64,000 nucleotides of DNA from Rossellomorea sp. y25 (GTDB lineage Bacteria; Bacillota; Bacilli; Bacillales; Bacillaceae_B): the NCBI RefSeq assembly GCF_038049935.1, contig NZ_CP145886.1:2860501-2924500 (forward strand), written 5' to 3'. The notes under the pieces are model-generated. The model had not been told where the DNA came from and ran no database searches. It was given only the letters and a program-made list of their open reading frames with translations. The translations under genes were made by a program, and so were the position numbers. Below are positions 1 through 64,000 of this stretch, one piece after another (the stretch's first letter is position 1; every line of letters begins with the position of its first letter).

Positions 1-26
1 AAATGTTGTATTCACTTCACAAATTA

Positions 27-77
27 AAAATAACCTTGTCGTTTCAACATGATTCTTTGAAACAACAAGGTTATTTT
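27..77. terminator. Bidirectional terminator after sigF
   Basis: Arms AAAATAACCTTGT (27-39) and ACAAGGTTATTTT (65-77) pair, extended inward by GTTTC/GAAAC. On the minus strand the stem is followed by a U-rich run, so it ends the spoIIA transcript. Seen directly in the sequence. Confidence 0.8.
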
Positions 78-79
78 GC

Positions 80-844
80 CTAAGATTCTGTATGCATATG
101 ATCTTTCATTGTTTGTAATATCTTCTTCTCCAGTCTCGATACCTGGACCTGGGATATACCCAGTCGATCTGCTACTTCCGATTGGGTTTGGTCTTTGTAA
201 TACCTTAAATACACAATCAGCCGTTCCCGATCATCCAGTTCCCTTATGGCTTCTTTTAAGGCGATTTTGTCAAACCATTTATTATCGCTATTATCCGCAA
301 TCTGATCCAAAAGGGTAATGGGATCTCCATCATTTTCATAAACGGTTTCATGAATCGAAGAAGGGGCCCTGCTTGCTTCCTGAGCCATGATCACCTCTTC
401 AACCGAATACTCCAGATGTTCGGCAAGCTCACTCACCGTCGGAACCCTCCCAAATTTCTTGGAAAGTTCATCCTTGGCTTTACGAATCTTGTTTCCCATC
501 TCCTTCAGGGAACGACTTACCTTTACAGTTCCGTCATCCCGGATGAACCGCTGGATTTCCCCGATGATCATCGGTACAGCATAAGTTGAAAACTTGACGT
601 CGTAGCTTAAATCAAACTTATCCACTGATTTCAGCAACCCGATACTGCCTATTTGAAAGAGATCATCAGGTTCATATCCCCGATTGAGGAAGCGCTGGAC
701 GACAGACCAAACCAAGCGCATATTCTTTTGGACAATTAAGTCCCTGGCACTTTGGTCACCGTCCTGACTCTGCTTTATGAGCTCTTTCACCTCATGATCC
801 TTCAAGAAGGTCTGTTCCTTTTCATTTTTAACTTCGACATCCAT
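80..844 (-). CDS. sigF: Sporulation sigma factor sigma-F
   Basis: This is the forespore-specific RNA polymerase sigma factor, first compartment-specific regulator of sporulation and last gene of the spoIIA operon. The 254-residue product has a sigma-70 region 2 (MRLVWSVVQRFLNRGY, then YEPDDLFQIG) and region 4 near the C-terminus (QSEVADRLGISQVQVSR), and closely resembles B. subtilis SigF along its length. I chose the ATG at 844 because AAGGAG lies at good spacing; an in-frame GTG two codons upstream is less well placed. It follows spoIIAB by 12 bases and should be co-transcribed. Activity is expected to be held off by SpoIIAB and released by SpoIIAA. Confidence 0.97.
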   Translation of the reverse strand: MDVEVKNEKEQTFLKDHEVKELIKQSQDGDQSARDLIVQKNMRLVWSVVQRFLNRGYEPDDLFQIGSIGLLKSVDKFDLSYDVKFSTYAVPMIIGEIQRFIRDDGTVKVSRSLKEMGNKIRKAKDELSKKFGRVPTVSELAEHLEYSVEEVIMAQEASRAPSSIHETVYENDGDPITLLDQIADNSDNKWFDKIALKEAIRELDDRERLIVYLRYYKDQTQSEVADRLGISQVQVSRLEKKILQTMKDHMHTES

Positions 845-856
845 GGGCACGACTCC

Positions 857-1300
857 TTAATTGCATAGCGCTTTACTATTGGTCAAGTGCTTCTTTAGTC
901 TTACCGTGGTGCCTGTACCTGGGTGTGATGACACTTCTATTTCATCCATGAAATTCTCCATAATGGTAAAGCCCATGCCAGAACGCTCAAGCTCTGGCTT
1001 GGACGTGAACAATGGTTGACGGGCTTCCTCTACGTCACCAATCCCGATTCCCTCATCGCGAATGGTCATATCTATGAAGCCATCCTCTTCCATAATGACA
1101 GAAATATAAACGGTACCATTTGGTCTGTTTTCATATCCGTGGATGATGGCATTTGTCACGGCCTCCGATACGACTGTCTTAATTTCAGTCAATTCATCCA
1201 TAGTCGGATCTAACTGTGCAATAAACGAAGCAACGGTAACTCTGGCAAAGGACTCATTTTGGCTTAAAGAACTGAATTGTATGTTCATTTCATTTCTCAT
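857..1300 (-). CDS. spoIIAB: Anti-sigma-F factor and SpoIIAA kinase
   Basis: SpoIIAB binds and inhibits sigma-F and phosphorylates SpoIIAA. The 147-residue protein (family about 146) is a GHKL ATPase: N-box [12 protein letters not shown] around residues 45-56, G1 box DEGIGIG, and G2 region RSGMGFTIM. The open frame extends upstream into spoIIAA, but the ATG at 1300, preceded by a GGGGGT-type ribosome binding site, gives the family length. It begins one base after the spoIIAA stop codon, which implies translational coupling and balanced stoichiometry of the switch proteins. Confidence 0.96.
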
Positions 1301-1301
1301 G

Positions 1302-1652
1302 TTATGCGACCCCCAATCTTTGTAATGCGTTTTCTTCAGACGGCTCAAGACGGATAATCTTAAACAACCCTGACATTTCAAATAATCGGTTTACAGAAGG
1401 GGAAATCGCACACACAACCATCTCTCCGTGCTTTTGTTTGATCTGCTTGTATCGGCCTAAAATCACACCTAAACCTGAACTATCCATAAAGCTTAATTCC
1501 TCTAAATTCAAAATGATATGCTTCACATTCTCACTTTCAATCAGATTCGAAGCTTTTTCCCTAAGCTCATCAGCAGTATGATGATCCAACTCACCACTTA
1601 AACGGACACACAAAACATCTTTTTTGACTTCTAAGTTAATAGCAAGACTCAC
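1302..1652 (-). CDS. spoIIAA: Anti-anti-sigma factor SpoIIAA
   Basis: SpoIIAA is a STAS-domain protein that, when dephosphorylated by SpoIIE, displaces SpoIIAB from sigma-F. The 116-residue product carries the phosphorylation region SFMDSSGLG, with the serine at residue 58 matching the phosphosite known in B. subtilis. Translation starts with GTG at 1652 behind GGAGG. It is the first gene of the sigma-H/Spo0A-controlled segment of the operon, with dacF upstream on the same strand. Confidence 0.97.
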
Positions 1653-1687
1653 TATCAGAAAGCCTCCTTCTCTGTCGTATAGTGAGT

Positions 1688-1746
1688 CATTTCGCTATTC
1701 TTTTAATAAATTCCTTCTCCATGACAAAACTAGAAGGAATTCGTCA
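1688..1746 (-). promoter_or_regulatory. Candidate sigma-H promoter and Spo0A box of spoIIA
   Basis: On the minus strand GAAGGAATT (1709-1717) resembles a sigma-H -35 and GCGAAATG (1688-1695) a -10, 13 bases apart. Upstream, TGACGAA (1740-1746) fits the 0A box TGNCGAA. This matches the known control of spoIIA by sigma-H and Spo0A-P; the site assignment itself is inference. Confidence 0.6.
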
Positions 1747-1780
1747 TAATTAGAGGTTATTTTTATCAGGAGTCGTGGAT

Positions 1781-2947
1781 TTACTTTCCGACTTTAGTGA
1801 AAAGTCCAAAGGATTTTTTGTATAACTCCCACCAGCTTGCATCTTTCACACTTTTCTTTGCAACGAGAGTGCTTTCCAATACTTTTTCCCCTTTGTTCAT
1901 GATGACAAGGGTCCCGACTTTATCTCCTTTTTTGATAGGGGCCTTAAGGTCTTTAGAAAGTGTTATCTTCTGTTCCACTTTATCCAGTTTTTCACCTTTT
2001 TGGGTTAACAGGGAGATCGGCTCTTCCGTCACTGCATCCACTCTGTTTTGTTTCCCTTTCGATACTTTCACTTGTGCCAGGGAGTCCCCCTTTTTGAAGA
2101 GAGGTTTGGTTGAATACTGATTGAAGGCATAATCCAGCATTTTACTTACCTCGTTGTTTCGCTCTTTAGGAGTCGGTGCTCCGAACACAACAGCAATGAC
2201 TCTCATATTATCTTTCTTTGCCGTTGCCGTTAAACAGTATTTCGCTTCATTTGTGAATCCCGTTTTCAGCCCGTCTACTCCGTCATAAAAACGAACCAAT
2301 TTATTCGTATTCACCAACCAGAATTTTTTATCCGTATCTTCACGCAAGTACGATTCATAGCTGCCTGTAAACTTGGTGATTCCTTCATATTTTAGAAGTT
2401 CTTTGGCCATCATGGACATGTCATGTGCCGAACTATAATGATCTTTGGACGGTAAGCCTGTCGGGTTTTTGAAATGAGTGTCTTTTAACCCAAGCTCTTG
2501 TAACTTTTTGTTCATCTTCTCGACAAAGGCTTCTTCACTTCCTGAAATATGCTCGGCCATGGCTACTGATGCATCATTGGCAGATCCAATCGCAATTCCC
2601 TTAAGCATTTCTTCAACAGACATGCTCTCACCGGGCTCCAGGAAGATTTGTGATCCACCCATCGAAGCGGCATATTCACTTGCACGAACCTGGTCTTCCC
2701 ACTTTATTTGACCTTTTTCAAGGGCTTCCATGATCAACATCATTGTCATAATCTTGGTCATGGATGCTGGTGCCAGCTTTTCATGACTATTCTTCTCATA
2801 TAGCACCGTTCCAGTATCCCGCTCAATCAAAATAGCTGATTTCGCTACTTCAGCTAATTCCGATTTCTTCTCCTGGGCAAACCCCATTGAAGGAAATAAA
2901 AAAGCTGCTAAAACAAATGTCACTACTATATACGCAAAACGTTTCAT
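1781..2947 (-). CDS. dacF: D-alanyl-D-alanine carboxypeptidase (DacF type)
   Basis: This penicillin-binding carboxypeptidase trims the terminal D-Ala of peptidoglycan stem peptides and in B. subtilis is made in the forespore, acting with DacB on spore cortex cross-linking. The 388-residue protein has an N-terminal signal peptide (cleavage probably after FAQ), SMTK (Ser62-Lys65), SAN (122-124) and KTG (228-230), the three serine-PBP motifs, then a C-terminal beta domain with an amphipathic tail. The ATG at 2947 has GGAGG eight bases upstream. It lies just upstream of spoIIAA, so late read-through from its own promoter would re-express the sigF operon. Confidence 0.94.
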   Translation of the reverse strand: MKRFAYIVVTFVLAAFLFPSMGFAQEKKSELAEVAKSAILIERDTGTVLYEKNSHEKLAPASMTKIMTMMLIMEALEKGQIKWEDQVRASEYAASMGGSQIFLEPGESMSVEEMLKGIAIGSANDASVAMAEHISGSEEAFVEKMNKKLQELGLKDTHFKNPTGLPSKDHYSSAHDMSMMAKELLKYEGITKFTGSYESYLREDTDKKFWLVNTNKLVRFYDGVDGLKTGFTNEAKYCLTATAKKDNMRVIAVVFGAPTPKERNNEVSKMLDYAFNQYSTKPLFKKGDSLAQVKVSKGKQNRVDAVTEEPISLLTQKGEKLDKVEQKITLSKDLKAPIKKGDKVGTLVIMNKGEKVLESTLVAKKSVKDASWWELYKKSFGLFTKVGK

Positions 2948-2995
2948 CCAACTGTCCTCCAATCAAATCTCGTTTTTAATCAATACTCATAGACC

Positions 2996-3024
2996 CATTT
3001 TTTCCAACTGCATCATTTTTATAC
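2996..3024 (-). promoter_or_regulatory. Candidate forespore (sigma-F/G) promoter of dacF
   Basis: On the minus strand GTATA (3020-3024) and GGAAAAAATG (2996-3005), 14 bases apart, resemble the sigma-F consensus (GYWTA, then GGNRANANTW). It lies about 50 bases upstream of the dacF start. B. subtilis dacF is a sigma-F/G gene, which supports the call. Confidence 0.55.
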
Positions 3025-3203
3025 AAACATTGGTAAAAAAGTGGGGTTGGTTCATGGATGATAGGTTGTAAGTGGTTGAAAGATGGCTAAATTCAAAGGG
3101 GGATTCTTCAAATAAAGGATGAAACATCAAGATCACTGAGATGCAGCATTTTTGTCTGGTGAAATCAGCTCTTTTGAGTTCGAGAGAGTGCTATTGAAAG
3201 TTC

Positions 3204-3335
3204 GATGCGTCATTTTCACGAATAATTGCGTCAAAATTCGATTTATTGCGTCTGTTTGGGGTGGAATTGCGTCAATCTGGACGTTAATTGCGTCAATTCC
3301 AACGTTAATTGCGTCTTCCACACTTGCAATTGCTG
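3204..3335 (+). repeat. Phased ATTGCGTC array 1
   Basis: GCGTC begins at 3207, 3228, 3248, 3269, 3290 and 3311, with a degenerate seventh unit (GCTGA) at 3332. Spacing is 21, 20, 21, 21, 21 and 21 bases. Units share only (A/T)ATTGCGTC; the 12-13 bases between are unrelated. The array fills most of the gap between the pdp terminator and the dacF promoter. The rest of 2948-3440 holds that promoter, the pdp terminator and nothing else I recognise. Confidence 0.85.
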
Positions 3336-3385
3336 ATTTGTCCATAATACGGTATTCGCATTTCCTTACAAATTCATAAAAAAAA

Positions 3386-3423
3386 GCCCCTGCCAAAGAG
3401 AAATAATCCTCTTGGCAAAGGCC
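3386..3423 (-). terminator. pdp terminator
   Basis: GCCCCTGCCAAAGAG (3386-3400) pairs with CTCTTGGCAAAGGC (3409-3422). Read on the minus strand the hairpin is followed by eight U residues. Confidence 0.85.
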
Positions 3424-3440
3424 TCGATCAAAATTAAAAA

Positions 3441-4745
3441 TCAACCCGTGATTTCTGTATGAATCAACGTAGGTGCTTTCACATTTTCAGATGTAACTTT
3501 TATGCTTTCATATAATTTGTCTTTTACATTTTCAATGTTCTCTTCATTGCTGTAGATGGTCACAAGGGAATCTCCCGCTTTGACCGAATCGCCAATTTTC
3601 TTGCGAAGTTCAAGACCAACCGCTAAATCGATAACAGAATCTTTCGTCGCACGGCCAGCCCCTAACCACATAGCAGCCGTTCCTACTGCATCTGCAACAA
3701 TTTCAGATACATAGCCATCTTCTTTCGCTTCAAGCTCAATCTTGTACTGAGCTTGTGGAAGCTTTGAAGGATCATCCACAACGGATGGATCTCCACCTTG
3801 TGATTCAAGGAATACTTTGAAATTCTCAAGAGCTGATCCATTTTCAATTGCTTTCTGCAATAGCTCTCTCGCTTCTTCCAATGTTGATGCTTTTTCAGCC
3901 AGGTATACCATATGACTTCCAAGCGTTAAGCATAACTCTGTTAAGTCTTCTGGACCTTCACCTTTTAACGTATCGATCGCTTCTTTTACTTCAAGTGCGT
4001 TTCCGATCGCGAAGCCCAGTGGCTGACTCATATCCGAAATGACCGCCATTGTTTTTCTGCCGACGTTGTTTCCGATATTCACCATTGCTTTGGCAAGGTC
4101 TTTTGAATCGTCCAGTGTTTTCATGAAAGCTCCGGCACCCGTTTTTACGTCAAGTACGATAGCATCCGCACCAGCAGCTATTTTTTTACTCATGATGGAA
4201 CTTGCGATGAGAGGAATGCTATTGACCGTTGCCGTCACATCACGTAGTGAATAAAGCTTTTTATCAGCCGGTGTCAAATTACCACTTTGTCCGATAACGG
4301 CTAACTTATTCTTGTTCACTAATCGGATAAATTCATCGTTTTCAATTTCCACATGGAAGCCTTCGACGGATTCAAGCTTATCGATTGTTCCTCCAGTGTG
4401 TCCAAGACCTCTTCCACTCATCTTCGCTACTGGTACGCCAACGGAAGCAACCAGTGGTCCGAGAACGAGGGTGGTTGTATCACCCACACCGCCTGTGGAG
4501 TGTTTATCTACTTTAATTCCTTCAATCGCCGACAGATCGATTTGATCTCCTGATTCGACCATTGCCATTGTCAGGTCGGCTCTTTCTCTATCGCTCATAT
4601 CTTTAAAGAAGATGGCCATTGTCAGGGCACTTACCTGATAATCAGGGATGCTTCCATCTGTATATCCTTCAACGATAAATTTAATTTCTTCTGTAGAAAG
4701 TTCTTTACCTTCACGCTTCTTCTCTATTAAGTCAACCATTCTCAT
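3441..4745 (-). CDS. pdp: Pyrimidine-nucleoside phosphorylase
   Basis: The enzyme phosphorolyses thymidine, deoxyuridine and uridine to base and (deoxy)ribose 1-phosphate. The 434-residue protein matches the Bacillus Pdp family end to end: [14 protein letters not shown] phosphate-binding loop, [19 protein letters not shown] signature and [10 protein letters not shown]. The ATG at 4745 (MRMVDLI) gives the family N-terminus; an in-frame GTG lies three codons upstream. It is the last gene of a deoB-pupG-pdp group for nucleoside salvage and ends at a strong terminator. Confidence 0.95.
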
Positions 4746-4821
4746 TATATTCACCCGCTCTTATAGTATTAGCCAAAGGGGCCTCCCCTTTAGTTAGTTA
4801 TCATTTTGAACCTTCCATCGC

Positions 4822-5637
4822 TTAGATAGACGTCACAATTTCTTTCACATATGCTAAGAAGTTTGCACGTACCATTTCAGTTGTCTCCATCACCTCATCA
4901 TGTGAAAGAGGTTGATCAAGGATACCTGCAGCCATATTTGAAATGCAAGATATACCGAGAACTTTGATTCCTCCATGACGAGCGACAATCACCTCAGGTA
5001 CAGTCGACATTCCAACCGCGTCTCCACCAAGCGTACGAGCAAGGCGAACTTCAGCAGGCGTTTCGTATGTAGGGCCTGTATTCCCCACGTAGACACCTTC
5101 CTGAACTTCAATAGAAAGCTTCTCCGCGATTTCTTTCGCTTTTTGACGCAGTACTTTACAATAGGCTTCTGACATATCCGGGAATCTTGGTCCTAAGCGT
5201 GAATCGTTTGCCCCAATTAGTGGATTGCCACCCATATTATTAATATGATCAGAAATCAGCATCAAATCTCCTGCCTTAAAGCTTTCATTTACTCCGCCGG
5301 CAGCATTTGTCACGATCAAAACTTCGACGCCCAGTTCTTTCATAACGCGGACGGGGAATGTGACTTTATCGAATCCATACCCTTCATAATAATGAAAGCG
5401 CCCTTGCATGGCGACAACTTCTTTTCCTGCCAGTTGACCAAAAACAAGCTGGCCGGCATGACCTGCCACTGTAGAAACAGGAAAGTCAGGGATTTCTTTG
5501 TACGGTATTTTTACTGAGTTTTGGATTTCATCGGCTAAGACGCCTAATCCCGATCCCAGGATGAGTCCAATTTTCGGTTGCCCAGTGTATTGATTTTTTA
5601 AGTGATTTGCTGCATTTTGGATGTTTTCGTAATTCAT
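4822..5637 (-). CDS. pupG: Purine-nucleoside phosphorylase (trimeric class)
   Basis: PupG phosphorolyses guanosine and inosine nucleosides. The 271-residue product shows GLILGSGLG, the phosphate-site region FPVSTVAGHAGQL, MQGRFHYYEGY and TNAAGGVNESF, all typical of the trimeric PNP family. An upstream in-frame ATG overlaps the ribosome binding site; AAAGGAG is eight bases from the ATG at 5637, so that start was chosen. It lies between deoB and pdp on the same strand. Confidence 0.95.
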   Translation of the reverse strand: MNYENIQNAANHLKNQYTGQPKIGLILGSGLGVLADEIQNSVKIPYKEIPDFPVSTVAGHAGQLVFGQLAGKEVVAMQGRFHYYEGYGFDKVTFPVRVMKELGVEVLIVTNAAGGVNESFKAGDLMLISDHINNMGGNPLIGANDSRLGPRFPDMSEAYCKVLRQKAKEIAEKLSIEVQEGVYVGNTGPTYETPAEVRLARTLGGDAVGMSTVPEVIVARHGGIKVLGISCISNMAAGILDQPLSHDEVMETTEMVRANFLAYVKEIVTSI

Positions 5638-5741
5638 GTTCATTACTCCTTTTATTATCATTCAAAGTAAAGAGGAGGAATTGGGCTGATGTTCCTGCAC
5701 CTCCATCCCTCTCCCTTTCACTATTTTTTCACTCGGAATAT

Positions 5742-6926
5742 TTATTTCAATTGTGATAAGAAGCTTCGACCAAACTTAGGCATGGTCACATTAAAGTTGT
5801 CTGCCACGGTAGCGCCAATGTCTGCGAATGTTTCAGAGATAGGTAGCTCTTTCCCTCCGTCAAAGCGTTTTGAATAAACGAGAAGTGGAACGTATTCTCT
5901 CGTGTGGTCTGTTCCTGGAGCCGTTGGATCGTTCCCGTGATCGGCTGTAATGATAAGAAGATCGTCTTCTGTCATTTTCTCGAATACTTCAGGCAGGCGG
6001 GCATCAAATTCCTCTAACGCTTTTCCATATCCTACTGGATCACGACGATGTCCGTATAAAGCATCGAAATCGACAAGATTCAGGAAGCTTAAGCCTGTGA
6101 AGTCTTGGTCGAAAGATTTAATGAGTCCGTCCATTCCGTGCATATTATGCTTCGTACGAATAGATTCGGTCACTCCTTCGCCATTGAAAATATCTGATAT
6201 TTTCCCAATGGCGACCACGTCAAACCCGGAATCCTTCAGTTCATTCATTACGGTACGGTTAAAAGGTTTCAATGCGTAGTCGTGACGATTGGATGTACGT
6301 TTGAACTCGCCTGGTTCACCTACGAATGGACGAGCGATTACACGACCTACAAGGTATTCCTCTTCTTTCGTGATTTCACGGGCGATTTCGCAAATTTTAT
6401 ACTGCTCTTCAATCGGAATGATCTCTTCATGAGCTGCAATTTGAAGGACAGGGTCAGCGGAAGTGTAGACAATAAGAGCTCCAGTTTCCATGTGCTCTTT
6501 TCCTAATTCTTCAATAATCTCAGTTCCACTTGCAGGCTTATTTCCAATGATCGTTCTGCCTGTCTCTGCTTCAAGCTTTTGAATCAATTTTTCCGGGAAC
6601 CCATCTGGATACGTTTTGAACGGTTTATCAATATTTAGACCCATTATCTCCCAGTGCCCAGTCATCGTGTCTTTTCCGACAGAAGCTTCCTGCATTTTCG
6701 TGAAGTATGCTAACGGCTTGTCAGCTTTTTCAATTCCCTTCACTTCTTTTATATTGGAAAGCCCTAGTTTTCCCATATTGGGCATGTTCAGTCCATTCAT
6801 ATGTTCAGCAATATGTCCAATCGTATCCGTTCCTTTATCATTGAATAATTCAGCATCAGGCGCTTCACCAATTCCTACTGAATCCATGACGATTAAATGA
6901 ACTCTTTTGTATGTATAGTTACTCAT
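5742..6926 (-). CDS. deoB: Phosphopentomutase
   Basis: DeoB interconverts (deoxy)ribose 1-phosphate and 5-phosphate, linking the two phosphorylases downstream to central metabolism. The 394-residue protein belongs to the alkaline phosphatase superfamily: metal-binding [12 protein letters not shown] near the N-terminus, [13 protein letters not shown] with the catalytic threonine, [14 protein letters not shown] and [10 protein letters not shown] at the C-terminal metal site. AGGAGG precedes the ATG. It is the first gene of the salvage operon. Confidence 0.97.
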
Positions 6927-7080
6927 TCAAGTAAACCTCCTATATGTGTTCCTTATTTAAAAAAGCGGTTACATTTTTGATCTATAATCGTATCTTACCC
7001 TTATCTGCATTATAGCAATCGACAGGATTTAACGTCAGAAGTCTGACATCTATATTCTACTTTTCCCTTTCCAAAAAAAC

Positions 7081-7127
7081 AAGAGAGATCCCTTAAAGAA
7101 TTCTATTTTCTTTAAGATCTCTCTCTT
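7081..7127 (-). terminator. Terminator after xerD
   Basis: AAGAGAGATCCCTTAAAG (7081-7098) pairs with CTTTAAGATCTCTCTCTT (7110-7127), with one bulge. On the minus strand it is followed by a run of seven U residues. Confidence 0.8.
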
Positions 7128-7133
7128 CATCAT

Positions 7134-8027
7134 TTAAGCTCGAGGATGGAATTGTGAGTATACATCCTTTAAGCGTGTTTTCGTTACATGTGTATAGATT
7201 TGTGTGGTGGAAATGTCTGCATGACCGAGCATTTCTTGAACTGCCCTTAGGTCTGCCCCATTCTCCAATAAATGGGTCGCGAATGAGTGCCTGAGTGTAT
7301 GAGGAGTCAGATCCTTTTCAATATTGGCTTTTTTCGCAAGAGCTTTTAAGTTCTTCCAGAAACCTTGTCTTGTCAGGCCTTTACCATGATGATTCAAAAA
7401 CAGGTGATCATCGCGGTGCTTCTTGCTTCTTAATTTCAACCGGGCATCTTCCAGGTACTTCTCAAGAACATTCATTGCCGTCTGTCCGATGGGGATAATC
7501 CGCTCTTTGTTCCCTTTCCCGATACATCGTACAAATCCCATGGTCAAATGGACGTCATCCAATTTTAGTTGAATGAGTTCACTTACCCTGATACCAGTCG
7601 CATAAAGGATTTCAAGCATTGCTTTATCTCTCATCCCAAGTGGTGTAGATTCCTCAGGGGCTTCGAGTAAAGCTTCCACTTCGACGATGCTTAATATCTT
7701 TGGAAGCGTCCGCTCTGTTTTCGGTGTCTCGATATGCACAGTCGGATCTTGTTCCGTCGCTTTCTCTCTTAACAAAAATTGATGGAAGGATCGGATTGAT
7801 GCAACATGACGTGCAACTGTCTTTGAAGATTTCCCCTGACTCTTTAAGTGGCCTAGAAATTGGACTATGTTCATTCTCGAAACGGCGTTCAGTTCCGATA
7901 TTTCTTCCACCTTCGCTAAGTATAGTGCATAATTCTTTAAGTCACGCTGGTACGACTCTATCGTATTTTTGGCCAGTCCTTTTTCTACTATTAAAAAGTG
8001 CATGAAATCTTGAATATGGTCTTCCAC
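7134..8027 (-). CDS. xerD: Site-specific tyrosine recombinase XerD
   Basis: With XerC-type CodV it resolves chromosome dimers at dif and acts at the septum. The 297-residue protein has an N-terminal SAM-like core-binding domain and a C-terminal catalytic domain with Arg in [24 protein letters not shown], and the tyrosine in STTQIYTHV. Translation appears to start with GTG at 8027; its ribosome binding site GGGGAG overlaps the stop codon of the upstream yqzK, so the pair is coupled. Confidence 0.95.
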
Positions 8028-8033
8028 ACTACA

Positions 8034-8261
8034 TTACTCCCCGTTCATATAAAAAAATAATAGCCGATCATACCAATGGCTTTCTTCATCCGTCACAGAA
8101 GAATACACCTTGACTGCTGCTCCCTCTGGTTCATCATATCTGTGATAGCCTTCGTATTCTTCACTGATCCACATAATACCATAGTAAAACAAAATCGTTG
8201 ATCCGGTAAACAAAATAAACACTTTAATGGTCTGCCATACCATTTGAATTCCTTTTATCAT
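8034..8261 (-). CDS. yqzK: YqzK-like small membrane protein (DUF4227)
   Basis: A 75-residue protein with one predicted transmembrane segment (VFILFTGSTILFYYGIMW) and a charged C-terminal tail. Length, sequence and place between fur and xerD match B. subtilis YqzK, whose function is unknown. GGAGG precedes the ATG at 8261 at proper spacing; the longer frame from 8282 would put that site inside the coding sequence. Confidence 0.85.
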   Translation of the reverse strand: MIKGIQMVWQTIKVFILFTGSTILFYYGIMWISEEYEGYHRYDEPEGAAVKVYSSVTDEESHWYDRLLFFYMNGE

Positions 8262-8379
8262 CCTGTCGTCCTCCATATACATCGGTACTAACTCCTATTA
8301 ATACAAGCTATGACGTTTTTAAACTGTTTTATACCTTATGGAGTTATAAACTGTAAAAAATTCTGTTCGAGTATGTAAA

Positions 8380-8445
8380 AAAGCCTTAAAGAGTATGTAT
8401 GGGATGTTTCAAAAGAGAAACAACGACAGGAGTCTTTAAGGCTTT
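8380..8445 (-). terminator. Two-tier hairpin after fur
   Basis: AAAGCCTTAAAG (8380-8391) pairs with CTTTAAGGCTTT (8434-8445), and inside the loop GTTTC (8406-8410) pairs with GAAAC (8417-8421). The U-run on the minus strand makes it the probable fur terminator. The 42-base loop is long for a terminator. Confidence 0.65.
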
Positions 8446-8456
8446 CAGGCATCATA

Positions 8457-8915
8457 TTATTCTTCTGGGTCCTCTTCTTTATCCTGGCATCTCGAACAAA
8501 TGCCATGAAAGGTAAGGCGGTGATCTTTTATTTTAAACTTCCAATCTCGTTCAACAATCGTTTCCACGTCTTCTAAGAGATCTTCTTGAATTTCATCGAC
8601 CGCTCCGCATTCAATGCATACTAAATGATGATGAAAGTGGGCTGCCCCTTCTTGTCTGAGATCATAACGGGATACACCATCGCCAAAATTGATTTTATCC
8701 ACAATTTTCAGTTCAGATAGCAATTCCAACGTACGATATACGGTTGCCAGTCCAATTTCCGGAGATTTTTCCTTAACGAGGAGGTATACATCTTCGGCGC
8801 TTAGGTGATCTTCTTCATGTTCTAATAACACGCGTACCGTTGCTTCGCGCTGTGGCGTAAGCTTGTAGCTGGCAGAATGAAGTTGTTTTTTTATTCGTTC
8901 AATACGGCTTTCCAT
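8457..8915 (-). CDS. fur: Ferric uptake regulator Fur
   Basis: Fur is the Fe(II)-sensing repressor of iron acquisition genes. The 152-residue protein has an N-terminal winged helix (LTPQREATVRVLLEHEEDHLSAEDVY region) and a dimerisation domain with HFHHHLVCIECG (Cys100, Cys103) and GICSRC (Cys140, Cys143), the structural zinc site. A TTG seven codons upstream is possible but the ATG at 8915 has GGAGG at eight bases. A PerR-like box lies upstream, consistent with B. subtilis fur being a PerR target. Family members Fur, PerR and Zur are similar; position beside yqzK-xerD favours Fur. Confidence 0.9.
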   Translation of the reverse strand: MESRIERIKKQLHSASYKLTPQREATVRVLLEHEEDHLSAEDVYLLVKEKSPEIGLATVYRTLELLSELKIVDKINFGDGVSRYDLRQEGAAHFHHHLVCIECGAVDEIQEDLLEDVETIVERDWKFKIKDHRLTFHGICSRCQDKEEDPEE

Positions 8916-8975
8916 GGTCCTCTCCTCCCTCGTCAATGTCTTTACTATTATATCAAAAAGGGAGGAATAAGCAAA

Positions 8976-8990
8976 ATAAAATTATTATAA
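8976..8990 (-). promoter_or_regulatory. PerR-like operator upstream of fur
   Basis: Read on the minus strand the 15-mer TTATAATAATTTTAT matches the PerR box TTATAATNATTATAA at all but two positions. It lies 61-75 bases before the fur start. Known PerR control of fur in B. subtilis supports it. Confidence 0.5.
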
Positions 8991-9000
8991 TTAAACAAAT

Positions 9001-9028
9001 AAAACGATTCTTATATAAGAATCGTTTT
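9001..9028 (-). terminator. Terminator overlapping the spoIIM stop
   Basis: AAAACGATTCTTAT pairs with ATAAGAATCGTTTT as a near-perfect palindrome, overlapping the last bases of spoIIM and followed by T-rich sequence. Confidence 0.65.
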
Positions 9029-9680
9029 ATTTTATTTTCGAAATAACCGCTTCCATTAAATTCGGGGAAAGATAAGCCTCAATACTGGCTGCAATTGTGA
9101 CAATTCCGATTGCTACCACTAAGAAAATCACGTATCTGGATAAAAACGGAATCATTTGAAACTGCATGGATGAAGTCTGCCTCATGAAAATCTTTCGAAT
9201 CAACGTTAGGGAGAAACTTGCGCTGATCGCTCCGATGAAAATAAACGCCGGAATAATGATGATATTTTGCGGTAAGACGCTTACAAAGGATAATAAAAAT
9301 CCGCTCCACCCCATTTGATTCACCAAAAAACCTACCGAAAATCCGACCACTACACCCTTCATAAATAATAGAACGAAGATGAGGGGGAGTCCAATAATAG
9401 AGATTCCCAGTAACCACATCAACCCAAGGTACTTTACATTATGAAGGAAACTCTGACGGAACAGTTCTTCTGCTGACGTCATACTCCCATCTTCCATTTC
9501 ACTAAAGAACTTACTTAAATAGAAATAGAGGTCTTCCTTTTGGGCAAAAGACAATGAATTAACCACGATTGCTCCAAAAATAATCCCCATTAAAAACAAC
9601 GTAATGATAAATAAATAGATTGAGGAATGTGCTTGTACATGTTGGACGAGTGGATTTGAATTTGATATTTTTTTGCGCAT
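9027..9680 (-). CDS. spoIIM: Stage II sporulation protein M
   Basis: SpoIIM, SpoIID and SpoIIP form the DMP complex that degrades septal peptidoglycan and drives engulfment. The 217-residue protein (B. subtilis about 214) has five predicted transmembrane segments, starting IYLFIITLFLMGIIFGAIVV. A GTG one codon upstream is an alternative; AGGAGG fits the ATG at 9680 slightly better. It is mother-cell expressed under sigma-E in B. subtilis. Confidence 0.94.
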   Translation of the reverse strand: MRKKISNSNPLVQHVQAHSSIYLFIITLFLMGIIFGAIVVNSLSFAQKEDLYFYLSKFFSEMEDGSMTSAEELFRQSFLHNVKYLGLMWLLGISIIGLPLIFVLLFMKGVVVGFSVGFLVNQMGWSGFLLSFVSVLPQNIIIIPAFIFIGAISASFSLTLIRKIFMRQTSSMQFQMIPFLSRYVIFLVVAIGIVTIAASIEAYLSPNLMEAVISKIK

Positions 9681-9710
9681 CACAGTGCTCCTCCTAGATA
9701 TCGATTACTA

Positions 9711-9740
9711 ATCTATATGTGGGGAGGGACACGTTTATTC
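9711..9740 (-). promoter_or_regulatory. Weak candidate sigma-E promoter of spoIIM
   Basis: On the minus strand GAATAAA (9734-9740) and CATATAGAT (9711-9719) are 14 bases apart, partly matching the sigma-E pattern (KHATATT, N14, CATACAMT). The match is imperfect in both boxes and rests partly on spoIIM being sigma-E dependent. Confidence 0.35.
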
Positions 9741-9822
9741 TCCTCTCTTCTATTCTATTGAACTTCCATGGAGATAAACGTATAATCATAGAAACCTTAT
9801 TATGGAAGTGGAGGGACATATT

Positions 9823-10398
9823 TTGGACAAAACAAGTTTAATCGAGTTTCCTGATAGGATTGAAACATCCCGCCTCTACATTAGACCATGCATGCCCGGG
9901 GACGGTCCTGACGTCTTTAATGCCATCCAGGAATCCAGAAACGAATTGAAGCAGTGGCTTCCCTTCGCCCGGAAAGCACAAACCCTTGAAGAGGTGGAGG
10001 CCGGGGTCCGGGATTCCTATGCAGAATTCATAAAGAAGACCGACATTCGACTACATATTTATCTCAAAGATACTGATGGATTCATTGGGTCTACAGGGTT
10101 TCACCGCATCGACTGGGACGTGCCAAAAGTGGAGATCGGATATTGGCTTCACACGAAGCACACAAAAAAAGGGTATATCGTTGAAGCGGTAAACGCGTTG
10201 ACACATTTCGCCTTAAACGAACTCTCCTGCAAGCGGGTGGAAATTCGCTGCGATGATAGAAATGCAGGTTCCAAAAGAGTACCTGAAAAACTGGGATTTA
10301 CGCTAGAAGGCATTATTCGTCATGATCATCTTGATGAAAATGGGACAGACGCACGTGATACATGTGTTTATTCTCTGATTCCAGCAGACCTCAATTAA
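9823..10398 (+). CDS. GNAT acetyltransferase, RimJ/RimL type
   Basis: A 191-residue N-acetyltransferase. The N-terminus has the TSRLYIRP strand usual in RimJ/RimL-like enzymes, and EIGYWLHTKHTKKGYIVEAV covers the acetyl-CoA loop, followed by NAGSKRVPEKLGFTLEG. Substrate is unknown; it could acetylate a ribosomal protein or a small amine. GGAGGG sits seven bases before TTG at 9823; an in-frame ATG at 9802 overlaps the ribosome binding site, so TTG is preferred. The A-loop reads HTKKGYI where the family usually has GKGYA/GYM, a slight deviation. Confidence 0.85.
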   Translation: MDKTSLIEFPDRIETSRLYIRPCMPGDGPDVFNAIQESRNELKQWLPFARKAQTLEEVEAGVRDSYAEFIKKTDIRLHIYLKDTDGFIGSTGFHRIDWDVPKVEIGYWLHTKHTKKGYIVEAVNALTHFALNELSCKRVEIRCDDRNAGSKRVPEKLGFTLEGIIRHDHLDENGTDARDTCVYSLIPADLN

Positions 10399-10567
10399 GA
10401 TTTGATATTCTTGGAGATTGATTGGGTTACAAAGCTTATGAATTCATGAACATTCCACTACTGAATAACGAATCGTATGGCAGTTCAGTCATTATTAGTC
10501 CATTTAGAGAGTGAAATATGATCTCAGAACTGGGGATTGGCGCTTCGAAAACTGGAAGTGATGGCCG

Positions 10568-10657
10568 ATTGCGCCAATTTGCTATTTATTGCGTCGAAAT
10601 CCGGGGTAATTGCGTCACAATCAGTCGTAATTGCGTCAATTTTTCATTATATGCGTA
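10568..10657 (+). repeat. Phased ATTGCGTC array 2
   Basis: GCGCC at 10571, GCGTC at 10591, 10612 and 10633, and GCGTA at 10653: spacing 20, 21, 21 and 20 bases. The outer units are degenerate. It lies in the 328-base gap between the convergent GNAT and nudF genes; 10399-10560 holds nothing else I recognise. Confidence 0.8.
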
Positions 10658-10682
10658 TTTTACCAGAATTTATCAAAAAATA

Positions 10683-10722
10683 AGGAAGCTGGCCTCCTTC
10701 TCCTTAGGAGTCCAGCTTCCTT
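10683..10722 (-). terminator. nudF terminator
   Basis: GGAAGCTGG (10684-10692) pairs with CCAGCTTCC (10712-10720), with an inner CTCC/GGAG extension. The U-rich tail is on the minus-strand side. Confidence 0.8.
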
Positions 10723-10726
10723 CACC

Positions 10727-11272
10727 TTAACTCTTATTTTGCAGTTGCAGATATTGAACGGCATAAGCCGTTTTTGCATCGTAAATCCGCTGTTCTTTTA
10801 TAAGCTGCGCCGCTTCCTCGACTGTTACTTCAATCAACTCTACAAATTCATCTTCATCCGTTTCTTTCGATTCCTGAATGGGATAAAGGTCGTGAGCGAT
10901 ATACAAGTGAACCAGCTCATCTGCAAATCCTGGAGACGTGTAAAACGAAATCAAATGCTCCAGGTTCCCACATCCGTAGCCCGTTTCCTCTTCCAATTCA
11001 CGAATGGCTGTTTTACCGGGCTCTTCCCCGGGCTCTAGCTTCCCTGCAGGAATTTCGATGATGGATTTCTCCAACGCTTTGCGATATTGCTCTACCATGA
11101 CAAGCTTCCCCTCTGGTGTTAACGCAATAACAGCAACAGCCCCAGGATGCTTAATCAGTTCTCTCTTGGAAGTCTTTCCATTGGGAAGCTCTACTTCATC
11201 CACCTGAAGATCAATGATTTTCCCTTGATAGATGGTTTCCGTTTTAATCGTCTTTTCTTCAAATTTTTTCAT
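10727..11272 (-). CDS. nudF: ADP-ribose pyrophosphatase
   Basis: NudF hydrolyses ADP-ribose to AMP and ribose 5-phosphate. The 181-residue protein contains the Nudix box G-x5-E-x7-REUxEE-x2-GU, seen from GKLEPGEEPGK to AIRELEEETGYG, and the ADP-ribose subfamily proline after it in YTSPGFADE. The ATG at 11272 (MKKFEEKTI) gives the family length; the open frame upstream overlaps mciZ on the other strand and is not supported. In B. subtilis nudF (yqkG) neighbours yqkF, as here. Confidence 0.93.
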   Translation of the reverse strand: MKKFEEKTIKTETIYQGKIIDLQVDEVELPNGKTSKRELIKHPGAVAVIALTPEGKLVMVEQYRKALEKSIIEIPAGKLEPGEEPGKTAIRELEEETGYGCGNLEHLISFYTSPGFADELVHLYIAHDLYPIQESKETDEDEFVELIEVTVEEAAQLIKEQRIYDAKTAYAVQYLQLQNKS

Positions 11273-11354
11273 CCGCTCAACTCTCCTTGTTCTGTCGTTG
11301 ACCTTGTCCTCATACATTTTACCATATCCCATTCGAGGATCGAGGTGAAACCCC

Positions 11355-11480
11355 TTGAAGGTGATTGCTGAAAAAGACCGGATCATCCTGGTAGGTAAAG
11401 CATGGGAAATCAGGGAGAAGCTGAAGCAATATAATCAAATCTACTCCACGGTGAAGGAATGGATCGAAGCCAATCGTTGA
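11355..11480 (+). CDS. mciZ: MciZ, mother-cell inhibitor of FtsZ
   Basis: A 41-residue protein beginning MKVIAEKDR, with the core LVGKAWEIREKLKQY followed by VKEWIEANR. This matches B. subtilis MciZ (40 residues) in length, start and core; that peptide caps FtsZ filaments and blocks Z-ring assembly in the mother cell during sporulation. TTG at 11355 is preferred: an in-frame TGA sits at 11346 and GAGGTGA lies at suitable distance; GTG at 11361 is the alternative. It lies divergently from nudF, as expected. CATACATT at 11311-11318 resembles a sigma-E -10. Confidence 0.85.
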   Translation: MKVIAEKDRIILVGKAWEIREKLKQYNQIYSTVKEWIEANR

Positions 11481-11559
11481 AACCAGCCGTATCTTTTGTT
11501 TATTCGTCCCCACTTTCGTTAATATAATAGAGAGTGCTAATGTCGAAAGGACGGATACA

Positions 11560-12483
11560 ATGGAAAAAAGACAAATAGGAAACTCCGATTTATTTGTATC
11601 AAAGATGGGACTCGGTTGTATGTCACTTGGAACCGAAGAGACAGCTGCCAAGGAAATTGTACAACACGCTTTAGAGAATGGGATCAATTATCTTGATACC
11701 GCTGATTTATATGACTTTGGTCAAAATGAAGAAATTGTGGGTAAAGCCATCCACGGGGTCCGAGACGACATTATTCTTGCCACAAAGGTAGGAAATCGCT
11801 GGGATGACGTGGAAGATGGCTGGCGCTGGGATCCTTCCAAATCCTATATCAAGTCTGCCGTCAAGGATAGCTTATCCCGCCTGAAAGTGGACTATATCGA
11901 TCTTTATCAGCTTCATGGCGGGACCATTGAAGATCATTTTGATGAAACGATCGAAGCATTTGAAGAATTAAAGAGTGATGGTTTGATCCGCCATTATGGA
12001 ATCTCCTCCATCCGCCCGAATGTCATTAAGCGATTCCTGAAGAGTTCTTCCATAGAGAGCGTGATGATGCAGTACAGCTTACTGGATCGCCGGCCGGAAG
12101 AATGGATGGACCTATTGAATGAGAATAAGGTGAATATCGTGGTTCGGGGGCCTTTGGCAAAAGGACTTCTTTCTGAGAAAATGCTTTCCAAAGCTTCTTC
12201 GAAAATGAAAGAGAGTGGGTATCTGGACTATTCTTATCAAGAGCTTCAAGAAACGATCGAATCCATTCATAGCAAAATGGGAGACCAGCGCAAAATGAAT
12301 GAGCTTGCCCTCCAATATATTCTTTCCCACCAATCGGTTGCAGCCGTGGTTCCGGGAGCCAGTTCTGTTCAGCAGCTTCAGGAGAATATTGATGCTGTCA
12401 ATGCGAGCCCTCTATCTACTGAGGCGCTGGAAATGCTTAAACACTTAACTAAATTATCACGGTATGAGCAACATAGGGATTGA
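11560..12483 (+). CDS. yqkF: Aldo/keto reductase YqkF
   Basis: A 307-residue NADPH-dependent oxidoreductase of the aldo/keto reductase superfamily, (beta/alpha)8 barrel. The catalytic Asp-Tyr lie in NYLDTADLYDFGQNEE, the Lys in ILATKVGNR, and the His in YQLHGG. It aligns with B. subtilis YqkF and sits next to mciZ/nudF as there. Substrate unknown. A convergent terminator shared with the grpB-type gene follows. Confidence 0.9.
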   Translation: MEKRQIGNSDLFVSKMGLGCMSLGTEETAAKEIVQHALENGINYLDTADLYDFGQNEEIVGKAIHGVRDDIILATKVGNRWDDVEDGWRWDPSKSYIKSAVKDSLSRLKVDYIDLYQLHGGTIEDHFDETIEAFEELKSDGLIRHYGISSIRPNVIKRFLKSSSIESVMMQYSLLDRRPEEWMDLLNENKVNIVVRGPLAKGLLSEKMLSKASSKMKESGYLDYSYQELQETIESIHSKMGDQRKMNELALQYILSHQSVAAVVPGASSVQQLQENIDAVNASPLSTEALEMLKHLTKLSRYEQHRD

Positions 12484-12492
12484 GTGAACAAA

Positions 12493-12538
12493 AAAATAAG
12501 CGGGTCAGGGTTCTTAATTCCCTTCCCGCTTATTTTTT
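12493..12538. terminator. Bidirectional terminator between yqkF and grpB-type gene
   Basis: AATAAGCGGG (about 12495-12504) pairs with CCCGCTTATT (12525-12534), with A-run before and T-run after, fitting both directions. It overlaps the 3' end of the minus-strand gene. Confidence 0.8.
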
Positions 12539-13041
12539 TTATACCAATTTACCGCCATTTTTTCCAAGTCCTTCACAAATTGATCTTTCCCTTGAATGTA
12601 GCCTTCCATATCATGTGGGAATTTTTTTGCAAGCCTTGATTTTAGTTCACCATATTGTCGGGCTTCCGTTTCGTGTTCTCTTAAATAATCACGAAACGCT
12701 AAGTGTCTGATCACATGATCGATTCCATAAGGGAAAATATGAAGATGTACGGCTCTCTCATTCCCTTCTCCCTTATAAAAGTAGCGACGGTTCGGGATAC
12801 CATTCTCCCCTTTTCCCACAAAATCCAGTTGGCTGAATTCTTCTTTCCTGTCATTAATGCTCTCAAGGTCAGGGACTTCTATTAGGATATCGATAATCGG
12901 TTTAGCGGCTAAGCCAGGCACCGACGTCGAGCCGATATGATGGATGGTTGAATCCGGGAGAATCTTTTCCAGTGATCGCTTTTCTGTTTCGAATTTTTCT
13001 TTCCAGTCTGATTGATGAGGTACTACTTTTACATCCCTCAT
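12514..13041 (-). CDS. GrpB-family (UPF0157) protein
   Basis: A 175-residue GrpB/UPF0157 protein, a nucleotidyltransferase-like fold of unknown substrate. Features are the N-terminal VVPHQSDW, HHIGSTSVPGLAAKPIIDILIEV with the GST and Asp residues of the fold, and VHLHIFP. The start at 13041 overlaps the yqkE stop codon as TGATG, which implies translational coupling. Some relatives are annotated as dephospho-CoA kinase-associated; no function is claimed here. Confidence 0.85.
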   Translation of the reverse strand: MRDVKVVPHQSDWKEKFETEKRSLEKILPDSTIHHIGSTSVPGLAAKPIIDILIEVPDLESINDRKEEFSQLDFVGKGENGIPNRRYFYKGEGNERAVHLHIFPYGIDHVIRHLAFRDYLREHETEARQYGELKSRLAKKFPHDMEGYIQGKDQFVKDLEKMAVNWYKKNKREGN

Positions 13042-13271
13042 CAATCCTTGTAACTCTTCCAATCCATGCTGCTTTCATTCAGCAGCTCTTCAAAGCTCTT
13101 ATTCTTTTCCCGCTGCTTTTTCTCTTCTATTTTTTTAAGACGCTCTTCTTCCTTTTTCACAGATTCTACTTTTTCAAGCTCTTTCTTCTTCTGCTTTAAT
13201 TGTTCGAATAGATCCTGGTTGATCGAATTCTTTAAGGTCATTTCTGCTTCCTGTTTCTTTTTCTTGGACAT
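13041..13271 (-). CDS. yqkE: YqkE-like small coiled-coil protein (DUF3886)
   Basis: A 76-residue, very Lys/Glu-rich protein, almost wholly a predicted coiled coil (QLKQKKKELEKVESVKKEEE and on), ending SSMDWKSYKD. Composition, length and neighbourhood match B. subtilis YqkE; function unknown. The ATG at 13271 (MSKKKKQ) is preferred over upstream in-frame starts. It is coupled to the grpB-type gene downstream, a pairing I do not recall from B. subtilis. Confidence 0.8.
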   Translation of the reverse strand: MSKKKKQEAEMTLKNSINQDLFEQLKQKKKELEKVESVKKEEERLKKIEEKKQREKNKSFEELLNESSMDWKSYKD

Positions 13272-13341
13272 GTACTGATTCCCCCTATCTGTCATAGTTA
13301 TAAATCTTTTTATGATTTTAGTCAAAAGTCAGGCTCAAAAA

Positions 13342-13380
13342 AAGCCGGTCAAAAGGGGTACTCGCCCCTTCTAACCAGCT
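13342..13380 (-). terminator. scoB terminator
   Basis: AGCCGGTCAAAAGGGG pairs with CCCCTTCTAACCAGCT; read on the minus strand it ends in seven U residues. Confidence 0.8.
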
Positions 13381-13388
13381 CTGTCTAC

Positions 13389-14051
13389 TCAATAGGCTTC
13401 CAATTTCACATCTTCCCCTACGATCAATGTCGCATCTGTTGATGATTGGATATCTTCCACGGAGAAGCCGTTCGCTACTTCACGAAGCAGTAATCCTTCA
13501 TCCGTGACATCCATCACAGCGCGATCCGTGATGATGCGGTGCACGACGCCTTTTCCTGTCAGAGGCAAGGTGCATTCTTTCAGGATTTTGCTCTCTCCTG
13601 CTTTATTGACATGCTCCATGATGACGATGATGCGCTGGGCTCCGTGAACGAGATCCATCGCTCCGCCCATTCCTTTGATCATCTTCCCTGGGATCATCCA
13701 GTTGGCAAGGTCCCCGTTTTCGGCAACTTCCATTCCACCGAGGATGGCGATATTGATATGCCCTCCGCGAATCATTCCGAATGACTCCGAACTATCAAAA
13801 TATGAGGAGCCTGGAATCGCCGTAACGGTCTCTTTTCCTGCATTGATGAGGTCAGCGTCGACTTCATCTTCAACTGGATAAGGTCCGATTCCAAGTAATC
13901 CATTTTCAGATTGAAGAACAACCTGTTTGTTTTCTGTAATGTAGTTGGCTACCAGTGTAGGCATCCCGATTCCTAAGTTGACATAGAAACCATCTTCAAT
14001 TTCCTTTTCCGCTCTTCTTGCTATTCTTTCACGCATTTTGGCACGATCCAT
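13389..14051 (-). CDS. scoB: 3-oxoacid CoA-transferase subunit B
   Basis: ScoB carries the catalytic glutamate of succinyl-CoA:acetoacetate CoA-transferase, which activates acetoacetate. The 220-residue protein shows [14 protein letters not shown] and [12 protein letters not shown] with the catalytic Glu, then [18 protein letters not shown], and aligns throughout with B. subtilis ScoB. It starts 18 bases after scoA and ends at a terminator, so scoA-scoB and probably the thiolase form one operon. Confidence 0.94.
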
Positions 14052-14069
14052 CCCGTTCCACTCTCCCTT

Positions 14070-14762
14070 CTATGATTGTTTCACTGTTCTTCTTTCAATG
14101 CGTTTTTCCTGCTCTGCTTGAATCAGTCGCTGCACGTATATGCTTGGTGTATGCACTTCATTCGGGTTGATTTCCCCAATTTCAACAAGCTCTTCTACTT
14201 CAGCAATCGTCACTTTCCCAGCAGCCGCAATCATCGGGTTAAAGTTTTGCGCCGTTTTGTTGTAGATCAGATTTCCCATCTTGTCGGCCTTCCACGCACG
14301 AACCAGGGAAAAGTCTGCAGTATAAGCTTCTTCCAGCAAATATTCTTTTCCATTAAACGTGCGTGTTTCTTTCCCTTCGGCTACCGGTGTTCCGACTCCT
14401 GCCGGCGTGTAGAATGCAGGAATTCCTGCTCCCCCGGCACGGATCTTCTCAGCAAGCGTACCTTGAGGAACCAATTCAACCTCCAGCTCACCAGATAGAA
14501 CCTGCCTTTCAAATTCTTTGTTTTCCCCTACATAAGAACCAATCATTTTATCAATCTGCTTATTTTTGAGCAGTAAGCCGAGACCCCAGTCATCTACACC
14601 GCAGTTATTTGAAATGACGGTAAGATTTTTAACACCTTTTTCTACAAGGGCCAGAATGAGTTTTTCAGGGATTCCGCATAAACCGAATCCTCCAACCATT
14701 AAAGTGGCTCCATCATGGATGTCTGCCACCGCTTCGTCATATGAAGTGTATACCTCTTTCAT
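14070..14762 (-). CDS. scoA: 3-oxoacid CoA-transferase subunit A
   Basis: The 230-residue CoA-binding subunit partners Sco[20 protein letters not shown] near the N-terminus is the family glycine-rich CoA site; [13 protein letters not shown] and [27 protein letters not shown] follow. It lies 38 bases downstream of the thiolase. Together the three genes convert acetoacetate to two acetyl-CoA. Confidence 0.94.
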
Positions 14763-14800
14763 TGTATTCCCTCCTCGAATCTAGTTTTCGCGGTCTTTAT

Positions 14801-15988
14801 TTATTTGTGGAGCTCAACGACAGTCGCAACGCCCTGTCCACCACCGATGCAAAGTGTAGCCAAACCGTTCTGAACGTCTCTCTTCTTCATCTCATGAATC
14901 AGTGTAACTAGGATACGCGTTCCACTTGCTCCAATCGGGTGACCCAATGCAATGGCTCCCCCATTCACATTCAGGGCATCCTTCTTAAATTGAAGTTCTT
15001 TATCTACTGCTAATGATTGGGCAGCAAATGCTTCATTTGCTTCAATCAAGTCCATATCTTCAATTGTCAGCTTTGTTTTTTCCAACACTTTTTTCACTGC
15101 TGCAACAGGTCCGATTCCCATGACGCTCGGATCTACACCTGCATTGGCATTCCCTTTAATCGTCACTAGAGGGGTAATGCCCATTTCGTCGGCTTTCTTC
15201 TTCGACATGACGACCACTGCAGCGGCTCCATCATTGATACCTGATGCATTACCTGCTGTCACGCTGCCATCTTTTTTGAAGGCTGACCGTAGACCGGATA
15301 ACTTCTCGGCAGTCGACCCTTTACGGGGGAATTCATCCTGTTTGAATACAATAGGGTCTCCTTTTCGCTGCGGGATAGAAACGGGGACGATTTCATCTTC
15401 AAAACGGCCGGATTCAATCGCAGAAGCTGCCTTTTGCTGGCTCCAGGCCGCAAATTCGTCCTGTTCTTCACGTGTAAGGGAGTAGCGGTCACAAAGATTC
15501 TCTGCCGTTACACCCATATGATAATCATTAAAGGCACACCATAAGCCGTCGGAAATCATGCTGTCGACTACTTTCTGGTCTCCCATTTTGTATCCTTCTC
15601 TTGCTCCTTTTAGTAAATATGGAGCTTGACTCATATTTTCCATTCCACCTGCAACAATAATATCCGCATCTCCTGCAAGGATTGCCTGGGTTGCCAGGTG
15701 AACCGTTTTTAATCCTGATCCACACACTTTGTTAATGGTCATAGCAGGTACTTGCTCAGGCAGTCCCGCTTTAATGGATGCTTGGCGAGCCGGATTTTGA
15801 CCTAACCCTGCCTGCAATACATTCCCCATGATCACTTCATCTACATCACTTGCATTCAGTCCAGCCTTCTCTAAGGCATCTTTAATCACAATAGCTCCAA
15901 GTTCCGGAGCTGAAATACCTTTTAAAGATCCGTTAAAGCTTCCGATGGCTGTTCGGACAGCACTCACAATGACGACTTCATTCGACAT
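14801..15988 (-). CDS. Acetyl-CoA acetyltransferase (thiolase)
   Basis: A 395-residue degradative/biosynthetic thiolase acting on acetoacetyl-CoA. The nucleophilic cysteine lies in [13 protein letters not shown] (about residue 88), the active-site histidine in [14 protein letters not shown], and the second cysteine in TLCIGGGQG. Length and sequence place it with acetoacetyl-CoA thiolases (MmgA/YhfS/AtoB-like) rather than long-chain FadA. It heads the minus-strand thiolase-scoA-scoB set, divergent from HMG-CoA lyase, with a cre-like box in the shared upstream region. Confidence 0.93.
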
Positions 15989-16069
15989 CTTTCTTCCTCC
16001 CTTTCTCTTCTGACTGATTAGTCTGCATGTTACTTACCTTTAAAAACAGTTCCACTTTAACTCATTCTA

Positions 16070-16083
16070 TGTAAGCGGTTAAA
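16070..16083. promoter_or_regulatory. Candidate CcpA cre box
   Basis: TGTAAGCGGTTAAA matches the cre consensus TGWAANCGNTNWCA at every position but one. It lies 82 bases upstream of the thiolase start and 79 bases upstream of the HMG-CoA lyase start, so it could repress both directions. Confidence 0.55.
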
Positions 16084-16161
16084 TCCCTCTAAATTCGTCA
16101 AAAAATTTTTATATTGATTTATCTGTCGAAATTTTCTTAAAATGAAAGAGGGAGGGAAATT

Positions 16162-17064
16162 ATGAATTTACCTAAAAATGCAACGATTATTGAAGTTGGC
16201 CCTAGAGATGGGTTGCAAAATGAGAAGAACTTTGTTCCGACTGATGTAAAGAAGGATTTTATTTTCCGACTGAAGCAATCAGGAATCAAGGAAATGGAGC
16301 TGACTTCGTTCGTTTCTCCAAAATGGGTTCCGCAAATGCAGGATGCCAGTGAAATCGTCGACTCCTGCATGACAATCGATTCCAGGGATTTTGTCCTTGC
16401 TCCTAATCAAAGAGGGATTGAACGAGTCTATGAAACAGGCTGCCGATCCGTGGCAGTATTCGTAGGCGTGAGTAACACCTTTAATCAGAAAAACATTAAC
16501 AAGACAACGAATGAAGCCCTTGTAGGACTGGCTCCTCTTATATCAGAGCTAAAAGAGCGGGGCTACTTCGTAAGAGCCTGTATCTCTACCGCTTTCTACT
16601 GTCCATATGAAGGAAAAATCTTACCGGAGGACACCCTCTCTCTATGTAAGAAATTTGTTTCTTTAGGGGTGGACGAATTAAGCGTCGCTGATACGATTGG
16701 TCGGGCTAACCCTTTAGAAGCCCATGAACTGTTTGCTTTGCTGAAGCAGGAATTGCCTCATACGTTACTTACTGCACATTTTCATGATACACGGAAGATG
16801 GCCCTGGCTAATATCTTTGCCGCATTACAAGCGGGAGTTGACCGCTTTGACACTTCCGCCGGCGGACTTGGGGGCTGTCCTTTTGCTCCTGGTGCAACTG
16901 GGAATGTAGCGACTGAGGATGTTGTGTATATGTTAGAAGAAATGGGAATCTCCACAGGAATTGATTTAGGGAAGCTGGCTCTTGCCATCCAGCTGGTGAA
17001 GCCCCATGTCAGCCGCCCCATTGAAAGCGGTTACTACCGTCTGCATGAATTGAATCAATCATGA
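16162..17064 (+). CDS. Hydroxymethylglutaryl-CoA lyase
   Basis: The enzyme splits HMG-CoA into acetoacetate and acetyl-CoA, the last step specific to leucine degradation (B. subtilis YngG, MvaB family). The 300-residue TIM-barrel protein has EVGPRDGLQNEK at the N-terminus, the metal-binding HFHDTR, and GGLGGCPFAPGATGN with the catalytic cysteine. GGAGGG precedes the ATG. Divergence from thiolase-scoAB makes a complete route from HMG-CoA to acetyl-CoA within 4 kb; the earlier leucine genes are not in the window. Confidence 0.94.
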   Translation: MNLPKNATIIEVGPRDGLQNEKNFVPTDVKKDFIFRLKQSGIKEMELTSFVSPKWVPQMQDASEIVDSCMTIDSRDFVLAPNQRGIERVYETGCRSVAVFVGVSNTFNQKNINKTTNEALVGLAPLISELKERGYFVRACISTAFYCPYEGKILPEDTLSLCKKFVSLGVDELSVADTIGRANPLEAHELFALLKQELPHTLLTAHFHDTRKMALANIFAALQAGVDRFDTSAGGLGGCPFAPGATGNVATEDVVYMLEEMGISTGIDLGKLALAIQLVKPHVSRPIESGYYRLHELNQS

Positions 17065-17092
17065 ATACCACCTTTCTCCTTCGAGCATTCTA
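17063..17092 (+). promoter_or_regulatory. Forespore sigma-G promoter
   Basis: GAATA (17063-17067) and CATTCTA (17086-17092) are separated by exactly 18 bases, matching the sigma-G consensus GHATR-N18-CATNHTA at every defined position. The -35 overlaps the HMG-CoA lyase stop codon, and the -10 is 31 bases before the next start. Confidence 0.7.
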
Positions 17093-17122
17093 AAGTAGAT
17101 AATACTTGAAGGAGATGAGTTC

Positions 17123-17254
17123 ATGAGTCAAAAACGCGATAAAGGCTTCAGCCAAAAGGGCAAACCTAACTCAGATACGGTTTCTAACCCGATGGCTAAG
17201 GAAGAACTTGAAAAAGCCATTCATCCTACTAAAGGTCAAAATGCTAAATCGTAA
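17123..17254 (+). CDS. Small acid-soluble spore protein, SspL-like
   Basis: A 43-residue, hydrophilic, lysine-rich protein: MSQKRDKGFSQKGKPNSD at the N-terminus and MAKEELEKAIHPTKG near the C-terminus. GGAG lies eight bases before the ATG and a rho-independent terminator follows, so it is a self-contained gene. It resembles B. subtilis SspL (42 residues) in the KxDKG start, Asn/Pro-containing middle and ELE(K/E)A segment, but the similarity is short. The sigma-G promoter supports a forespore-specific spore protein. The gene is highly likely real; the family name is tentative. Confidence 0.75.
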   Translation: MSQKRDKGFSQKGKPNSDTVSNPMAKEELEKAIHPTKGQNAKS

Positions 17255-17267
17255 GTAGCCATTCATG

Positions 17268-17297
17268 AAAGTGTCTCTTCTTAAGGGACACTTTTTC
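17268..17297 (+). terminator. Terminator after the SspL-like gene
   Basis: AAAGTGTC (17268-17275) pairs with GACACTTT (17287-17294) followed by T-rich sequence. Confidence 0.75.
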
Positions 17298-17382
17298 TTT
17301 GTATTCCCCTGTTCAAAAATTCCTCTTTTTTCCTCCTTTTGCTACAATATGAGTATGAATGATTTTGCTTGAGGTGATGAAG

Positions 17383-18309
17383 ATGAGAAAGAAACTTGCC
17401 ATCCTTGGCGGTACCCTTTCGTCCATAGGGCTGCTTGGGATTTACATTACGAATCGTTTTATGTACTTACCGAAAAAGGGAGATGACTTTATCCGGTCTC
17501 GTGAAACAGGATCGACCAGGCTGATAGAAGAGGATTATGCCTCACTTCCTAAAGAAGAGGTGCTGATCCCTTCACAATACGGATATGACATTAAAGCGAT
17601 TTTTGTGAAGCCTCACCCCCATAAAAAATTCATGATCTTTTCCCATGGGGTTACAGAAAACAAGTGGAATTCGATCAAGTATATGAACCTTTTCATCAAA
17701 CAAGGATTCAATGCTGTGATTTATGACCATCGCCGGCATGGGGAGTCCGGCGGGAAGACGACAAGTTACGGATATTTTGAAAAATATGATTTAAAGGCTG
17801 TTGTAGATGAGTTGATCCGACGGGAAGGCGAGGACGTTTTCTTCGGAATCCACGGGGAGTCCATGGGTGCAGCTACTCTGCTTTTATATGCAGGCAGTGT
17901 GGAAGATCGGGCAGATTTTTATATTGCCGATTGCCCTTTTTCCGACTTTGGTGAACAGCTTGCCTATCGTATGAGCGTAGAAGTGAAGATGCCTGCAAAA
18001 TTTCTCCTACCCCTCGTTGGCGGCACCCTAAAGCTGCGACAAGGTTACACATTAAAGGATCTATCACCGATATCGGTTGTTCAAAACATCAGAAAACCCG
18101 TGTTGTTTCTCCACAGCACAAATGATGACTTTATCCTTCCTCAAATGACAAAGGATTTATTTGAAAAAAAACAGGGACCTAAAGAACTGTTTCTCGATTT
18201 TCGGGGCACTCATGCTCAATCGTATAATGACAACCCTGAGGAATATGAACAAGTGATTCAACGGTTTCTTCACCAATTTGTATTAAATGAAAGGGATGAT
18301 GTCTCTTGA
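17383..18309 (+). CDS. yqkD: Alpha/beta hydrolase YqkD
   Basis: A 308-residue alpha/beta hydrolase with an N-terminal membrane anchor (LAILGGTLSSIGLLGIYIT). The nucleophile elbow is GIHGESMGA; YDHRRHGESGGKTTSYG precedes it, and the catalytic Asp and His lie in HSTNDDFILP and FRGTHAQSY. It aligns closely with B. subtilis YqkD; substrate unknown. The frame is open upstream to 17359, but GAGGTG is properly spaced from the ATG at 17383. Its stop overlaps the start of the next gene. Confidence 0.9.
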   Translation: MRKKLAILGGTLSSIGLLGIYITNRFMYLPKKGDDFIRSRETGSTRLIEEDYASLPKEEVLIPSQYGYDIKAIFVKPHPHKKFMIFSHGVTENKWNSIKYMNLFIKQGFNAVIYDHRRHGESGGKTTSYGYFEKYDLKAVVDELIRREGEDVFFGIHGESMGAATLLLYAGSVEDRADFYIADCPFSDFGEQLAYRMSVEVKMPAKFLLPLVGGTLKLRQGYTLKDLSPISVVQNIRKPVLFLHSTNDDFILPQMTKDLFEKKQGPKELFLDFRGTHAQSYNDNPEEYEQVIQRFLHQFVLNERDDVS

Positions 18310-19229
18310 TTCCAACTGATTTCAGATCAAAAATGCAAACCATGTATGGCGATTCAGGTGCAGTGTGGATTTCGAACGTGGAAGATCTACTGAAGTCTTT
18401 AAAAAATCGGTTCCATTTAACCTTCAGTGAGCCTTTTTCATTAAGCTATAACTTTGTGGTGCCGGTCCAGATCGGGCGTGAACGGGATGCCGTTCTAAAG
18501 GTCGGGTATCCGAACAACGATTTTTCCAATGAGTTTCATGCGCTTCAGGATTTCCAAGGGAAGGGCATGGTGGAGGTCATAGATTTTCATAAGGAAGAGG
18601 GGTGGATCCTGTTAGATCGCCTCACACCGGGCACTTCCCTTCACTCCGTTGAGGATGAAAAAGAGGTCCTGCATGTATTGTCCCGTGTTGCTCATCGTTT
18701 ATGGCATAAGCCCGCGATCCTTCACGCATACCCTACCGTTCAATCCTGGTCAAATGGAATTGGGCGGCTGCGTGAAAAATTCAACGGAGGAAGTGGACCC
18801 TTACCTGAAGAGCTCGTCTTAAAAGCTGAAAACCTCTTTCCTGAGTTGCTCAGTACTTCCACAGATCTCTTTCTTCTACACGGTGATCTGCATCATGGAA
18901 ATATTCTCTACTCGGAATCTTCCGGCTGGACGGCCATCGATCCTAAAGGGCTTATCGGCGAGAGAGAATATGACTGCATTCAGTTCATGTTGAATGAATG
19001 GAAGAAATGGGATGTGCCATTAGAACTGCTTCAATACAGGACCCGGACAATCGCTTCCCTTCTTTCCCTCTCTTATGAACGGTTGATTCAATACGGGTTT
19101 TGTCACTCGGTCCTATCTGCGTGCTGGTCTGTAGAGGATGCGATGGGTGGGTGGACGACTGGGCTTTCATTGGCCCGAATGTTTGAGGAGTTGATGAAGG
19201 AGAATGAGCTGACCCTTAAATTCTCCTAA
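18306..19229 (+). CDS. APH-family kinase (APH(6)/hydroxyurea type)
   Basis: A 307-residue phosphotransferase of the aminoglycoside/hydroxyurea kinase fold (PF04655-like). The catalytic loop is LLHGDLHHGNILY and the metal-binding segment AIDPKGLIGEREYD. TTG at 18306 overlaps the yqkD stop codon as TTGA and is the likely start; an ATG at 18333 is the alternative. Relatives include streptomycin 6-kinases, but membership alone does not show resistance; the natural substrate is unknown. Translational coupling to the hydrolase suggests a shared pathway. Confidence 0.85.
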   Translation: MIPTDFRSKMQTMYGDSGAVWISNVEDLLKSLKNRFHLTFSEPFSLSYNFVVPVQIGRERDAVLKVGYPNNDFSNEFHALQDFQGKGMVEVIDFHKEEGWILLDRLTPGTSLHSVEDEKEVLHVLSRVAHRLWHKPAILHAYPTVQSWSNGIGRLREKFNGGSGPLPEELVLKAENLFPELLSTSTDLFLLHGDLHHGNILYSESSGWTAIDPKGLIGEREYDCIQFMLNEWKKWDVPLELLQYRTRTIASLLSLSYERLIQYGFCHSVLSACWSVEDAMGGWTTGLSLARMFEELMKENELTLKFS

Positions 19230-19248
19230 GAGTCAGCTTCGTTTCTAT

Positions 19249-19581
19249 TTATTCCCCTGGAAACAATAGAAAGTTCATTCTCCCATTAATGATCTGCCCA
19301 GGGCTTTTTAATTGAAATGTGTTACTTTGTGAAGAAAAATCAATTTTCAGTTTTTCATCGAGGAAAACCATCTTTGATCTTTCTACGAGGATCGGATAGC
19401 TGTTCGTTTCTATCTTTATATCTTCACCTTCAACAGGGTGATGGACAAACCATAAGGTAGGAATACCGCTTACAACACAGCCGCAGCCTTCTGTATCGTA
19501 TTTCAATTTCAGGTGACCATTTTGGGTCCCTATTCTATCTTGAATCTTTTGGGTTGCTTCGTTCGTTAGTTCGATTTTCAT
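19249..19581 (-). CDS. yqkB: HesB/IscA-like Fe-S biosynthesis-domain protein YqkB
   Basis: A 110-residue protein with the Fe-S_biosyn (HesB/IscA) core: MKIELTNEATQKI at the N-terminus and DTEGCGCVVSGIPTLW. It lacks the paired C-terminal CGC cysteines of true A-type scaffolds, as in the YqkB/YneR subgroup, so cluster carriage is uncertain. Start at 19581 (MKIELT) chosen over the longer frame. It is convergent with the APH-type gene and divergent from a CDGSH gene. Confidence 0.8.
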   Translation of the reverse strand: MKIELTNEATQKIQDRIGTQNGHLKLKYDTEGCGCVVSGIPTLWFVHHPVEGEDIKIETNSYPILVERSKMVFLDEKLKIDFSSQSNTFQLKSPGQIINGRMNFLLFPGE

Positions 19582-19711
19582 TCGACGACCTCCTCTATCC
19601 CTTATCCTATCACATTTCATTTGTTTCCTTTAGAATATTGCATTTTTCCTGTTTTCAATTTACTATCGATAAGGGGGATTCTTTTGTATTTTCTAGAAAG
19701 GGTGGTTTTTC

Positions 19712-19927
19712 ATGGCAAAAGCTCAAATTAAAGTGAATGATAATGGTTCTTTTCGTGTAAGCGGTGACGTGGAGCTAATTGACGCTGACGGAAATGTATT
19801 TCCAACGAAACAAGTGTTTACCCTTTGCCGTTGTGGCTTATCTACAAACATGCCGTTTTGTGACGCATCTCATAAAGGAAAATTCGAATCATGTGTGCGG
19901 GCAGAAAAAGTATTGGACGAAGAGTAA
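19712..19927 (+). CDS. CDGSH iron-sulfur domain protein
   Basis: A 71-residue protein with the CDGSH-type cluster motif: Cys-Arg-Cys-Gly-Leu-Ser-Thr-Asn-Met-Pro-Phe-Cys-Asp-Ala-Ser-His, giving the 3Cys-1His ligands of a [2Fe-2S] cluster. The role is probably electron transfer or redox sensing; the partner is unknown. It is divergent from yqkB, another Fe-S-related gene, and ends at a perfect bidirectional terminator. Confidence 0.9.
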   Translation: MAKAQIKVNDNGSFRVSGDVELIDADGNVFPTKQVFTLCRCGLSTNMPFCDASHKGKFESCVRAEKVLDEE

Positions 19928-19934
19928 ATGGAAT

Positions 19935-19972
19935 GAAAAGAGAGACTTCACCCTTGTGAAGTCTCTCTTTTC
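19935..19972. terminator. Bidirectional terminator (CDGSH gene / yolD)
   Basis: GAAAAGAGAGACTTCAC (19935-19951) and GTGAAGTCTCTCTTTTC (19956-19972) form a perfect 17-bp stem with a four-base loop. Confidence 0.9.
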
Positions 19973-19981
19973 ATGGGGCTG

Positions 19982-20314
19982 TCAATCGAAAAAGCGAATG
20001 TCCACAACGCTTGCAAGTGGAATATAGTGTACGTCTTCGAACCTGTCTACGACGTGCAGCTTCCCTTCCAGTGAGTCGACGTGGTGAACGGTTCCAATCG
20101 ATAATTGATGACGGTGCTTTACATAGTGAGTAATCGACACCAATTTGCCAAACTCCATCGCCTCTGACACGACTTCATTCATCCTGACCAGTTCCTGCTC
20201 GTCAAGTTCGATCCTCTTCTCGTGCGTATCTTCCTTTGCCCAATCCCTTAGGAGCTTCACATGCTCCGGCAGCATCATAGATGTCCATTTGATTCTTCCT
20301 CGATCGCGGATCAA
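19982..20314 (-). CDS. YolD-like protein
   Basis: A 110-residue YolD-family protein starting MIRDRGRIKWTSMMLPEHV, the family signature. TTG at 20314 lies eight bases after AGGAGG and gives the usual N-terminus; a GTG three codons upstream overlaps that site. YolD proteins are routinely paired with UvrX-type Y-family polymerases, as here, and are thought to act as accessory factors; the exact function is not known. Confidence 0.88.
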   Translation of the reverse strand: MIRDRGRIKWTSMMLPEHVKLLRDWAKEDTHEKRIELDEQELVRMNEVVSEAMEFGKLVSITHYVKHRHQLSIGTVHHVDSLEGKLHVVDRFEDVHYIPLASVVDIRFFD

Positions 20315-20335
20315 CTCTCTCACCTCCTATATTTA

Positions 20336-21598
20336 TTACGATTTATGTCCACCCACCAGGCGGGCACGATGCCTTGCTGTTCCTGCTTCTGTATAGGATA
20401 CGGCCCGGAGAAGGGCTGCCGATCCATATTTATTTCGGATGCGGTCCACTACATACCCTAGCTCCCGCTTCTCCCATCGATTCGGCTCGAACAAAGAAAT
20501 CTGCAAGGCTCCATCATCTACAATATTTGAAAGAGCGATGTTGATTTTCCGTACAGTTTTCCCGTTGTAATTCTCTTCGAATAACTCCAGGCATACACGA
20601 TATAAATCCATGGTGATATTGGTCGGCTCCTCGATGGTCCGCGACCGGTGAAACCCTCCACCAAATTCTTCGTGACTGTAACCGACGCCAAAGCTTATTG
20701 TTCTCCCCGACTTGCGATGGGTGCGGGCGCGTCTGGCGACTTCTTCACACATTTCTAAAATGACACGTTTGATTTCCTCTTTCTCCTTATAATCGCGAAG
20801 CAGGATCTGCCCCTTGCCAAAGCTGATTTGACCATCCATGATCGGAGCTCCTATTTCAGATAAATCAACTCCCCATGCGTGGTAATAGAGTTGATTTCCC
20901 ATAACGCCGAACTTGGCCTCCAGCTTCTCCAGGTCATACTGCGCCAATTGGCCAATAGAGAAAATCCCCATGCGATTGAGCGTCTTTTCGAGGCGCCCGC
21001 CAATCCCCCACATTTCACGTAAAGGCGATAGCGGCCACAGCTTTTCCGGAACGTCTTCATAGGTCCATTCGGCAATACCCTCTTTTTTTGCTTCAAGATC
21101 CAGGCACAACTTAGACAACAGCATATTGGGACCGATTCCTATGGCGCACGGCAGCTGAAACTCCCTTTCCATATCATCTCTGATTTTACGTGCAACAGTC
21201 GTGGCATCTCCCCAGAGATTCGTCGCTCCATCAATCTTGATAAAGCTTTCGTCCACGCTATACGTATGAATGGCATCTTTCGGTACGTAGCGGTGGAATA
21301 ACCGGGTCAATTCAGTCGATATCCTGACATACGTCGCCATTTTCGGCTCTACAAGCCGGATGCGCGGATCCTTTGGGATTTCAAACATCCGCGAGCCCGT
21401 TTTGATCCCAAAGTCCTTCTTCAACCTGGGTGATGCCGCTAACACAATACTTCCTTGGCGGTCCCTATCCCCTACTACAGCCAAATGGCATTCAAGGGGA
21501 TCAAGACCCAGCATGACAGCCGAACAGCTAGCATAAAAGCTCTTCATATCGATGCACAGAATCTTGTGGTGTGGCAGCACACTGTAATCGACAGTCAT
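20336..21598 (-). CDS. uvrX: Y-family DNA polymerase UvrX/YqjW
   Basis: A 420-residue translesion polymerase of the UmuC-like branch. Catalytic carboxylates lie in LCIDMKSFYAS and in YSVDESFIKIDG; the little-finger domain follows after GIGGRLEKTLNRMGI. It resembles B. subtilis YqjW and phage SP-beta UvrX. GGAGG precedes the ATG at 21598; the open frame upstream contains the LexA box. It is followed by yolD, and both should be SOS-induced. Confidence 0.92.
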   Translation of the reverse strand: MTVDYSVLPHHKILCIDMKSFYASCSAVMLGLDPLECHLAVVGDRDRQGSIVLAASPRLKKDFGIKTGSRMFEIPKDPRIRLVEPKMATYVRISTELTRLFHRYVPKDAIHTYSVDESFIKIDGATNLWGDATTVARKIRDDMEREFQLPCAIGIGPNMLLSKLCLDLEAKKEGIAEWTYEDVPEKLWPLSPLREMWGIGGRLEKTLNRMGIFSIGQLAQYDLEKLEAKFGVMGNQLYYHAWGVDLSEIGAPIMDGQISFGKGQILLRDYKEKEEIKRVILEMCEEVARRARTHRKSGRTISFGVGYSHEEFGGGFHRSRTIEEPTNITMDLYRVCLELFEENYNGKTVRKINIALSNIVDDGALQISLFEPNRWEKRELGYVVDRIRNKYGSAALLRAVSYTEAGTARHRARLVGGHKS

Positions 21599-21626
21599 AT
21601 CCTCGTCCTCCATTTTACCTAAAATA

Positions 21627-21640
21627 GAACAAACGTTCTC
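21627..21640 (-). promoter_or_regulatory. LexA (DinR) box of uvrX
   Basis: AGAACAAACGTTCT contains GAAC-N4-GTTC, the Bacillus SOS box core, 29-42 bases upstream of the uvrX start. Confidence 0.8.
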
Positions 21641-21716
21641 ATATAGTATATCTATGATTCTAACCGAATATACGTTCCCTTTCAACTTAAATAAATGGAA
21701 ATGGAGAGAATAACAA

Positions 21717-21840
21717 GAAAAGCGGAGGCGGCTTGAGCAGGACCGACAAGCATAAGGCGAACATACCGGAAAGGCGCTCTTTGCCTTTTTGGTATGTTTG
21801 ACTTATGACCTCGAGCCTCTAAGCCCTGCAGCTGGATCAA
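21717..21840 (-). repeat. Three-tier palindromic repeat, copy A
   Basis: A 124-base unit starting GAAAAGCGGAGGCGGC. The inner hairpin is CATAAG/CTTATG, AACATACC/GGTATGTT and AAAGGC/GCCTTT. It differs from copy B by one base over the right 100 bases, but its left outer arm (AGCAGGACC) does not pair with its right outer arm, unlike every other complete copy. This suggests recent duplication of the neighbouring unit. Confidence 0.85.
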
Positions 21841-21964
21841 GAAAAGCGGAAGGGCTTTGCCTAGAGGCGACAAGCATAAGGCGAACATACCGGAAAGGCG
21901 CTTTTTGCCTTTTTGGTATGTTTGACTTATGACCTCGAGCCTCTAAGCCCTGCAGCTGGATCAA
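21841..21964 (-). repeat. Three-tier palindromic repeat, copy B
   Basis: Tandem with copy A, period 124. The outer stem TAGAGGC/GCCTCTA, linkers GACAAG and ACCTCGA, and the inner arms as in copy A are all paired. Minus-strand orientation equals that of the 41-kb and 63-kb copies read on the plus strand. Confidence 0.88.
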
Positions 21965-22000
21965 GAAAAGCGGAAGGGGCTCGCCCTGGGGCGACAAGCA
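21965..22000 (-). repeat. Truncated palindromic repeat, copy C
   Basis: GAAAAGCGGAAGG, a diverged arm and GCGACAAGCA follow copy B in the same register, then similarity stops at about 22000. It holds only the left arm. Apart from these repeats and the LexA box, 21599-22119 contains nothing I recognise. Confidence 0.75.
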
Positions 22001-22119
22001 ATCAGGGTCACACCAAAGTCAAATTCTGTCGATATTTTTGTTATGAAATTCATAGTCGCATTTTCCTATAATTGCTAAAATTCTAATGAACACAAATTGT
22101 CAGGGCGAGGAGGAGTAAC

Positions 22120-22422
22120 ATGGCGAAAGTGATTGTGATGTATGAAAAGCCAAAGGATCAGGAAGGGTTCGAGGAATATTACTTCAACACCCATATGCCG
22201 ATAGCTGGAAAGGTTCCTCATGTAAAAAATGCGAATGTACAGCGGGTGTTATCCAATCAAAATACGGATTTGTCACTCTACTTAATAACGGAGATCGAAT
22301 TTGAAAACAAAGCAGATATGAAAGAAGCGTTTAATTCTGAAGAATGGAAAGCGGTTGGAGACGATGTTCCGAACTTCATGAAATACTTAGAGAAACCACC
22401 GATTATCACCATAGTCGATTAA
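22120..22422 (+). CDS. EthD-family protein
   Basis: A 100-residue dimeric alpha/beta ferredoxin-like (EthD) protein: MAKVIVMYEKPKDQEGFEEY followed by THMPIAGKVPHV is the family pattern. Relatives act in ether degradation or as small monooxygenase/reductase accessory proteins; no substrate can be inferred. AGGAGG precedes the ATG. It sits directly after the palindromic repeat cluster. Confidence 0.8.
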   Translation: MAKVIVMYEKPKDQEGFEEYYFNTHMPIAGKVPHVKNANVQRVLSNQNTDLSLYLITEIEFENKADMKEAFNSEEWKAVGDDVPNFMKYLEKPPIITIVD

Positions 22423-22486
22423 GAATACTTACTCTGCCAAAAATAAGAAAAGCCAAAATCAACGTGTGATTTTGGCCATTTTCCCA

Positions 22487-23284
<798 letters not shown>

Positions 23285-24139
23285 TTAATCTTTCGTAAAG
23301 CCTAATAGAACACCGCCGATAATGATAAGAACACACCCTGCAATGACGAGAAGGATTTGCTTTTTGGATTTCTTTTCACCTAAGAAAAACAAACCTCCAA
23401 GAGTAGAAATCACGATTCCCGTTTGAGATAGGGAAAAGCTTGTAGCCACTCCGATCCGTGGAAGAGCCAGAAGCAATCCCAGATTCCCCGTTGCCCACAT
23501 AAGACCGGTTAAAATATTGCGTATAGTATATTTTGTAAAGGGCCTATGCCTGAAAGTAATGACAACCGCCCCAATAAACATTCCAATCGCCTGTGGTAAA
23601 ATGGCTTCCCAGCCGTCAATATCAAACCATCTTAAAATGACGACATAGGCTATGTATCCACAGCTGGATAGCAATAAAGTTAGTAAACCCTTTTTAAGCT
23701 GAGATTGATCATCACCCTCGGATTTTTGAGTGAATGAGGTTAATACAACACCAATAATAAGAGCTAAAACGGCCCCGCTTCCGAGGAGGATCGTCTCTGT
23801 TGTTTTCCATTCTTTAAACACTAGAACGCCGAAAAGAGTCGTTCCAATCAGCTGCATTCCCGTTGAAATCGGAACGGTTTTCGCAACTCCGATGAACTTT
23901 ACACTCGCTAACTGATTGACTTGACCGACTGCCCAGAAGACGCCTGAAATGAAGCCGATCCCCCACACAAATAACGTCAATTCCGGTGATTTGATGAAGA
24001 AAATGCCTATGGCAAACAGCAAGGAACCAATGGTAATTCCAACCGTTTGGCTATAAGCATTCCCTCCAAGTTTTACACTTACAAACACAAGACTTCCCCA
24101 TGCTACTGCGGGGATCAGGGCCAAAAGAATCCCTATCAT
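23285..24139 (-). CDS. glcU: Glucose uptake protein GlcU
   Basis: A 284-residue membrane protein of the GRP/RhaT-like drug/metabolite transporter family with about ten predicted transmembrane helices (first: IGILLALIPAVAWGSLVFV). Together with Gdh it imports and oxidises glucose without phosphorylation. ATG at 24139 has AAAGGA nearby; a TTG eight codons upstream is possible. A strong GGAGG followed by an out-of-frame ATG lies about 35 bases upstream, which is odd. Confidence 0.92.
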   Translation of the reverse strand: MIGILLALIPAVAWGSLVFVSVKLGGNAYSQTVGITIGSLLFAIGIFFIKSPELTLFVWGIGFISGVFWAVGQVNQLASVKFIGVAKTVPISTGMQLIGTTLFGVLVFKEWKTTETILLGSGAVLALIIGVVLTSFTQKSEGDDQSQLKKGLLTLLLSSCGYIAYVVILRWFDIDGWEAILPQAIGMFIGAVVITFRHRPFTKYTIRNILTGLMWATGNLGLLLALPRIGVATSFSLSQTGIVISTLGGLFFLGEKKSKKQILLVIAGCVLIIIGGVLLGFTKD

Positions 24140-24182
24140 ACATCCACATCCTTTTTCCAACAATAGTCATAGTTTTCCTCCG

Positions 24183-24212
24183 AAACAAAAATTCTAGCCG
24201 TTTAGGCTAGAA
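24183..24212 (-). terminator. Terminator-like hairpin upstream of glcU
   Basis: TTCTAGCC (24192-24199) pairs with GGCTAGAA (24205-24212); read on the minus strand a U-run follows (24186-24191). It lies only about 45 bases before the glcU start, so it ends a short upstream transcript or acts as a leader attenuator. Confidence 0.6.
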
Positions 24213-24428
24213 AATCATAAATATTTCCCGCTCCATGATGCATACCCTTATTTTGTCCGGTATAACCTCAAGGTGAGGTGAAAATATGAAGAATGGATCA
24301 TGAAGATGATTGACAAGACGTTTTAACAATTTGAACATACGAAAGGTTAGCGCATTTACATGGAGAATCCGTCTCTCGTAACGATAGCGATCCTGGATCA
24401 GCTGGGGAAAATAAAAACATTTGATCAC
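24207..24428 (-). other. Unassigned 220-base segment between two terminators
   Basis: The segment is bounded by the terminator-like hairpin before glcU and the bidirectional terminator after the lipoprotein gene. A 73-codon frame fills it on the minus strand, from a GTG with no clear ribosome binding site, ending exactly at the hairpin. I do not recognise the peptide. It could be a small gene, an sRNA or a regulated glcU leader. Confidence 0.3.
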
Positions 24429-24472
24429 AAAGAAGAAAGCATTGGTCTATAAACCAATGCTTTCTTCTTTGT
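24427..24472. terminator. Bidirectional terminator after lipoprotein gene
   Basis: A 20-bp stem with a six-base loop: ACAAAGAAGAAAGCATTGGT pairs with ACCAATGCTTTCTTCTTTGT. It touches the stop codon of the lipoprotein gene. Confidence 0.85.
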
Positions 24473-24996
24473 CATTTTGTAGATGTATGTATGGGCACAA
24501 TCACCCGGTTATTGTCCACATTCACAATGACATGGACATCTCTGTCGATGGAAAGATCTTTGAATCGTAATGAATATAAGCCGGTGGGATTTTTTTCAAC
24601 GGATTGGATGACCACCTGTGAAAACCGGGGATCTTTCATGACTAATCTGACCGCACTACCCTCGGTTTTACTTTGTTGATCCGTCAGAAAAACCAATTGA
24701 TCTGCAGAAGCTCTTCGGGGGTAGGACTCCTGGAGCTCACCATCAAACGTCACACTCACTTTTTTGCCTATCTCTATGTCATCTTTATGTAGTTTTTTAT
24801 CTTTGTCTGTCTTCATGAGGGTTTGGTCATTGAAAGAAAACCAAACATCATTAATAAGCACTTGATCGCTTTCAAGCTGGGTGACAAAGCCTATGAAATT
24901 TGCGCTGGCTTGAGATGTACTTACAGATGTTGAAGGACCACAACCGGTAAATAGAAAACAGAAACAAATGATCAGAACAGGCAAACACTTCTTCAT
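24472..24996 (-). CDS. Putative lipoprotein, DUF3221-like
   Basis: A 174-residue exported protein: signal peptide MKKCLPVLIICFCFLF then lipobox FTGC at about residue 19. After a Ser/Thr linker, FIGFVTQLESDQVLINDVWF resembles the OB-like DUF3221 domain of several Bacillus lipoproteins. Function is unknown. It appears to be a single-gene unit. Confidence 0.75.
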   Translation of the reverse strand: MKKCLPVLIICFCFLFTGCGPSTSVSTSQASANFIGFVTQLESDQVLINDVWFSFNDQTLMKTDKDKKLHKDDIEIGKKVSVTFDGELQESYPRRASADQLVFLTDQQSKTEGSAVRLVMKDPRFSQVVIQSVEKNPTGLYSLRFKDLSIDRDVHVIVNVDNNRVIVPIHTSTK

Positions 24997-25045
24997 AGAC
25001 TCCCCCCTTATTAGATTAGACGAATGAGAGTATGGTTTGGTTTCA

Positions 25046-25840
25046 CTATTTTTTGAAGAAAAGGTTATTTCCTACTTTTTCGACAAAAGATGGGAATAGT
25101 TGATAAATGACGCTCCCCATATTCATCCATCGTGGCAAATTGATTTCCCTCCTATTGGTAAAAAGGGCTTCCACGACTTTTTGAGCGACGTATGCAGGAT
25201 CAAGCATAAACTTTTCTACATTCTTCACATACGTCCCGGATTCATCGGCAATGGAGAAAAAATCTGTGGCAATCGGCCCAGGATTAACCGCTGTCACCTT
25301 TACCCCGTATCTTTTGGCTTCCAATCTCAGGCTATTTGTATATCCTAACACAGCATGCTTAGAGGCAGAGTACGCACTCGACTTTGGTGAAGCGAACTTA
25401 CCTGCCTGAGAGGCAATGTTAATGATATGACCAGAACCTTGTTCACGCATATAGGGAAGGACTTCTCCCGTACATGCCATGAGTCCAAGAACATTCACGT
25501 CCATCATTCCCTTCACATCCTGAAATGATGTTTCATGTGCTTCCTGGAATATTCCATACCCTGCGTTATTGATCAATGCATGGATCGGGCCAAAGTCTTT
25601 CAGGATGGCCTGGAATGTACGGGGGATTTCGTCGTAATCCGTTACATTTAACGGATACACTTCCACCTTACAATTGTATTCGGTTATAAGCCTCTCTTTT
25701 AATGCTTCAAGCAAATGGACACGGCGTGCAATCAAGGCAAGATTTCCGCCGTTTTCTACAACTTTGATGGCCATTTGTTCTCCGATTCCTCCAGAGGCAC
25801 CGGTAATCACAATGGTTTTTCCTTTTATTCTACTGTTCAT
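25046..25840 (-). CDS. yqjQ: Short-chain dehydrogenase YqjQ
   Basis: A 264-residue classical SDR: TGASGGIGEQMA nucleotide site, NNAGYG, Ser in NIASQAG, YSASKHA (Tyr-x3-Lys) and NPGPIATDFF. It matches B. subtilis YqjQ in type and position, next to yqjP and near proI. The substrate is unknown. It follows yqjP by 16 bases and is probably co-transcribed. Confidence 0.88.
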   Translation of the reverse strand: MNSRIKGKTIVITGASGGIGEQMAIKVVENGGNLALIARRVHLLEALKERLITEYNCKVEVYPLNVTDYDEIPRTFQAILKDFGPIHALINNAGYGIFQEAHETSFQDVKGMMDVNVLGLMACTGEVLPYMREQGSGHIINIASQAGKFASPKSSAYSASKHAVLGYTNSLRLEAKRYGVKVTAVNPGPIATDFFSIADESGTYVKNVEKFMLDPAYVAQKVVEALFTNRREINLPRWMNMGSVIYQLFPSFVEKVGNNLFFKK

Positions 25841-25856
25841 TTATCGTCACATCTTT

Positions 25857-26816
25857 CTAGGTAAAATAATGATAGATTCCATCATCCATTTCTTTCTTTA
25901 TGTAGTGAAGGGATTCCAGGTAGTCTAATTGTCCGATTGTTTCAGATAGTGTCAGACCAAGTTCTTTTCGATATACGGAAGGGAATAATGTCTTACATAT
26001 GTCGAATACGGTCAGCCGGTTACCATTGATCATTTCCAGAACACCCCGTGCTCTTTCATCCTGTTTCCCTAATCGCCTCGGAATTAACCCGTGAACATCC
26101 TTAATATTGTCCCCATGACCTGTGTAGGCAAGGGAAATGGGAATATCCAATAACTTTTTCAAGGAATCATTGTATTGCAGCAATGGCTTTGAACGCTCGG
26201 TTTCCCCTTCAAACGGTGGTTCAATTAATGGATTAGGGGAAATAGTCGCGAGTATATGATCTCCGGCTATCAAAACACCATCCCTCTCCCGGTAAAAGGA
26301 TAAGTGACTCTGAGCATGTCCTAACGTTTCAATGATCGTCCAATCTTCCATTCCAGGAATGGCGTCCCCTTCTCTTATTTCATTATCTAATTTTCGATTC
26401 CCCATAAATTTCAAAGGACTCTTAAATTTATGAATTGACTGGAGATACTCTTGAGGTAATCCCGATTCGATCCCCAATTGAAGGAAAAAGCGATCATACA
26501 CTTCATGAAAATAGTCATCACGATGCAGCCAAAACTTGTTATACTTGTGCCCAAAAATTTTAACAGAGGGAGAGAACCGATCAAGTAAGCCGGCATGATC
26601 CGGATGATGATGGGTCAAAACGATTTGATCAATATCTTGAGGTGTATACCCCAAAAGGGACAATTGCTCGGTCAGCTGTACCCAGGCCGATTCTGTAAGA
26701 GGCCCTGCATCCACTAAGGTCAAGGCATCCCCTTTCACTAAATAAACATTCACATCCCCTACGGCAAAAGGAGTGGACAGCGTAATTTTTGCGATATTAT
26801 TCACTAAGGTTGTCAT
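25857..26816 (-). CDS. yqjP: MBL-fold metallohydrolase YqjP
   Basis: A 319-residue metallo-beta-lactamase-fold hydrolase. THHHPDHAG gives the metal-binding HxHxDH motif; GHAQSHLSFY and IAGDHIL supply further ligands, and TGHGDNI the last histidine. Part of the YqjP/glyoxalase II-like group; substrate unknown. It is first in the pair with yqjQ and lies divergent from proI. Confidence 0.88.
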   Translation of the reverse strand: MTTLVNNIAKITLSTPFAVGDVNVYLVKGDALTLVDAGPLTESAWVQLTEQLSLLGYTPQDIDQIVLTHHHPDHAGLLDRFSPSVKIFGHKYNKFWLHRDDYFHEVYDRFFLQLGIESGLPQEYLQSIHKFKSPLKFMGNRKLDNEIREGDAIPGMEDWTIIETLGHAQSHLSFYRERDGVLIAGDHILATISPNPLIEPPFEGETERSKPLLQYNDSLKKLLDIPISLAYTGHGDNIKDVHGLIPRRLGKQDERARGVLEMINGNRLTVFDICKTLFPSVYRKELGLTLSETIGQLDYLESLHYIKKEMDDGIYHYFT

Positions 26817-26998
26817 ATTTTCACCACATTCTTCATAATAAAAAGGGGAGGCAGCGAAGATCGGACCGACGTGCCCTTCCCGTCTAGAAATTCATTACTC
26901 TTACGTTAATAGAAAATGAATGACTCTTCATTTAATAGTGTACATTTTTTCCTAACAAATGTCATTTTTAAAATGATTGAATAGACTGAAATAAACAC

Positions 26999-27027
26999 TT
27001 GACAAATAAGCTATCTTTCTATGATAA
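26999..27027 (+). promoter_or_regulatory. Promoter of the proI T-box leader
   Basis: TTGACA (26999-27004) is followed after 17 bases by TGATAA (27022-27027). A perfect TATAAT at 27033-27038 lacks a good -35. Transcription would start about 50 bases before the leader structure. The rest of 26817-26998 holds nothing recognised. Confidence 0.5.
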
Positions 27028-27083
27028 TCACCTATAATATACGTCTACTATCGGTAAATCATTTTACATAACACTAAAAGAAA

Positions 27084-27325
27084 AAGCGATGATAAAGACT
27101 AGTAATGAATAGATGATGTCAGAGATCGGTGCCCACCGGCTGAAAGGCACCGTCATCCCCTCTATTTGTGAACCTGCCTTTTGAGCGTCTTAAAGCAGAA
27201 CGTTTTTCCAGCGTTACATGGAAGTGAAGTGTGTTCATTTCGTCCATTGGAATGAACAAAACAAGGTGGTACCACGGAAGCAGACCCTTTCGTCCTTTAT
27301 GGATGAGAGGGTCTGTTTTTTTTTT
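27084..27325 (+). ncRNA. Proline-specific T-box riboswitch
   Basis: The leader begins with stem I near 27084, contains AAGGTGGTACCACGG (27263-27277), the T-box core that pairs with uncharged tRNA, and ends in a terminator: CAGACCCT (27281-27288) with AGGGTCTG (27308-27315) and a ten-T run. In the specifier region GAACCTGCC, the codon CCT (27173-27175) reads proline, fitting proI downstream. Uncharged tRNA-Pro should favour antitermination and proline synthesis. Confidence 0.9.
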
Positions 27326-27349
27326 CAAAAATGGAGGAGGAATGAACGA

Positions 27350-28159
27350 ATGAAGACATTGTTTATTGGAGCAGGATCGATGGCTTACGCTTTAATGAGT
27401 GGAGCACTGAAATCAGGGGTCCTGAAGAATGAAAAAGTGCATGTTACCAATCGGGCCAACCAAGAGCGATTAAACGAAATCGTGCACGAATTCGGTGTGC
27501 GTCATGTAGAACATGATTCACCATACGACGTCGTCATTCTGGCCATGAAACCAAAAGACTTTCATGAGGCTGCAGATTCTATTAAGACCCACCTTTCAAG
27601 GAATACGATGGTCATTTCAGTTTTAGCAGGGATCACCATGGAACATATTAGCGACAAACTCACCTTTAACGGAGCCATTGCAAGAGCCATGCCCAATACG
27701 AGTGCTGCCATGGGAAAATCAGCTACGGCAGTATCGTTCAACCGGAACCTTTCTGACTCCCAGAAAGAATGGACGACAACACTATTTCAATCCGTCGGAA
27801 CAGCAGTGGAAGTAGCGGAAGAACAATTAGACCTTATAACGGCCCTATCAGGCAGCGGTCCTGCTTATATCTACTATGTCGCGGAATTACTTAAGAATGC
27901 GGCAGTAGAGTTAGGTTTGCAGGAGGAACTCGCAAAAAGCCTCGTTAACCAAACGATTGCAGGGGCAAGTGCGATGCTGGAAGAATCCGGATTGGAAGCC
28001 CGGGAATTAAGGAAAAACGTGACCAGTCCAGGTGGAACGACTGAGGCAGGGATCACTAAATTGGAAGACCATCAGGTAAGAGAAGCGTTTTTCCAATGTG
28101 TCTCTTCAGCGAAAAACCGTTCTGAGGTACTTGGTAAAGAATTAAAGAAGCAGTCCTAA
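27350..28159 (+). CDS. proI: Pyrroline-5-carboxylate reductase
   Basis: The enzyme reduces pyrroline-5-carboxylate to proline. The 269-residue protein has the Rossmann motif FIGAGSMAYAL, ARAMPNTSAAMGKS, and the P5CR signature region from SGSGPAYIYY through TSPGGTTEAGI. GGAGGAGG is well spaced from the ATG at 27350; the frame upstream runs into the T-box terminator and is not translated. Control is by the proline T-box, which fits a biosynthetic role. Confidence 0.95.
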   Translation: MKTLFIGAGSMAYALMSGALKSGVLKNEKVHVTNRANQERLNEIVHEFGVRHVEHDSPYDVVILAMKPKDFHEAADSIKTHLSRNTMVISVLAGITMEHISDKLTFNGAIARAMPNTSAAMGKSATAVSFNRNLSDSQKEWTTTLFQSVGTAVEVAEEQLDLITALSGSGPAYIYYVAELLKNAAVELGLQEELAKSLVNQTIAGASAMLEESGLEARELRKNVTSPGGTTEAGITKLEDHQVREAFFQCVSSAKNRSEVLGKELKKQS

Positions 28160-28230
28160 GCTATAACCCACCATGATTCGCAATTTTCATTATTCATTGA
28201 TAAAATCAAAGCAAAAAAGAAGGTCGACAA

Positions 28231-29385
28231 ATGATCCTCCTACTACTTCTACTATGCGCTGTTCTTATTGTCTGGATTTTTATCGGGATGGCTGTGTGGA
28301 GGGGTGTATCTACCATCTCTTCCATTGATGAGCTTTCCCATAGAACAAGTAATGGACCACTCCTATCCGTGATTGTTCCAGCTAGAAATGAAGAAGAAAC
28401 GATTACAGACAGCATTCTATCTCAGCTGCAGCAGGATTATCAACAGATCCAATGGATACTCGTCAATGATCGTTCAACGGACGGGACTACGGAAAGACTC
28501 GAAGAATTAGCCGAAATGGATAGGCGAATCAGCGTAGTTCATATCGACTCACTTGAAAAGGGATGGCTAGGGAAAAATCAGGCATTATATAAAGGGTATC
28601 AGGTATCAGAAGGAGAACTCATCCTTTTCACAGATGCCGACGTCATATTTAACGATCCGAGTATCCTGACAAAAGCAGTGTCCCTGCTTCGAACACAGAA
28701 GCTGGATCACCTGACACTGGCTCCACATATTAAATCACAATCCTTCTGGTTAAAAAGCTTCGTTGCTTTTTTCTTATTCGGTTTTTCTTTTTATAAGAGA
28801 CCTTGGAAAGCAAATGATCCCTCTTCTAAGGTAGGGATGGGCATCGGCGCCTTCAATCTCATCACACGATCGGCTTATGAGGAGATCGGTACTCACGAGG
28901 AGATTAAGCATATGCCCGATGATGATCTGCAACTAGGGGTCCAGCTAAAGAAACACCATAAAAAGCAGTTCTTCCTCATCGCCCTTAATTCTCTAGAAGT
29001 GGAATGGTATCGTTCCTTGAAGGAAGCCTTCAACGGATTGGAAAAAAACACATTTGCGGGTCTGCATTATTCCATGCTTCTCGTTTTGTTTGCCATGTTT
29101 GGGGTCTTCTCCTCTACTGTGCTCCCTTTCTTCACGATTTTTTCAATGGAGCCGGCCATTCGAATCGTGAGTATGTTGATACTGCTTCTCATTGGCATCA
29201 CGTATTTAAAGGTAATAAAGCAAATGACGAAGGAGTCTCCCCTCCTTTTTCTTGCGTTACCTTTCACCGCCATGTTATTTATCTATTCTATCGGACGAGC
29301 TACGTTATTAACCTATAAACGAGGCGGAATCGAATGGCGTGGAACAGTTTATTCGTTTAAGGAACTGAAGCGAAAAAGGAAGTAA
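28231..29385 (+). CDS. Membrane glycosyltransferase, family 2
   Basis: A 384-residue GT2 enzyme with an N-terminal transmembrane helix (LLLLLLCAVLIVWIFIG), a GT-A catalytic domain (SVIVPARNEEETI, NDRSTDGT, FTDADVIF as the DxD), and about three C-terminal helices. It resembles CrtQ-type diaponeurosporenoate glycosyltransferases, but no carotenoid genes are in the window, so lipid or sterol-like acceptors are equally possible. It follows proI by about 70 bases on the same strand. Confidence 0.85.
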   Translation: MILLLLLLCAVLIVWIFIGMAVWRGVSTISSIDELSHRTSNGPLLSVIVPARNEEETITDSILSQLQQDYQQIQWILVNDRSTDGTTERLEELAEMDRRISVVHIDSLEKGWLGKNQALYKGYQVSEGELILFTDADVIFNDPSILTKAVSLLRTQKLDHLTLAPHIKSQSFWLKSFVAFFLFGFSFYKRPWKANDPSSKVGMGIGAFNLITRSAYEEIGTHEEIKHMPDDDLQLGVQLKKHHKKQFFLIALNSLEVEWYRSLKEAFNGLEKNTFAGLHYSMLLVLFAMFGVFSSTVLPFFTIFSMEPAIRIVSMLILLLIGITYLKVIKQMTKESPLLFLALPFTAMLFIYSIGRATLLTYKRGGIEWRGTVYSFKELKRKRK

Positions 29386-29483
29386 AGCACATTTCTTTCC
29401 GAACAAAAAAGGTGTTGTTATAATTCATGTGTAGCACTATTTAGCAACCCGAAATAAATACCACGTCATGGAAGGTGATTAAA

Positions 29484-30500
29484 ATGAACGCAAAGCTATT
29501 TCAACCATATTCGCTTAAAGATGTAGAACTGAAGAATCGAATTGTAATGGCACCTATGTGCATGTATTCTTCCCATAACGAAGATGGAAAAGTCGAAAAC
29601 TGGCATCGTACTCACTATACAAGCCGTGCAGTGGGTGGCGTCGGGCTCATCATTCAGGAAGCTACAGCTGTCACGCCCCAAGGAAGAATCTCCCCCCAAG
29701 ATTTAGGGATTTGGGATGACGAACATATCGAAGGATTAAAAGAGTTAGTGGGCCTGATTAAGGAACAGGGCGCAAAGACCGGCATCCAGCTTGCTCACGC
29801 AGGAAGAAAAGCCGTCCTTGAAGGAGACATCCTTGCCCCATCTGCGATTCCATTTAATGAAGAGATGAAAACGCCCGTTGAAATGACGGCGAATGATATT
29901 AAAAAGACCATAACGGCATTCATCAAAGGTGCAGAAAGAGCGAAGAAAGCGGGATTTGATGTGATTGAAATTCATGGGGCACATGGATACCTCATCAACG
30001 AATTCCTGTCTCCGCTATCCAATAAACGTACCGACGAATACGGCGGATCAGCAGAAAACCGCTACCGCTTCCTTCATGAAGTCATTGATGGAATTCAACA
30101 AGTGTGGGACGGACCTCTCCTTGTTCGTGTTTCTGCCAAAGATTATCATGAAGAAGGATTGGACGTAGAAGACTATGTTGTGTTCGCCCAATGGATGAAA
30201 GAACAAGGAGTCGATTTAATCGACGTAAGCTCCGGTGCTCTTGTACCTGCGCGAATTCCAGTGTTCCCGGGCTATCAGGTGAAACTTGCCGAGACCATAA
30301 AAAAAGAAGCGAAGATCGATACAGGTGCAGTCGGACTGATTACAACAGGTATACAAGCCGAAGAAATTCTGCAAAACGAGCGTGCTGACCTCGTCTTACT
30401 TGCTCGTGAATTGCTTCGTGACCCATACTGGGCAAGAACGGCAGCCAAAGAGTTGGGTGTTGAGATTGAGGCGCCTAAGCAGTATGATCGCGGCTGGTAA
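29484..30500 (+). CDS. namA: NADPH dehydrogenase (old yellow enzyme) NamA/YqjM
   Basis: An FMN enzyme reducing enones, nitroaromatics and related electrophiles. The 338-residue protein equals YqjM in length, with MAPMCMYSS carrying the redox-tuning Cys and Tyr, [26 protein letters not shown] and the C-terminal YDRGW. GGAAGGTGA is well spaced from the ATG at 29484; a GTG three codons upstream overlaps it. A perfect terminator follows. Confidence 0.95.
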
Positions 30501-30523
30501 GAAATGTTTTGTCAGACTTAATA

Positions 30524-30557
30524 AGAGAGTTGCATGCCGCCGGGCATGCAACTCTCT
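30524..30557. terminator. Bidirectional terminator after namA
   Basis: AGAGAGTTGCATGCC pairs perfectly with GGCATGCAACTCTCT around a four-base loop, then TTTTC. It serves namA and probably the convergent GNAT gene. Confidence 0.88.
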
Positions 30558-30560
30558 TTT

Positions 30561-31316
30561 CTATTCATACACTTTTTGGACCTCATACCTGAACCCTAAA
30601 TAACGGTAGTTTTGTTTTTGATACATCAATCTCGGTGTATCTTCCCCATCCGCTACCAATATCACGGTCTTATCAGGGAATTGCTTCATCACAAATTGTT
30701 GAAGCCTTGCACCTATCCCCTTTTTTTGAAACGATTCATGAACCATCAGTCCATCGATTTCTGCTGTATGATCTTCAATGATCACATCCACGGATCCTGC
30801 CGGGGTCCCCTTATAGAAAGCGAGGAGATGCATCAAACGGGGATTTTGGAAATTCCTCTTATGCATGTCGACCTTTTGATTTGCAAAGGCTTCACCATAC
30901 TCTAAATCCTGACTATATTGAAATGCCAGGTACGCATCCAATTCACTGTCGGTCACCGCTTTCACTTCAATATCAGAATTATCGTCTATAGAAGGAAATT
31001 GACCAGTTTCTATACTGTATAGTTCATTAAATCCTGATTCATATCCTTCACGTGTAAAATAATCCATTAATTCCTCTGTTAGTTTTGTATCCTGGGGAAA
31101 ATAAAATTTCACATGCTTTTGCCCCTTTGATTGATGAAATTCTCTTAAAAAGTGAGCAGCCTCTTTAAATTCAGCCAACGTTGGATGTTTTTTGAATTCA
31201 AGAAAATTACTATCATACCTTGTTAACATTTCTGGAAAATGAATATGTTTATAGAGATCATTCTCTCCTATTTCATGTCCTGGATTATAGATATGCTCAA
31301 ATGTGATTTCCTTCAT
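30561..31316 (-). CDS. GNAT-family N-acetyltransferase
   Basis: A 251-residue protein with a C-terminal GNAT domain: AEIDGLMVHESFQKKGIGARLQQFV is the acetyl-CoA-binding segment (Q/R-x2-G-x-G/A type QKKGIGA). The N-terminal half is a degenerate second GNAT-like domain or substrate module (FLREFHQSKGQKHVKFYFP). Substrate unknown. It lies upstream of namA's terminator and next to a histidine phosphatase gene. Confidence 0.85.
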   Translation of the reverse strand: MKEITFEHIYNPGHEIGENDLYKHIHFPEMLTRYDSNFLEFKKHPTLAEFKEAAHFLREFHQSKGQKHVKFYFPQDTKLTEELMDYFTREGYESGFNELYSIETGQFPSIDDNSDIEVKAVTDSELDAYLAFQYSQDLEYGEAFANQKVDMHKRNFQNPRLMHLLAFYKGTPAGSVDVIIEDHTAEIDGLMVHESFQKKGIGARLQQFVMKQFPDKTVILVADGEDTPRLMYQKQNYRYLGFRYEVQKVYE

Positions 31317-31342
31317 TCGTACTCCCCTTTTCCTCTATGAAC

Positions 31343-31882
31343 TTACTCCCAGATCCGTTGAACAATTGCCCCGTCTTCTTCGACTTTTACTACATACACA
31401 TCAGGATTGGAAAGGGCGAACAGCTCATCATATCCGTATTTCTCATCAAACAACCTCAAAAGCAGCGTGGTTAAGTTTCCATGACTCACGCAAACAACAT
31501 GATCTTCTTCTTTTTCTAAAACGTCTTCTATAAATGACCTTGCTCTCTCCGTTGCCTGATCATTCGACTCTCCGCCTGGTAACGCAAGGGAAAAATCCTC
31601 AAAACTGTCTTTTAATTTTTCCATCCAATCAGGAAGATCCTGATCACTTAATATTCTTTCTCCTAAACGTTCATCTTCCTTTATGGTTAGTCCCGACTGA
31701 CTTGCAAAGGGAGCGATTGTTTCAATGGCTCTCACAAAAGGACTGGAATAAATCGCTTGAATGGTTCGTTTTTTTAAAAAAGCAGCCAGTTGGTTCGCTT
31801 GATTTTCCCCTGTTTCCGTTAAAGGCGCATGAAACGGCTGCCCTTCCGCTTTCGCGTGACGTACGATATAAATCGTCTTCAT
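31343..31882 (-). CDS. Histidine phosphatase family protein
   Basis: A 179-residue phosphoglycerate mutase-like phosphatase: YIVRHAKAEG carries the RH catalytic histidine, SSPFVRAIETI the second arginine region, and CVSHGNLTT the second histidine. Substrates in this family range from sugar phosphates to nucleotides, and none can be inferred here. It follows rnz by 13 bases on the minus strand. Confidence 0.88.
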   Translation of the reverse strand: MKTIYIVRHAKAEGQPFHAPLTETGENQANQLAAFLKKRTIQAIYSSPFVRAIETIAPFASQSGLTIKEDERLGERILSDQDLPDWMEKLKDSFEDFSLALPGGESNDQATERARSFIEDVLEKEEDHVVCVSHGNLTTLLLRLFDEKYGYDELFALSNPDVYVVKVEEDGAIVQRIWE

Positions 31883-31895
31883 CCCTTCCCCCCCC

Positions 31896-32831
31896 CTACT
31901 TCTTTAAAGGTATGACATATTCCATAAAATCCCTGGCTATATACGTATCGGGAAACACGTCCCTTGCTTCCCTCTCCAACTCTTCCCATGACTCTTTTGC
32001 ATATCGAGAGGAAATATGGGTTAAAAACAGCAATTTAGCCCCTGCATCTGAAGCTGTCTCTGCTGCTTGCTTTGTCGTCGAATGGAAATACTCACGGGCC
32101 ATTTCCTCCTGATCACGATTGAAGGTCGCTTCATGAATGAGTACATCTGCTGACCTTCCTAAATCGACAGCACTCGAACAAACCCTGGTGTCTCCAAGAA
32201 TCGTGACAACCCGTCCTGGAATCGAATGTCCAAGAAAGTCCTCTCCATTAAGTTCAGTGCCGTCTTCCAGCTTTACGGATTCACCCAATTTCAATTGCCT
32301 GTAGACGGGTCCAGGTTGAATACCTCTTTCCTTTAATTGATCAACTTGAAGAACACCCGGTTTATCTTTTTCAACCACACGGTATCCGAAGGTAGGCAAG
32401 GCATGATCCAGCTCCTTCGCCTCTACGAAAAATCCTTCATCTTCAAAGACGGTCCCTTCTTCGATCTCGATCACTTCAAGGGGATATAGTAGATGCGTCC
32501 GGCTGACTGATAGAGACACGTGGATATACTCCTTGATTCCCTTGGGTCCATACACCGTAAGCCGGGACTCTCCACCTTGAAAGGAGCGGCTGCCTAATAA
32601 TCCTGGCAACCCATAAATATGATCCCCGTGTAAGTGGGTGATGAAAATCTTCTCTATTCTTCTTGGTTTCAAGCTAGTATGTAAAATTTGATGCTGCGTT
32701 GCTTCCCCACAATCAAAAAGCCAGACCGCACCGCGTTCTTCTAATAATTTCAAAGCAATACTGGTTACATTTCGGAGTTTAGCGGGTACTCCTGCCCCAG
32801 TTCCTAAAAATAATAGTTCCAACTTATTCAC
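31896..32831 (-). CDS. rnz: Ribonuclease Z
   Basis: RNase Z cleaves tRNA precursors without encoded CCA at the 3' side of the discriminator base. The 311-residue protein shows [30 protein letters not shown] (HxHxDH zinc site), GDTRVC and HEATF, and a C-terminal LTHISSRY. Length is typical of short-form bacterial RNase Z. In B. subtilis rnz adjoins zwf, as here, on opposite strands. Confidence 0.95.
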
Positions 32832-33136
32832 TCCTAAAATGAGCTATGCTGCCTTTATTTTAGCACATCCTACGCTTATTTACCTTTTCCTTCCCAAGAG
32901 AATGGGGGATTATTATGCTCAGTTAAACAATTGGGTTATAAGAATGAGAATTAAAGCCAACATAATGACGAAGATGTTTGTTCATAAAACGCTTTCATTT
33001 CTCCCATCAGAAAAGTCATCAGCATATAATTTGCTAATTGAACCATAAGTCTTTAAAATTAAGTAATTGTATAGGATATTAAATAAGAAGACATACATTA
33101 AAAATGCTAGCAACAAGATAAAGTGAGGTCATGACA
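32832..33136. other. rnz-zwf divergent intergenic region
   Basis: About 300 bases separating two divergent genes. It is AT-rich and contains no repeat, structured leader or convincing small gene that I can see; a 69-codon plus-strand frame has poor features. Promoters for both genes must lie here, but I cannot assign them with confidence. Confidence 0.4.
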
Positions 33137-34639
33137 TTGAATAATTCAACTACACCATCATCTCTCATTACGATTTTTGGGGCGACTGGTGATTTAGCAA
33201 AAAGAAAGCTTTATCCATCTCTTTATCACTTGTTCCGTAAAGGGAAAATCTCAAAGCGTTTTGCCGTTGTAGGGGTAGCTCGACGTGAATGGTCGAATGA
33301 AGAGTTTCAGGAACATGTAAAAACATCGGTACATAAAGCGTTAGGCAGCAACGAAAACATAGATGAGTTCGTCTCTCATTTCTACTATCAGCCGAATGAT
33401 GTTTCAAACAGCGATTCTTACAAAGCGTTGAAGAATCTTTCTGATGAGCTGGATGAAACGTATGAACTAGAAGGGAATCGCATTTTCTACTTAGCGATGG
33501 CTCCTGAATTCTTCGGTACGATTACAGAACAGCTGAAGAATCAAGGTGTAACCGATACAAAAGGTTTCCAGCGACTTGTCATTGAAAAACCATTCGGTCA
33601 CGACCTCCCTTCAGCCGAAAAACTGAACAGCCAAATCAGGGAATCATTCTCTGAGGACCAAATTTACCGTATCGACCACTATCTTGGGAAAGAAATGGTT
33701 CAGAACATCGAAGTCATCCGTTTCGCCAATGCGATGTTTGAACCCCTATGGAATAATCGTTACATCTCTAACATCCAGGTCACTTCCTCCGAAGAGCTGG
33801 GTGTTGAAGATCGTGGACGCTATTACGAAAAAAGTGGGGCTCTCCGCGATATGGTTCAAAACCATCTGCTTCAAATGGTTGCTTTACTTGCCATGGAGCC
33901 TCCGATCAAATTGACGACAGACGAAATCCGCAGCGAGAAAGTCCGTGTATTACGATCCCTGCGTCCGTTTGAACATGAAGAAGTGAAAGATTATTTCGTT
34001 CGAGGTCAATATGGTTCTGGAACAACCGGTAATCAGGATCTGCCAGGTTATCGCGAAGCAGACAACGTTGATGATCAATCCAATACCGAGACTTATGTTG
34101 CAGGAAAACTGATGATCGATAACTTCCGTTGGGCTGGGGTTCCGTTCTATATCCGCACAGGAAAGAGAATGGAAACAAAGTCAACGAAAATCGTCATTCA
34201 ATTCAAAGATATTCCAATGAACCTGTATTACAATCCGGACAAGCCACTGGCACCGAATTTATTGGTGATTCACATTCAGCCTGAAGAAGGAATTACTCTG
34301 CACCTAAACGTGAAAAAATCCGGACAAAACATTGAAACGACTCCAGTAAAACTAAACTTTGCCAACACCAGTGTAGACGGGATGAACACGCCGGAAGCAT
34401 ACGAAAAGCTTCTATTCGATTGCCTGCGCGGGGATGCAACCAACTTCACTCATTGGGATGAAGTAAAGCTGTCCTGGGCATTCGTCGATAAGATCTCTGA
34501 AGTATGGGAACAAACGCGTGATGGAGAATTCCCGAACTACGAAGCAGGATCAATGGGTCCGAAAGCAGCCGACAACCTGCTGGCTAAAGATGGCTTCTAC
34601 TGGTGGCCAATTGCGAATCTAGACGTAGACCAATGCTAA
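33137..34639 (+). CDS. zwf: Glucose-6-phosphate 1-dehydrogenase
   Basis: First step of the oxidative pentose phosphate pathway, making NADPH. The roughly 500-residue protein has FGATGDLAKRKLYPSL (coenzyme site), VIEKPFGHDL, and the active-site RIDHYLGKEMVQN. TTG at 33137 has GAGG eight bases upstream; ATG at 33131 is only two bases from it, so TTG is slightly preferred. gndA, the third enzyme of the pathway, lies 3.2 kb downstream on the other strand. Confidence 0.95.
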   Translation: MNNSTTPSSLITIFGATGDLAKRKLYPSLYHLFRKGKISKRFAVVGVARREWSNEEFQEHVKTSVHKALGSNENIDEFVSHFYYQPNDVSNSDSYKALKNLSDELDETYELEGNRIFYLAMAPEFFGTITEQLKNQGVTDTKGFQRLVIEKPFGHDLPSAEKLNSQIRESFSEDQIYRIDHYLGKEMVQNIEVIRFANAMFEPLWNNRYISNIQVTSSEELGVEDRGRYYEKSGALRDMVQNHLLQMVALLAMEPPIKLTTDEIRSEKVRVLRSLRPFEHEEVKDYFVRGQYGSGTTGNQDLPGYREADNVDDQSNTETYVAGKLMIDNFRWAGVPFYIRTGKRMETKSTKIVIQFKDIPMNLYYNPDKPLAPNLLVIHIQPEEGITLHLNVKKSGQNIETTPVKLNFANTSVDGMNTPEAYEKLLFDCLRGDATNFTHWDEVKLSWAFVDKISEVWEQTRDGEFPNYEAGSMGPKAADNLLAKDGFYWWPIANLDVDQC

Positions 34640-34655
34640 GGAAGGTGTGGAAACA

Positions 34656-35276
34656 ATGAAAATTTATGATGTAACAGCTCCAATCTTTAACGGAATGCCG
34701 GTTTATAAGAACAAACCGGAAAAACAACCTACCATCGACACAAATACGAATGGTCATGTAACAGAGTCCCGCATCTCAATGGATGTTCATACAGGAACAC
34801 ATGTTGATGCTCCACTTCACATGATCAACGACGGTGAAACAATCGAAACCATCGATATCGAACAGCTCGTTCGTCCTGTAAAAGTTTTTGATTTAACAAA
34901 GGTCGATGAGAAAATCAGTCTTAAAGATATCGAAGAATTAGATATTGAAGAAAATGACTTCATTCTCTTCAAAACGAAGAATTCATGGGATACCGAATTC
35001 AACTTTGAATTCATTTATGTGGCAGAAGATGCAGCAGCGCACCTTGCAGACAAGAAAATCTCAGGTGTTGGAATCGACGCTCTGGGTATTGAAAGAGCAC
35101 AGGAAGGCCACCCCACTCACCGCAGCTTAATGGGAAGCGGCGTTATCATCATGGAGGGACTTCAACTGAAAGACATTGAAGCAGGCCAATACTTCATGGT
35201 TGCCGCTCCACTTAAAATCGAAAACACCGATGCGTCACCTGCACGTGTGTTGTTATTTGATGAATTGATTGGCTGA
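34656..35276 (+). CDS. Cyclase-family metal hydrolase (kynurenine formamidase-like)
   Basis: A 206-residue protein of the cyclase/KynB family. MDVHTGTHVDAPLHMI is the HxGTHxDxPxH zinc site. YDVTAPIFNGMPVY opens it. The family includes kynurenine formamidase and isatin hydrolase; no tryptophan-degradation genes are near. It starts 16 bases after zwf, so the two are co-transcribed. The frame extends four codons upstream, but GGAAGG favours the ATG at 34656. Confidence 0.88.
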   Translation: MKIYDVTAPIFNGMPVYKNKPEKQPTIDTNTNGHVTESRISMDVHTGTHVDAPLHMINDGETIETIDIEQLVRPVKVFDLTKVDEKISLKDIEELDIEENDFILFKTKNSWDTEFNFEFIYVAEDAAAHLADKKISGVGIDALGIERAQEGHPTHRSLMGSGVIIMEGLQLKDIEAGQYFMVAAPLKIENTDASPARVLLFDELIG

Positions 35277-35287
35277 AATCCGAAAAT

Positions 35288-35318
35288 GACTCCCTAGTAT
35301 ACTAGGGAGTCGTTTTTT
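35288..35318 (+). terminator. Terminator of zwf-cyclase operon
   Basis: GACTCCCTAG (35288-35297) pairs with CTAGGGAGTC (35302-35311) around TATA, then seven T residues. Confidence 0.92.
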
Positions 35319-35400
35319 TGATTTGTTAAGAAGTATGCCTATTTTCTCTGCGAAATCACACTTTACACATAGCATTCTTATTAAATTGTTAATTCAAAAC

Positions 35401-35961
35401 TCATATACTATAAGAAACATTAATAATCTTCCCAATGACATTCTGGACTTCATCCGAATGTGTGATGACAAATAAATGATCGGCTTCCCCTTCAACAGGT
35501 GCCGCTACATCCTTGAAGTAACAGTCAGTCTGCTGACGGTTCAGCACTTCTTCAAAAGTAGTAGCGTTCCTGAAGATGGTTGTACTCCGCTCACTGTTTG
35601 CTACTCTGGCTTGAAGAACCCGTTCGGCGATATCCAAATGGACGAGGATCGTAATCAATCCCTTCTGATTGAAATGCTCCAACAGCTTCAACCGTCCACT
35701 GCGGCTCAGATTCGAATTACAAAGAATGAGATGGTGTGATGTCTCATTCATGGCATAATCCACAATCGTTTGACTGATGGCATATTTGAGCGCATTTGGT
35801 CCTTCCATTGGAAGCAGGCTCCTATAAAAGGTGTTGATGAATTCAGCATGATTATCCTGGTCGATTACAACGGAATTCAACAATTGTTCTTCCAGACTCT
35901 TGGCAAAGGTTGTTTTTCCGCTATGGGTTTTACCGACGGTCATGATGACTAATCTTGTCAT
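35401..35961 (-). CDS. P-loop kinase-like AAA ATPase
   Basis: A 186-residue small P-loop protein. Walker A is GKTHSGKTTF; VVIDQDNHAEF lies where a substrate-binding Asp is expected, and LARVANSE-like residues (ERVLQARVANSERS) form a lid. It resembles small-molecule or nucleic-acid end kinases of the zeta-toxin/AAA_33 type, but no antitoxin gene is adjacent. Function unknown; isolated gene. Confidence 0.75.
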   Translation of the reverse strand: MTRLVIMTVGKTHSGKTTFAKSLEEQLLNSVVIDQDNHAEFINTFYRSLLPMEGPNALKYAISQTIVDYAMNETSHHLILCNSNLSRSGRLKLLEHFNQKGLITILVHLDIAERVLQARVANSERSTTIFRNATTFEEVLNRQQTDCYFKDVAAPVEGEADHLFVITHSDEVQNVIGKIINVSYSI

Positions 35962-36058
35962 GAATGGACCTCCAATTCATAGTTTAAACTCAATCTATAG
36001 ATTCTCTTTTATCTTAGATATATAGTTTCTTAATGTTTCCTTTGTAAATCCTTGTGCT

Positions 36059-37087
36059 CTAGTCACTCATATAAAAATAATAAGCCTTGTACACGTCCCC
36101 AATGATCCCTTTTAATTGATGAACACCTAAGTCTGTATTGGTCATGATGACCAAAGCACTTTCCAATTGAGGATAGGCCACCACCATGCATTGAAAACCA
36201 ACGCCCCAGCCAAGTGATGATATTTCGATTCCCTTGTCGTTTTGATCCAGGAAGACCCCTAGTCCGGTCCATTCCTTACCGCCTTGTGAATGGATCATTT
36301 CAGCTGCTTTACTTGACGAAAGCCTGAGTTTGCTTTCCCCTTTTAACGCATGCATGAGTTCTACCACTACAAGTGCTAGATCTGTTGGGGTTGTCCACAG
36401 TCCGGAAGCAGCAGGATACGGATAGATTGGATATTTGCCTTCCACTACTTCTCCATCACTCATATGACCACAAGAGGCGTTTTGAGATGAAGGATCAAAT
36501 GTGCTATTTTTCATATGTAATGGATGAAAAAGATGTTCGCTCATAACTTCGTAAAAAGGGTTCCCAGTGACATCTTCTATCAACAGTTGTATGATACAGA
36601 AGCCTGCATCAGAATAGTGAAAGTCCCTTTCAGGGGCATATTTCACTTCAATAGGGACCTTACAATAAGGGGATTTCCCTTCTAACAGGTTAACCATCGT
36701 CGGAGTACCAAACTTCGAATTAAGTTCGTTGAAGCTTCCTTCAGGATCGACTATCCCCGATTGGTGACTAAGTAAATGTCTTAAGGTAACGTTTCCATTA
36801 TATTCATGTAAAGGGACCTTCCAGGATGTTAGCACATTATTCACATCCTCATCTAAATCCAGAATGCCTTGTTCCGTCAATGTCATCACCAACATCGAGG
36901 TTAGAAATTTACTAATTGAACAAGCACTGAAAATGGAATCACTTTCCACCCGTATATCCGTTCCTGCTTCCAGTATACCGCAGCATTCCGTGCTACTGAT
37001 GGAGCCACCCTCAATGACTGCCATGCTTAATCCCGTTACACCATACTCTTTCATACGCTTTTGCATGTTGATCATTTGTGGTTTCAT
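36059..37087 (-). CDS. Beta-lactamase-family serine hydrolase
   Basis: A protein of about 342 residues with the class C beta-lactamase/PBP4* fold: SACSISKFLTS supplies Ser-x-x-Lys, YSDAGFCI the Tyr-x-Asn-like second motif, and SLGWGVGF a C-terminal HxG-like segment. No signal peptide is seen, so it may be a cytoplasmic esterase or peptidase rather than a resistance enzyme. The start is uncertain: the open frame reaches 37168 and overlaps the GNAT gene; 37087 and 37105 are candidates. Confidence 0.75.
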   Translation of the reverse strand: MKPQMINMQKRMKEYGVTGLSMAVIEGGSISSTECCGILEAGTDIRVESDSIFSACSISKFLTSMLVMTLTEQGILDLDEDVNNVLTSWKVPLHEYNGNVTLRHLLSHQSGIVDPEGSFNELNSKFGTPTMVNLLEGKSPYCKVPIEVKYAPERDFHYSDAGFCIIQLLIEDVTGNPFYEVMSEHLFHPLHMKNSTFDPSSQNASCGHMSDGEVVEGKYPIYPYPAASGLWTTPTDLALVVVELMHALKGESKLRLSSSKAAEMIHSQGGKEWTGLGVFLDQNDKGIEISSLGWGVGFQCMVVAYPQLESALVIMTNTDLGVHQLKGIIGDVYKAYYFYMSD

Positions 37088-37139
37088 CGTAACCGTAACC
37101 CCCATCGTTCTATTAAAGTCTGTTCTGGCTCTAGTAAGC

Positions 37140-37703
37140 TCACCATTTAAAGTTGATAGAAACATCATTCATCGATTTCTTCCATATCATATGATCAGAC
37201 CCGATACCCCAATAATCCTTCAGCCAATAGTCAGGTTCACCAAATTTCCCCTTCCATATTTTCTGTGCAAGGGCGTATCCGCTATCCAAACAGAATTCCT
37301 GGATTCCCCTGTTTAGAAAAGTAAGGAACATGACGTTTAATAGTAATGTCCCTACCCCGCGTCCTTGATAATCGGGATGCACAAACACCGTTCCGACTTC
37401 ATATATCTCATTCAGTGCTCCATCTGTACAGGTGCGAATCAGTTCACTGGCAGGACCGTATTCAATGGTTCCCATAATGTCGGTTCCACCCTTTTCCGAA
37501 GCGATTAGAAAGTACCGATCCTTCCCATTGCTTTCCAAGTCACTCTTTAAATAACGTTTTTTGCTTGCAATTTCATTTTCAATGTCATCAACCATTTCCG
37601 ATATCCCTTCACTGTAAAAGGTATGCTTTATGACTGTAGAAAAAAATTGATTCAGTTCTTCCTGATCTTCTATTCCTGGTCTTCTTATTTCAATGGTAGG
37701 CAC
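37140..37703 (-). CDS. GNAT-family N-acetyltransferase
   Basis: A 187-residue single-domain acetyltransferase: EVGTVFVHPDYQGRGVGTLLLN contains the Q-x-x-G-x-G acetyl-CoA motif. It ends in or just before the serine hydrolase start and is probably in the same transcript. Substrate unknown. Confidence 0.85.
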   Translation of the reverse strand: MPTIEIRRPGIEDQEELNQFFSTVIKHTFYSEGISEMVDDIENEIASKKRYLKSDLESNGKDRYFLIASEKGGTDIMGTIEYGPASELIRTCTDGALNEIYEVGTVFVHPDYQGRGVGTLLLNVMFLTFLNRGIQEFCLDSGYALAQKIWKGKFGEPDYWLKDYWGIGSDHMIWKKSMNDVSINFKW

Positions 37704-37828
37704 TGAAAACCACTCCTTAACTGCTTTACTTATGTAATATTATGGTAACATACCATATCTATCTCATACGATGAAATTCCGATAAATGATTATTATTTGT
37801 TTTAATATATATCCTTTCAAAATAAAAA

Positions 37829-37851
37829 CCCCTCTCCTAATAGGAAAGGGG
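37829..37851 (-). terminator. gndA terminator
   Basis: CCCCT-TCCTAATAGGA-AGGGG type hairpin with one unpaired base, U-run on the minus strand. Confidence 0.8.
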
Positions 37852-37865
37852 CTATACTTATTCGA

Positions 37866-39272
37866 TTATTTCATCCACTCAGTATGGAAAGTACCTTCTT
37901 TGTCCACGCGCTCGTACGTATGGGCACCGAAGTAATCTCGCTGAGCCTGGATCAGGTTTGCAGGCAGTGTTTCTGTACGGTAGCTATCGTAGTAAGACAG
38001 TGCCGCAGAGAAGCCAGGTACCGGTACACCATTTTGGACGGCTGCGCTGATGACTTCGCGAAGTGCATATTGGTAACTTTCTACGATCTCTTTAAAATAA
38101 GGATCTAATAGAAGGTTTGAAAGATTTGATTCACGGTCATAAGCTTCTTTGATCTTTTGCAGGAATTGAGCACGGATGATGCAACCTCCGCGGAAAATCA
38201 TTGCGATATCCCCGTATTGAAGATCCCATTTGTACTCATCAGATGCAGAGCGCATTTGCGCAAATCCTTGAGCATAGGAACAGATTTTGCTCATGTAAAG
38301 AGCTTTACGGATGGATTCAACCAATGCTTTTTTATCGCCTTGGAATGGTTTCGTGTCAGGTCCTTTTAGCATTTTGCTTGCTTTCACACGTTCATCTTTA
38401 ATGGCTGAAATGAAACGGGCAAAGACAGACTCGGTGATAATCGGTAAGGACACACCAAGGTCTAACGCACTCTGGCTTGTCCATTTGCCTGTACCCTTTT
38501 GTCCTGCTTTGTCCAGGATGACATCGACCATCGGCTTTCCTGTTTCCTCATCTTTCTTCGTGAAGATATCTGCTGTGATTTCGATGAGATAACTATCAAG
38601 TTCACCTTTATTCCAGTCGGCAAACACTTCATGCAGTTCCTCGGCACTTAAGCCAAGGACATTTTTCATCAGGAAGTAGGACTCAGCGATCAACTGCATA
38701 TCTCCGTATTCGATGCCGTTGTGCACCATTTTCACATAGTGACCCGCGCCATCAGGACCTATATACGTCGTACAAGGGTCTCCATCGACTTTCGCTGCAA
38801 TGTCTTTCAAGATGGGAGCGACAAGTTCGTACGCTTCCTTCTGTCCACCAGGCATGATAGAAGGACCAGTAAGTGCACCTTCTTCTCCACCGGAGACACC
38901 CGTTCCGATAAAGTGAATGCCTAATTCGCTTAATTCGTGATTGCGGCGGCGCGTATCTTCGAAGAACGTATTTCCTCCGTCAATCAGAATGTCCCCTTTT
39001 TCCAGGAACGGCTTTAATTGTTCAATGGTTGCATCAGTTGGATTTCCTGCTTTCACCATCAAGAGGATTTTTCTAGGTTTTTCTAGAGAATTAACGAATT
39101 CATCAATCGTATATGTAGGAACGACATTCTTTCCTTTAGATTCGCTTATCATTTCATCCGTTTTTTTACGGGAACGATTATATACAGAAACAGAGTACCC
39201 TCTGCTCTCAATATTCCAAGCTAAGTTTTTACCCATTACGGCTAAACCGATAACACCAATTTCTTGAGACAT
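37866..39272 (-). CDS. gndA: 6-phosphogluconate dehydrogenase (NADP, decarboxylating)
   Basis: Oxidises 6-phosphogluconate to ribulose 5-phosphate. The 468-residue protein has [46 protein letters not shown] and [18 protein letters not shown] with the catalytic lysine, ending in [14 protein letters not shown]. It matches GndA (YqjI) of B. subtilis in type and position between polYB and zwf. Confidence 0.96.
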
Positions 39273-39471
39273 GCCATTAACATCCTTTCATTTATAGAAT
39301 ACTGGTTTTTTCTTTTTAAACTATCAACATTATGTAGGAAACTCCAGTTGATCCGTTTTTCAAAAACTATTTCTCGCACTCTATTTCAATCTAACAAGAA
39401 TAGTGTGGTGATGCAAATAATCCGTTTCAAGTGTTCGCTATCTACTTTAAGGTGTCCTCTTCCTTCCTGGG

Positions 39472-40725
39472 TCATTCACTCAGAAAATCTTTGTTGAAGC
39501 TTGTGTCCTGTTTTGAGTCAAAGGTTTTCTTCTTGTTCTTCCCTTTTATTCCTTGGGAGATGGAATCTTTCCCGAACTTTTCCTGAAGCTGTGATAAAAC
39601 AGTGTAAAGTGGTTCCTTTTCTGCTACCTTTTTGTAAGAGAATAGGTCCAATTGTTCGGTTGCTTCACTCTTTTCCACTATATCCTGTGCGGTGACACCC
39701 AAAAGTCTTACGGGATCTCCATCCCAGTGCTTCAACAATAAGTCTTTAGCATAATGAAATAAATCTTCTTTTTTATATATCGGATTTTCCAGCTTCTTGC
39801 TTCTCGTAATGGTTTTTCTGAATTTATCCCTGATCATGAGCTGGATCGTCATCCCCAGAACGTCTTTCTGCTGCAGGCGTGACGACACTTTTGCACATAG
39901 TTTCTCTACAACCATTAATAGCTCGTGTTGGTTCGTTGTATCCTTTGGTAAAGTAGTGGAGTTTCCAACGCTTTTATAATCATAGATCGAATCAGGGTCC
40001 ACGCTTCGCCTATCGATCCCGTTGGCACGTTCTTTGAGACGGAGACCATTGATTCCAAGCAGTGATTTCAGCTGTATATCATTGGCATGAGCGAGATCAT
40101 CGCAGGTATGAATACCAAACGAATTGAGCTTTTCTGCGGTCTTCTGTCCAATGCCGTGCATCTCAATGACAGGAAGTGGCCAAAGCTTTTCAGGGATATC
40201 ACGCTTTCTTAATACGGTGATTCCCATAGGTTTCTTCATGTCGGATGCAGTCTTGGCCAGGAATTTGTTAGGGGCCACCCCGATACTGCAGGGAAGATCG
40301 AGTTGACTTTTAATTTGGGATTGAATGTCTGACGCAATTTGTAACGGGGTGCCTTTTTCAAAGGAGTCCGTGATATCCAGATATCCCTCATCAATTGAGA
40401 CAGGCTCCACTAATTCTGAATATTGTCTGAGGATATCAAATATTCCTTTGGAGGCTGCGCGGTAACGGTCAAAGTTAGGCGTCATGATAATGAGCTCTGG
40501 GCACAGTTTTTTGGCTTCCCAAAGAGGCATTGTCGTCTTCACTCCCAAGCTTCTCGCTTCGTAGCTGCATGTCACGATAATGCCTCGTCTCTCTTGGGGA
40601 TTCCCGGCTATAGCCAATGGTTTGCCCCTCAATGTTGGGTCAAATGCCATTTCAACAGAGGCATAAAAGCTATTCATATCAACATGAAGGATCACTCGCC
40701 CGTTTTTTGGATAATGTGAGATCAT
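39472..40725 (-). CDS. polYB: DNA polymerase IV (Y-family) PolYB/YqjH
   Basis: A 417-residue translesion polymerase of the DinB branch. VILHVDMNSFYASVE and PVSIDEGYLDITDS contain the catalytic carboxylates; EMHGIGQKTAEKLNSFGI is the HhH; EQLDLFSY near the C-terminus is a beta-clamp-binding motif. Order next to gndA matches B. subtilis yqjH. No LexA box was seen upstream, in contrast to uvrX. Confidence 0.95.
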   Translation of the reverse strand: MISHYPKNGRVILHVDMNSFYASVEMAFDPTLRGKPLAIAGNPQERRGIIVTCSYEARSLGVKTTMPLWEAKKLCPELIIMTPNFDRYRAASKGIFDILRQYSELVEPVSIDEGYLDITDSFEKGTPLQIASDIQSQIKSQLDLPCSIGVAPNKFLAKTASDMKKPMGITVLRKRDIPEKLWPLPVIEMHGIGQKTAEKLNSFGIHTCDDLAHANDIQLKSLLGINGLRLKERANGIDRRSVDPDSIYDYKSVGNSTTLPKDTTNQHELLMVVEKLCAKVSSRLQQKDVLGMTIQLMIRDKFRKTITRSKKLENPIYKKEDLFHYAKDLLLKHWDGDPVRLLGVTAQDIVEKSEATEQLDLFSYKKVAEKEPLYTVLSQLQEKFGKDSISQGIKGKNKKKTFDSKQDTSFNKDFLSE

Positions 40726-40746
40726 TTAAATCGCGGCTTTCTTTGT

Positions 40747-41217
40747 CTAATTTTGATGTGTTTTTTGCTCGCTCACGTAATCCTGTATCTCTCTAATACC
40801 TTCTAAGCTCTCTACTAAAACATTGGGATCAATCTGGGTGATGAGCGAGTCTTCAAGATTGATGATTCCTGAGAAATAATTTGTTTTTGAATATGCAAGT
40901 AAACCTACGTTTGTAAAGGAGTCATCCGGTACTTCGAGAATTTCTTTCGCTTCCTTTACGACCAAACCGATCTGAATTGTTTCTGTGTGAACGACGAGTA
41001 GAAACATTCCTGTTTCTGCACCTGCACTCGTGTTATAAAGGATATTTGCTAAATCAAGGACAGGGATCAGCTCACCCCTGACTTTTACAAATCCCAGGAC
41101 AAATGAAGGAAGATGAGGGATGGGCCTCACTTCTTCCACTCTTTCAATCGATACTACGTTCTCAATCGGTAGAGCATATTCCTCTTTTCCAGCATGAAAT
41201 ACAACTACTTTCGGCAT
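40747..41217 (-). CDS. CheW-type chemotaxis coupling protein
   Basis: A 156-residue stand-alone CheW domain: PKVVVFHAGKEEYALPIENV, then IPHLPSFVLGFVKVRGELIPVLDL, the typical receptor/kinase coupling fold. It lies away from any chemotaxis operon, so it may be an accessory CheW. ATG at 41217, with a GAGGGG-type site upstream, gives the family length; the frame continuing upstream runs into repeat P1 and is spurious. Confidence 0.85.
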   Translation of the reverse strand: MPKVVVFHAGKEEYALPIENVVSIERVEEVRPIPHLPSFVLGFVKVRGELIPVLDLANILYNTSAGAETGMFLLVVHTETIQIGLVVKEAKEILEVPDDSFTNVGLLAYSKTNYFSGIINLEDSLITQIDPNVLVESLEGIREIQDYVSEQKTHQN

Positions 41218-41303
41218 TGTATAACGTCCCCTCTTAAAATTCTGATATGTTATGTATGCTTCTAATGTACCATATTTTAGAAAGGTTAGGTGAAAGAAGA
41301 AAA

Positions 41304-41340
41304 TGTCCGCGTTCAAAGGGAGAACCTTTGAACGCGGACA
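41304..41340. terminator. Strong hairpin between yqjE repeats and cheW gene
   Basis: TGTCCGCGTTCAAAGG (41304-41319) pairs with CCTTTGAACGCGGACA (41325-41340). A T-rich flank on the minus-strand side suggests termination of transcripts from yqjE after the repeats. Confidence 0.7.
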
Positions 41341-41360
41341 TTTGATTGTATCGACGAGCT

Positions 41361-41484
41361 GTCCAGCTACAGCGGCTAGAGGCTCGAGGTCATAAGTCAA
41401 ACCTGCCAAAAAGGCAAAGGACGCCTTTCCGGCAGGTTCGGCTTATGCTTGTCGCCTCTGATCAAGCCGCCTCCGTTTTTCTAT
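41361..41484 (+). repeat. Three-tier palindromic repeat P1
   Basis: The unit starts GTCCAGCT and ends CCGTTTTTCTAT. Stems from outside in: GCGGCT/AGCCGC, AGAGGC/GCCTCT, CATAAG/CTTATG, AACCTGCC/GGCAGGTT, AAAGGC/GCCTTT, loop AAAGGAC. Linkers TCGAGGT and CTTGTC are unpaired. Period to P2 is 126 bases. Confidence 0.9.
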
Positions 41485-41486
41485 TT

Positions 41487-41611
41487 GTCCAGCTCCGGCG
41501 GCTAGGCCCTCGAGGTCATAAGCTAAATCTGGCAAAAAGGCAAAGAACGCCTTTTCGCCAGATTCATCTTATGCTTGTCGGGCCTGATCAAGCCGCCTCC
41601 GCTTTTCTATT
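41487..41611 (+). repeat. Three-tier palindromic repeat P2
   Basis: Same plan as P1 with changed but still paired stems: GGCGGCT/AGCCGCC, AGGCCC/GGGCCT, CATAAG/CTTATG, AATCTGGC/GCCAGATT, AAAGGC/GCCTTT, loop AAAGAAC. Its end TTTTCTAT supplies the TAG stop codon of yqjE on the minus strand (41607-41609). Repeats P1, P2 and the hairpin at 41304 account for nearly all of 41218-41606. Confidence 0.9.
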
Positions 41612-42731
41612 CTCCCGCTACTTCCTGAATGATCGCTACAACCATTTCAGAGAGCTTGTTCAGTTCTTCAACAGGCATTCTTTCACTCTTCGTGTGGATT
41701 TCTTCGTAGCCTACTGCCAGGTTGACTGTTGGTACTCCGAATCCTGCGATTACGTTTGCATCACTTCCGCCTCCGCTTGTCAGAAGTTCGCTTGGACGAC
41801 CGATTTTCTTTGCGGCACGTTTCGCCACTTCTACTACTTCGTCACCGTCTTTGAACTTGAAGCCTGGATACATCACCTGTACTTCAACTTCCGCTTTTCC
41901 GCCCATTTCTTCTGCCACGGATTCAAATGCAGCTTTCATCTTTTCTACTTGTGCTTCCATTTTTTCAGGAACGAGTGAACGTGCTTCTGCAAGAATATCC
42001 GCTTGTTCGCATACGATATTCGTTGCTTTTCCACCTTCGAATCGTCCGATGTTCGCAGTCGTTTCTTCGTCGATGCGGCCAAGTGGCATTTTGGAAATCG
42101 CTTTAGCCGCAATCGTGATGGCAGAAACGCCTTTTTCAGGAGCTACACCGGCATGTGCAGTTTTTCCGTAAATCGTTGCTTTTACTTTTGCTTGTGTAGG
42201 GGCAGCCACAATGATATTTCCTACTTTGCCATCGCTATCAAGAGCGAAACCGTATTTCGCTTTTACCAGAGATGAATCCAGGGCTTTCGCTCCGACTAAT
42301 CCTGATTCTTCCCCTACTGTGATGATGAACTGAATATCACCGTGAGATATATTGTTTTCTTTTAATACTCGAACAGATTCAAGCATCGTTGCAAGTCCCG
42401 CTTTATCATCGGCTCCAAGAATGGTTGTGCCGTCAGAGTAAATATAGCCATCTTCTTTAAGAGTTGGCTTAACCCCCTTTGCAGGAACAACTGTATCCAT
42501 ATGAGAAGTGAAGTAGATGGTATCTACGCCTTCTTTATTTCCTTTAAGAGTACAGATAAGGTTACCTGCACCATGACCGGTTTCACCCATCGTATCATCT
42601 TCGAATACGTCTACTCCAAGATCAGAGAATTTTTGTTTTAATACTTTTGCAATTTCAGCTTCTTCTTTCGTTTCTGAATCGATTTGAACCAATTCCATAA
42701 ATTCATTTAGTAAACGTTCATGATTAATCAT
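41607..42731 (-). CDS. yqjE: M20-family tripeptidase-like peptidase YqjE
   Basis: A 374-residue dinuclear zinc peptidase. FTSHMDTVVPAKGVKP gives the first metal ligands, DGTTILGADDKAG the bridging Asp, and TVGEESGLVGAKAL the catalytic and metal-binding glutamates. It matches B. subtilis YqjE (PepT-like) in position ahead of yqjD. Probably cytoplasmic peptide turnover. Its stop codon TAG is formed where repeat P2 begins. Confidence 0.92.
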   Translation of the reverse strand: MINHERLLNEFMELVQIDSETKEEAEIAKVLKQKFSDLGVDVFEDDTMGETGHGAGNLICTLKGNKEGVDTIYFTSHMDTVVPAKGVKPTLKEDGYIYSDGTTILGADDKAGLATMLESVRVLKENNISHGDIQFIITVGEESGLVGAKALDSSLVKAKYGFALDSDGKVGNIIVAAPTQAKVKATIYGKTAHAGVAPEKGVSAITIAAKAISKMPLGRIDEETTANIGRFEGGKATNIVCEQADILAEARSLVPEKMEAQVEKMKAAFESVAEEMGGKAEVEVQVMYPGFKFKDGDEVVEVAKRAAKKIGRPSELLTSGGGSDANVIAGFGVPTVNLAVGYEEIHTKSERMPVEELNKLSEMVVAIIQEVAGE

Positions 42732-42804
42732 TTAGTAGACCTCCACAATATGTATTCACTTCTATAGTATAGCGTGAATAGCCTTGTTCAACAAATAGTA
42801 CCTC

Positions 42805-44352
42805 TTACAATGGAATATTTCCATGCTTTTTCTTTGGTCGATCTTCCCGTTTATTTCTCATCATTTCCAATCCTTGAATCAATTTGATACGTGTTTCCCG
42901 AGGATCAATGACGTCATCGACCATTCCACGGGACGCCGCTACATATGGATTAGCGAATTTCTCACGGTATTCTTCTATTTTCTGCTCCCGAAGCTGTTCA
43001 GGATTCTCACTGGCTGCGATTTCCCTTGCAAAAATTATATTCGCAGCTCCCTGTGGACCCATGACGGCAATCTCTGCATTCGGCCAAGCAAACACCAGGT
43101 CAGCTCCGATGGATTTACTGTTGAGGGCAACATACGCCCCACCATATGCTTTTCTTAATATCACCGTCATTTTCGGGACCGTAGCTTCTGAATAGGCATA
43201 TAGGATTTTCGCACCATGACGAATGATCCCTCCATGCTCCTGCTTGATGCCAGGGAAGAAGCCGGTTACATCTTCAAACGTGATTAACGGGATATTGAAG
43301 GAATCACAGAAACGGATAAAACGTGCAGCTTTGTCAGAGGAATCAATGTCCAGTCCTCCTGCCATGAATTTTGGCTGATTACAGACAAGTCCTACGACCT
43401 CTCCTTTGATTCGGGCCAGTCCTACGACGATATTTTTCGCAAATTCCTTTTGAACCTCCATAAAGCTGTCTTTATCCACAACTTCATTAATGACGGTGCG
43501 GACATCGTAGGGACGAATCGCATCAAAAGGAATAATATCTGTTAAATTAGCACGGTAATCATCTTCCTCATTCACGTCTAAACGAGGGGGCTTCTCTTCA
43601 TTATTTTGAGGTAAATAAGCTAATAATTTCCGAACCTCCAGGAGAACATCTTCTTCGGTTTTCCCTCTGAAATGGGCATTCCCGCTAATGGAGTTATGGA
43701 CCTTTGCCCCTCCTAAATCTTCAGAACTGATTTTTTCACCGGTGACGGTTTCGATTACTTTAGGTCCCGTGATGAACATTTGGCTTGTATCGTCCACCAT
43801 AAATACAAAATCCGTGATGGCAGGTGAATAAACCGCTCCTCCCGCGCAAGGACCCATAATCACGGATATTTGTGGAATCACTCCGGAATAAATGGAGTTT
43901 CTATAGAAGATATGTCCGTATCCATCTAAAGAAACGACGCCTTCTTGAATTCTTGCACCACCTGAATCATTTAATCCAATGAAAGGCGCACCATTTTTGA
44001 CTGCCAGATCCATGACATGTGAAATCTTCTTCGCATGCATTTCCCCCAATGCGCCGCCAAAAACCGTGAAATCCTGAGAAAATAAGTAGATGGGATTTCC
44101 GTTTACTTTCCCATAACCTGTAACGACTCCATCTCCTGGTCCTTGAACCCCGTCCAGTCCGAAGTCTGAACAGCGATGCTCAATGAATGGATTAAGCTCG
44201 ACAAAACTGCCCGGATCCACTAAAATATCGATTCGTTCTCTGGCAGTCAATTTTCCTTTTTCGTGCTGCTTATCTATTTTTTTATCTCCGCCGCCTAATT
44301 CTACTTCTCTTCTGCGATCATACAATTCATTAATCTTTTCATAGATATCCAT
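42805..44352 (-). CDS. yqjD: Acyl-CoA carboxylase carboxyltransferase (propionyl-CoA carboxylase beta type) YqjD
   Basis: The 515-residue carboxyltransferase moves CO2 from carboxybiotin to an acyl-CoA, most likely propionyl-CoA. KLTARERIDILVDPGSF, the oxyanion-forming GGARIQEGV, MGPCAGGAVYSPAI and the C-terminal DVIDPRETR mark the family. ATG at 44352 has AAGGGGAG upstream; the longer frame overlaps the epimerase gene. No biotin carboxylase or BCCP gene is in the window, so partners must lie elsewhere. Confidence 0.93.
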   Translation of the reverse strand: MDIYEKINELYDRRREVELGGGDKKIDKQHEKGKLTARERIDILVDPGSFVELNPFIEHRCSDFGLDGVQGPGDGVVTGYGKVNGNPIYLFSQDFTVFGGALGEMHAKKISHVMDLAVKNGAPFIGLNDSGGARIQEGVVSLDGYGHIFYRNSIYSGVIPQISVIMGPCAGGAVYSPAITDFVFMVDDTSQMFITGPKVIETVTGEKISSEDLGGAKVHNSISGNAHFRGKTEEDVLLEVRKLLAYLPQNNEEKPPRLDVNEEDDYRANLTDIIPFDAIRPYDVRTVINEVVDKDSFMEVQKEFAKNIVVGLARIKGEVVGLVCNQPKFMAGGLDIDSSDKAARFIRFCDSFNIPLITFEDVTGFFPGIKQEHGGIIRHGAKILYAYSEATVPKMTVILRKAYGGAYVALNSKSIGADLVFAWPNAEIAVMGPQGAANIIFAREIAASENPEQLREQKIEEYREKFANPYVAASRGMVDDVIDPRETRIKLIQGLEMMRNKREDRPKKKHGNIPL

Positions 44353-44356
44353 TATG

Positions 44357-44770
44357 TTACTCCCCTTTGATGTTTGATTTATCACATAGTTCATATAGTA
44401 CACCGTGAGCCGACTTTGGATGCATGAAGGCAACAGCAGCCCCTAAAGCACCAGGTTTTGGTGTTTCGTTGATCATCCTGACTCCTTTGGCTTGCAGTTC
44501 CTTGATCCGTTCTTCAATTCCTTCAACACCAAAGGCAATATGATGAATGCCTTCTCCCTTTTTCTCAATGAATGTGGCAATCGGACTATCCTTATGTAGT
44601 GGTTCAAGTAACTCAAGCTTAATATTCCCACCATCAATAAATGCTACTTTCACACCTTGATTTCCCACTTCTTCGATCTTGACGAGTGAAAGCCCAAGAG
44701 TATCTTCGTAAAATGGAAGAACACTGTCTATTGATGATACTGCTATTCCGATATGGTCTACCTTTTTCAT
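44357..44770 (-). CDS. mce: Methylmalonyl-CoA epimerase (YqjC)
   Basis: A 137-residue vicinal-oxygen-chelate protein interconverting (S)- and (R)-methylmalonyl-CoA. KKVDHIGIAVSSI provides the first metal His, GEGIHHIAFGVE the second, and GVLYELCD the Glu ligand. Start at 44770 (MKKVDHIG) is chosen. It stands four bases before yqjD, so carboxylase and epimerase are made together; the mutase is 6 kb to the right. Confidence 0.93.
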   Translation of the reverse strand: MKKVDHIGIAVSSIDSVLPFYEDTLGLSLVKIEEVGNQGVKVAFIDGGNIKLELLEPLHKDSPIATFIEKKGEGIHHIAFGVEGIEERIKELQAKGVRMINETPKPGALGAAVAFMHPKSAHGVLYELCDKSNIKGE

Positions 44771-44855
44771 CCCTATCATCCCCCTGTTGTTTACATGTTC
44801 CACCCGTATAGTATTCGATAAACGGTGTCGAATTCCCTCCTAATACGGCGAATAA

Positions 44856-44869
44856 TTAAAGCGTTTTCT
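44856..44869 (-). promoter_or_regulatory. Weak cre-like site upstream of mce-yqjD
   Basis: TTAAAGCGTTTTCT matches the cre consensus TGWAANCGNTNWCA at all but two defined positions. It lies about 86 bases upstream of mce. The core AAAGCGTTTTCT is right, but the first G and last A are missing. Confidence 0.35.
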
Positions 44870-44960
44870 TTTATGCCAATGGTTGTTTTCTCTCCCTATT
44901 CACGATAAAATAGAGTTGAAAATCGCCTCTATAAGGTAAGATGAAGAATGGAGAGATACA

Positions 44961-45056
44961 ATGGGTAATAAAAAATTACAAAAAATAATTGTATTTGTCA
45001 TGTTGTTTGCGATGATTGCATCGACAATCATGGCGGGACTGACTTTCTTATTATAA
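44961..45056 (+). CDS. prli42: Stressosome-associated mini-protein Prli42
   Basis: A 31-residue single-pass membrane protein: basic start MGNKKLQK, then hydrophobic IIVFVMLFAMIASTIMAGLT. Length and pattern match Prli42, which in Listeria anchors the stressosome to the membrane and relays oxidative stress. GGAGAG is spaced correctly before the ATG, and a perfect terminator begins 11 bases after the stop. The length leaves room for a chance match, but the self-contained gene unit supports it. Confidence 0.75.
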   Translation: MGNKKLQKIIVFVMLFAMIASTIMAGLTFLL

Positions 45057-45067
45057 TAGAAAACAAA

Positions 45068-45107
45068 GGATCTGCTAATCGACCGGGTCGATTAGCAGAT
45101 CCTTTTT
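45068..45107. terminator. Bidirectional terminator prli42 / yqjB
   Basis: GGATCTGCTAATCGACC pairs with GGTCGATTAGCAGATCC as an almost perfect palindrome followed by five T residues. Confidence 0.9.
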
Positions 45108-45609
45108 ATTTTATCGCACCATGTTCTTTTCCCAGCTGATGGAAGCTTTTGTTCGTTTTGACGACCAGCACTTTTGTTCCGACCGGCACCTGATCAAACA
45201 GATACTCAACATGTTTATTATGCATCCGAATACACCCATTTGATATATATTTCCCAATGCTTGAAGGTTGATTCGTACCATGGATTCCATAGATCCTTCC
45301 GTCTGTTCCCTTGGCGTCAAAGCCGATCCATCTCGATCCCAATGGATTCCTTGGATCTCCCCCAGGAATATTCTTCTTACGGTAATAAGGGTTCTTGGCT
45401 TTGACTGTTACATTAAATAGTCCTTCCGGGGTGAGGGTCGTCGTTTTCCCTGTTGCTACCGGAAATGTGCGCTGGATCTTTCCATCGTCGATATAGGCTA
45501 ATTGATTGCTTTCCTTGTTCACGATAATAAACGGATCTCCGGGCAGTGGATTCCTGCCCAGTGGCCATATCGGAGAAGCGAACAAGATAATGGCAAGAAG
45601 TATACGCAT
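45106..45609 (-). CDS. yqjB: L,D-transpeptidase (YqjB-like)
   Basis: A 167-residue exported YkuD-fold enzyme: hydrophobic N-terminus MRILLAIILFASPIWPLG, substrate strand FIIVNKESNQLAYI, and the catalytic HGTN and SNGCIRMHN, giving the His and Cys nucleophile. It would form 3-3 cross-links or modify peptidoglycan. No LysM domain is present. It lies in the yqjA-yqjB pair as in B. subtilis. Confidence 0.9.
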   Translation of the reverse strand: MRILLAIILFASPIWPLGRNPLPGDPFIIVNKESNQLAYIDDGKIQRTFPVATGKTTTLTPEGLFNVTVKAKNPYYRKKNIPGGDPRNPLGSRWIGFDAKGTDGRIYGIHGTNQPSSIGKYISNGCIRMHNKHVEYLFDQVPVGTKVLVVKTNKSFHQLGKEHGAIK

Positions 45610-45629
45610 CCTATCACCTTTTTCGTGTT

Positions 45630-46616
45630 TTAGGTGTAGTGTACTTCTCTTTGATCACTTTCATCCTTCTTTATTCCTTTAAACGAGCTTTTCAGTAGAA
45701 GATACTGTTCCATCTCCTGGACGAACTGATAAAGGGCTGCACGGGTTTCGAACTCTTCCCTCGTCTTCGGTAAATCCATTTGCTCGAACTCCACTTTCAT
45801 ATCGTACAATTTTTTCAGATAAAACAGGGCCGTGTTTCCCGGGTGTATGTGATCGCTAAGCTCATCCAGGAATTCTGCAATCCGATGTCCCTGCTCCACC
45901 GTTAATGAGATCGATGTCGCAATCGGTAAGATACGTTGTAGGATTTCGAACTGTTTTTCCCTCATTTTAAAATACAAATAATATAAGTTCTCATGACGTA
46001 AAAAGTGATTTTCAACATCTTTGAATGCTATTGTCTTCGCTTCTTTAAGTAATTGTTCTGTTTCAGTGATTTCTTTACCATCCCATTGGCTGTCATTTGT
46101 TCGCAGGTAGTTGATCATTTCACAAAAGATTTTATAGAAATTGGCTTCAATCTTTTCTTGATATTCGATCATCTTTTTATCTACACTCGGCATATAAAGG
46201 TTCATGATAAGAGCAATCCCGATCCCGATCACAATGATGCCTAATTCATTCTCGAAAAGCCCGGGGGTCACCTTACCTGCTGAATAAATATGTAAAATGA
46301 TAACGGAACTGGTGACAATCCCTTCTTTGATATTCAGGGCTACCGTGATTGGAATGAACACAAGTAATAACAAGCCGATTACGGCAGGGTGATAGGCAAT
46401 GAATTCAAAGAACGCAGCCGAAATCACCATGGCGATCACACAGGCCAGGAAACGGCTCCATGACGCATTCACCGATTTCTTCTTCGTGTTCTGAATGCAA
46501 AGAATCGTCAAAATGCCAGCAGATACAAAGTTATCCAGCTGGAACCACTGTGCAATGCTGATTGCAACTGCAGTGCCGATCCCAGTTTTAAGTGTTCGAT
46601 ACCCGATTCGAAACAT
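45630..46616 (-). CDS. yqjA: Aromatic acid exporter-family membrane protein YqjA
   Basis: A 328-residue FUSC-like (DUF939) protein with about six N-terminal transmembrane segments (first near TLKTGIGTAVAISIAQWF) and a long cytoplasmic helical C-terminal half (YQEKIEANFYKIFCEMI onward). It matches B. subtilis YqjA; transport substrate not established. It ends 20 bases before yqjB and is probably co-transcribed. Confidence 0.85.
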   Translation of the reverse strand: MFRIGYRTLKTGIGTAVAISIAQWFQLDNFVSAGILTILCIQNTKKKSVNASWSRFLACVIAMVISAAFFEFIAYHPAVIGLLLLVFIPITVALNIKEGIVTSSVIILHIYSAGKVTPGLFENELGIIVIGIGIALIMNLYMPSVDKKMIEYQEKIEANFYKIFCEMINYLRTNDSQWDGKEITETEQLLKEAKTIAFKDVENHFLRHENLYYLYFKMREKQFEILQRILPIATSISLTVEQGHRIAEFLDELSDHIHPGNTALFYLKKLYDMKVEFEQMDLPKTREEFETRAALYQFVQEMEQYLLLKSSFKGIKKDESDQREVHYT

Positions 46617-46685
46617 TCATATTTCTCCTAACTCTTTCTTTATTAGCTTCTTTAGAATACCATAATTCCCCTTGAACATAAAAAA

Positions 46686-46718
46686 GGAGGATTAACGAAA
46701 CTGTTCGCTAATCCTTCC
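46686..46718 (-). terminator. Terminator of the art operon
   Basis: GGAGGATTAACGAA pairs with TTCGCTAATCCTTCC with minor mismatches; six U residues follow on the minus strand. Confidence 0.8.
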
Positions 46719-46723
46719 ATCGT

Positions 46724-47446
46724 TTACAGTATTTTCTCTAAGAATTCTTTTCCCCGGTCGCTTTGCGGGTTCGAGAAAAACGGAAGAGGCTCTCCTTCTT
46801 CCACGATCTTTCCATCATCCATGAATAAGACTCTGTCTGCCACCTCTCTGGCAAAGCCCATTTCATGGGTTACAATGATCATTGTCATCCCTGAATGAGC
46901 AAGTGACTTCATGACTTCCAGCACCTCTTTGACCATTTCAGGATCCAGTGCAGATGTCGGTTCGTCAAACAACATCACTTTCGGTTCCATGGCAAGTGCC
47001 CTTGCAATGGCTACACGCTGCTTTTGGCCACCTGATAAACGGTTAGGGTACTCATCACTTTTTTCTTTCAAACCGACTTTTGTTAGAAGGTCCGTCCCTA
47101 ATTTTTTAGCTTCTGTTTTGTTTAGGCCCTTCACTTTCACTGGAGCGTAGATCACGTTTTCCAACGCTGTCATATGAGGAAAGAGATGAAAATGTTGAAA
47201 TACCATGCCTATATCTTGTCTCACTTTGCTTATATTTTTGCCTTTCACAACAGCTTCTTCAAAGTATATCGATCCTGAAGTTGGTTCCTCTAAATAATTC
47301 AGGCAGCGGAGCAGAGTGGACTTCCCAGAACCGGAAGGACCGATCAATGCTACAACCTCCCCTTTTTCTACGGAGAAATCGATCCCTTTTAATACTTGAA
47401 GCTTACCAAACGACTTTGTAATCTTTTCTGCTTTAATCATTTCCAC
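46724..47446 (-). CDS. artM: Arginine ABC transporter ATP-binding protein
   Basis: The 240-residue ATPase of a polar amino acid importer: Walker [11 protein letters not shown]-loop [13 protein letters not shown], signature LSGGQKQR, Walker [13 protein letters not shown], and the switch histidine in VTHEMGFA. Overlaps artQ by 14 bases. In B. subtilis the same set (yqiXYZ/artPQM) is a high-affinity arginine system. Confidence 0.93.
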
Positions 47447-48092
47447 GTAGTCTCCCTTCCAGCGCTTTTCCCAATAAGGTTAGAACCATGACAAGCACAT
47501 AATAGATCAGTCCGGCAAATAATAGTGGTTCGAAAAAGGAATACAAATCACTACCTACCATATACGAACGTCTCATCACATCGGCGGCCCCGATAACAGT
47601 GACGATGGCAGATTCCTTCGTAAGGGTGATGAATTCGTTCATTAAGGCAGGCAATATGTTTTTAATGGCCTGAGGCAGGATCACATCTTTCATCATCAAA
47701 CGATATGGAACCCCAAGGACCATGGCCGCTTCCTTTTGCCCTTTATCCACTGCATTGATCCCCGCACGGATGATCTCGGAAATATAGGCAGCTGAATTAA
47801 GGGAAAAAGAAAGGATCGCTGCTGTATACGGTTCGATCTGAGTTCCAAAAAGCTGAGGCGAGCCATAAAAGATGATCATCAATTGCAGAACTAAAGGAGT
47901 CCCCCGAAAAACCGATGTATAAATATCTGCAAGTAATGTTAAAGGTTTGATGGAACTTATTTTACAAAGAGCAAGCAGAATACCGAATAGGAATCCAAGT
48001 ATTCCTGCTAACCCGACAATTTTAAGAGTGACCTTCAATCCTTCCAAAATAAAAGGAATCGAAGGGATCAGTTGTTGAAAATCAAGTGGCAT
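47433..48092 (-). CDS. artQ: Arginine ABC transporter permease
   Basis: A 219-residue HisMQ-type permease with about five transmembrane helices. The EAA loop is [25 protein letters not shown] in part, contacting ArtM. GGAGG precedes the ATG at 48092. It lies between artP and artM; a hairpin separates it from artP. Confidence 0.93.
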
Positions 48093-48123
48093 TGTATTCT
48101 CCTCCAATCGTGCTGTTAAATAG

Positions 48124-48154
48124 GAAGGGCTAACCGATGATGGGTTAGCCCTTC
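48124..48154 (-). terminator. Intercistronic hairpin artP-artQ
   Basis: GAAGGGCTAACC (48124-48135) pairs perfectly with GGTTAGCCCTTC (48143-48154). There is only a weak U-run, so it probably gives partial termination or 3' protection of artP mRNA, raising binding-protein yield over permease. Confidence 0.7.
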
Positions 48155-48161
48155 TATCAAT

Positions 48162-48944
48162 CTACTGTTCTCCGTTAAACCACTTTTCAGCCAGTTTATC
48201 CAATTCTCCATTTTCCTCGAGCTTTTTCAATGCATCGTTGAATTCGCTTGTAAGCTCACTATCCTTTGGAAGTGCAACGGCAGAACCGGCTTCTTCTTCG
48301 TTCACGTCCATTGTATTTCCTTGAAGTTCTTTATTTTTATCCAAATACCCATTTGCTACGGTATTTTCGATGATAATGGCATCAAAACGTCCATTTTGCA
48401 GATCCTGTATCAGCTCAGGAATACGGTCACGGGTCTCTACTTTTAATGGGATGGATGTGGAAAGTTCTTCTGCAGCTTCCTGTTGGATGGAACCTAACTG
48501 AACGCCAACCGTTTTCCCATCAAGATCCTTTTCGCTTTCAATTCCGCTTTCTTTAGTTGAGATGATCATATCCTTGGCAGTGTAATAAACATCACTGAAG
48601 TCAACATTCTTTTGTCGTTCTGGGGTAGGGGTCATAGCTGAAAGCACAAAGTCCACCTGGCCGGTTTTAAGTGCTGAAATTAAACCGCTGAACTCCATAT
48701 CTTTGATCTCGATTTCATACCCAAGTTCATCTGCCAGCATCTGAGCCAAGTCAATGTCGTACCCGATAAATTCATCACTGTTTGCCGTATCGACGTATTC
48801 AAATGGTTTATAGTCCGCAGAGGTACCCATGATCAGTTTTTTTGATTCTCCTGAAGCGGTTCCTGCATTCTCTTCTCCTGCACCACACGCTGCAAGAGTA
48901 GTAGAAACGATTAATACTAATATTAGAGATAATATCTTTTTCAA
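48162..48944 (-). CDS. artP: Arginine-binding lipoprotein
   Basis: The 260-residue solute-binding protein of the ABC system. Signal peptide MKKILSLILVLIVSTT is followed by the lipobox LAAC. The SBP family-3 signature appears in GYDIDLAQMLADELGYEIE. After lipidation it sits on the outer membrane face. It is first in the operon, in line with higher expression than artQM. Confidence 0.93.
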   Translation of the reverse strand: MKKILSLILVLIVSTTLAACGAGEENAGTASGESKKLIMGTSADYKPFEYVDTANSDEFIGYDIDLAQMLADELGYEIEIKDMEFSGLISALKTGQVDFVLSAMTPTPERQKNVDFSDVYYTAKDMIISTKESGIESEKDLDGKTVGVQLGSIQQEAAEELSTSIPLKVETRDRIPELIQDLQNGRFDAIIIENTVANGYLDKNKELQGNTMDVNEEEAGSAVALPKDSELTSEFNDALKKLEENGELDKLAEKWFNGEQ

Positions 48945-48961
48945 TGTAATTCCTCCTTGAT

Positions 48962-48992
48962 TATAATGTATAAATATAATATATAATGTATA
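48962..48992 (-). promoter_or_regulatory. Direct repeat in the artP upstream region
   Basis: TATAATGTATA occurs at 48962-48972 and again at 48982-48992, 20 bases apart, only 18 bases before the artP start. It may be an operator or part of overlapping -10 regions; no regulator is claimed. Confidence 0.4.
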
Positions 48993-49330
48993 TTAATTAC
49001 TATATTCGTATTGTAGCAGAGATAAATTTTTATGCAATAGTTTTTATAATTATAGAAAAATGTTTATATTTTCTGAAAATTAATGTGCTTTTTATTAGAT
49101 TTTTATAAGTTAGAGTAAATAGAGAAGGATAAATATTATTCAAATAATATGCATTGATAGTGGAATTGAGCGTCTCGAAACTTCTGGCTGTCACAATTGA
49201 GGGAAGTTTCACTAATAATTGAGAGGAATTGAGTATGGATCCTGTAAAAAAGGATCATTTTAATGGAGACTTTGGGTATGGATAAAGGTTCTTGGCAATT
49301 TAAGGGCCATATTCCCCTTCATAATCCTTT

Positions 49331-49420
49331 ATTGCGTCATTTCGGGAGGGAATTGCGTCATTATTTAATTTATTGCGTCGTTTTTCCATTATTTGCGTCA
49401 TTTTAATAAGGAATTGCGTT
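49331..49420 (+). repeat. Phased ATTGCGTC array 3
   Basis: GCGTC at 49334, 49355, 49375 and 49395, with GCGTT at 49416: spacing 21, 20, 20 and 21 bases. It lies in the 585-base gap between artP and brxB. The rest of 48945-49529 holds the direct repeat above, the brxB terminator and AT-rich sequence without a credible gene. Confidence 0.85.
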
Positions 49421-49473
49421 TTTTAGTAAACAAAGGAATATGTCAACTCCCCACTTCCAACCAACATAAAAAA

Positions 49474-49514
49474 CCCGTCAAGCTTCTCACTCTACCTGTG
49501 AGAAACCTGACGGG
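49474..49514 (-). terminator. brxB terminator
   Basis: CCCGTCAAGCTTCTCAC (49474-49490) pairs with GTGAGAAACCTGACGGG (49498-49514), with one mismatch, then U residues on the minus strand. Confidence 0.85.
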
Positions 49515-49529
49515 CTATTTTCATCTTAC

Positions 49530-49967
49530 TTACACTTCTTCACAATACTGATCGAAGTACGATTGAATTTTGTTCACAACCGACATTGGGTCGTGACCTT
49601 CAATTTCATGTCTTTCTACCATCGTCAATAATTTTCCGTCTTTTAATAGAGCAAATGACGGTGAGGATGGCGGGTAACCTGTAAAGTAGCTGCGCGCTTT
49701 CGCTGTAGCTTCTTTATCCTGGCCAGCGAAAACCGTCACTAATTGATCCGGTCGTTTATCGTAGTGAATGGAATGAGCTGCTGCTGGGCGAGCGATTCCT
49801 CCTGCACAACCACAAACAGAGTTGATCATAACAAGTGTAGTACCTTCTTTAGCGAAAGCTTGATCTACTTCTTCTTCACTAGTTAATTGAGTATAACCGG
49901 CTTGTTCGATTTCTTGACGAGCCTGACGAACAACGTCGTTCATAAATAAGTTGAAATCTATATCCAT
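49530..49967 (-). CDS. brxB: Bacilliredoxin BrxB (YqiW)
   Basis: A 145-residue thioredoxin-like protein that removes bacillithiol from mixed disulfides. The active site is Cys-Gly-Cys at residues 52-54 in [16 protein letters not shown]. Length and sequence match the YphP/YqiW family. It lies between the art operon and meaB as a single gene with its own terminator. Confidence 0.94.
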
Positions 49968-50084
49968 ACTTGAACTCTCCTTTTAATCGCTGACTTAATC
50001 ATTCTCCATAAAAACAGGAAATTTGATGTACCACTATCATAACAATTTCAAACCATATCTTTCAATTAAAATTAACTAAACCAT

Positions 50085-51122
50085 TCAATGAATTGCTCCT
50101 TTGTACAACTTTAGCAATTCTTCTACTGCCTGAGAAGTCGTAAAATCTCCTTCTTTCACTCGATTTTCCATATGAGGAAGGGAAGACTTTATGTTTTGGT
50201 GAAAAAAGAAGTCTGAGAGAACCCTTTCTTTCAACATCGTATGAAACCATTCCTGCTTTTGGAGAAGTCGTCTTTCTTCAAAGACGCCCTGTTCTTTTGT
50301 TTGCTTCTGGAACTGTTGAATCACATCCCACATTTCTTGTAATCCATCATTCTTTAAAGCTGAACAGGTATAAGCCTTTGAACTCCAGCCTTTTGTTGCT
50401 GGAGTGAGAAAGTGCAGGATTTGGTTCAGCTCTCTTTTGGTTTTCTCGGCGAGAAGCTTATTCTCTCCGTCGGCCTTATTGACAAGCAGAGCATCGGCAA
50501 GCTCCATGATTCCTTTTTTCATGCCTTGTAGCTCGTCCCCGGCGCCAGTGATGACAAGCAGGAGGAAGAAATCCACCATTTGTCTCACCATTACTTCACT
50601 TTGGCCAACCCCAACGGTTTCGATAATGATCAGGTCATATCCAGCCGCTTCGCATAAGAGGAGGGTTTCATTTGTCTTTCGATGAACCCCTCCCAGTGTA
50701 CCGGCAGTGGGGGATGGCCTGACAAAGGCACGGCGATTTTTCGATAATTGTTCCATCCTTGTTTTATCCCCTAAAATACTCCCCCCGGAAATGGAGGAGC
50801 TTGGATCAATCGCAAGGACGGCAACCCGGAGTCCAGATTCGCATAACATTTCCCCGAAAGCTTCTATAAATGTACTTTTCCCCGCACCCGGTACACCAGT
50901 GATGCCGATCCGAAAGCTTTTTCCTGTATAAGGAAGGAGCTCTTGCAACAGTTCCTGTCCCTTGGCATAATGCTGCTCTGCATTGCTTTCAATCAGCGTG
51001 ATGGCCTTCGCCAAGGAGCTACGGTCGCCATTCAAGACCCCGTCCTTTAATTCGGTAATCGATACAGATCCCTTTTTTTTCTTCACAAACCGCTTCTTTC
51101 GCCCTGAATCATGCTCTGCCAT
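50085..51122 (-). CDS. meaB: Methylmalonyl-CoA mutase-associated GTPase MeaB
   Basis: A G3E-type P-loop GTPase of 345 residues that gates adenosylcobalamin delivery and protects the mutase. Walker A GITGVPGAGKSTF (about 73-85), IETVGVGQSEVMV as switch/Walker B region, VNKADGENKL as NKxD. Its ATG overlaps the mutB stop codon as TAATG, so synthesis is coupled to the mutase. Confidence 0.94.
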   Translation of the reverse strand: MAEHDSGRKKRFVKKKKGSVSITELKDGVLNGDRSSLAKAITLIESNAEQHYAKGQELLQELLPYTGKSFRIGITGVPGAGKSTFIEAFGEMLCESGLRVAVLAIDPSSSISGGSILGDKTRMEQLSKNRRAFVRPSPTAGTLGGVHRKTNETLLLCEAAGYDLIIIETVGVGQSEVMVRQMVDFFLLLVITGAGDELQGMKKGIMELADALLVNKADGENKLLAEKTKRELNQILHFLTPATKGWSSKAYTCSALKNDGLQEMWDVIQQFQKQTKEQGVFEERRLLQKQEWFHTMLKERVLSDFFFHQNIKSSLPHMENRVKEGDFTTSQAVEELLKLYKGAIH

Positions 51123-53272
51123 TATTCAGCCACTTCCTCATAACCCAGCACTTCATAAATTTCTTTGATGACTTTTTGTGCAGCAACGGGTATGATCGTC
51201 CCTGGTCCAAAAACGGCAGAGGCTCCGTTATTCAATAGGAAGTCATAATCCTTAGCCGGAATCACTCCACCAATGACAACGAGAATGTCTTCTCTGCCTA
51301 ATTTCTTTAGTTCCGCTACCAATTGAGGCAGGAGTGTTTTATGTCCTGCGGCTAATGAACTTACACCGATGACATGAACGTCATTTTCGACTGCTTGCAG
51401 GGCCGTTTCTTCCGGCGTCTGGAACAATGGTCCGATATCCACATCAAAGCCAAGGTCTGCGAACGCCGTGCTAATCACCTTAGCACCTCTGTCATGACCG
51501 TCCTGTCCCATCTTCGCAATAAGGATACGGGGTCTTCTTCCTTCGTTTTCCAAAAACTCTTCTGTCATCTCTTTTACTACATTGATTTCTTGTTCATTTG
51601 AAAAATTCGAGCTGTACACCCCGCTTATACTTCTAATCGTCGCTTTATGTCGTCCTGAAACTTTTTCTATCGCATCGGATATTTCTCCTAATGTGGCACG
51701 TGCCCTCGCTGCTTCAACCGCTTTCTCAAGGAGATTCCCTTCCCCTGTTTCTGCTGCATGGGTTAATGCTTGAAGGGCTTCGATCACTCTCTCTTGATTT
51801 CTTTCTTCTTTAAGCTTTCGGATTCGTTCTACTTGTTTTTGTCTTACAACCGTATTATCGATATCCAATGTTTCAATCGGGTCTTCCTTGTCGAGGCGAT
51901 ATTTATTTACGCCTATAATCGCTTCGTCTCCTGAATCAATCATCGCCTGCCTTCTGGCAGCCGCTTCCTCGATCCGCATTTTCGGCAATCCGGTTTCAAT
52001 CGCCTTCGTCATGCCGCCAAGCTCTTCAATTTCTTCAATGTGCTCCCATGCCTTTTCCATCAGCTGATCGGTTAAGGATTCAACATAATGGGATCCTGCC
52101 CATGGATCAATCACCTTCGTAATACCGGTTTCCTCTTGAAGATACAGCTGTGTATTACGGGCGATCCGCGCTGAAAAGTCTGTCGGCAGGGCAATCGCTT
52201 CGTCCAGTGCATTGGTATGAAGGGATTGTGTGTGGCCCATGGCTGCTGCATGCGCCTCAAGTAACGTACGAATGACATTATTATAAGGATCCTGCTCCGT
52301 TAGACTCCACCCGGATGTTTGGGAGTGAGTCCTTAACGCCATGGATTTAGGATTCTGAGGGTCGAATGTTTTCATCATTCTTGCCCAAATCCTTCTTGCC
52401 GCTCTCATTTTGGCTACTTCCATGAAATAATTCATGCCGATGGCCCAGAAGAATGATAATCTCGGTGCAAATGAGTCGATATCGATTCCTGCCTGCAAAC
52501 CAGTCCGAACATACTCAAGACCATCCGCCAATGTATAAGCTAACTCAATATCGGCAGGTGCTCCCGCTTCCTGCATGTGATATCCGGAAATACTGATGCT
52601 ATTAAACTTAGGCATATGTTTGGACGTATACTCAAAGATATCGGCAATGATCTTCATGGATGTTTCAGGAGGATAAATATATGTGTTTCGAACCATATAC
52701 TCTTTCAAAATATCATTTTGAATCGTACCGGACAGCTTATCCTGTGAAACACCTTGTTCTTCTGCCGTCACGATATAAAACGCAAGGATGGGTAATACCG
52801 CTCCGTTCATTGTCATGGAAACAGACATTTGATCAAGAGGAATCCCATCAAACAAAATCTTCATATCCAGAATCGAATCAATGGCTACTCCCGCTTTCCC
52901 TACATCCCCCACTACCCGCGGATGATCGGAATCATAACCGCGATGAGTGGCTAAGTCAAAAGCGACAGACAGTCCTTTCTGCCCCATACTTAAATTTCTT
53001 CTATAGAACGCATTGCTTTCTTCTGCTGTTGAAAATCCTGCATACTGCCGTACCGTCCAAGGACGATTCACATACATGGTTGGGTACGGTCCCCTTGTAT
53101 ATGGAGCCAAACCTGGGAGGTCTTCTCCATGATTCTTAGAGTCCTGTTCTGAATAAAGAGACTTAATGACAATCTTCTCATTCGTTTCATATGTGTCGCC
53201 CGATAGAGGAATACCTTTCATTCTACCTTCGTTCGAATAGGGGTTGATTTGCTGCCAATCAGGCTTTGTCAT
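51122..53272 (-). CDS. mutB: Methylmalonyl-CoA mutase large subunit
   Basis: The 716-residue catalytic chain isomerises (R)-methylmalonyl-CoA to succinyl-CoA. An N-terminal TIM barrel ([27 protein letters not shown]) is followed by the C-terminal cobalamin domain with [13 protein letters not shown] (base-off/His-on DxHxxG), [13 protein letters not shown] and [14 protein letters not shown]. It overlaps mutA by 14 bases and meaB by one. Confidence 0.96.
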
Positions 53273-55055
53273 TTTCTGTTCCCTCCTCCCAGATGGTTAA
53301 TAGCTCATCGACTTTTTCAAGTATATTTTGTTTGTTGTAAACGGAACCGTTTAAGCCGTTACCAAACCACTCACCTTTATGCTTATCTGGAATTTGCCCA
53401 GCTATGTCAATGACAATGGCAGGATCTATATGATGAATCGATTCTATCAGCATAGTGAGTTTGTCTTGATACTCTTCATCCTTCCCACAAACCACATAGT
53501 ACGGATAGCGGGTTTCCTCTACGAATTGAAGAACCTCTTCCTTAGAGAAGCACTCTTTACTCTGACTTGCATGAATGCCCCCAGCAGCTAGAAAGCCTTT
53601 CACAAAATCTGCACGGGGCTTATATGTTTTTAGATCGCCTAATCCAATAAGACCTGCAACTGGTTTTGTTTTCAAATTCTGGGCTCTTCCCCTTAATCTT
53701 TCAAAAGGAAGGGATAATCTGTCCGGCCCGGTTAAAGGAAGAGCGGGAAGTGTCTCATCCAGATTCGCATAGATATTCGTCCCGATCATCGAGTTTTTTC
53801 TTGTGGCTAAATCATGAATACGCGACTCTCTCACTCTATTTATTTTTTCATATATGGAACCATTTTTCAGACAGGCAAGAATTCCCCCGTCTCCTTCAAC
53901 GTCTTGAAATTCCTTCCATGATAGCTTCCCTATTTCTTCTGATAACCATTCCACATAATAAGAACCGCCTCCAGGGTCCACCACTTTATCCAAGTGAGCT
54001 TCTTCACCGAGGATCAGTTGAGTATTCCGGGCAATTCTTTCAGAAAATGCGTTCACTTCCCCACTCACTTCATTAAAGGGAGAAACGACAAGATAGTCTA
54101 CTCCTGCTAGAATCGCAGAAAATGCTTCTCCACCCCCGCGGAGCATATTGACATATGAATCGAGCGTGGATTTATTATATTGAGACGTTTCTGCACTGGT
54201 GCTGATGGATTGTGCAATGATATCATCTGATAGCCCATAAGAAGATAATACCTCTTGCCATAATTTCTTGAAGGCCCGGATTTTGGCTACTTCCATAAAG
54301 AAATGGCTTCCGACTGAAAAGTGAAAATGCATTTTCTCAGCAATTCTAGCGATGGACCAGCCTTTTTCCTGCAGTACTTCAATATAAGAGACCCCTTCAC
54401 TAAGGGCATAAGCCAATTCCTGTGTGGCACTCGCTCCTTTATTATGATACGATGCAGAATTGATAATAATCGACTTTACACCCGGAAGGTGCTTGTCTGC
54501 TTCTTCTACAACCTCTAACCAGTTCCCTATTTCAGGCCCATCTGTAAATGCACTCTCGGAAATAGGGTCGAATCCTATGACACCGATGATTTCCTTCAGT
54601 TCAGGTATATCCTTCATGCGCTGAATGGAGGATGCCGTATTCTTTTCAATGACAAATATAGGAGCATGGTACTCTGTTACTTCTTTGATAAAATGATCGA
54701 AGCCATCCGTTATGTCTAATTCTCCAACTGCAAATGAAAGACAGTTTTGCCCCCGGGATAATGCGTCCTTCATTGCTGATGCAAGTTCTTCCCATGATCC
54801 CCTTTTTATTGGTTGAGCAATAAACCACTTCGGAGTACGCTCCATTCTTCTTTTGACATCTGGGATATAGGCTCTCACCCTATCCCGTTCTGGTACATCT
54901 TTCGCTGTATATAACGGTTTAAGTTCAATATTTTCATAGGTTTTTGTATGTAAAGAACGAATCCCTTTCCCCTTTAACGCTTTTTCAGCTGCTTCCTGCC
55001 ATTCTGTAAGTGTTCGTCGACTGAATGATTGTTCTTTCATATCACTAAGCTTCAT
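53259..55055 (-). CDS. mutA: Methylmalonyl-CoA mutase small subunit
   Basis: The 598-residue non-catalytic chain of the heterodimer. It keeps the barrel ([33 protein letters not shown]) but its C-terminal cobalamin-like domain lacks the DxHxxG histidine motif, as usual for MutA. It begins the mutA-mutB-meaB operon, with a perfect cre box 27-40 bases before its ATG. Confidence 0.94.
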
Positions 55056-55081
55056 AATACCCCTCTTTCAACCTGCATTTT

Positions 55082-55095
55082 TGTAATCGTTTACA
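55082..55095 (-). promoter_or_regulatory. CcpA cre box of the mut operon
   Basis: TGTAATCGTTTACA fits the cre consensus TGWAANCGNTNWCA at every position and is itself a near-perfect palindrome. Between promoter and mutA start, it should mediate catabolite repression. Confidence 0.75.
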
Positions 55096-55232
55096 TATTC
55101 ACTTGAAGAATTTCACTAAACTAGTAGGAGTGCGCATTGAAAATTCGAAATGTTTATACTAATACTATTTTAGTATATAAAAAAAATCGTATTTCTTCAA
55201 TGTATCTGGAAGATGTGTACAAAAAGAAAGAA

Positions 55233-55249
55233 AAGTCGACGTGGTCGAC
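55233..55249 (-). terminator. bpr terminator
   Basis: AGTCGAC and GTCGACT pair around GTG; on the minus strand a U-rich run follows. Confidence 0.75.
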
Positions 55250-55266
55250 TCTTCTCCCATTAAGCT

Positions 55267-58200
55267 CTATTTTTTTGTATTGATATACAATTTACCTTCT
55301 GCACGTTTCGTCGTTACATTTCCGTAATCATCGGAAATTTTCACTTCAATCAGGGCCCCAGGTGCTTTTACGTTTGAAGTGGCCGTATAGTAACCAACGT
55401 AATGACCTTCAGATGTTTCCATCATCGGCAGCTCATTGGCGTTTGTTACTTGCGTTCGTGTATTTGTCAGTGGCATTTGGATAACAAACGTTGCTTCTAA
55501 TCCAGGCTCACTGTCAAATTCAATTTTCACAGATTCACCACTTTTCAGATAAATATCTTCATCCGGAAGGAGATTGTTAATGGAAATGTCACCAAATTTA
55601 GCGAAAACTGTCACGCTTTGTTTCTTTTTATTTCCCGCTTTATCCTTCGCTACGACCTGGATGATATTTTCACCTTCATTCAGAAGCAATCTGTGAGTGA
55701 ACTCACCATCGCTAACTGAAGCTTTCTCTCCGTTAACTTTCACCCATGCGAGGTTATCATCGACGATCGTTCCTTCTACAGTGATGGCCTCACGATTAGT
55801 TTTCATTCCTTCTTTCGGAGACGTGATGGCAAGCTCAGGCTTCACTTGATCAAGGGTGATGGTTACAGGCTCAGATGGCCCTGTCATACCTTGTTCGGTT
55901 GCTGCTTTCGCTGTTATCGTATTCTCTCCATCGTGTAAAGAAACATCTGCGGAGAATGTGCCATCTTCCATTGTTTCTGCTGTTACCACTTCCTCGTCAC
56001 CATTAAAGAGATGAACCGTTGTGGTTGGAGCAGAAGTCCCTTCAACCGTAACCGTTTCCGTATTCGTGAATGATCCACCTTTTGGTGATGTGATGACTGG
56101 TGCAGTGACTTCATAATTCACCGTTGCACGAATCATGTAGTTCCCTTCATCTTCTGGAGATGGCGACCATGCTCCTCCAACAAATTGCCAGCTTCTTGCG
56201 GCATTTTCCCCATCTTCATCTGTTCCAAGTCCTGGTGCATTCGGATTTGGAGCTGATTGAATGTAAACCATGTAGAAATCGCCGTCCACCATGATGCCAT
56301 GCTGGCTTAAATCTACATGTGTCCATTCACCATTACGTAAAGCAGTTCCATCAAATGGACCGGCTATTTTCTTACCAGGCGCTCCGTCAGGACCTGATGC
56401 ATCATAAACAGCGACCTGGAATTCCGTCCCTCCTGGTACAGGCCATTCTGTATCCCAGAAGCGGAATAGTCCACCTGTCACCAAAGCTGTATCATTCCCA
56501 TCTTCCAAGGACATTTTTACAGCCCAGCCGTTTCCTGCATCATAGAATGCACGGGCGTTTTCGGCTGTACCATCATCGTACCCGATCTCACCTGGATATC
56601 CGATGAATGGTTCTAATGAAATGTCAGCATTTGTTACTTCTCCGCCTTCAACCGTCACACTCACTTCCTTACTATAGTAGTAAGGGGCAACCACTTTGAG
56701 CGTGTACTCACCTTCATATGCCTCTAGTTCATACTCACCATTTTCGTTCGTTTCTACCGGCTCTACTACAGCGTCTTCCAGTAAGAAGACAGTAGCTCCC
56801 TCAACCGGTTCTCCAGAGATTTCATTTGTGACTGTTCCAGTAATATTCCCTTGAGGAATCTCTTCGAGTGTAAAATTGGCAGTAGACGTTTGATCTGCTT
56901 CAATCGTTACACTTTGTGTTTGAGATCTGAAACCATAGGTTGAAGCTTGCAGTGTAAAGTCACCTGCTGCATGCGTCATTTCGTATGATCCATTTGCAGG
57001 GTTTGTATACACAGAACGGCCTGTTTCCAGGACACTCACTTCTGCTTGAAGCGGAAGTAATACCGGTGCCGCTTTGTCTTCTATAGGTGCTTCTTTCGTT
57101 ACTTTTTTAGCCAAATTGATTTTATTCGGATTCACACTTGCTTTCTTTGAAACAGACGATGATGTCTCGTCCTTTGATTTCAATCCAAGGTTCATCTTTT
57201 TAGCTGGAAGAATCGTCTCTCCACTTAGTTTCACATCATCGACGTACCACCCTTGTTTCACTACACTTCCATCTGTTGTAACATTGAAAGCGACGTAGAT
57301 TCGCTGACCGGCATATTGACTTAGATCCACTTCTCCGTCAATCCAGCCTTCCGTATTTCCATTTACACGAAGCGCCTGTGTCCACGTTTCACCGTCAGTG
57401 GATACAAAGACATGCCCGTAGTCATAGTTTCTTTCAAGCTCGTGCCACTGCTTGAATTGCAAGAAGCTATTGCCTTCTGGTAAATCAATCGGAGGCATTT
57501 GCAAGGACATATTGGCTCTGTTGGCATACGTACCATCCAGGCTCGTTGCATATACTTTTTCACCTGAAGCAGCGTTTCCTGGTCCATTTGCAGGCGCGCC
57601 CCACTCCCAGCTGTTCTCTTGGCCATATGAGGTCCAACCAGAAGGGGAAGACTCAAAGTCCTGTTCGTATCCGACTGTGATTCCTGGAAGAAGAGTGACA
57701 GAATAAGCATCCGTTTCTACTTCATTTCCACCAAAGTCCATTGCGACCCATTTGTAGGTAACACTATCTCCTGTCAGTGCTTCTCCGGGAATGGTCGCTT
57801 CATAGGTTCCTGATTTATAGTCACCTGCAGATCTTGTTGCTTCAACAGATTCCCATGCGCCATCCTGATTTTGATAATGTAATGAAGCATTTGTTACGCT
57901 CACATTATCACTTACTTCCGCTTGTAGTGGCAAACTCATTCTTTCAAATGCTTCTTCGGGGGCTTCATGACTGATTACTGGAGCTTCAGTGTCATCCCCT
58001 TCTTTAGAAACCTGCCCTTCAACTTTTCCAATTCCGCTCATTACGGATGAAACGGCATCAAATGCGTTAACTAATCCATGACCATATCCATTGTTAGGCG
58101 TTTCAGGGAAAGTACCGTCAGTCAATGGAACAGCAGTTGACATTAAGATTTCTTCCATTTCGTCAACCGTCAAACTTGCATCCACTTGTCTCAACAATGC

Positions 58201-59616
58201 TGCAACTGCAGAGACGTGAGGACCCGCCATTGATGTACCATTCCATCCGCCTTCGTAGTTACTTCCTGGTACTGAAGAGCGAATATTCACTCCCGGTGCG
58301 GATATTTCAGGTTTAACTTCCTCGTAAGGAGAAGGACCTTGTAGTGAGAAACTTCCAAGGTTGTCATTAATATCAGTTGCGCCCGTTGCAAATGACTCAG
58401 GGTAATTTGCAGGATTAGCGATTGAACCCGGGCCACCAGGATTAAATAATGTTGTATTACCTGCAGAAAACTCAGGGAATATTTCGGCCGCTCTCCAGGC
58501 ATTCACCATATCCCGGTACCACTCGTCAAGACCGGCACCGCCACCCCATGAGTTATTGACAACATCTGGAGCCATTTCCGGATGCGGGTTGCCCTCAGCA
58601 TCCTTAGGAGCAAGAATCCATTCTCCCGCTTCTAATAAATCAACATCTGTTCCTCCATTAGCCGTGAATGCTTTGACAGCAATCCACTTTGCACCTGGAG
58701 CGACTCCAATCTGATTGCTTCCGTCAGGCTCAGACCCAACCATTGTACCCGTAACATGGGTACCATGGCCTTGATCATCATATGGTGCACCTTGACCGGC
58801 AGTGGCATCAAACCAGCTAAACTCATGATCAGGTGTATCAGGATTTTGAGGGTCATACCCTCTGTATTTTTCCATTAATGCCGGATGGTTCCATTGAACA
58901 CCTGTATCAATCGATGCTACAACGGTTCCTGCTCCATCAATTCCCATATCCCAAACCGCCGGTGCACCCACTCGGTCGATATTCCATTCAATGGAGGCAG
59001 GGCTGTTTTGAACTTCTTTTTCTGCAACATTTGCAGCTGAACCTTCAGCTTTTGCCGGTTGAATGAGTTGACGCGTTTCATTCGGTAAGATTTTCTCAAC
59101 TTCAGCAAATGTTGAAATTTTATCCATTACCTCTTTTGTGGAAGTAACGGCCATTCCATTTACAACATAGAAGTCTTTTATTTCTTTTACTGCACCGGAC
59201 TTCTTCTGTTTCGTTAAGTATTCTTTCACTTCTGCTTGAGATTCAAGGGCTGTGGCACGAAGCTCGGAAACGACCATATTTCGTTTCAGTAATTTTTTGC
59301 TGTTAGCGGACAGCTTCTGCTTTTTCGCTTTTTCAGTCGCCTTCTTAGCTACAGCCTCTGTATCCAGATGCTCCTTGAACTTCACTAAGTATGTGACGTG
59401 CTTATCTTTCTTGAATTGATCCTGCAGTTTCGTTGTGATCTTTGATTGTGGACTTATTTTTGCTGTTTCGTTAGCTGAAGTGGATGGTTTTTCTTTGGCT
59501 GGTGCTGATTGTGAGGTATTCGCTGCCCCTGCATTGAATGGAAACATTAACGGGACAAACATTACTAAGGTGAGTACAATGGATAACCATCTTGCCTTAC
59601 GCTTTCTACCTGTCAT
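55267..59616 (-). CDS. bpr: Bacillopeptidase F-type extracellular subtilisin
   Basis: A 1449-residue secreted S8 protease. Signal peptide about 1-31, propeptide to about 200, then the subtilisin domain with catalytic Asp237 (VASIDTGV), His284 (GHGTHVTG), oxyanion Asn387 and Ser462 (NGTSMAGPHV). After it come a Big-like repeat, a jelly-roll/immune inhibitor A-like segment (EQDFESSPSGWTSY), a carboxypeptidase-regulatory-like repeat, and C-terminal glucodextranase/Big repeats from about 1190. No LPXTG or S-layer anchor was seen, so release is likely. It sits alone between the bkd and mut operons. Confidence 0.92.
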   Translation of the reverse strand: MTGRKRKARWLSIVLTLVMFVPLMFPFNAGAANTSQSAPAKEKPSTSANETAKISPQSKITTKLQDQFKKDKHVTYLVKFKEHLDTEAVAKKATEKAKKQKLSANSKKLLKRNMVVSELRATALESQAEVKEYLTKQKKSGAVKEIKDFYVVNGMAVTSTKEVMDKISTFAEVEKILPNETRQLIQPAKAEGSAANVAEKEVQNSPASIEWNIDRVGAPAVWDMGIDGAGTVVASIDTGVQWNHPALMEKYRGYDPQNPDTPDHEFSWFDATAGQGAPYDDQGHGTHVTGTMVGSEPDGSNQIGVAPGAKWIAVKAFTANGGTDVDLLEAGEWILAPKDAEGNPHPEMAPDVVNNSWGGGAGLDEWYRDMVNAWRAAEIFPEFSAGNTTLFNPGGPGSIANPANYPESFATGATDINDNLGSFSLQGPSPYEEVKPEISAPGVNIRSSVPGSNYEGGWNGTSMAGPHVSAVAALLRQVDASLTVDEMEEILMSTAVPLTDGTFPETPNNGYGHGLVNAFDAVSSVMSGIGKVEGQVSKEGDDTEAPVISHEAPEEAFERMSLPLQAEVSDNVSVTNASLHYQNQDGAWESVEATRSAGDYKSGTYEATIPGEALTGDSVTYKWVAMDFGGNEVETDAYSVTLLPGITVGYEQDFESSPSGWTSYGQENSWEWGAPANGPGNAASGEKVYATSLDGTYANRANMSLQMPPIDLPEGNSFLQFKQWHELERNYDYGHVFVSTDGETWTQALRVNGNTEGWIDGEVDLSQYAGQRIYVAFNVTTDGSVVKQGWYVDDVKLSGETILPAKKMNLGLKSKDETSSSVSKKASVNPNKINLAKKVTKEAPIEDKAAPVLLPLQAEVSVLETGRSVYTNPANGSYEMTHAAGDFTLQASTYGFRSQTQSVTIEADQTSTANFTLEEIPQGNITGTVTNEISGEPVEGATVFLLEDAVVEPVETNENGEYELEAYEGEYTLKVVAPYYYSKEVSVTVEGGEVTNADISLEPFIGYPGEIGYDDGTAENARAFYDAGNGWAVKMSLEDGNDTALVTGGLFRFWDTEWPVPGGTEFQVAVYDASGPDGAPGKKIAGPFDGTALRNGEWTHVDLSQHGIMVDGDFYMVYIQSAPNPNAPGLGTDEDGENAARSWQFVGGAWSPSPEDEGNYMIRATVNYEVTAPVITSPKGGSFTNTETVTVEGTSAPTTTVHLFNGDEEVVTAETMEDGTFSADVSLHDGENTITAKAATEQGMTGPSEPVTITLDQVKPELAITSPKEGMKTNREAITVEGTIVDDNLAWVKVNGEKASVSDGEFTHRLLLNEGENIIQVVAKDKAGNKKKQSVTVFAKFGDISINNLLPDEDIYLKSGESVKIEFDSEPGLEATFVIQMPLTNTRTQVTNANELPMMETSEGHYVGYYTATSNVKAPGALIEVKISDDYGNVTTKRAEGKLYINTKK

Positions 59617-59845
59617 TTAATTCCCTCCCACTAATTTTTGAATTCCTTCAGTAAACCCGACACCTCCTTGCTTCACCCACTTGGTAAAAAGTAGATGTTA
59701 AACCAAAGATAACCAATTATGATGTAAAATGTTGTAAGTTTATGTCGGATTAAATCTGAATATTCAGAAATTAATAGAAAAGTCACATGTACTCTCTTTG
59801 AGCGTATGTACATAGTAATAAAATGAATATAACTAGAGGAATATT

Positions 59846-60028
59846 ATGGGTACTAAAGAACTTTTCATAGGGTAAAAGGATGGAGTATTTCTACTTTTTT
59901 CATTTAAGCAAGAAATAATTGAGCTAGAAGACACAGGAGAATACTTTTACATATCGGCACTTGAAAAACGTCCTATAAGTGGTTTAATAAATCATTTCAG
60001 AATATTCTTCCAGGAATATTCCACCTGA
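59846..60028 (+). pseudogene. Possible small gene interrupted by one stop codon
   Basis: AGAGGA sits before ATG at 59846; the frame reads MGTKELFIG, then TAA at 59873, then runs open for 50 codons (KDGVFLLFSFKQ and on) to TGA at 60026. A good ribosome binding site followed by a single in-frame stop suggests a decayed short gene, but chance is possible. The peptide is not recognised. The remaining intergenic bases 59617-60130 hold only the bkdB terminator. Confidence 0.3.
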
Positions 60029-60095
60029 ATTTCCCGGATGGTTCAGTCTATCATTAAATTTTTATAAACCATTCTATCTAGAAATAAATAATAAT

Positions 60096-60123
60096 AAGGA
60101 CTAACCACCCAGGGTCAGTCCTT
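60096..60123 (-). terminator. bkdB terminator
   Basis: AAGGACTAACC pairs with GGTCAGTCCTT with one mismatch; AT-rich tail on the minus strand. Confidence 0.75.
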
Positions 60124-60130
60124 ATAACGA

Positions 60131-61441
60131 TTAATATACAGATGTATTTTCTTTTGAAGTGTTTTCTAAGATTTCTTTAACACGCTGTAAGAATCTTCCG
60201 CAAACCAGACCATCCAGAACACGGTGATCAAGTGACATACATAAGTTCACCATATCTCGAACTGCGATCATTCCGTTGTTCATGACAACCGGACGTTTCA
60301 CAATCGATTCTACTTGAAGGATTGCTGCTTGTGGGTAATTGATGATGCCCATCGATTGTACTGAACCAAATGACCCGGTATTGTTAACAGTAAATGTGCC
60401 TCCCTGCATATCTTGGGATGTCAATTTACCGCTTCGAACTTTTCCGGCAAGCTCAGTGATTTCTCTGGCAATTCCTTTGATCGTTTTTTCGTCTGCATTT
60501 TTAATCACAGGCACATACAATGCATCGTCTGTAGCTACTGCAATGGAAAGATTGATGTCTTTCTTCTGCACAATCTTATCCCCAGCCCACATAGAGTTGA
60601 TTTGTGGATATTCTTTTAGGGCTTGGGCAACAGCTTTCACGAAAAATGCGAAGAAAGTAAGATTAAAGCCTTCACGCTGCTTGAATTCTGTCTTAAGTGA
60701 ATTTCTGTAGTCTACCAGGTTGGTTACATCCACTTCCATCATGGTCCATGCATGTGGAGCTTCATGTTTACTGCGTACCATGTTGGATGCAATCGCTTTG
60801 CGGATCCCTGAAACCGGGATCTCAATATCACCAGGGACGACAGGAACGTTCGCTGCAGCTGTTTGTTGTTTAGCCGGTTGCTCCGGTGCCGATTCTTTCA
60901 CAGCTTGTTGTGGTGCCTGTGCTTCAGCTTTAGGTGCAGGTGCTTCTCCCGCTTTCGGGATAGAACCTGATTCAATGATCTTCTTTAGGTCCTTACGAGT
61001 GATACGACCACCGTTCCCAGTGCCTTCCACCTGGTTCAGATCGATATCATGCTCTTGAGATAGTTTTAATACGGCTGGAGAATACCTGGCTTTATTTCCA
61101 CTATCTTTGTTTGGAGCTTTTGGCTTAGCTGGAGCCGATCCTTTTGCTTCCTCTTTAGGCTCTTCTTTCGGAGCTTCTTCAGCAGGTGCCGAACCTCCAC
61201 CTTCAACTTCAATCGAACAAATGATTTCCCCGACTTCAAGAGTGTCTCCTTCTTCAGCAATTAATTCTTTAATTGTACCGGTGAAGGATGACGGTACTTC
61301 TGCATTTACTTTATCTGTTTGAACTTCTGCAATCGGATCATATTTATTGACGGTATCACCGGGTGACACCAACCATTTACTAATTGTACCTTCTGTAACA
61401 CTTTCCCCTAGCTGAGGCATTTTCATATTTTCAATACCCAT
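60131..61441 (-). CDS. bkdB: Branched-chain 2-oxoacid dehydrogenase E2 (dihydrolipoyl acyltransferase)
   Basis: The 436-residue core of the BKD complex. The lipoyl domain has the modified lysine in QTDKVNAEVP (Lys44), a Glu/Ala/Pro-rich linker follows, then the subunit-binding domain (YSPAVLKLSQEHDIDL, GNGGRITRKD), a second linker, and the CoA-acyltransferase domain ending in SLDHRVLDG with the catalytic His and Asp. It is the last gene of the bkd operon. Confidence 0.95.
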   Translation of the reverse strand: MGIENMKMPQLGESVTEGTISKWLVSPGDTVNKYDPIAEVQTDKVNAEVPSSFTGTIKELIAEEGDTLEVGEIICSIEVEGGGSAPAEEAPKEEPKEEAKGSAPAKPKAPNKDSGNKARYSPAVLKLSQEHDIDLNQVEGTGNGGRITRKDLKKIIESGSIPKAGEAPAPKAEAQAPQQAVKESAPEQPAKQQTAAANVPVVPGDIEIPVSGIRKAIASNMVRSKHEAPHAWTMMEVDVTNLVDYRNSLKTEFKQREGFNLTFFAFFVKAVAQALKEYPQINSMWAGDKIVQKKDINLSIAVATDDALYVPVIKNADEKTIKGIAREITELAGKVRSGKLTSQDMQGGTFTVNNTGSFGSVQSMGIINYPQAAILQVESIVKRPVVMNNGMIAVRDMVNLCMSLDHRVLDGLVCGRFLQRVKEILENTSKENTSVY

Positions 61442-61484
61442 GAGGAACCCTCCTTACTGTGCGTTTAATTGATATTCAATGTGT

Positions 61485-62468
61485 TTAAAATTCTGCAAGT
61501 TCACGCATTGCTTTTTCTACTTTGTCCGGGTTAATCATAAAGTATTTTTCCATTGTCGGAGCATACGGCATTGCAGGAACGTCAGGACCAGCAAGGCGTT
61601 TGATAGGAGCATCAAGCTCGAATAAACAGTTTTCAGCAATAATCGCAGAAACCTCACCCATGATGCTTCCCTCTTTATTGTCTTCTGTCACCAGGAGCAC
61701 TTTACCTGTTTTAGAAGCTGCTTCAATGATCGCTTCTTTATCTAATGGATAAATCGTACGTAAATCCAGGATGTGCGCTTCAATTCCGTCTTGAGCAAGC
61801 TTTTCCGCTGCTTGAAGAGCAAAGTGAACACACAGACCATATGTGATTACTGTGATGTCCTCTCCTTCACGCTTCACGTCTGCTTTCCCGATTGGAAGAG
61901 TGTAGTCATCCTCAGGCACTTCACCTTTGATCAAGCGATAAGCACGTTTATGCTCAAAGAATAATACCGGATCTTCATCACGAATAGCCGCTTTCAGTAA
62001 GCCCTTCACATCATAAGGAGTAGATGGCATGACAATTTTCAATCCTGGTTGATTAGCGAACACAGCCTCTACCGATTGTGAATGATATAGAGCCCCGTGA
62101 ACTCCTCCACCGTAAGGAGCACGAATAACCATCGGACAACTCCAATCATTATTCGAACGGTAACGTATACGTGCTGCTTCAGAAATGATTTGGTTAACTG
62201 CCGGCATAATGAAATCAGCAAATTGCATTTCAGCAATTGGTCTCATACCATACATGGCAGCTCCGATTCCAACTCCAGCGATAGCCGATTCTGCAAGCGG
62301 GGTATCAATGACACGCTCTTCTCCAAATTGATCATACAATCCGTGAGTCGCTTTGAATACTCCACCTTTTTTCCCGACATCTTCTCCAAGAACGAATACT
62401 TTTTCATCACGTTCCATTTCTTCTCTTATTGCCATCGTTACGGCATCAATATATGAAATTACTGGCAT
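61485..62468 (-). CDS. bkdAB: Branched-chain 2-oxoacid dehydrogenase E1 beta
   Basis: The 327-residue E1 beta subunit pairs with BkdAA. VFVLGEDVGKKGGVFKAT holds the Glu that activates thiamin diphosphate; YGGGVHGALYHSQSVEA and PYDVKGLLKAA are family landmarks. It follows bkdAA by 14 bases and precedes bkdB by 43. Confidence 0.95.
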   Translation of the reverse strand: MPVISYIDAVTMAIREEMERDEKVFVLGEDVGKKGGVFKATHGLYDQFGEERVIDTPLAESAIAGVGIGAAMYGMRPIAEMQFADFIMPAVNQIISEAARIRYRSNNDWSCPMVIRAPYGGGVHGALYHSQSVEAVFANQPGLKIVMPSTPYDVKGLLKAAIRDEDPVLFFEHKRAYRLIKGEVPEDDYTLPIGKADVKREGEDITVITYGLCVHFALQAAEKLAQDGIEAHILDLRTIYPLDKEAIIEAASKTGKVLLVTEDNKEGSIMGEVSAIIAENCLFELDAPIKRLAGPDVPAMPYAPTMEKYFMINPDKVEKAMRELAEF

Positions 62469-62482
62469 GATTGAATTCCCCC

Positions 62483-63481
62483 TTACTTCTCTTCTGCATA
62501 AACATACTTCATCGCTGATTCTGCTTCAGCATATGGAGCATTTTCTGCATAATCCGTTGCTTCGTTCACGAGCTTCATAACACGATCATTGATTTCTTTC
62601 TCAATGTCATCGTTCATAACGCCTGTTTCTTTCAGGTAAGCACCAAACGTGATGATTGGATCGTTTGTTTTCGCTTTCGCTACTTCATCTGGAGAACGAT
62701 AGCTTCTGTCATCATCATCCGAGGAGTGAGGAGTTAAACGATACGAAACCGTTTCAACCAGAGTTGGCCCTTCTCCACGACGACCACGATCTGCTGCTTC
62801 CTTGACAGCTTTATATACTTCGATTGGATCATTTCCATCAACCGTGATTCCCGGCATACCGTACCCAATGGCACGATCGGACACTTTCTCACATGCTAAT
62901 TGCTTTTCGATTGGAACAGAAATCGCATATTTGTTGTTTTCACACATGAAAATAACAGGAAGTTTATGTACACCAGCAAAGTTTGCTCCTTCATGGAAAT
63001 CTCCCTGGTTGGACGATCCTTCCCCGAATGTCACAAACGTTACAACGTCTTTCTTCTCCATTTTCCCGGCAAGGGCGATACCAACCGCATGTGGCACTTG
63101 AGTGGTTACAGGAGATGAACCCGTTACGATATTATTTTTCTTTTGCCCAAAGTGACCAGGCATCTGACGTCCGCCCGAGTTTGGATCTTCTGCTTTCGCA
63201 AAACCTGATAACATCAATTCTTTAGCCGTCATCCCGAATGTTAATACCACTCCCATGTCACGGTAGTACGGAAGAACATAATCCTTTTCACGATCTAAAG
63301 CGAATGCAGCACCAACTTGAGCCGCTTCCTGACCTTGACATGAAATAACAAATGGGATTTTACCCGAACGGTTCAGTAACCACATACGCTCATCAATTTT
63401 TCTGGCAAGGAGCATGGTTTCATACATTTCTAATACTTTCTCATTGGAAAGTCCTAACTCTTCATGACGATTTTCTGCCAT
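62483..63481 (-). CDS. bkdAA: Branched-chain 2-oxoacid dehydrogenase E1 alpha
   Basis: The 332-residue E1 alpha subunit decarboxylates the 2-oxoacids of Val, Leu and Ile with thiamin diphosphate. GEGSSNQGDFHEGANFAG is the ThDP/Mg site; SYRLTPHSSDDD the phosphorylation-loop region of E1 alpha. The branched acyl-CoA products also prime branched-chain fatty acid synthesis. Between it and lpdV lies palindromic repeat P4. Confidence 0.95.
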   Translation of the reverse strand: MAENRHEELGLSNEKVLEMYETMLLARKIDERMWLLNRSGKIPFVISCQGQEAAQVGAAFALDREKDYVLPYYRDMGVVLTFGMTAKELMLSGFAKAEDPNSGGRQMPGHFGQKKNNIVTGSSPVTTQVPHAVGIALAGKMEKKDVVTFVTFGEGSSNQGDFHEGANFAGVHKLPVIFMCENNKYAISVPIEKQLACEKVSDRAIGYGMPGITVDGNDPIEVYKAVKEAADRGRRGEGPTLVETVSYRLTPHSSDDDDRSYRSPDEVAKAKTNDPIITFGAYLKETGVMNDDIEKEINDRVMKLVNEATDYAENAPYAEAESAMKYVYAEEK

Positions 63482-63589
63482 TTTGTTTACCTCCTACACA
63501 ATCTAATGGTTGGAAAGGTAGAGAGGATCTCTACCTTATAATATTTTTTGTTGAAGACGGCCAAAAAAGCCATATACGCTTTTCTATTT

Positions 63590-63711
63590 GTCCAGCTGCG
63601 CCTCCTTGGCCCTCGAGGTCACAATGGATAAATCCCATAAGGCAAAGTACGCCTTTTGGGATTTCCCCATTGTGCTTGTCGGGCCAGAACAGTCGGCTTC
63701 TCTTTTCTATG
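63590..63711 (+). repeat. Three-tier palindromic repeat P4, inside the bkd operon
   Basis: The unit starts GTCCAGCT and ends TTTTCTAT. Stems: TGGCCC/GGGCCA, CACAATGG/CCATTGTG, AATCCCA/TGGGATT, AAGGC/GCCTT, loop AAAGTAC, with the same linkers TCGAGGT and CTTGTC. Its end overlaps the lpdV stop TAG. The tail of a second unit (CGCTTTTCTATT) lies immediately before it at about 63577-63589. Confidence 0.9.
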
Positions 63712-64000
63712 AGTGAATCGCTTTTCCATCAACAGCCAATGCGGCTTCTCCGATCGCTTCTGAAAGGGATGGATGAGGGTGGATGGTGTGCGCGATTTCC
63801 CAAGGGGTTGCGTCCAATACTTTAGCAAGTCCCGCTTCTGAAATCATGTCCGTTACATGCGGACCAATCATGTGTACACCTAGAATGTCATCAGTGTCTT
63901 TGTCAGCTATAATTTTGACAAATCCATCAGATTCTCCATATACGAGTGCTTTTCCGATTGCTCTGAAGCTGAATTTACCAGTCTTCAGGTTATATCCCTT
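63707..64000 (-). CDS. lpdV: Dihydrolipoyl dehydrogenase E3 of the BKD complex, C-terminal part
   Basis: The last 97 residues of a dihydrolipoamide dehydrogenase; the gene continues past the right edge. LGVHMIGPHVTDMISEAG and the C-terminal HTIHPHPSLSEAIGEAAL, with the catalytic His-Glu pair of the dimer interface, are diagnostic. It regenerates lipoamide on BkdB. Its stop TAG is the first triplet of repeat P4 on this strand. Gene order lpdV-bkdAA-bkdAB-bkdB equals that of B. subtilis. Confidence 0.92.
   Translation of the reverse strand, partial: KGYNLKTGKFSFRAIGKALVYGESDGFVKIIADKDTDDILGVHMIGPHVTDMISEAGLAKVLDATPWEIAHTIHPHPSLSEAIGEAALAVDGKAIHS

Follow-up and report, generated by a model that had tools for sequence, protein, structure and literature searches.

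The pdp–dacF intergenic region of Rossellomorea sp. y25 carries a row of short direct repeats (array 1, Table 1) which belongs to a genome-wide set of helically phased arrays, and arrays of the same architecture are present in other Bacillaceae genera with core words of their own. The core word is lineage-specific, a finding that goes beyond the single-window view of an earlier note on this DNA. Because the word differs between lineages, the arrays point to a putative protein that would cover a single face of the helix at numerous chromosomal sites. Our reading as a whole, in which a head-to-tail cooperative, lineage-specific DNA-binding protein would occupy the arrays in an architectural or boundary role, stands in our estimation about an even chance of being right.

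The window analysed is the whole stretch of 64,000 nucleotides surrounding array 1. The units of array 1 are spaced by 21, 20, 21, 21, 21 and 21 bases, exactly as the earlier note had stated. Its description of ATT before each core is accurate except for the first unit, which has GAT. GCGTC lies on the plus strand, so that GACGCAAT is on the coding strand of both pdp and dacF. A predicted intrinsic terminator precedes the array in the direction of pdp transcription; it was absent from the output of the consensus terminator scan. The two further arrays that had been announced for this window were located as arrays 2 and 3, and Pfam was run on the six genes flanking the three arrays. Eleven of the 12 exact copies of ATTGCGTC in the window (both strands) lie inside the three arrays, and in the window the exact 8-mer is therefore almost confined to them. 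With one mismatch allowed its count is that of chance (50 versus 48.9 expected), which makes phasing the non-random feature. A search of the whole stretch, with spacing windows from 12 to 44, found 6-mers in four or more evenly spaced copies at 20–22 bp only. Coding does not explain array 1, as had been argued, since it is intergenic and its 20-bp step breaks the reading frame. ORFs overlapping arrays measure 70–107 aa in the y25 genome and up to 224 aa elsewhere (L150); no array was found to lie within one ORF of a real gene, and 20-bp units break the frame. Two tandem repeats elsewhere in the window have units that, judged by eye, are mutual reverse complements, and they possibly belong to an interspersed repeat family.

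Table 1. Arrays and neighbouring features of the window, two expanded arrays elsewhere, and core words from the core-blind scan
Feature	Position	Strand	Units or evidence	Context
Array 1	3204-3336	+	Seven units: GATGCGTC at 3204; ATTGCGTC at 3225, 3245, 3266, 3287 and 3308; degenerate ATTGCTGA at 3329	Intergenic, pdp-dacF
pdp terminator (intrinsic; stem-loop and U8)	3378-3425	-	-27 kcal/mol; z -5.4 versus shuffles	
pdp, pyrimidine-nucleoside phosphorylase	3441-4754	-	Pfam PF00591, PF07831, PF02885	Upstream of array 1
dacF-type D-alanyl-D-alanine carboxypeptidase	1781-2962	-	Pfam PF00768, PF07943	Downstream of array 1
Array 2	10568-10657	+	ATTGCGCC, 3 x ATTGCGTC, degenerate TATGCGTA	Flanked by convergent genes
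GNAT gene	9802-10398	+		Flanks array 2
NUDIX gene	10727-11386	-		Flanks array 2
Array 3	49331-49420	+	3 x ATTGCGTC, TTTGCGTC, ATTGCGTT; spacing 21, 20, 20, 21	
Disulphide-isomerase-family gene	49530-49967	-		Flanks array 3
Solute-binding protein gene	48162-48944	-		Flanks array 3
Tandem repeat	21744-22000		Two copies, ~124 bp	
Tandem repeat	41360-41611		Two copies, ~126 bp	
T-box leader	27080-27300	+	Rfam	Sole Rfam match above gathering score in the window
26-core array, y25 genome (L130)	4069-4669 of 3551300-3560000		20/21-bp units alternating; two spacer types alternate as a 41-bp superunit	
72-core array, G066	3968-5507 of L153		72 GCGTC cores; spacing 21, 21, 21, 19 over most of the length, an 82-bp superunit	Another family; overlaps two ORFs of ~150 aa
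Peribacillus deserti			ACATAAAA; GTGCATAAA; core-blind scan	ACATAAAA at dacF-pdp site
Cytobacillus massiliigabonensis			TTGCAAA; core-blind scan	One array
Bacillus sp. FJAT-27251			GCTGGTAA; core-blind scan	One array
Fictibacillus arsenicus			TTACCGTG; core-blind scan	One array

The arrays are not confined to the window; confinement to it is the outcome that the earlier note had named as fatal to its idea. The pattern GCGTCN{14,18}GCGTCN{14,18}GCGTC has 60 matches in the closed y25 genome (G000, 4.63 Mb) versus 0 for its reversed control, and these resolve into 14 arrays of 3–26 cores each. Among 36 Rossellomorea genomes, GCGTC arrays are present in 19 and absent from 17, the reversed control giving 0 in all 36. 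Five of the 17 give matches to AATCTT arrays of the same architecture. Three of these sets are strong (51 matches in G006, 39 in R. enclensis (G009) and 29 in G002) and two are weak (G001, with three matches plus one control match, and G010, with two). No Rossellomorea genome has both kinds of array, and 12 of the 36 have neither. In a DNA tree of the single gene dacF, covering 30 of the 36 genomes, the AATCTT genomes fall outside the GCGTC clade. The array-less genomes G024 (AcN35-11) and G025 (RO3) are nested within that clade (97/94 support), and the array system is thus dispensable. No array of any 6-mer was found at the six rRNA-operon loci of G024 or at 18 such loci of the array-less G012–G014; four of the six rRNA-operon loci of G023 carry arrays. 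That arrays can be lost genome-wide suggests, without proving it, a trans-acting factor that can itself be lost. The GCGTC pattern also matches 18 times in an outlier, G017 (dacF 73% identical, 84% complete). At the rRNA operon ends of the array-less G024 (L374, L384), tandem extra copies of a segment comprising the 5S tail and terminator are present.

Across the order, TGCGTC arrays occur in 23 of 397 genomes, nine of them Rossellomorea. Among the 14 from outside that genus, half show between one and three matches apiece, which may be chance. The genus g77, of another family, has 17, 7, 19 and 188 TGCGTC matches in four of eight sampled genomes, with a period of mostly 20. In G152 the reversed control CTGCGT has 63 matches and TGCGTC none, possibly another array system. 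A core-blind scan was applied to 80 dacF loci (1,607,832 bases) to find exact 6-mers that recur in four or more copies with constant spacing and lie outside long ORFs. Its spacing windows accept P-1 or P, so that one array may count in two of them, and its counts were one at 20, 14 at 21, five at 22 and one each at 37 and 38, with zero in all other windows from 12 to 39. With gaps of 19–22 allowed, 14 arrays were obtained. Nine are in Rossellomorea or in same-clade records labelled Bacillus sp., and the remaining five have new core words in other genera (Table 1). The dacF–pdp site holds three different cores in three lineages. A preference for this site across genera is suggestive only, resting on two of six arrays outside the GCGTC clade (L468, L522) in a scan that is itself dacF-centred. 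P. deserti has 149 CATAAA-array matches and F. arsenicus 55, each beside a control of 0; the y25, C. massiliigabonensis and FJAT-27251 genomes have none. Several core flavours may share one genome: P. deserti (G417) has AAGCATAAA and CCACATAAA arrays, and R. enclensis has, besides its AATCTT arrays, five CATAAA matches versus one in the control. A pattern scan of viral sequences returned at least 120 matching stretches.

The anatomy of the arrays was analysed in stretches of six GCGTC-clade genomes (G000, G003, G004, G005, G007 and G023), where 103 chains yielded 373 distinct units: 189 of 21 bp, 181 of 20 bp and three of 19 bp. Distances between TGCGTC copies on the same strand are 20 bp (210 cases) or 21 bp (203), any other distance up to 39 bp occurring at most four times. 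Over two units, 41 bp (208 cases) is preferred to 40 (68) and 42 (41). The earlier proposal of two helical turns per unit is well supported by the 20/21-bp distances and this pair preference, and the core is constrained. In the y25 genome the alternation of 20- and 21-bp units exceeds that of within-array shuffles (49 steps versus a shuffled mean of 34.9); it was not significant in G005 (P 0.067) or in a mixed set (P 0.52). The spacers, which had been described as unrelated, are not wholly so, because clade-wide their composition varies with unit length: spacer GC is 0.149 in 20-bp units (n=181) versus 0.310 in 21-bp units (n=189 distinct; z 11.5). A-rich DNA has a shorter helical repeat, so both unit lengths could make two full turns, and AT-rich 20-bp units beside GC-richer 21-bp units would be expected if angular phase, rather than base count, were kept. 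Numerically, a dinucleotide twist table assigns the two unit classes nearly equal twist per bp and lends twist compensation no support. Length has no effect on GC in the AATCTT set, where 84 of 87 distinct units are 21 bp, or in g77, where 50 of 54 are 20 bp. Within the unit, GC alternates twice, about once per turn. In five of six sets the second harmonic was higher than in any of 500 spacer shuffles; in F. arsenicus (17 units) it lay within the shuffles. In all 16 orthologous pairs, GCGTC is changed at 15 of 439 positions (3.4%) versus 167 of 897 spacer positions (18.6%), a core constraint somewhat overestimated because both members of each pair were chosen for having arrays. In the same pairs the three bases before GCGTC are changed at 20 of 260 positions and the flank at 686 of 4104.

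The number of arrays per genome ranges from a few to dozens, and in Rossellomorea most lie behind a gene terminator. In the same six GCGTC-clade genomes, 96 of 101 arrays could be classified: 49 are co-directional with GACGC on the coding strand and 17 with it on the other strand, 21 are convergent and nine divergent, these being raw counts in which orthologs recur and which carry no background of intergenic types. By the same raw count, 87 of the 96 lie 3' of at least one flanking gene. The AATCTT set has 21 co-sense, seven co-antisense, two convergent and no divergent arrays, with one unclassified. For 70 GCGTC-clade arrays the gene upstream is in sense orientation at a distance of 30 to 460 nt, and 64 of them have a terminator-like hairpin between its stop codon and the array (coding control 27 of 146); the median distance from T-run to first core is 72.5 nt. 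The 13 arrays located behind an exact 5S tail, at loci chosen because they bear arrays, are all oriented alike. The arrays of P. deserti (14 classified, one at the edge of the fetched sample) and F. arsenicus (five in the fetched sample) are also intergenic, with polarity weaker in the former (6 to 3) and absent in the latter (0 to 3). In three closed genomes all 29 co-sense arrays also run with the replication fork, taking the contig start as origin and the half-way point as terminus, and replication and transcription are therefore inseparable as the cause of orientation.

In Rossellomorea the array orientation mostly agrees with that of the gene upstream (49 to 17, and 13 of 13 behind 5S), which raises the possibility that the arrays act as RNA, each transcript presenting a row of 8-nt targets to an RNA-binding protein or a small RNA. 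A lineage-specific word of 7–8 nt would fit a drifting small RNA. However, nothing about an RNA target evidently calls for 20/21 spacing or 41-bp pairs, and the arrays lie beyond terminator-like hairpins. Folding of either strand was no better than shuffles (mean z 0.03 to 1.21 in three sets), and no Rfam match was found at the arrays of the window. We regard an RNA role as rather improbable. Quite unlikely, too, is an effect of DNA shape alone, in which phased AT/GC alternation would produce bent DNA to which a general factor such as gyrase or HU is drawn behind transcribed operons, on the model of the BIMEs of E. coli. The GC/AT alternation with the helical turn, the position behind terminators (including the 13 equally oriented arrays behind 5S rRNA genes) and a GC skew that flips from G-rich to C-rich at the arrays in all four groups tested, a comparison made without array-free intergenic controls, agree with such a role. 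Bending, however, needs no exactly conserved word of 5–8 bp, whereas the cores change about five times less often than the spacers and are lineage-specific.

A mobile-element origin, either from transposon-end or iteron-like repeats or from a short selfish repeat subject to spread and turnover, would account for gain and loss between close relatives, for expanded arrays with near-identical units (the 26- and 72-core arrays of Table 1) and for the patchy taxon distribution. The array at the dacF site, for example, is present in G000 and G004 and missing in G003, likely through deletion as judged by eye. Orthologous arrays nevertheless share constrained cores. No paired inverted ends around cargo, of the TnsB/Mu type, and no consistent bracketing inverted repeat were found at 66 arrays (longest pair 16 bp at one, a search made without a chance control), and no transposase or Rep gene was recognised by inspection beside the 14 arrays of the y25 genome. 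We therefore consider this origin unlikely. The genes flanking these 14 arrays appear to be housekeeping or rRNA genes, as judged from their first 60 residues, and no cas gene was seen among them. Left and right flanks pair no better than mismatched pairs, and the genes between two opposed arrays at 1.12 Mb are ordinary ones in the four genomes inspected.

Several known systems resemble the arrays in part. Plasmid iterons are direct repeats bound by Rep. The likeness lies in direct repeats about two turns apart (20/21 bp here) with a short conserved core, in the cooperative one-face binding proposed here and in a specificity that differs between lineages. Unlike iterons, the arrays are chromosomal, many per genome and in Rossellomorea mostly behind terminators; no replication origin or Rep gene was recognised beside the 14 y25 arrays by inspection, nor does Pfam place a Rep gene among the window's six flanking genes. 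In ParR/parC and other plasmid centromeres, direct repeats of ~20 bp seed a superhelical protein filament; the repeat length is similar, but no such operon was recognised beside the y25 arrays, and their sites are many per chromosome. Eukaryotic rDNA terminator arrays bound by TTF-I/Reb1 are likewise polar and lie behind rRNA genes, a resemblance that may be taken as analogy only. BldC of Streptomyces is MerR-like and binds variable numbers of direct repeats head-to-tail, distorting DNA (PMC5859096). The arrays share with its sites direct repeats on one strand, but BldC is a developmental regulator whose sites lie at promoters such as smeA-sffA. REP/BIME elements are repeated extragenic elements mainly downstream of genes, one class being tagged CGTC and consisting of palindromes with stems of 8–9 bp, mostly in head-to-head dimers (PMC3733652). 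The arrays have the same extragenic location downstream of genes; unlike CGTC REPs they are head-to-tail, unstructured and phased, and palindromic stem-loops are absent. The Beggiatoaceae heptamer TAACTGA is likewise a short word repeated directly and genome-wide between genes, most copies being just upstream of start codons (PMC4679880). Among the matches listed, it and the CGTC-tagged REPs come nearest, and both differ from the arrays in period and structure. For the known kinds compared feature by feature, BldC sites excepted, at least one defining feature is lacking in the arrays. Open-access literature gave, among the matches listed, no description of such arrays, most subscription papers lying outside the search. 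The element counts as new in that the tests applied matched it to no known kind; its principle of binding is not novel in itself.

The strict spacing of two turns, the composition that follows the helical turn, the constrained core, the lack of RNA structure and the lineage-specific words together make a cooperative same-face binder the best explanation of the arrays. We rate binding by such a protein, the candidate reading already offered in the earlier note, as somewhat probable; the search for the binder itself found none. An array would be a DNA-level cis element, a row of putative sites, one every two turns. A sequence-specific protein would occupy the cores, each copy touching the next along the same face, and would so assemble head-to-tail and bend or wrap the DNA. 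Each Bacillaceae lineage in which arrays were found has its own core word and a unit length near 20.0, 20.5 or 21.0 bp. Because the arrays lie behind terminators, a boundary or architectural role suggests itself; given the binding protein, that role is in our view about as probable as its absence. The nucleoprotein complexes would most likely insulate neighbouring transcription units or organise the chromosome rather than serve as classical promoter operators.

No gene beside the arrays convincingly suggests an autoregulated binder, shared neighbours being mostly syntenic housekeeping genes, and no family of transcription factors is a recurrent array neighbour in three lineages. By inspection, a gene for an ECF-like sigma factor lies near arrays in two lineages and DEAD-box helicase genes in three. 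It is very improbable that the arrays serve as centromere-like sites for a sporulation chromosome anchor, be it RacA or another. The B. subtilis ram half-site probably contains GACGC, which counts in its favour. RacA binds centromere-like ram sites via an N-terminal helix-turn-helix (PMC6593407). However, 311 of the 397 genomes of the order have a match to a RacA profile at E<=1e-5 versus 23 with TGCGTC arrays, and RacA is encoded in g77 genomes without TGCGTC arrays (G358, G395, G414). Matches of the B. subtilis domain in Rossellomorea are weak throughout (E 8e-5 to 7e-3), occur whether or not a genome bears arrays, and are probably to CarH-like MerR proteins. The profile revealed no recognisable ortholog in Rossellomorea (G000–G035), and a MerR_1 scan of the y25 genome gave eight matches with no RacA recognised among them. 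RacA was rejected as the binder because its distribution is out of step with the arrays and no Rossellomorea ortholog is recognisable.

A wider view, which we hold to be possible but doubtful, is that Bacillaceae have a chromosome-wide centromere-like scaffold made of phased arrays and a fast-evolving filament-forming protein. Eukaryotic centromere repeats co-evolve with their binders, and a likeness may be drawn to them. The DNA word (GACGCAAT, AAGATTA, GCATAAA, ACATAAAA and others) would then have been replaced wholesale between lineages, in one case at the same intergenic site, dacF–pdp.

If the reading of the arrays as sites for a cooperative binding protein is true, they would constitute an undescribed class of chromosomal cis element in several Bacillaceae genera, detectable without knowledge of the core. 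Their trans-acting factor would switch specificity between sister clades and represent a modular type of array-binding protein. A function in chromosome insulation or anchoring would then be directly testable.
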